Positions 1-22,083 of a stretch of DNA of 22,083 nucleotides are shown in pieces; the first letter of the stretch is position 1; every line of letters begins with the position of its first letter. The notes beneath the pieces are model-generated. The model saw only the letters and a program-made list of their open reading frames with translations, was not told the origin of the DNA and did not search any database. A program made the translations under genes and the position numbers. The DNA is from a virus. Location of the stretch: positions 1 to 22,083 of IMG/VR virus record IMGVR_UViG_3300031673_005126. The stretch is one strand, 5' to 3'.

Positions 1-1
1 G

Positions 2-136
2 ACCACACAAAAATACTGGGAGATAGACGACACCAAGATCGGTTCAGACGCTATGTACAAGCAATATCTATTGATGGACCGAGCGTATGAACAAATCACA
101 GCTTTGATCCTGCGTGACGACGAAAGCGAGGGGTGA
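2..136 (+). CDS. C-terminal end of an unidentified small protein (5' truncated)
   Basis: An open frame runs from the window edge to a TGA at 134-136 and gives the last 44 residues of a gene that begins upstream. The fragment is hydrophilic and probably helical (YKQYLLMDRAYEQITALIL), ending in DDESEG. The stop overlaps the ATG of the next gene as TGATG, so the two are probably translationally coupled. The final codons (GAAAGCGAGGGG) also supply the SD of the next gene. Exactly the same arrangement recurs at the next junction near 325-341, so the shared ESEG ending is better explained by the SD than by protein function. I see no recognisable domain, and the function is unknown. Confidence 0.6.
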   Translation, partial: TTQKYWEIDDTKIGSDAMYKQYLLMDRAYEQITALILRDDESEG

Positions 137-339
137 TGGAAAAACAAGAATGCAATAATTGTTATTACTACCGAGATTCGTTTTGCAAACGCTACCCGCC
201 AACATTTACGAGCGGTGGATATAAACGAATGGATAGCGCAAATCCGAATGAAATAGGCGAGATTACTCTCGTCAGGGAAATAGTTGAAGAGGATGAATGG
301 TGTGGCGAGTACCGCGAAGTAAATGAAAGCGAGGGATGA
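136..339 (+). CDS. Small four-cysteine protein, putative zinc binder
   Basis: A 67-residue protein with CNNCYYYRDSFCKRYPP near the N-terminus and DEWCGEY near the C-terminus. This spacing (CxxC, then C followed by RYPP, then a late WCGEY) is the pattern of a common family of very small phage and bacterial proteins of unknown role. Four cysteines could hold one zinc ion. ATG 136 is chosen because it overlaps the previous stop as TGATG and has GAGG at 128-131; a GTG at 133 would add one residue. The gene ends with the same GAAAGCGAGGG sequence as its upstream neighbour, and its TGA overlaps the ATG of the next gene. The family resemblance is from memory of the motif; the function is unknown. 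Confidence 0.75.
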   Translation: MEKQECNNCYYYRDSFCKRYPPTFTSGGYKRMDSANPNEIGEITLVREIVEEDEWCGEYREVNESEG

Positions 340-674
340 TGTCCAGAATAATGGAGTGGTGCCCGGATTGCGGGATGCCCTACGGTGTCGCGTCTTGCGA
401 TTGCGACGGAACACCCGACGAAATGGTAAATAGAAAACTCCAAGACGAACTCGAAGAGGTCAAGGCCGAGCGGGATACGTTCAAGCAACAGGCCGAAATG
501 TATATGAAGAGTTATCAGGAGATGGCCGATGAGCGTGACAGACTGGTCATTGAGATGACGGCACAGAGCACTGAATTCGCAGAAGCGGCTAATGAAATTT
601 TGCGATTAAAAATAGAACTGGGGGAAGTGGCGGACAATAGGGACGCAACAACGGGGAAGGACACAGTAGTGTGA
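339..674 (+). CDS. Zinc-knuckle plus coiled-coil small protein
   Basis: About 111 residues. The N-terminus reads MEWCPDCGMPYGVASCDCDG, a CxxC...CxC cluster typical of a small zinc ribbon. It is followed by about 65 residues of charged heptad-like sequence (ELEEVKAERDTFKQQAEMY onward) that should form a coiled coil, possibly a dimer. ATG 339 gives the same TGATG overlap and SD spacing as the upstream gene; ATG 336 and ATG 351 are alternatives. The TGA at 672-674 overlaps a GTG for the next gene. The architecture suggests a nucleic-acid or protein adaptor, but nothing in the sequence fixes a role. Confidence 0.75.
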   Translation: MSRIMEWCPDCGMPYGVASCDCDGTPDEMVNRKLQDELEEVKAERDTFKQQAEMYMKSYQEMADERDRLVIEMTAQSTEFAEAANEILRLKIELGEVADNRDATTGKDTVV

Positions 675-952
675 AGGTGCGGAAGAGAATGGGTGATCCG
701 CCTGTACATGGTTTCGTGTGGCTGCCTCCTGTTATAAAGATGGAAGACGTTCCATGCGACCCGGACCCAGGGGACGCAATCTTAGTGCGCAATGTAAACA
801 AGGCGTATGTCTTTGAAGGTCCGCATTGGGTTGAGTTGGATGAGCACTTAGTAGGTCCGTTCTTTATCGATGGGACGGTGGAGATGATGACCACGGAAGA
901 AGCGGAGTTGGTGGGCAGAGTTCAGGAGAAGATGAGGAAGCGTTATGGGTGA
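671..952 (+). CDS. Unknown small protein with the shared C-terminal RVQEKM motif
   Basis: 93 residues from GTG 671 (GTGA overlap with the previous stop) or 87 residues from ATG 689, which has purine-rich sequence just upstream. The body (GDPPVHGFVWLPPVIKMED, then a hydrophobic beta-like stretch ending in FFIDGTVEMM) matches no family I recognise. The C-terminus, EEAELVGRVQEKMRKRYG, carries a motif repeated at the end of the next three genes (ELIxRIQxKL). The last codons (GATGAGGAAGCG) also provide the SD for the following ATG at 945. The shared tail and unrelated body suggest a modular protein, with the tail as a docking or packaging helix; this is inference. Confidence 0.7.
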   Translation: MKVRKRMGDPPVHGFVWLPPVIKMEDVPCDPDPGDAILVRNVNKAYVFEGPHWVELDEHLVGPFFIDGTVEMMTTEEAELVGRVQEKMRKRYG

Positions 953-1136
953 GGGCAGACCAGACTGGGCAGCGAATATGAATATTCCGGACCATCTGTG
1001 GGAAGCGCATTTGAAGGTATCGGATGAGTTGACGCGGGCGTATCGAAAGCCTTCGTGTCGTTGCGTTCTGGTAGTGGCCGATGAAGAGCAAGAACTGATT
1101 TCCAGAATCCAGGAGAAGTTGCATGGCACAGAGTGA
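945..1136 (+). CDS. Unknown 63-residue protein with the shared C-terminal RIQEKL motif
   Basis: 63 residues. It starts at ATG 945, eight bases before the end of the upstream gene, with GAGG seven bases before the start. The body (DWAANMNIPDHLWEAHLKVS then a short RKPSCRCVLVVADEE stretch) is not recognised. The C-terminus, EEQELISRIQEKLHGTE, matches those of the flanking genes. The DNA encoding IQEKL (CCAGGAGAAGTTG) contains AGGAG, seven bases before the ATG of the next gene, so this stretch serves both as protein motif and as ribosome-binding site. Confidence 0.7.
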   Translation: MGEGRPDWAANMNIPDHLWEAHLKVSDELTRAYRKPSCRCVLVVADEEQELISRIQEKLHGTE

Positions 1137-1479
1137 AGATGATTTCTTGAGGCACTTTAACGGTGTCCCGGGGTCGTATGCGCAGGTCGATACGCAGACA
1201 TCGGTTCCGGCGATGACGCAGGAGGGTGCGATGCGGACCAACTGCTTTACGGGGGATACTGAGATTGCGACGAAAAGGGGATTGAAAAAAATACAGGAGG
1301 TGCTTCCGGGAGATATTGAGATGTATAACGCGCTTAGAAAATGCCAGGTACTTACTCACGTGAGGTTGGGGATGTCGATGCCTGCATTTGAGTCCACGGT
1401 GGGTTTGCCCATGCCCACTGAAGAGCAGTTATTGATCCAAAGAATCCAGAAAAAGTTGGAGAAGAGAGATGCAGAATAA
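1123..1479 (+). CDS. Small protein with an orphan intein/Hint N-terminal block and the shared RIQKKL tail
   Basis: 118 residues. Residues 41-64, beginning C41-FTGDTEIATKRGLKKI and ending EVLPGD, match block A of the Hint fold found at the N-terminus of inteins and hedgehog-type domains (C[FL]TGDTxIxTxxGxKxIxEVxxGD). The following residues (to LTHVRLG) may be the next hairpin. No block B with TxxH at the expected distance and no C-terminal HN block are present, so self-splicing is not expected. The protein ends with EEQLLIQRIQKKLEKRDAE, the tail shared with its neighbours. An internal ATG at 1231 lies ten residues before C41 and is preceded by GGAGG with five-base spacing, so a shorter product starting MRTNC is possible. 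Function unknown; either a decayed intein or a reused Hint hairpin. Confidence 0.75.
   Translation: MAQSEDDFLRHFNGVPGSYAQVDTQTSVPAMTQEGAMRTNCFTGDTEIATKRGLKKIQEVLPGDIEMYNALRKCQVLTHVRLGMSMPAFESTVGLPMPTEEQLLIQRIQKKLEKRDAE
1231..1479 (+). other. Possible nested product starting at internal ATG 1231
   Basis: GGAGG (1221-1225) is five bases upstream of an in-frame ATG. The shorter product of about 82 residues would consist of just the Hint-like block and the shared C-terminal tail. It could be the true start of the gene or an additional product. This is inferred only from SD quality and domain position. Confidence 0.35.
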
Positions 1480-1882
1480 ACTCTATTCCAGACTTGGTAC
1501 GTTCAGGATCCCATACAGTGTTTTTGAGAATGAGCGGAGCGTGGATGAGTGGAGTGAGAACGTGGAAGAGATGCAATTGATGATGAGCAGCGTTATTGTT
1601 CTGGACACCCAGCGGGATAATGTGAATCAGTGCGTGTGGTACCTAGCCTTCCATCCCACGTTCAAGTACCAAGATACGGATTATGATATTCAGTCGGGTT
1701 TCCACAACACGTTCTTTCCAGAATACGACGCGATCTTCCGGCGGGACAGTTACACGAATCTGAAGATGTACTGGAAGCCCCGGGATAGCACGTCCACGGG
1801 AGTCCCGGTTGAATTCATGAAGGACGGGGAAGATCCACTGATAGAGCGTGTCCAGAAAAAGGTTGCTGCCCTACGATCCTAA
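1469..1882 (+). CDS. Unknown 137-residue protein with the shared RVQKKV tail
   Basis: 137 residues, overlapping the previous gene by 11 bases, with GGAGAAGAG just upstream of the ATG. The body is rich in aromatic residues and looks like a compact alpha/beta or beta fold (CVWYLAFHPTFKYQD, NLKMYWKPRDS). I recognise no family. The C-terminus, EDPLIERVQKKVAALRS, is the fourth consecutive copy of the tail motif. Because no gene overlaps this end, the motif here cannot be explained by a downstream SD, which supports selection on the protein. This is the last gene before a gap, so the cassette 2-1882 may be one operon. Confidence 0.7.
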   Translation: MQNKLYSRLGTFRIPYSVFENERSVDEWSENVEEMQLMMSSVIVLDTQRDNVNQCVWYLAFHPTFKYQDTDYDIQSGFHNTFFPEYDAIFRRDSYTNLKMYWKPRDSTSTGVPVEFMKDGEDPLIERVQKKVAALRS

Positions 1883-2009
1883 ACAGTCCCTTTCTTATCT
1901 ATTGCCATAATTCCAGACAGCCTTTAGGTTGAGCTTACCGGCTTTGGGTTGGTAGGGGTTCGCTCTCCGCGCCAGCTCATTGCCGGTTGTTATAACCCGG
2001 AGAGCACGA
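1883..2009 (+). promoter_or_regulatory. Intergenic gap with small hairpins upstream of the structural genes
   Basis: This 127-base gap is the only one over 20 bases in the window, apart from the 68 bases between 3017 and 3086. It can form a seven-pair hairpin (TACCGGC 1936-1942 with GTTGGTA 1948-1954, two G-U pairs, loop of five). A second hairpin (CCGGTT 1983-1988 with AACCCGG 1994-2000) sits immediately before the SD of the next gene. A TTCCAGA heptamer lies at 1911. I see no convincing -35/-10 pair and no T-tract that would make a classical terminator. It may hold a promoter or an RNA control element. Confidence 0.3.
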
Positions 2010-3017
2010 ATGCCAGCGAATGTGGTCAAGACAGGGGAGCAGGAAAGGCTCTGGAATAAAGCCAAGGGACTTGCTGAGAAGCAGGGACACGCAAAGGATT
2101 GGCCTTACATTATGGGCATTTTCAAACAAATGGGCGCGATGACTAAATCTCTCCAGGTTCCACCTGCGTTCCGCAATCAGTCCACACCAGGTCAGGTTCC
2201 CAGCAAGGAAAATCTGGAAATCATGAGGATGGCCACCCAGCGTCCGAAGCCATTCAGTGTGGCTCGCCTTTTGGCGAATGATGAGCCCCGTCATACTTTG
2301 GCCAGCGTCATGAAGGGGATGGGTCTATCGTTGGACAAGGTGGGTGAGTGGGTCGATTTTTTGGGTGAGGCTGTCAGGGGTGCGACCAATGAGGTCCAAC
2401 TGAGACAGTCCATCCTGGCTAAATGTCTGGAAGACAATATGGACGGGGCGTTCCGACAGGCGTTGTTACAGCGGAGCCTATCGTATTGGAGGGGTCAGAT
2501 GCAGAAGTCCGAAGTGGAAGTATTTTCGGTTGACGATCTACGCAAGGCGGAGCCCCGGGGCGGGACGTACTACAAACGCACGCCAACCAAGGGCGGCAAG
2601 TACCGTTATTTCTACAACGAAGAAGAGTACGGGAAAGCCAAGGATGCCCATGTGAGCGGCAAGGATGCAGAGTCAGCCCACATATCCGGCAAGGTGCTCA
2701 AGGCGATTGAGAGCGCGGGTGAGGGTGGCTGCGATGTGTCTGCGTTCAAAGACTTGGTGAAGAAGTACGGATCGCAGAAGGTGGCCGGTATTTTGAAGGG
2801 CGGAGCGGGTGGCAAAGCGCAGTTCAAGAAGGGCAAGTTCTACCTGGGTGGGAGCACTCCGGAGAAGGCGGAGAAGAAGCCGAAAGCGATCAAGGATGAG
2901 CCCGCAAAGAAAAATCTGGAAAAGGGTTTCTTCATAATGGTGAAGGGGGAAGACAAGTCAGCCTCCACTGCCATCGGTCGCACTACAAGGCGTCATGGCC
3001 GGAAGGTAAGAAACTGA
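2010..3017 (+). CDS. Modular phage structural or accessory protein, Lys-rich
   Basis: 335 residues from ATG 2010, chosen because GGAG at 1999-2002 is seven bases upstream; a TTG at 1980 would add ten residues but has no SD. The first 45 residues (MPANVVKTGEQERLWNKAK and on to IMGIFKQMG) resemble a short helical domain frequent at the N-termini of phage proteins. A helical middle follows, then a RGGTYYKRTPTKGGKYRY motif (about residues 180-200), a compact domain (about 225-285) that looks winged-helix-like, and a Lys-rich tail. The last 20 or so residues after GEDK (SASTAIGRTTRRHGRKVRN) look like out-of-frame sequence, whereas the -1 frame over the same bases reads like natural protein that continues into the next gene. 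The end may therefore be produced by, or bypassed through, a frameshift. An in-frame ATG at 2499 with GGAGG six bases upstream could start a shorter form. Function unknown. Confidence 0.7.
   Translation: MPANVVKTGEQERLWNKAKGLAEKQGHAKDWPYIMGIFKQMGAMTKSLQVPPAFRNQSTPGQVPSKENLEIMRMATQRPKPFSVARLLANDEPRHTLASVMKGMGLSLDKVGEWVDFLGEAVRGATNEVQLRQSILAKCLEDNMDGAFRQALLQRSLSYWRGQMQKSEVEVFSVDDLRKAEPRGGTYYKRTPTKGGKYRYFYNEEEYGKAKDAHVSGKDAESAHISGKVLKAIESAGEGGCDVSAFKDLVKKYGSQKVAGILKGGAGGKAQFKKGKFYLGGSTPEKAEKKPKAIKDEPAKKNLEKGFFIMVKGEDKSASTAIGRTTRRHGRKVRN
2924..2930 (+). other. Candidate -1 ribosomal frameshift heptamer GGGTTTC
   Basis: In the frame of the upstream gene the bases read aaG GGT TTC, which is the X XXY YYZ pattern of a -1 slippery site. 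A -1 shift here enters a frame that is open from 2900 to 5884 and so would join the 2010 gene to the next gene in one product of roughly 1290 residues. No pseudoknot was verified. A simple indel, or no shift at all, is also possible. Confidence 0.35.
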
Positions 3018-3085
3018 ACAGCCATGAGCGGGAACATAAAGCGTCGGATGAGCGCAGACTGTCTGCGTTGAAAGTGAGAAAATCA

Positions 3086-5884
3086 ATGTCTGGAATAGAC
3101 AAGCTGGGTGAGTTTGCGAAGGCTGAAATCGGCAAGCGTGGCGGGAAGATCATCGGCCACACCTCAGGCGGTAAGCCGGTCTATGAGTCGGCAAGTTCAG
3201 GGGACCACCACAAACACTTGACTGGATCGGAGCACAGGGAGGCGGCCAAAGTTCATCGCACGGCACGCAAGCGCATTTATACCCAGTCTGCGGAGCGCAT
3301 GTCCCGGCGCGGTGATCCGGTTCTTTCCAGAGAAGGTGCGAAGCGTGAAGTGACTGAGGAAGAGAAGAAGAAACTTGCGCACCACAGGGTGCAAGAACAG
3401 ATACACGATGAGGCCGGGAAGTCTTCCATGACTGAGGTGGATGAGGGTGAGGAAAAATTGGCAAAAGATGAAGCGGAAGATGAAGAGCGCAAGGAGATAG
3501 ATGCGCCTCCCAAGGAACTGCCCCTGGGTAAGTCGGGAATCGATGGGTTGGATGACTTCGCAAAGGCCACACCTATCGGGGGCATGACTCCCGGCGGATA
3601 TAAGAAGGTCGCAAAGGATCAATACGTGAAGGTGGGTGCTGCCAAGATGGGGGGCGCGGGTTCGGACAAGCGACATGCGCTGGACGTACAGATCAATAAG
3701 GTGCGCTGGAATGAAGTGATCAAGCAGGTGAAGGCGCAACCCGAAAAGTACAAGGACATGATTCTGGGTGATGCGGTAAATCTGGAAATGCCAAAGATGG
3801 AGAAGGTCCACGGCAAGGGGCTGAAAAACCATCCCAAGGTCAAGGCGATTCAGGATAAGTTGGATACTGCGTGGAAAGAACACGAAGCAGCGAATCCGCC
3901 CGACAAAGAAAAGGCGAAGAAATTTGCAGCGGAGCGTGCGCAGGCTGCGAAGGATCTGCCAAAGGATTACTACACCATGAAAAGTGAGGGAGCAATGTCT
4001 GGAATCGATTCATTGGAAGAGTTTGCGAAGGCGGGGGTAACACCAATTGGCGGAATCACTCCTGGTGGCTACAAACGAATTGGGAAGAAAGAGTATGCGA
4101 AAGTTGGCGCGGAGAAGCCCATGTCCCCATCAATGACAGAGCATATGACGTTGGCTGCCTACATTTCGGATTGGAAGGGGATGGAGGTGAAGCCAACGGG
4201 GAATAAGGGGATCGTGAAGCTCACTGTCTCATCGGATTCAAAGAACGAAAGAGCGTTGAAGTATCTCCAGAAAAATTATGGGTTGCCCGGCAAGATAAGT
4301 CATGATCCGGGGTCGGGCACTATTTCACTTTTGGTGCACCATGAAACCCTAAGCCAGAAGCAGAACATCGGTACGGGTTCGGAGAAATACTACGACAAAA
4401 ACGGTAAGGAGATCACGCGGGAGCAGTCCCTGAAGATTTCTCCGAATCTCCGGTACACGAAGACCGGGGGCAGTGTGCCTTATGCGAAGAAGCCGGATAA
4501 GGATGGGGGGTCGGGGAAAGCGTCGGGGGAGAAGAAATACTACCGGGGGAACAGCGGGGAAGAGATTTCCCGGGAAGAGTCCAAGAAAATGTCACGGCAG
4601 TTTAAGTTCACAAAAGAGGGGAAGAGCGTCCCTTACGAAAAGTCTTTGGAAGGAGATAGGGAAATGTCTGGAATCGATTCATTGGAAGAGTTTGCCAAGG
4701 GCGGTCCGTTTATCGGGCCAAAGGGCGGGAAATACGCGGACGCCGCGCACAAGATTGCCTGGAAAGAGGGCGGGGATAAAACGGGAGGTGGTAAAGTACT
4801 TTCCTATGATCATGCCTTGAGCATGATGAGTACCCAGGTAATCGGGGGATTAAAGGCGGCTGGAATTGATCTCAAGACTGCCAAGATAAAGGATCGGGGA
4901 GGGAATACGGAAATTCTACTCCCGGGTGCGGTGGTCCATCTATCCATAGGGGACAACAAGGGAGGCAAGGATTCGGGTCAAGTCAGAGTTGAGGGTGGTA
5001 AATTCACGGATAAGGTAAAATCAAAAATGTATTCAAGAACGGAAGGGAATATCGGTCAAGCAATCCAGGAAGGGCTTGGCTGGGTAAAGAAATCGTCGGA
5101 AGGAGATAACGAAATGTCTGGAATCGAAGAATTGGGAGAGTTTGGAAACGCATCGGACCCGATGCCCAAAGGCGAACCGACCCTGGGTGGCTCCGGAGCA
5201 GAGCAAGGTGGCAAGCTGGCAGGTGTCGGCAAAACGTCCGGAAGCAACGATTCATCCGCAGGTCCGCCCATCGGTTCTCCCGGTGTCGGCAAGAAGAAGT
5301 TGTCCGAAGATGATGAGGATGATGAGAAGCAGATGAAGCCCCACAAGAAGCCCATCGAAAAGACACTCCGCAAGGGCATGGATAACGGATCCATCCCGCA
5401 GGGACAGCGGGATATGGTCGCACATGAAAACGCAGTAGCTGTCTCCCGGCTCCGCAAGGGCGAAGAGACCCAGGAGTATGGGGTTGGCGTAAAGCCCCCT
5501 GCGGCGGCTCCGGAGCCCATCCAGAAAAGCGGTGGGTGGCAGTCCAGTCCCGATGGGGTCATTGGCTATTCGCACGATGCGGATCTTGCCTGTGAGAAGA
5601 TCCTGACATCGGATGCGTTCTATCCCATGGGGGCTCCCACGCTCACCAAATCATCGGTGCTGATCAACACGATGGTGAATTGCCCGGCGTGCGATTCGGT
5701 GATGTCCAAGTCGCTGGCTGTCTGCCCGGAGTGCGGCAATGGAGCGGTCCATCCCCGGGTAATGCCCGGTATTGAGTTGTCCGGCGGTGATGGGAAAAAT
5801 CTGGAAAAATCACTTCCGCCTGTTCTCTCCCCGGCACACCAGGAGATGCTGGTACTGCCCAATGGTGTAGAAGACACAGAGTAA
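3086..5884 (+). CDS. Modular virion-type protein with five MSGIDxLxEFAKA modules and a C-terminal zinc ribbon
   Basis: 932 residues from ATG 3086; the frame is open upstream to 2900, and a TTG at 3068 is an alternative start. Five sections each begin with [MK]SGI[DE]xLxEF (3086, 3530, 3995, 4664, 5114). Section 1 has GGKIIGHTSGGKPVY and a His-rich DHHKHLTGSEHREAAKVH stretch. Sections 2 and 3 have TPIGGxTPGGYK linkers. Section 3 ends with a 36-residue tandem duplication. Section 4 has FIGPKGGKYADAAH followed by a small alpha/beta domain. Section 5 is low-complexity, with a C-terminal double CPxC knuckle (C866, C869, C880, C883). The section borders at 3995, 4664 and 5114 carry SD-like sequence before the ATG, as if separate genes had fused. 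It lies directly upstream of the portal, suggesting a virion or head-assembly role. The product is unidentified. Confidence 0.75.
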   Translation: MSGIDKLGEFAKAEIGKRGGKIIGHTSGGKPVYESASSGDHHKHLTGSEHREAAKVHRTARKRIYTQSAERMSRRGDPVLSREGAKREVTEEEKKKLAHHRVQEQIHDEAGKSSMTEVDEGEEKLAKDEAEDEERKEIDAPPKELPLGKSGIDGLDDFAKATPIGGMTPGGYKKVAKDQYVKVGAAKMGGAGSDKRHALDVQINKVRWNEVIKQVKAQPEKYKDMILGDAVNLEMPKMEKVHGKGLKNHPKVKAIQDKLDTAWKEHEAANPPDKEKAKKFAAERAQAAKDLPKDYYTMKSEGAMSGIDSLEEFAKAGVTPIGGITPGGYKRIGKKEYAKVGAEKPMSPSMTEHMTLAAYISDWKGMEVKPTGNKGIVKLTVSSDSKNERALKYLQKNYGLPGKISHDPGSGTISLLVHHETLSQKQNIGTGSEKYYDKNGKEITREQSLKISPNLRYTKTGGSVPYAKKPDKDGGSGKASGEKKYYRGNSGEEISREESKKMSRQFKFTKEGKSVPYEKSLEGDREMSGIDSLEEFAKGGPFIGPKGGKYADAAHKIAWKEGGDKTGGGKVLSYDHALSMMSTQVIGGLKAAGIDLKTAKIKDRGGNTEILLPGAVVHLSIGDNKGGKDSGQVRVEGGKFTDKVKSKMYSRTEGNIGQAIQEGLGWVKKSSEGDNEMSGIEELGEFGNASDPMPKGEPTLGGSGAEQGGKLAGVGKTSGSNDSSAGPPIGSPGVGKKKLSEDDEDDEKQMKPHKKPIEKTLRKGMDNGSIPQGQRDMVAHENAVAVSRLRKGEETQEYGVGVKPPAAAPEPIQKSGGWQSSPDGVIGYSHDADLACEKILTSDAFYPMGAPTLTKSSVLINTMVNCPACDSVMSKSLAVCPECGNGAVHPRVMPGIELSGGDGKNLEKSLPPVLSPAHQEMLVLPNGVEDTE
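3986..3997 (+). promoter_or_regulatory. Internal SD plus ATG at the third MSGID module
   Basis: GAGG at 3986-3989 with five-base spacing to the in-frame ATG 3995. It would start a nested product of about 629 residues. Confidence 0.4.
4385..4642 (+). repeat. Tandem 36-residue duplication within the modular protein
   Basis: Copy one (4385-4492) and copy two (4535-4642) are offset by 150 bases. Both follow KYY...G.EI.RE.S.K.S..[FL][RK][FY]TK.G.SVPY.K. The copies have diverged, so the duplication is not recent. The pattern suggests a small beta-helix-beta unit. Confidence 0.8.
4651..4666 (+). promoter_or_regulatory. Internal SD plus ATG at the fourth MSGID module
   Basis: AGGAG at 4651-4655 with eight-base spacing to the in-frame ATG 4664, a near-ideal ribosome-binding site inside a long frame. 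It would start a product of about 406 residues. The encoded residues (LEGDRE) have no obvious role in the protein. Confidence 0.5.
5101..5116 (+). promoter_or_regulatory. Internal SD plus ATG at the fifth MSGI module
   Basis: AGGAG at 5101-5105 with eight-base spacing to the in-frame ATG 5114. GGAAGGAGATA and GAAATGTCTGGAATCGA are the same as in the site at 4651. It would start a product of about 256 residues that contains the zinc ribbon. Confidence 0.5.
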
Positions 5885-5894
5885 GGGGTCTCAC

Positions 5895-7604
5895 ATGGGA
5901 AAAATGCGCGATAACATTGCGCGTCTTGGTCTGACTGCGGTTGGGGCTGTGGGCGAAGTTGCTACGGACTGGGCACGCAATACGATGTTCAAGGCCAATG
6001 GCAATCCACGGGCTAAAGATGATTCTGAGAAGCAGGAGTCATCTGATTCAGCGAGTGAGTCTACACCAAAGTCCATTGAGAAGGCGAACACGAATCCGAA
6101 GTCTTTGTTCTGGGATCCGTATGCCATTGTTGAGCAACTGGGCTACAAAGACCGTCCAACGGCTGTGACCTATGCGACGTTGAAGGCGATGACGTTCAAG
6201 ATGCCCATTGTCCAGGCAATCGTTCAGACGCGGATTAACCAGATGGCAAGTTTTTGTACACCACAACATGACCGGTACCAACTGGGGTTTCGGTTGAAGT
6301 TGCGCGATTCAGCGAAGGAGCCCACGAAGCAAGACAAAATCTGGATTCAGGATATGGAGCAGATCTTCATGCGCACGGGGGTGACTGATAACCCCCGGGG
6401 CCGGGATGACATGGAGATGTTCATGCGTCGGATTATGTGGGACAGCTTGGTGTACGACCAGATGACTTTTGAGGTTGTCCCGAATCGGAAAGGCGTCCCG
6501 GCGGAGTGGTATGCGGTGGATGCGGCCACCATGCGGTTGGCGGATAGCTCCAGCACGTTTGCCGATGAAGATGACATGGAAGCAGTCCGAACGGTTCAGG
6601 TGTACGACAGCATGGTCATAAGCGAATTTAACCAGGAGGAAATGTGCTTCGGGATTCGCAACCCCCGGACAGATTTGCGGCTGTTTGGCTACGGGATGAG
6701 TGAGCTGGAAATGCTCATCACAACCATCACCTCCCTGCTCTATGCGTGGGAGTACAATCAGAATTTCTTCAGCCAAGGATCAGCGGCAAAAGGCATTCTG
6801 AATTTCAAGGGTGCCATCCCGGATCACCAACTCCAAACCTTCCGTCGCCAGTGGTACCAGATGATCGCATCCGTGGAGAATGCCTGGAGGACACCCATCG
6901 TAAACTCCGATGAATTGCAGTGGGTGAACATGCAGACATCCAATCGGGACATGGAGTTTTCTGCGTGGTTCGATTTTCTGATCAAAGTGGCGTGCTCTAT
7001 CTATTCGATGGACCCGACTGAGATCAATTTCAAGTACGGCAACACAGGTCAGTCCGGAGCGGGTTTACAGGAGGCAAGCAACAAGGAGAAGATCACGGAA
7101 TCGAAAGAGCGTGGTCTGCGTCCCCTGCTCCGCTTTGCTGCCCGTAATTTCAATAAGTACATTGTGTGGCCCATCAATGAGGAATTTGAGTTTGACTTCG
7201 TGGGGCTGGATGCACAAACGCGGGATGACATGGCAGAACTAAACACCAAGCGGGTGAAGACTGTTATGATGGTCGATGAGTTGCGTGCTGAAGACGATTT
7301 GCCTCCCCTTCCAGACGGCAAAGGTGAGGTCATTCTGGATCCCACTTGGATTCAATTTTATCAGATGAAAGAGGGCGGGGGCATGCCGGGTGAAGAAGGT
7401 GGAGAAGGGGGTTTCCCACCAGGTGAAGGCGATGAAGAAGGTGATGGGGAAGAGATGGATTTTGAGCAGATGTTGAGCAAGTACGATGACAAGCCTGAGG
7501 ATGAAGGCGGAGATTCCGGTGGTGAAAAGGAATCTGCGTTCGACAAAAAGAAAAAAGAAGCGGTCAAGAAAAGTGAAATACGGGAATGGACTGTGAGGCT
7601 GTGA
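5895..7604 (+). CDS. Phage portal protein
   Basis: 569 residues. Portals form the dodecameric ring at the capsid vertex through which DNA is packaged and ejected. Supporting sequence: a long alpha/beta core with TFEVVPNRKGVPAEWYAVDA, then FGYGMSELEMLITTITSLLY and NFFSQGSAAKGILNFKG, which is the YGxSxLExx...NxxFFxxGxxxxGIL pattern of HK97/SPP1-like portals, followed by a helical stem/clip region. The C-terminal 90 or so residues (from about 480) are a Gly/Glu/Asp-rich low-complexity tail. The N-terminal 70 residues are also disordered. ATG 5895 has AAGGGG at 5883-5888. Length is within the normal portal range. The gene sits between modular proteins rather than beside a terminase, which lies outside the window. 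Confidence 0.88.
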   Translation: MGKMRDNIARLGLTAVGAVGEVATDWARNTMFKANGNPRAKDDSEKQESSDSASESTPKSIEKANTNPKSLFWDPYAIVEQLGYKDRPTAVTYATLKAMTFKMPIVQAIVQTRINQMASFCTPQHDRYQLGFRLKLRDSAKEPTKQDKIWIQDMEQIFMRTGVTDNPRGRDDMEMFMRRIMWDSLVYDQMTFEVVPNRKGVPAEWYAVDAATMRLADSSSTFADEDDMEAVRTVQVYDSMVISEFNQEEMCFGIRNPRTDLRLFGYGMSELEMLITTITSLLYAWEYNQNFFSQGSAAKGILNFKGAIPDHQLQTFRRQWYQMIASVENAWRTPIVNSDELQWVNMQTSNRDMEFSAWFDFLIKVACSIYSMDPTEINFKYGNTGQSGAGLQEASNKEKITESKERGLRPLLRFAARNFNKYIVWPINEEFEFDFVGLDAQTRDDMAELNTKRVKTVMMVDELRAEDDLPPLPDGKGEVILDPTWIQFYQMKEGGGMPGEEGGEGGFPPGEGDEEGDGEEMDFEQMLSKYDDKPEDEGGDSGGEKESAFDKKKKEAVKKSEIREWTVRL

Positions 7605-7768
7605 AGACCACGTACATAGTGACTTTGATTGAGAATGGGGATCGGGAGATTCGCAAGGCGACAACCCATGAGGATGATGCGTGGAGGTACGCACGGACTG
7701 TTCCCAAACTTAAATTACCCGAAGTCTGGAAAAAGGTAGAGAGGAAAAGAGATGAGAATTCGTCATAA
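7601..7768 (+). CDS. Unknown 55-residue protein
   Basis: GTG 7601 overlaps the portal stop as GTGA, giving KTTYIVTLIENGDREIRKA at the N-terminus, a natural beta-strand start; ATG 7586 would add five residues. The rest is charged and ends KKVERKRDENSS. The 3' end overlaps the next gene by 17 bases and carries its SD (GAGG). No family recognised. The tight packing between two structural genes argues that it is translated. Confidence 0.6.
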   Translation: MKTTYIVTLIENGDREIRKATTHEDDAWRYARTVPKLKLPEVWKKVERKRDENSS

Positions 7769-8129
7769 AGTAAACGTCCGAATTTTCGATGATGCGGACA
7801 TGAAGGATTGTCTGTTTGGCCCGGATGATGCGTTGGCGGAAGTCAATATCGACATCTTCACCAAACAGACTTCTGGAAAGTTTTCCGTGGCAGCGGCGGC
7901 CAATGAGGATCTGGCTTTGGGGGACATCACTGCGGTGAAGGGCATTTATCTGGAAGCCGATGCGGATTTCACGTTCAAGTTGAACGGGGGATCTGAGATA
8001 TTCCAGGCCCGGAAGAGCACGTCTTCTGCGAAGGTTTTTCTGGAAGCGGACATTAACCAGGTGAACATCACTGCGGCTGCGGCTGTGCTCAACGGTCGTT
8101 ACTGCGTTTGGGGAGATGTGTCGGCATAA
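7752..8129 (+). CDS. Putative virion beta-structured protein (decoration or fibre-like)
   Basis: 125 residues, rich in alternating hydrophobic strands and Ala (FSVAAAANEDLALGDITAV, ADFTFKLNGGSEIF, VNITAAAAVLNGRYCVWGD), with few charged clusters and no catalytic motif. This composition and size fit a single beta-sandwich such as a head decoration or minor virion protein. The assignment rests on fold appearance and location after the portal, not on a family match. ATG 7752 has GAGG about eight bases upstream and overlaps the previous gene. Confidence 0.55.
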   Translation: MRIRHKVNVRIFDDADMKDCLFGPDDALAEVNIDIFTKQTSGKFSVAAAANEDLALGDITAVKGIYLEADADFTFKLNGGSEIFQARKSTSSAKVFLEADINQVNITAAAAVLNGRYCVWGDVSA

Positions 8130-8148
8130 CGGGGTAGCGAGGTGAGTC

Positions 8149-9489
8149 ATGGAATTTCGTGTCAAGGCTACCCCGGAAGAGTTAGCCGAAAAGTCTGAAG
8201 ATCTGATTAAGGCTGTACTGGAGGTGATTCAGTCTGTGAATCCTGGTCTGGTCGAAAATCTGGAAAAGGCTCTGGAGCCCGGGGGCAGGCAGTGGCGTTA
8301 TCCGGTGCTGCGTGCGTTGCACGAAAAGACAGCGGCTCTCTACGGCAAGCAGGTTGATTTGATGCTTGCCGATATTGGGCAGGTGCTGGACCAGGGGTTG
8401 AAGAAGGGGCTGTACATTGGTCCCCGTGGGGGTCGCTGGGAAGATGCGGCTCACACGATTCCGTACCGTGGGGATGCCCCGGATAAGATCAAGAAGAAGG
8501 TGGAGACTGCCGGGGGCAAGATCACACCGAACAAAAAAGATCCCAGCATGGTGATGTTGAAGGTGCCAAAGGAGCAGATGAGTCTCCTTGCGTCGTTGAA
8601 GCAGGAGAACAATCTGGAAGGGGAGATCATTGTGGGCGGTAAGTACGTGATGATCTCAGTGTCCAAGGATCTTATCCCGAAGCTGGTTAAGCCGGAAAAG
8701 AAGCCCAAAAAGAAAACTCAGACCCAGGCGCAGGCGAGCAATTCTGGAAAGGTGGCCGAGCCGGGCCATCCAACTTTAGAGTGGGCGGCCCATGAGACGG
8801 TGGCAGAAGCCAACGACTGGGCAAAAGCGCAGGGGGTCTACACGGACTATCCATCCCTGCCCGTAGCCAATGCCTGCAATCAGGCACTGTCGGAGCAGCA
8901 CGCTATGGTGAGGGACCACATTCAGTTTCTGGGCACGTCCAGTCAGCTCAAGGAATGGGCGGCCCAGAATCCCGCAGAAGTGGCTGAAGGGAAGAAGGGC
9001 AAACACGCAATGGATCTCTCTCATGGGTTGCCTTTGAGCGGGGCGATTGCGGTTGCGCATCCGTACACCAAGAAGCCATACACCAAAAGCGTGATGATTA
9101 TTGCGGACGGTTACTTCACGGACAGCTACGTGATTGGAAAGGATAACGGGGGATTTTCTGGAACGGGTAACGTGCTAAATACGGTGCGTCATGAGTTCGG
9201 TCACATAGAGGGCTTCGTGATGCGACATCTGAATCCCAAGGGAGATACTTCGATGTGGGATGTCTGGAAAAAGCACGCGGTCAAAATGCTGAAGGCGGAC
9301 AAGGCGAACGGCACGAATATCGTTTCCAGCACGGTCTCTCCCTATGGATCCACCAACCCACATGAATGCTGGGCTGAAGTATCCGTTCTCAGGCGCGATG
9401 GTACGAAGGTGGCTCCCTGGATACAGGATGCACTGAAGGCGATGGGGATTGATTCAACGGACTGGGCTTCGCTCAAGAAGGGGGCATAA
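8149..9489 (+). CDS. Virion-associated HExxH zinc metallopeptidase
   Basis: 446 residues. The C-terminal half carries NTVRHEFGHIEGF (H348, E349, H352), the zincin motif, and a downstream HECWAE (E406, E410) that could give the third zinc ligand, as in gluzincin-like phage peptidases. The N-terminal 85 residues are a helical domain (SEDLIKAVLEVIQS...). A YIGPRGGRWEDAAHTIPY linker follows at about residues 89-106, also found in the modular protein upstream. Then come a small alpha/beta domain (about 110-185) and a Lys/Gln-rich spacer. The likely role is cleavage of a virion or host protein. GAGGTG lies about five bases before ATG 8149. The substrate cannot be read from sequence. The likely alternative is a prohead-type protease, but those are normally serine enzymes. 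Confidence 0.75.
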   Translation: MEFRVKATPEELAEKSEDLIKAVLEVIQSVNPGLVENLEKALEPGGRQWRYPVLRALHEKTAALYGKQVDLMLADIGQVLDQGLKKGLYIGPRGGRWEDAAHTIPYRGDAPDKIKKKVETAGGKITPNKKDPSMVMLKVPKEQMSLLASLKQENNLEGEIIVGGKYVMISVSKDLIPKLVKPEKKPKKKTQTQAQASNSGKVAEPGHPTLEWAAHETVAEANDWAKAQGVYTDYPSLPVANACNQALSEQHAMVRDHIQFLGTSSQLKEWAAQNPAEVAEGKKGKHAMDLSHGLPLSGAIAVAHPYTKKPYTKSVMIIADGYFTDSYVIGKDNGGFSGTGNVLNTVRHEFGHIEGFVMRHLNPKGDTSMWDVWKKHAVKMLKADKANGTNIVSSTVSPYGSTNPHECWAEVSVLRRDGTKVAPWIQDALKAMGIDSTDWASLKKGA

Positions 9490-9491
9490 AT

Positions 9492-9665
9492 ATGCAGACC
9501 GCACAATGCTGGCAATGTCTGAGGTATCGGGGGGATCTCTCATGTGATGCGTTTCCCAGGGGAATCCCGGAAGAAATTTTAACAGGTGCGTTCGATCATT
9601 CGGAAGAGCATGCGGATGACAACGGGCTCACCTTTTACCAGGTGGTAGACAATGAGCATGAATAG
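9492..9665 (+). CDS. Small CxxC protein of a common phage type
   Basis: 57 residues starting MQTAQCWQCLRYRGDLSCDAF, with PRGIPEEILTGAFDHSEEH next. The pattern CxxC, then C-x-AFP-x-GIP-x-x-I-x-x-G-x-x-DH, is one I recognise from many short phage proteins of unknown function located near head genes. Three cysteines and one or more histidines could bind zinc. It follows the peptidase gene after two bases and overlaps the kinase gene start by 14 bases, so the three are probably co-translated. Confidence 0.75.
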   Translation: MQTAQCWQCLRYRGDLSCDAFPRGIPEEILTGAFDHSEEHADDNGLTFYQVVDNEHE

Positions 9666-10074
9666 ACTGCTTTTGATGATGGGTCTTCCAAGGTCTGGAA
9701 AATCAACCATCGCAAAGAAGCTGGATTTCCCGATAGTGAATCCAGACGCGATTCGTTTGGCTTTGCACGGTGAGCCGTTCATTCCTGAGGCGGAGCCCAT
9801 GGTGTGGGCGGTTGCGCAGTACATGGTGCGTGCGCTGTTCATTGCGGGCCACACCACGGTGATAATTGATGCGACCAATACGACCGTGAAGCGCAGAGCA
9901 ATGTGGATCTCCAAGATGTGGGAGACCATGTACTTCCCGGTGGATACTGCGAAAGAAGAGTGTCTGCTTCGGGCGCGGGAGAGCAACCGGTTTGATTTGG
10001 TGGAAGTGATTGACCGGATGTTTCAGCAATTTGAACCAGTGGATGAGGAAGCTGAAGGTCTCAAGAAATGGTGA
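9652..10074 (+). CDS. P-loop kinase, polynucleotide-kinase-like
   Basis: 140 residues. Walker A is GLPRSGKST (about residues 11-19), followed by the short strand/helix FPIVNPDAIRLALHG and by VIIDATNTTVKRRA, the DxTN motif of the kinase domain of T4 polynucleotide kinase and related AAA_33-type P-loop proteins. The family transfers phosphate from ATP to the 5'-OH of nucleic acids, or sometimes to small molecules. It is short and lacks a phosphatase domain, so it may act on damaged RNA or DNA ends or be a substrate-diverged member. AGGTGG at 9640-9645 supports ATG 9652; ATG 9658 is an alternative. It lies between virion genes. Confidence 0.8.
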   Translation: MSMNRLLLMMGLPRSGKSTIAKKLDFPIVNPDAIRLALHGEPFIPEAEPMVWAVAQYMVRALFIAGHTTVIIDATNTTVKRRAMWISKMWETMYFPVDTAKEECLLRARESNRFDLVEVIDRMFQQFEPVDEEAEGLKKW

Positions 10075-10087
10075 TCGGTGAATACGG

Positions 10088-11881
10088 ATGCTGTTAAGCC
10101 CAGAGCAACTTCAGGAGATCAGGCAGATCATTGAAGATCACCATGATGCGTTTATTGTGAATGCGTTGGGTGAAGAAGGTGTGAGCAAAGAAGTGCTCCA
10201 GCACCTCAAAGACAAGGGCTTGGTCGATGTGTCTGTGGAGTCCATCCAGGATGCCTATTTGTACGGGCAGTTGGTGGGGCAGTTGCAGAGCCTACAGGTC
10301 TCCAATATGTCTTACGATCAGTTCCGGAGCCATATCGCAAAGAACCCGGTTCCGTTGTCGGACAACGAAAAGCACGCGGTCCAGATGGCCATTTTTAATG
10401 CGGGTCAGTACTGCCAAGGATTGGGCAATACGGTATCGCTTGATACCGGTGCAATCATCATTGAGGGTGATGCTAAACTGCGGGCAGAGCTGGAGTCTGA
10501 GATTCGTACCACCACGGCAGAGAACATTGCCCGCAGGGAGACGGTGAAGCAACTAAAGACCGATTTGGGCTGGGCATCCAAGGACTGGGAGCGGGACTGG
10601 GACCGTATCGCACGCACAGAGAAGCAGACAGCCATGCAGACCGGCGTGGCGGACAGTTACCGTAAAGAGTACGGGTCCGGGGTGAGGGTCGCTAAAATCC
10701 CAATGCCGGACGCCTGCCCGCATTGCAATCGATTGCACATCGGTCCAGACGGGCAACCCAGAATCTTCACTTTGTCCACGCTGGAGAACAACGGGACCAA
10801 TGTGGGGCGCAAAGCGGCGGATTGGCGGGCTGTGATCGGCACGGTCCATCCGAACTGCCAGTGCCAGATGATTCGCGTTCCAGAAGGCTGGGGATTCAGC
10901 GAAGAAGGGGAGGTGGTCCCCGGCGGTGAGTTCGGTGAAGTCTACGCGGATGAAGAAGAGCTGGAACTGGCGATGCTGGCTGAAGATGATCTACAGAAGG
11001 CGTTCAAGTTGCAGGGGCATCTCAAGTTCCAGGGGCTCCCGATAGCGATTGAGAATCGGAAGGGCACGAAGCGGACGTGGAAGGATGCGGACGGCAACAC
11101 AGGGATCACGCAGATGTATGTGGCTTATGGCTACATCGAAGGCACGCAGGGTGCGGACCAGGATGAGATCGATGTGTTCATTGGCCCGGATCCCAATGCC
11201 AGCAATGCTTTCGTGGTCCACCAGGGAGATCCCGGCACAGGTCGGTACGATGAAGACAAGTGCATGCTGGGCTTCCCGAATGAGAAGGAGGCAGTTGCCT
11301 GCTACCGGACGCACTACGATCTCCCGGACCAATACTTCCTTACGGTCTCTCCGATGCCAATGGATCAGTTCAAACGCTGGATCAGCAACACGGGGCCAAA
11401 GAAGGGGGAGATGGGAAAGTCTGGAATCCTCTACGTCATTCCGATGGATGAGCCCGCTGCCAAGTCGTTGTCCCAGCTTGAGGGGGCGGGTCAGAGTCCG
11501 GCGGGCAACCGTGGTCCCGGTCCCGGGCTGGGGATCAATCATGTGATCATGATTCCAGAAAAGCCACGGCAGAAAGCCAAGACCGACAATGCCCCAGGTG
11601 TGGATGACTACATAGAGAGCAATCCGTTCGGGATTGATGACGCGCTGCATGTGGACCGGGAGGTCTACGATTTCATGGAGCGGTATTCGTTGGTGCATCC
11701 GATAGTTACTCCAGAGCAGTTCAAGGAGTTCGGTGAGTTGGCGCGGGAGGATGCGGATCGGTTCATGGCATATTTGAAGCAGTACAATATTCGGAATTCT
11801 GGCCTGCCTGCCAATTCGGTTGAGGTTGGCGATAGGAAGAAACCGAAAAGAACCCCAGTGAAAAGGGAAGAAGATGCGTAA
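10088..11881 (+). CDS. MuF-like minor head protein fused to an inorganic-pyrophosphatase-like domain
   Basis: 597 residues. Helical N-terminus (1-170). Residues 172-260 are the Mu gpF-like minor head domain: RIARTEKQ...G...Y, C210-PHC213, and VH254-PNC257-QC259, the usual zinc ligands. Residues about 312-435 (FQGLPIAIENRKG, GYIEGTQGADQDEIDVFIG, YDEDKCMLGFPNEKEA) match the inorganic-pyrophosphatase-like domain known from phage polyvalent proteins. The C-terminus is helical. MuF proteins sit near the portal, and attached domains may enter the cell with DNA. The acidic DxDxxDVF residues are retained, so activity is possible but unproven. The gene overlaps the zeta gene by eight bases. Confidence 0.88.
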   Translation: MLLSPEQLQEIRQIIEDHHDAFIVNALGEEGVSKEVLQHLKDKGLVDVSVESIQDAYLYGQLVGQLQSLQVSNMSYDQFRSHIAKNPVPLSDNEKHAVQMAIFNAGQYCQGLGNTVSLDTGAIIIEGDAKLRAELESEIRTTTAENIARRETVKQLKTDLGWASKDWERDWDRIARTEKQTAMQTGVADSYRKEYGSGVRVAKIPMPDACPHCNRLHIGPDGQPRIFTLSTLENNGTNVGRKAADWRAVIGTVHPNCQCQMIRVPEGWGFSEEGEVVPGGEFGEVYADEEELELAMLAEDDLQKAFKLQGHLKFQGLPIAIENRKGTKRTWKDADGNTGITQMYVAYGYIEGTQGADQDEIDVFIGPDPNASNAFVVHQGDPGTGRYDEDKCMLGFPNEKEAVACYRTHYDLPDQYFLTVSPMPMDQFKRWISNTGPKKGEMGKSGILYVIPMDEPAAKSLSQLEGAGQSPAGNRGPGPGLGINHVIMIPEKPRQKAKTDNAPGVDDYIESNPFGIDDALHVDREVYDFMERYSLVHPIVTPEQFKEFGELAREDADRFMAYLKQYNIRNSGLPANSVEVGDRKKPKRTPVKREEDA

Positions 11882-13310
11882 ACAAATTTTTGTGATGGAT
11901 CTGAAAAAAGCACAACCGGTGCAATCGGAAGAAGGCGTACTGACCCGGAGCGGGATGCGAGTGGCTAATCAGTATGCGAAATCCTGGGTGGGTGGTCAGC
12001 GGACATTGAAGTTGGAGCGGGAGTACCCGGAGCTGGCTGGTCTGTTCTACGACATTCGGGTGGATTCCGATTTGGCCCGGGAGCACGCGATTCCCTTGGA
12101 TGGTGATTCGACAGAGAAGAGTCTGGAAAATTCGGAGCGGTTCCTGTTGAACAAAGCAGGGGTCACACCAATTGGTGGAATCACACCAGGTGGATACAAG
12201 CGGGTGAAGAAGGATGAGTACGTGAAGGTGGGCGGTGAGAAGAAATCGGGGAAGGGCAAACCTGAAAAGACACCAACCAGGCGTAACTGGATCCAGCACA
12301 TGCCGGGCATGCCCCGGGAGACTGCCGATCTGGTAAATGATGGGGGACATCGCGTGTCGAAAGACCCACCTGTTTATTCCAGAAATAGGAAGTCGGTGCA
12401 CGACAGGATCATCAATGCCTTTTTTGATGGAGTAACGCCTCCTGCGAAGGGCACGAAGAAGACAGCGATTGTGCTTATGGGCGGGCCAGCTTCTGGAAAG
12501 ACTTCGATAGTCAAGCGGATGACCGGAGACAAGTTCAGTGACTTCGTGAATGTGAATCCGGATGACGTGAAGGAGATGCTGCCTGAGTATCGCCAAGCTC
12601 TGGAATTTGAATATGAGGGCAAGAAGTCATCGGCCCGGGACGCAGCGTTCATGGTTCATGAAGAAAGCTCTGACATTGCCGGGGAAGTGTACAATAGGGC
12701 AATCGATGAGGGCATGAACATCGTGCTGGACGGGACCGGAAAGTCTGCGGACAAGCACATTGCCAAGGTAGAGCAATTGAGGAAGCAGGGGTATCACGTC
12801 CAGCTGCTTATGCCCGATGTGGACATGGAAGAAGCGGTGCGTCGGTCATCTGAGAGGGCGGAGAAGACCGGAAGGTTTGTTCCCACTGGGCCGCCTCCTG
12901 AGGGTACCCCGGACATCATTCGGAAAGCGTACAAGGTCATCCCAGGCAATTTTGAGCGCATTGCGCGGGAAGCGGATGAGTTCGCTTTGTTTGATAGCAG
13001 GGGATTTCCTCCAGGGCTCAAATGGTCTGGTGGCCGGGGTCAGCAAGATGAGATCCACGATGCGGCCTTTGTCCAGCGATTCAAGAAGGAGGCGAAGATG
13101 AGGAAGAGCATGCCTATTCTGGAAAAATCGGAAGACGGGGCAACCCCGGCAATCAGTGTGGCGGAAGTAGCCAAGCGGATTGCGAATGCCCCGGCGGGAA
13201 AGGGCCGGGAAGATGAGAAGAAGCCAAAGAAGTTCGACAAGAAGACCGGTGTGGTTCAGATAGTCACTGAGGTCGATTACGAAGTGGGCAAACGACTTAA
13301 ATATGAGTAA
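11874..13310 (+). CDS. Zeta-toxin-like kinase with shared linker
   Basis: 478 residues. The N-terminal 90 residues are unrecognised. A GVTPIGGITPGGYKRVKK linker (about 96-113) is shared with the upstream modular protein. From about residue 195 it is a zeta-toxin domain: Walker A GGPASGKT (203-210, Lys209), then FVNVNPDDVKEMLPEY, a helical SSARDAAFMVHEESSDIA segment and IVLDGTGKSADKH. Zeta enzymes phosphorylate UDP-N-acetylglucosamine and block peptidoglycan synthesis. Here the domain lies in a virion locus with no epsilon-type antitoxin beside it, so a delivered effector is more likely than a classical toxin-antitoxin pair. An internal ATG at 13098 with AAGGAGG upstream begins a 70-residue C-terminal section (MRKSMPILEK...). 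Confidence 0.85.
   Translation: MRKQIFVMDLKKAQPVQSEEGVLTRSGMRVANQYAKSWVGGQRTLKLEREYPELAGLFYDIRVDSDLAREHAIPLDGDSTEKSLENSERFLLNKAGVTPIGGITPGGYKRVKKDEYVKVGGEKKSGKGKPEKTPTRRNWIQHMPGMPRETADLVNDGGHRVSKDPPVYSRNRKSVHDRIINAFFDGVTPPAKGTKKTAIVLMGGPASGKTSIVKRMTGDKFSDFVNVNPDDVKEMLPEYRQALEFEYEGKKSSARDAAFMVHEESSDIAGEVYNRAIDEGMNIVLDGTGKSADKHIAKVEQLRKQGYHVQLLMPDVDMEEAVRRSSERAEKTGRFVPTGPPPEGTPDIIRKAYKVIPGNFERIAREADEFALFDSRGFPPGLKWSGGRGQQDEIHDAAFVQRFKKEAKMRKSMPILEKSEDGATPAISVAEVAKRIANAPAGKGREDEKKPKKFDKKTGVVQIVTEVDYEVGKRLKYE
13085..13100 (+). promoter_or_regulatory. Internal AAGGAGG plus ATG near the 3' end of the zeta-toxin gene
   Basis: AAGGAGG is followed after about six bases by the in-frame ATG 13098. The 70-residue product would contain the Lys-rich C-terminal part without the kinase. 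Nested translation or an ancestral gene fusion would both fit. Confidence 0.4.
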
Positions 13311-13314
13311 GTAA

Positions 13315-16300
13315 ATGGCATTACTGATCAAAGCATTCTTGGATTGCCCGGACGATCTGTTTAAGGCGATTCTGGGTAAATGGAAGGGCATCCCGATCAT
13401 TGCTATCGGACCCAAGGGCGGTCAGATCATTGGGTACGGCAGCAATGGGAAACCGATCTACGCGGGGTCGAAGAAAGCGGAATCGCTGGCAGCGACCAAA
13501 GACCACTTCAAAGGCAAGTCGAAATCGGACATGGGTTCGGGTGAGCTGGTATCGATTGTGGCGTGGTTGCAGAGCCTGGGTATCCCCGGCAAAGCGACCA
13601 CGAACTATGTGCGGGTCAATCCAGAAGCCGCAGAGATGATGTCTGAGGCGTTCGGAGTTGAGGGCAAGCCATCCATAGGGAATACCGTTATCATCCTCAT
13701 GGAACAGCTTTTACCTTACGTTGGCGAGCCTTTGAAGCCTCCCAAGGGGCAGAAAGCGGCGTGGGCCGCTCACATTGCGTCCGGTCAGCACGAAAATAGC
13801 GTGTTCCCGGATGATTTGAGCACCCTGAAGCATGTGGATACCGTGGGCAGCCACGGTGTGTGGCACATGAAGGACAAGAACGGGAAATCCTTCTTCTTCA
13901 AAAAGGGAAGCCAGGTTATTGCCAGAGCAGAAGAAGCGGCGTTGCGCCTGGGCCGATTGGTGCTGGGTGACAGGATTGCTGAAGGCCAGATGGTGGAGAT
14001 CGATGGGAAGAAGGGTGTGCTTCTCTCCGGTCTGGATGGTGAGGTATTCAACCAGAGTTCGCACAGTGATCCACCTTCCAAGTATCTGAAGAAATACCGG
14101 CTCCAGGTCATAGAGCACGAAATTCTGGATTGGTTCATTTCCAACCACGATCCGCACGCGGGGAATTTCCTTGCGGACGGTGAGAAGATGAACGGGATTG
14201 ATAAGGGACAGGCGTGGAAGTGGATAGGCAAGGACAAGTTGGATCCAGCCTACAAAGGCACGGGCTCACAGAATCCCAGCAATGCCATCTATTACAAGTT
14301 CTGGAATGAGGTGAAGGCCGGGAACATCTCCACGGATGGGTTCGTGGATGCGGCGGCAAAGGTGATTGGTGAGATTGAAAAGATCTCCGATGTCCAGTTC
14401 ACTGAGATCCTGCGTCCGTATCTCACAGAAGCGAAGAAGGAGCACGGCAAGGATCCGAAGAAGTTACTCCAGAAGATGCTGGACCGGAAGAATAGCATGC
14501 GGAGTGATTTTGAGACGTTCTTTTCAGAGCAGTTCGATGTTCAGGTGGTCATTCCGAAAGTGGGCGTGGGTGAAGACAATTTCGAGACCATGCCAGAAGC
14601 GAAAGAGAAGACCACGGTGAAGGTGGAGTCTGCGGTCAAGAAGATCGAAGGCGGGGCCACCAAGCCGGTACCCGATGAGGCGCAGCCAGAGCCCACTGGG
14701 TGGCCGATAACCAAGGGGAAGGGCAAGGGGACCGCTACGGTCCACAACCCCGGTGAGCCACCTCCTGCGGGCGGGGAATGGCCAAAGGGCATCCCTGGTC
14801 CGGGTTGCTTCATGTCCGTGAAGTACAAAGGGCAGGTTTACCAGGTCTACGTGGGTGAATCGATGATTCAGCCGGGGAAGCCCACGTTCACGATTACCTA
14901 CCCGGACGGGGAGCAGTCCAAGTTCAAGTCTGCGAATGCTGCCGGGGACAGCCTGTATCTGTTTCACAACAAACTTCCAATCCTCATGTCGGGAACAGAT
15001 AAGAAGGAAAAGGGCATTACGCTGGGTTCCTACGGGCTCAAGTTCAAGTTGTTTGAGAAGGAGTTTGCGAGCGCGTACAGCGGCGGTGAGATCAGTCCCA
15101 ACCAGATGGATCCGAAAAGTCTGGAAAAAGAAGGGTTGGTGGAGCCGGATCAGGATGAAGTTTCGATTGTCCAGTTACTTGAAAATGAGCCCGATGGGAT
15201 CATCTCTGATCCTGGGATGCTGCCCACTGAGGTTCAGGATTTCATGAAGGCGCACGGGGAAACAGTTGGGGAGAATTGGCCCGCAGCTATTATACCAGGC
15301 ACAGCAATGAAGTTGACTTCCCAGGCTACGGGGGCAGTCATCATTGTGACTGCTTTTGTGAAGGCGAACGGTGATCCGGGGTATCGGCTCTGGCAGAAGT
15401 ATAAAAATAATGATGAGGATGTGACGTTTAAGGACATGGGTGTGCTTACCCCCAGTATAATTGACGATGCGTATGATCTGGGAGCGGATACTGGTCTGAA
15501 GTTTGTCAAGAAGGAGACAGCCAGCGCAGCCAATTGGGAGTCCATGCCCAAAGATGAGAGTGCCATTAAAGAGATGTTGGGGAATCATCCCACAGGCACT
15601 TTGTATCAGTTGAAGGATCCTAATCTGGAAGCACCCCTGCATACATTCAAAAAAGTTGTGACCAGTGATGGTGAGCAGTTCCAGGTGGTGTTTGATATAT
15701 GGAATGTTGACGATCCCACGGTGGCTCATTCTGTTTCGGGTTTGGCCGATTTTGGGTCCATGGAGATTTTTGATCTTAAATATAAATTACCAGACTTCAT
15801 GGAGGACTTTGCCAAGGTTCCTAGTGCGGATTCGGAACCTGTAGAACCCAAGACAAAGCCCCTGGTCGGTTCTGCTCCGGAAGCGGAGCTACCCAAGGAT
15901 GCGGTAATTCCAGAAAGTGCGCCAAAGCACTACAAAGGTCCGATGCCTCCAGGTGCAAAGGTCACAGTTAAAAAGAAGTTTGAGATAGGTACTGCAACGG
16001 AAAAATTAGACGTGGAATTACTGGCAAAGGAAGATGGCCAGTTTGAAATTTATATTCCGCATTTCGGCACTTTGAAGACTTTTAAATCCTTGAGCGCAGC
16101 CAGCGATTACGTGTGGGTGAAGCAGAAGGGCTACGTGGACGCGGATGATTACAAAGCCAAGAACAATACCAACAAAATTCCTAGTGGTGGTGGTTGGAAG
16201 TTTTTTGGGATCAACCCGAAGAAGGTGGTTGAGATTGAGGCGGAACCAGCGGTTAGCATTCCAGACTTAGAGACTTTGCAGAATGATCCAAACTCAACAT

Positions 16301-19300
16301 CCTATGTTGTGGCATTGCCCGGGGTGAATAGCCCGATTACGTGGATCAAAGCCAATAATAATCTCTGGAAAAGGATGGGACCGAAAATCTTTGGGGCTCC
16401 CGATACGCTGTCGGACGCGGGGTTAGATAAGTGGTTCTTGGACCAGTCTGGTTCGCTGACCAATGCAGATCAGGTCAAAAAGACAGAAGTTCTCCAGTCA
16501 TGGCAGAATCATTTCCCGACCTTAGCTGAAATAAAGTCGGACGTGATTGGCACCGAGTATTTCTTCCCGGCGGATGGTTTCAATATCCAATGGATTAAGG
16601 TTGCCGACAGCGGACCCTATACGTGGAAGCGTTATGAGAACGGGGAGTACGACGACTGGGTAGATCTCTCCGATGAGGGATTCAACGACTACATCCTGGG
16701 CATTATGAATGATGAGGTCTACGTTGCCCCAACGAAGTCCACGGGGAAGACACCCCCGGACGCAGAAGATGATTCACCCAGTGGGGGCTGGGAAAAGGTT
16801 GTGCCTGAGGTGGGCGTTTCGGACATCGATGGGTGGCCGGAAGGCACCCAGGTGAAGCTGGGTGATTGGATTGCCACCAAGAAGCCCGATGGGAAGTGGT
16901 CGTACATTATGGAGGGGGAGCCCGAAGTTACTGCTCCCTCCAGCACACTCCTGAACGATATGCAGGCGACTGAGGATGCGGAGTATGTGAAGTTCCCTGA
17001 ACTGGAAGGCGGCTGGGAAGAATTACTCCAGCCCGGGTTCAGTGATTTCAAAAACTATCCGTTAGGCACACAGCTGAAGGGCGTTGGTGCGGGAAAGGCG
17101 GATAAGAAATTTGGCAAGGATGACATCATCTGGACAAAGGTAGCTCCGAAAATCTGGAAAAACGATTACATGCCGGAACAGAACGTGGATTACACGGAAC
17201 TGCCCAATATCTGGAATCTCTCCAAAGAAGTTCATATTAAGAAGCCTGAAGGCGGTGAGTCTGAAGACAATTGGGATTCGATGCCCAAGGTTCCTAATTT
17301 GCAAACAGTGATGTTGTGGCCGGTGGGGACCGAACTGAAGGGCGTGGCTGAAGATTTTACTACGCACACCTATACGAAAATAGATGGGAAGAATTGGAAG
17401 CATACTGCGCCAACGGATGCGGGAGAGCTGTCCCCCAATGAGAGTATGCTTGTCGCTTGGGAGGTATTGAACAATGTCAAGGTAAAGCAGGCACCAAACT
17501 GGGGGTGGGACGCTGTTCCCCAGCCTAATGTGAGCGACGTTCAGGGTTTGCCTGTGGGTACGCAGATCAAGACCGCCTATTCGGATGGGATCCATTTCTG
17601 GAAAAAAATCAGTGAGAACAACTGGGAGCACATAAAGGCAGGGGAGGATCCGACTGGAGCAATGGAGGATTCGGTTATTACTGATATTTGGACATTGGTG
17701 GGTGATGACGTTCCTGTGATGGTGAAGATGCCCGAATCGGGGGAACCGGATACAGTGGCAGCAAAGCCATCCGCCGGGAACGAAATCTTTACTGGTGGCC
17801 CGCCCACAGAAGACGTGTTAGCGGCGATGCCTGCGGGGACAGTGCTCACCCAGGTTTTTGATAAGACTAAGGGCACGTCTGCCGATGCCTTTGAGTTGGG
17901 TGATGTCTACACGTACACAAAAACTATCCATGATGCGGACGCAGACAATGACTATTGGGAAGTCAGCAAGGACGGTAAGACGTGGGATGTGGCTAAGGAT
18001 GGTGCGACCAATAAGAAAGTTTCTGGGTATTTGGAGTCGGATTACGCAGCACAGGAGCAGAACACTTTTTATTTTAAGATCTATTCGGGCGATGCGCCTG
18101 GGAAGAAAGAGAATAAGTTCCTGAAGGTGCCGGGCATTCCTTCTATTGAAGTGCTGAAGGGCATGAAAACGGGGATGCAGTTTGTTGTGGTCTACGATGA
18201 TGGGCAGAGTTCTGTTTTTACGAAAGCGGGGCCGAATGCCTGGGAGGTTTCCAGTTCGCTTTCGGGTGAAGTAGTAACGCTCAGTTCAGCCATCGCCAAA
18301 GACGATCTGCAAACTGCATTCCACCAAGGTGCCGATGTCACGGTGAGTGAAGAGCCGGTTGAATGGGGTGTTCCAGAAGATAAGGATCCTGTGTTGTCCC
18401 ATCCGGTGAAGGGGGAGGAAACTTATTTCCACAACGTGAGCACGGTACCTTCCGTTCAGAGTCTGATTGATGCTCCTTCCGGCACGGTTTACATGGCCAA
18501 ATTTGAGGGGGCTGATTGGTACTATACAAAACAGGATGCAGGGGGATTAGGAGCCCATTCTACTTGGAAAGTAGAAAAAGTGCCACCACAGGGGGATGAT
18601 GGTCCGCAGGTATATGGTTCCGTCCCGATGCACAATGAGTTGGTTGATATTTTCACGGATGGGACGCCTATCTTCGTGAGCGCAGCGAAGCAACCAGAAG
18701 AAGAGAAGCCAAAGAAGAAGCAGAAGCCCAACAAAAAGAAGATTCCGGAAAACGCGCATTTCGATACCGCCAATTTGCCTGCGGGGACTACGACAATCCA
18801 GAAGTCTAAACTTATGGGTGGCTTCGATGTAATGGCAGAACAGAAGTGGTTGGAAGTTAAAGAAGGAGGTCATTCCCTTGCGGAGAAAAACCCTGGGTGG
18901 ACTGCGTGGGCTCCACCTCCCGGCGTTTTCTTTTCAGGCGTAGCAGACGGGAAGCTGTTCTATTTCGTGACAGCCAACCCAGGTTGGAAGATTGATGGTT
19001 CGAGCGAACCTGCCGATAAGTACAGTTGCGCGATTATCGATGATAAAGGGGATGTTCATCCGGGCCATGTTTTCGGCAAAAATATGTCGGCTGCCAAAGC
19101 GATAAAAGAAGCTGCAACCGTCATTCCAGAATTAGCGGGGATGAATGCCAACCAGTTGAAGAAGGTTTTTGGGCTGGGCAAAAAGTATGCGGCCACAGAA
19201 ACCTTTGAGTCTCTGAAGGAAGGTTTGGGTGTCTCCAGTCTGCCTACTGTTGATGAGGTAATCGATGGCCCGGTGGAGACTGCATCGGACGCGGCAAAAG

Positions 19301-22083
19301 CAACCCCGGTTCAGGTTACGATGCCACTTCAGAAGGCACTGGAAGAGCATGCGGTTGCGAAGAAGTATGGGGACCAGTTCAAAATCAAGCCTGCTAAGAA
19401 GCCGGGCCATTCGATAATCGCTATCAACAGTAAGGCGGAAGAGGCAGCATCGGATTTCGGTCAGATCCTTTTGGACTACGGGTTGGCCCATTACATGCCT
19501 AAGAAAAACCAGTGGGGTGTATTTCTGACTTTGCCAACTCATGTGTTGCAAGCTGACACGGTGGTTGAGATGCCAGCGGTGGAGGCCAGTGAAGTTCCGG
19601 CAACCCCATCGGATGACAACTGGGAAACGATGCCCGACAGTATCCCGAAAAGTTTGAACATGGATACTTACCCGTACTTTACCCTGAAAGAGAATTTCAA
19701 CCAGATGCCAGCGGGTTCCATAATCCTGAATCCAAACAATTTAAAAATGGTGGAGAAGAAGGTATCCGGTCAATTCTTTTTATCGGATGGAGCAACCGAG
19801 ACCAGCACACTTCAGCATTCGGTTGTTTTGGATTTTATGTCTGGTGGGGTAGGAAAGAACTGGGTTTTTCATCCGCCTGGTTGGACAGCACAAGGACATG
19901 CGGGCCAGCCCCTGGGTGATGATATTCCAGCTACGTTCGACATGAGCCAATACGGATATAGCAAGATGAAAAATCACATCTTGCCGATGATGCCTATTGG
20001 CGCATCTTTCTGGAATGAGGAAGACCAGGTTCAAGTTAAAAAAATGTCGCAGCATACCTGGGTTGTTGTCGAAGGCGATAATAAACTTGGCAAGTGGAAA
20101 AATATCGAAGACCCGGTTGAAGTCACCGATGAATTGGAGGGTACATCCAGTAAAGTCTGGACAGCTCATCCGAACGGGTGGGAGCCCCCAACGAAGAAAG
20201 TCAAAACGGCCAAGCTCAAGAAGCCCGCAAAGAAAGTTTTCAAAACGTATAAGAGCCAGAAGCCGTCGATTCAGGTGCTGAGTGATGCGCCAAAGGGTTC
20301 GGTGGTTGTTGAGTCCGGGCAGTATTGGAAGTACACCAAGATGGCCGATGGCCCGCAGGGAGTCTGGAAAGCGCAGAACGGTGTTGAGAAGGGATCCGGT
20401 GAGCTACAGGAGTATCTGGATTCTCCCAATTCGAGTAAGCCCACGACACTGACCATGCCCGCGCCAAAGCCGTTAACGGCTGCGCAGAAAGAGAAGCTGG
20501 CTGAAGAGGAAGCTGCGAAGAAGAAAAAGCTGGAAGAGCTGAAGGTGAAGCTGGCGAAGCAGAAGGCGGAGCAGGAGGTACTGATAGCCAAGGCGAAGGA
20601 AGTTGCTGCGTGGGCAAAGGACTACCCGACCATTACTGCGAAGCAGCAACTCCTTGGTTTGGCTCATCTCCAGGCGAAGCTGGGGAAAGAGTGGGAAGGC
20701 AAGATTTGGGCGCGGCAAGATGGCAAGGGCAATGTGCTCCTGGGTTCGGAAGAGCCTGGGTTGGATACCAAGTTGAAGGAGGTATTCGGCAAGATCACTT
20801 CAGTCGATTCTCCCCTGGGTTCTTTCTGGAAAATCAGCAATGACAAATTGAAGAAGGCGTTCCCGGGCTCCACAACCACGAAGGGTCCGGACGGGAAGAT
20901 GTACCCGGTTGGGACTGCGTTCGACACAAAGACAGTCACAGAACCAAAGAGCAAGAAGATTGAGAGTGAGCCTGGGTTTGTGAAGTTCAAGGATCACAAA
21001 AGCGATGACACCCTGTCGGCTCTGAAGGTTGCGCCTGCGGATGAGAACGGGGTCGGGTACCTCAAAGGCATCGTGGACAAGTATGAACTGACTCCGACTG
21101 GGGATCCGCTTACCGGCAATTCCTACGTGATGCAGTTCTTTAAGAAAACGGATCTGGCCGGGGACGTGTCTGAGGTTGTCCCGGACTACAAGATACCAGA
21201 GCAACCCAAGTCATTCATGGGCAAGGGGCTGCCCACATACGATCCATCGATGGATGGGGAGATTGCCCCAAACAATCGCACAGATGTTGCGATGTTGGAC
21301 GGGATGAAGCTGGGTTCATACGGGATGGGCATCCGGTTCGGGAAAGCTGGGGTGCTCAATGATTATCAGTTGGGCGTGCGCAAGGTAAAGGATCACACCG
21401 GGAAGGTGTTCTACGAATTCACGGGCAACCTGGCTGACCGCAATCCAACGGGTAAGCAGTTAAAGTCTGGATCTATGTCTTTCTACTCCACGGAAGTTCC
21501 GGATTCGCACACGTCGTACTCTAAACCAAATTACGACAAGGAAACGGGAATAGTCACAGAAAGCTCTAAGGTTATGGAGGTGGATGGTGCGCACAAGACC
21601 TATAGTGCGTGGGTTGGTACGACTGAGGCGGGAACCAACATTGAGCTTGCGAAGTCCAATGCCTCCACTTTCCTCCAGGGTCGATTCCGCATCCGTATTC
21701 CAGAAGGTGCGGATCGGGAGACAGAACTGGCAGAAGCCTTCACGCGCATGGGCGTGGATGCGGCGAAGGCGATGGGCATACCCGATGAAGATGATGAGCG
21801 CATTTTCATAAAGAGTCAGATCGTGCGCATGGGGCTGGGTCCGGGTGCGCGTAACTACGGCAATCAGGATCAGACGAAATTGCATGATGAGGCGTGGCTG
21901 GATTCGCAGTTGGAATCTTTAGGGCTTACTAAGTACGTGGAAACTGCGACCATTCGCAAGTCATTCCAGGGCAAGCATTCGGTGTACGTAGAAGACCAGG
22001 ATGTGGCGAAGAAGAAGGGGGCTCTGTTCGCTTACCAGGGGGTATCTCAGCACATGGCCCTTATGCAACTTCTCTACGGCTGG
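13315..22083 (+). CDS. Giant multidomain protein with an N-terminal kinase-like domain (3' end outside the window)
   Basis: I read this frame to the window end without a stop: at least 2923 residues. An in-frame TAA sits just before ATG 13315, so no earlier start exists; the SD is weak, suggesting coupling to the gene upstream. Residues 32-52 hold a GPKGGQIIGYGSNGKPIY linker. Residues about 145-375 have protein/PI-kinase-like features: GSHGVWHMKDKNG loop, FFFKK (K196/K197), E206/E207, and D279-PHAGN284 with D296 (GIDKG), as in HipA/PI3K-like kinases. The rest has about eleven xPxG[TS] modules, four [DA]N[WF][ED][ST]MP borders, Lys-rich spacers, a coiled coil (about 2387-2425) and an alpha/beta C-terminal part starting at LGSYGMGIRFG (about 2666). 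Probably a virion or injected effector; function unknown. Confidence 0.8.
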   Translation, partial: MALLIKAFLDCPDDLFKAILGKWKGIPIIAIGPKGGQIIGYGSNGKPIYAGSKKAESLAATKDHFKGKSKSDMGSGELVSIVAWLQSLGIPGKATTNYVRVNPEAAEMMSEAFGVEGKPSIGNTVIILMEQLLPYVGEPLKPPKGQKAAWAAHIASGQHENSVFPDDLSTLKHVDTVGSHGVWHMKDKNGKSFFFKKGSQVIARAEEAALRLGRLVLGDRIAEGQMVEIDGKKGVLLSGLDGEVFNQSSHSDPPSKYLKKYRLQVIEHEILDWFISNHDPHAGNFLADGEKMNGIDKGQAWKWIGKDKLDPAYKGTGSQNPSNAIYYKFWNEVKAGNISTDGFVDAAAKVIGEIEKISDVQFTEILRPYLTEAKKEHGKDPKKLLQKMLDRKNSMRSDFETFFSEQFDVQVVIPKVGVGEDNFETMPEAKEKTTVKVESAVKKIEGGATKPVPDEAQPEPTGWPITKGKGKGTATVHNPGEPPPAGGEWPKGIPGPGCFMSVKYKGQVYQVYVGESMIQPGKPTFTITYPDGEQSKFKSANAAGDSLYLFHNKLPILMSGTDKKEKGITLGSYGLKFKLFEKEFASAYSGGEISPNQMDPKSLEKEGLVEPDQDEVSIVQLLENEPDGIISDPGMLPTEVQDFMKAHGETVGENWPAAIIPGTAMKLTSQATGAVIIVTAFVKANGDPGYRLWQKYKNNDEDVTFKDMGVLTPSIIDDAYDLGADTGLKFVKKETASAANWESMPKDESAIKEMLGNHPTGTLYQLKDPNLEAPLHTFKKVVTSDGEQFQVVFDIWNVDDPTVAHSVSGLADFGSMEIFDLKYKLPDFMEDFAKVPSADSEPVEPKTKPLVGSAPEAELPKDAVIPESAPKHYKGPMPPGAKVTVKKKFEIGTATEKLDVELLAKEDGQFEIYIPHFGTLKTFKSLSAASDYVWVKQKGYVDADDYKAKNNTNKIPSGGGWKFFGINPKKVVEIEAEPAVSIPDLETLQNDPNSTSYVVALPGVNSPITWIKANNNLWKRMGPKIFGAPDTLSDAGLDKWFLDQSGSLTNADQVKKTEVLQSWQNHFPTLAEIKSDVIGTEYFFPADGFNIQWIKVADSGPYTWKRYENGEYDDWVDLSDEGFNDYILGIMNDEVYVAPTKSTGKTPPDAEDDSPSGGWEKVVPEVGVSDIDGWPEGTQVKLGDWIATKKPDGKWSYIMEGEPEVTAPSSTLLNDMQATEDAEYVKFPELEGGWEELLQPGFSDFKNYPLGTQLKGVGAGKADKKFGKDDIIWTKVAPKIWKNDYMPEQNVDYTELPNIWNLSKEVHIKKPEGGESEDNWDSMPKVPNLQTVMLWPVGTELKGVAEDFTTHTYTKIDGKNWKHTAPTDAGELSPNESMLVAWEVLNNVKVKQAPNWGWDAVPQPNVSDVQGLPVGTQIKTAYSDGIHFWKKISENNWEHIKAGEDPTGAMEDSVITDIWTLVGDDVPVMVKMPESGEPDTVAAKPSAGNEIFTGGPPTEDVLAAMPAGTVLTQVFDKTKGTSADAFELGDVYTYTKTIHDADADNDYWEVSKDGKTWDVAKDGATNKKVSGYLESDYAAQEQNTFYFKIYSGDAPGKKENKFLKVPGIPSIEVLKGMKTGMQFVVVYDDGQSSVFTKAGPNAWEVSSSLSGEVVTLSSAIAKDDLQTAFHQGADVTVSEEPVEWGVPEDKDPVLSHPVKGEETYFHNVSTVPSVQSLIDAPSGTVYMAKFEGADWYYTKQDAGGLGAHSTWKVEKVPPQGDDGPQVYGSVPMHNELVDIFTDGTPIFVSAAKQPEEEKPKKKQKPNKKKIPENAHFDTANLPAGTTTIQKSKLMGGFDVMAEQKWLEVKEGGHSLAEKNPGWTAWAPPPGVFFSGVADGKLFYFVTANPGWKIDGSSEPADKYSCAIIDDKGDVHPGHVFGKNMSAAKAIKEAATVIPELAGMNANQLKKVFGLGKKYAATETFESLKEGLGVSSLPTVDEVIDGPVETASDAAKATPVQVTMPLQKALEEHAVAKKYGDQFKIKPAKKPGHSIIAINSKAEEAASDFGQILLDYGLAHYMPKKNQWGVFLTLPTHVLQADTVVEMPAVEASEVPATPSDDNWETMPDSIPKSLNMDTYPYFTLKENFNQMPAGSIILNPNNLKMVEKKVSGQFFLSDGATETSTLQHSVVLDFMSGGVGKNWVFHPPGWTAQGHAGQPLGDDIPATFDMSQYGYSKMKNHILPMMPIGASFWNEEDQVQVKKMSQHTWVVVEGDNKLGKWKNIEDPVEVTDELEGTSSKVWTAHPNGWEPPTKKVKTAKLKKPAKKVFKTYKSQKPSIQVLSDAPKGSVVVESGQYWKYTKMADGPQGVWKAQNGVEKGSGELQEYLDSPNSSKPTTLTMPAPKPLTAAQKEKLAEEEAAKKKKLEELKVKLAKQKAEQEVLIAKAKEVAAWAKDYPTITAKQQLLGLAHLQAKLGKEWEGKIWARQDGKGNVLLGSEEPGLDTKLKEVFGKITSVDSPLGSFWKISNDKLKKAFPGSTTTKGPDGKMYPVGTAFDTKTVTEPKSKKIESEPGFVKFKDHKSDDTLSALKVAPADENGVGYLKGIVDKYELTPTGDPLTGNSYVMQFFKKTDLAGDVSEVVPDYKIPEQPKSFMGKGLPTYDPSMDGEIAPNNRTDVAMLDGMKLGSYGMGIRFGKAGVLNDYQLGVRKVKDHTGKVFYEFTGNLADRNPTGKQLKSGSMSFYSTEVPDSHTSYSKPNYDKETGIVTESSKVMEVDGAHKTYSAWVGTTEAGTNIELAKSNASTFLQGRFRIRIPEGADRETELAEAFTRMGVDAAKAMGIPDEDDERIFIKSQIVRMGLGPGARNYGNQDQTKLHDEAWLDSQLESLGLTKYVETATIRKSFQGKHSVYVEDQDVAKKKGALFAYQGVSQHMALMQLLYGW
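13855..14300 (+). other. Kinase-like core within the giant protein
   Basis: Glycine-containing loop GSHG, then a Lys pair in FFFKKG, then the helix AEEAALRLGRL, a hinge-like IDGKKGVLLSGL, the catalytic loop NHDPHAGNFL and the metal-binding GIDKGQAW, in the order expected for the kinase fold. The DxHxxN spacing is closer to HipA and PI3/4-kinase-like families than to eukaryotic-type HRDxxxxN. The substrate is not predictable. Confidence 0.65.
14572..19635 (+). repeat. Four [DA]N[WF][ED][ST]MP module borders in the giant protein
   Basis: EDNFETMPEA at 14572, AANWESMPKD at about 15529, EDNWDSMPKV at 17263 and DDNWETMPDS at 19612. The similarity is at protein level, and codons differ (for example AATTGG against AACTGG), which argues for old duplications kept by selection rather than recent copying. 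Confidence 0.75.
15586..20310 (+). repeat. Array of degenerate xPxG[TS] beta modules in the giant protein
   Basis: Cores are at 15586 (HPTGTLYQ), 15943 (MPPGAKVT), 16834 (WPEGTQVK), 17056 (YPLGTQLK), 17317 (WPVGTELK), 17548 (LPVGTQIK), 17827 (MPAGTVLT), 18472 (APSGTVYM), 18775 (LPAGTTTI), 19705 (MPAGSIIL) and 20287 (APKGSVVV). Each is preceded by a V/I-containing strand and usually followed by an aromatic-Lys and a Trp 15-40 residues later. Spacing in the middle of the array is 74-93 residues. Confidence 0.7.

Follow-up and report, generated by a model that had tools for sequence, protein, structure and literature searches.

Four consecutive small genes of an uncultured tailed phage encode unrelated proteins that share one C-terminal tail

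Shared terminal targeting tags are already known as a kind. The cargo-loading peptides of encapsulins are found at the C-terminus of unrelated cargo proteins, and the tails described here are likewise C-terminal on unrelated proteins. The encapsulin peptides are extended rather than helical and bind a shell with the HK97 fold. In phage T4, the capsid targeting sequence (CTS) is common to the internal proteins IPI, IPII and IPIII and to Alt, whose mature parts are divergent. It is regarded as a means by which phages take up various cargo proteins, and foreign cargo can be brought into the head by it (PMC9026906). This CTS is located at the N-terminus, as a propeptide of 10-19 residues that the prohead protease gp21 removes (PMC9026906). 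The encapsulation peptides of bacterial microcompartments (BMCs) are amphipathic helices of 15-20 residues at either terminus of cargo enzymes that are unrelated to each other. They are joined to these enzymes by a flexible linker and directed to the BMC shell (PMC11157265).

The tail that we describe has been seen in one contig only. This contig, called the window below, is the whole stretch of DNA that was analysed, and it is a linear virus record of 22,083 bases (IMGVR_UViG_3300031673_005126). It is probably a fragment of a virus genome, and its source is an uncultured tailed phage whose portal is SPO1-like. The portal protein is identified with confidence (Pfam PF04860, 3.9e-27; PHROG portal, 2.8e-53), and its best named matches belong to SPO1-like phages, at about 40% identity. 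Portal searches yielded 30 related contigs, the nearer of which are 57-68% identical in the portal. Several of them share a gene order that consists of a large terminase-like gene (a label taken from position and ORF appearance, not from a family search), then either no small genes or a set that varies, a gene whose product starts MPANVV (window 2010-3017), a long modular protein and the portal. The four tagged genes sit in the variable small-gene stretch of this layout. Elsewhere in the window, a single ORF (10088-11881) encodes both a region with a weak likeness to Mu F (E 0.14) and a domain of the inorganic-pyrophosphatase type (PF18823, 1.2e-40). Another ORF (13315-22083), coding for 2,923 aa or more, runs past the contig end and has no NCBIfam match.

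Like the T4 CTS, the tail is a terminal peptide common to phage proteins with different bodies. Unlike the CTS, it is C-terminal in all four proteins, in a comparison made on the described features of the two. The best reading of this comparison is that the tail may work like the CTS yet is not a member of the CTS family, which is defined by a cleaved N-terminal propeptide. The BMC encapsulation peptides offer a similar likeness, namely a terminal peptide on unrelated proteins, and in the tail a putative terminal helix is placed by low-confidence models. They differ in that the cargo would be four small phage proteins, and there is no match to a BMC shell protein among the subset of ORFs scanned from this 22-kb fragment. 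When a profile of the tail was searched against PDB, the best matches were ECF sigma factors at a non-significant E-value of 0.48. The first helix of region 2 in E. coli SigE (VLVERVQK) contains LVERVQK, which resembles LIERVQK of gene 1469, but the sigma factor helix is N-terminal. The likeness is probably a chance match between helices.

There are exactly four occurrences of a 12-residue motif, ExxL[IV]xR[IV]Q[EK]K[LMV], in the six-frame translation of the window, and all four are located at the C-termini of consecutive forward-strand genes starting at 671, 945, 1123 and 1469. The copies span nucleotides 899-934 (EAELVGRVQEKM), 1086-1121 (EQELISRIQEKL), 1423-1458 (EQLLIQRIQKKL) and 1829-1864 (EDPLIERVQKKV), also on the forward strand. 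Each is followed by 4-6 variable residues before the stop, and this distance is similar in all four genes, gene 1469 included. The sequence-only reading had claimed that these four genes end in one motif, and all four copies are where it placed them. However, its 12-residue core is only part of the conserved unit. The alignment indicates a somewhat longer unit of about 17-20 residues, in which the helix comes after a hydrophobic segment and a T/D cap.

The resemblance among the tails exceeds that in shuffles and in tails of related phages. The back-translated motif gives four matches in the window and none in 100 dinucleotide shuffles. The best 12-column block of the four tails scores 203, compared with a maximum of 100 when four real tails of related phages were drawn 3,000 times and a maximum of 104 in 3,000 shuffles. 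When a profile was made from three tails and used to search 9,334 ORFs for the held-out fourth, the held-out tail was the best new match each time, with E-values of 3.5e-6 (gene 671), 1.8e-6 (gene 945), 7.2e-6 (gene 1123) and 0.0055 (gene 1469), and the next best ORF had an E-value above 5. Among 2,251 same-strand gene pairs from the window and the fetched related loci, the five best C-terminal pairs all fall within the four genes. A chance resemblance of four helical tails would appeal to the shortness of the motif and to the helical ends of many small phage proteins, but it is barely conceivable given this block score and these leave-one-out E-values.

The proteins that carry the tail are otherwise unalike. 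Coding scores are positive in all four gene frames, and each of these frames beats the other five. The first gene (671..952) has two candidate starts, GTG at 671 and ATG at 689, which give products of 93 and 87 aa, respectively, with the tail TEEAELVGRVQEKMRKRYG, and its coding score is positive in its own frame only. Its body contains a hairpin, GD..YVF.G..WVEL, that weakly resembles fibre-type phage proteins, with matches to a PDB chain (E 0.33), a collagen-like phage protein (0.02) and a tail fibre (0.5). This hairpin is a weak hint that at least one of the bodies may be virion-related. The second gene (945..1136; 63 aa; tail DEEQELISRIQEKLHGTE) and the fourth (1469..1882; 137 aa; tail DGEDPLIERVQKKVAALRS) encode orphan proteins.

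The third gene (1123..1479; 118 aa; tail TEEQLLIQRIQKKLEKRDAE) carries a truncated intein/Hint N-terminal block (NCFTGDTEIATKRGLKKIQEVLPGDIEMYN). This block resembles the intein N-terminal splicing model TIGR01445 at a score below the curated cut-off (E=0.007; 17.3 bits, with a cut-off of 24.5) and also Hint_2 (E=0.025), and the match spans only about 28 residues. A complete intein/Hint domain with a C-terminal block was considered and rejected, as the match is this short and the C-terminus is taken up by the shared tail. The block is too short for splicing. An internal ATG at 1231 (ORF 1231-1479) is preceded by a strong Shine-Dalgarno (SD) sequence, AGGAGG, with a 5-nt spacer, and is located just ahead of the intein-like Cys block (MRTNCFTGDTEI). 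A shorter product of this gene from ATG 1231 is possible.

With the tail removed, the similarity between bodies is no higher than that of shuffled sequences in all six pairwise comparisons. A paralogous gene family is therefore rejected, and the check for full-length homology bears out the proposal that the bodies are unalike.

Successive genes of the set overlap by 8, 14 and 11 nt, and each of the first three tail regions contains an SD sequence for the next gene, always with a 7-nt spacer. These forward-strand sites are GAGG at 934-937 for gene 945, AGGAG at 1111-1115 for gene 1123, and GGAG at 1458-1461 for gene 1469. The first begins at the last base of motif copy 1 and the third at the last base of motif copy 3, and gene 945 is the only one with the SD within the motif. 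Counted from the first base of the codon for R in R[IV]Q, the SD offsets are +17, +7 and +17 nt in genes 671, 945 and 1123. The earlier observation that the first three tails hold the SD of the next gene is thus correct as to presence, but the offsets differ and the site is inside the motif in one gene only. Two further observations made with it hold as they were given: the conserved L[IV]xR[IV] part is outside the SD at these offsets, and no downstream gene overlaps the fourth. Gene 1469 retains the motif in a tail that has no SD of a following gene.

Because the SD registers differ and the fourth gene has no SD, translation signals do not explain the motif. A by-product of SD and overlap constraints on the DNA would account for the SD found in three of four tails, and look-alike protein ends elsewhere in the operon seem to have been made in this manner. 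Specifically, the first two ORFs of the window (53-339) end in DDESEG and VNESEG, and closely spaced or overlapping starts come next; this likeness is probably explained by an SD-plus-ATGA overlap constraint. For the four tails, such an origin is highly improbable, since in addition to the varying offsets and the SD-free fourth gene, the codons vary synonymously. Chance and translation constraints are effectively excluded as sources of the motif.

Constraint on the protein is evident from the codons. L, R, Q and K are invariant across the four tails, and the I/V positions are encoded by ATT, ATC, ATA, GTG, GTT and GTC and the invariant R by AGA and CGT. Pooled over 13 core codons, pN is 0.30 and pS is 0.80, a contrast that is partly expected because the motif was picked for protein similarity. 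The eight codons from -12 to -5 give a pN of 0.69 and a pS of 0.68, as for unrelated sequence. Since the L/R/Q/K and I/V pattern is kept while codons vary synonymously, with a pS of 0.80, the constraint on the tail acts on the protein. This agrees with the sequence-only reading, in which a C-terminal motif on unrelated proteins acts at the protein level and is neither an SD by-product nor a result of full-length paralogy.

The tails also retain traces of copying. Synonymous sites are saturated, which shows that the tails are either old copies or independent ones. A diverged direct repeat of 47 nt is present in the first three tails, with three forward-strand copies, wherein those at 888-934 and 1412-1458 are 64% and 72% identical, respectively, to the reference copy at 1075-1121. 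For the first three genes, nucleotide identity over codons -4 to 12 exceeds the prediction from codon choice (P 0.0095). With the fourth gene included, the excess is not significant (P=0.16). As judged from these nucleotide comparisons, an old copied cassette is a reasonably supported source of the tails in the first three genes and a probable one in the fourth. The four tails are related to each other, lie at the very C-terminal end and are under constraint at the protein level, and this conservation is known from four copies in one 22-kb contig.

One rival explanation is that the tails are relics of copying with no shared role at present, in which a 3'-end cassette comprising the tail and the ribosome-binding region was duplicated as the operon gained new small genes, and the tails have yet to decay. 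The three-copy direct repeat, the excess nucleotide identity of the first three genes (P 0.01) and the proximity of each of these three copies to the SD of the following gene are as expected for such relics. However, the amino acid pattern has been kept despite saturated synonymous sites, when a neutral relic of that age should no longer show the motif, and the fourth gene retains the motif with no overlapping downstream gene. We consider this explanation rather unlikely. Also unlikely is an arrangement in which the tails bind one another, such that all four proteins would belong to a single complex, held together by a bundle of their C-terminal helices, and the gene overlaps would secure stoichiometry. 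The same helix in each of four consecutive overlapping genes (8, 14 and 11 nt), and the coiled-coil-like spacing of 3-4 between hydrophobic positions 5, 8 and 12, would fit a bundle, but the helix comprises only some one and a half heptads, and invariant R, Q and K are atypical for a plain bundle.

The evidence for the helix itself bears on another possibility, membrane targeting by an amphipathic C-terminal helix like those of MinD and FtsA. In single-sequence AlphaFold models made for two of the proteins, the motif is a terminal helix, with mean pLDDT values of 41 and 49; over the tails pLDDT is about 40-52, and the models are too poor for a fold search. The Eisenberg moment of the tails is modest (0.38-0.50) and not significant relative to shuffles, and their net charge is -1 to +2. 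Thus, of the proposed amphipathic helix, the terminal helix appears in low-confidence models, but the hydrophobic moment is not above that of shuffles. The hydrophobic stripe and the basic residues of the putative C-terminal helix are in favour of membrane targeting. Nevertheless, the low, non-significant moment, the net charge, the invariant polar residues and the absence of an aromatic membrane face make this function very improbable. Because R, Q and K are polar and invariant, specific recognition is favoured over generic amphipathicity.

Our preferred interpretation is that the tail serves as a C-terminal docking tag for one common partner, a proposal that, on the pattern of conserved residues, we regard as evenly balanced between right and wrong. 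The sequence feature itself is real and well supported, and it is the role of the tail that we infer. Docking, packaging and localisation, suggested in the sequence-only reading by analogy with cargo-loading peptides, are putative roles. Perhaps copying spread the tail among the genes of unrelated small accessory proteins, and the invariant L, R, Q and K, together with the I/V positions, might make up a helix by which each of the four docks on the same partner. This partner might be a host protein or a component of the virion or of a scaffold. The tail would then have been retained because shared docking brings accessory proteins that are produced together to the same place. A more specific and more tentative proposal is that the tail represents an undescribed, transferable C-terminal tag of tailed phages, wherein a helix cassette of about 20 residues, copied onto unrelated small proteins, would take them to one partner and possibly into the virion.

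A docking tag would not be the only shared short helix in this lineage. The large protein encoded upstream of the portal (window 3068-5884) repeats a helix, KS[ML]xGIDxLxE[YF][AL]xK[AG], before different modules that begin IGPKGGK, TPIGGITPGGYK and YARRWRGANGKW, and this arrangement is also present in five related loci. At two other loci, modules with a helix of this type start separate genes. The helix could be a protease site or a binding helix. Its repetition before unrelated modules means that shared short helices have precedent in the same lineage. As a separate observation, the MPANVV protein and the portal, which are unrelated, both have ends resembling KS-x(2-4)-[FW]-[IV] in three related loci, such as KSMRGQFIIRR and KSMRKWVVKL in one of them. 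This is possibly another shared C-terminal motif of the lineage.

Relatives of the phage carry different small genes at the position of the four tagged genes, and these genes do not have the motif. None of the four tagged genes was found in a relative. The best score among ORF ends in related loci is 24, compared with 39-45 for the four tails. The motif pattern is absent from 27 related records, and a profile of the tail found nothing beyond the four at E-values up to 10 in 16 related records. Three of the four proteins were not found in the 27 related records, in searches run with no positive control. Peptide-pattern scans of a viral contig collection revealed no relatives of the four proteins other than general Hint matches for gene 1123. 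A tblastn search of the proteins against 50,697 phage records gave weak partial matches only, and the consensus tail as a tblastn query of phage records gave no match. Two motif scans of 2.9 million viral contigs returned 11 loci, none of which is a tandem set of tagged C-termini; these scans had differing codon restrictions and, with some codons fixed, covered only part of the possible encodings, and the collection scans may omit records that are very close to the window.

A motif scan of a genome contig collection returned 87 loci, among which the only recurrent C-terminal case is one Halomonas protein family. Its members end in DPELMQRVQEKV-[EQ]S, which fits the pattern of the four phage proteins' tails, and occur as a single gene at each of five loci. 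With one gene per locus, the likeness is taken as a coincidence. Searching the literature for C-terminal motifs shared among small phage proteins yielded nothing relevant.

If the docking-tag interpretation is true, the tail would provide a handle on the roles of anonymous orphan phage proteins, four of which would be placed together. A shared terminus on unrelated bodies would also become a searchable signature for sets of phage proteins involved in cargo delivery or host takeover. Moreover, the tail would be a C-terminal counterpart to the capsid targeting sequence of T4.
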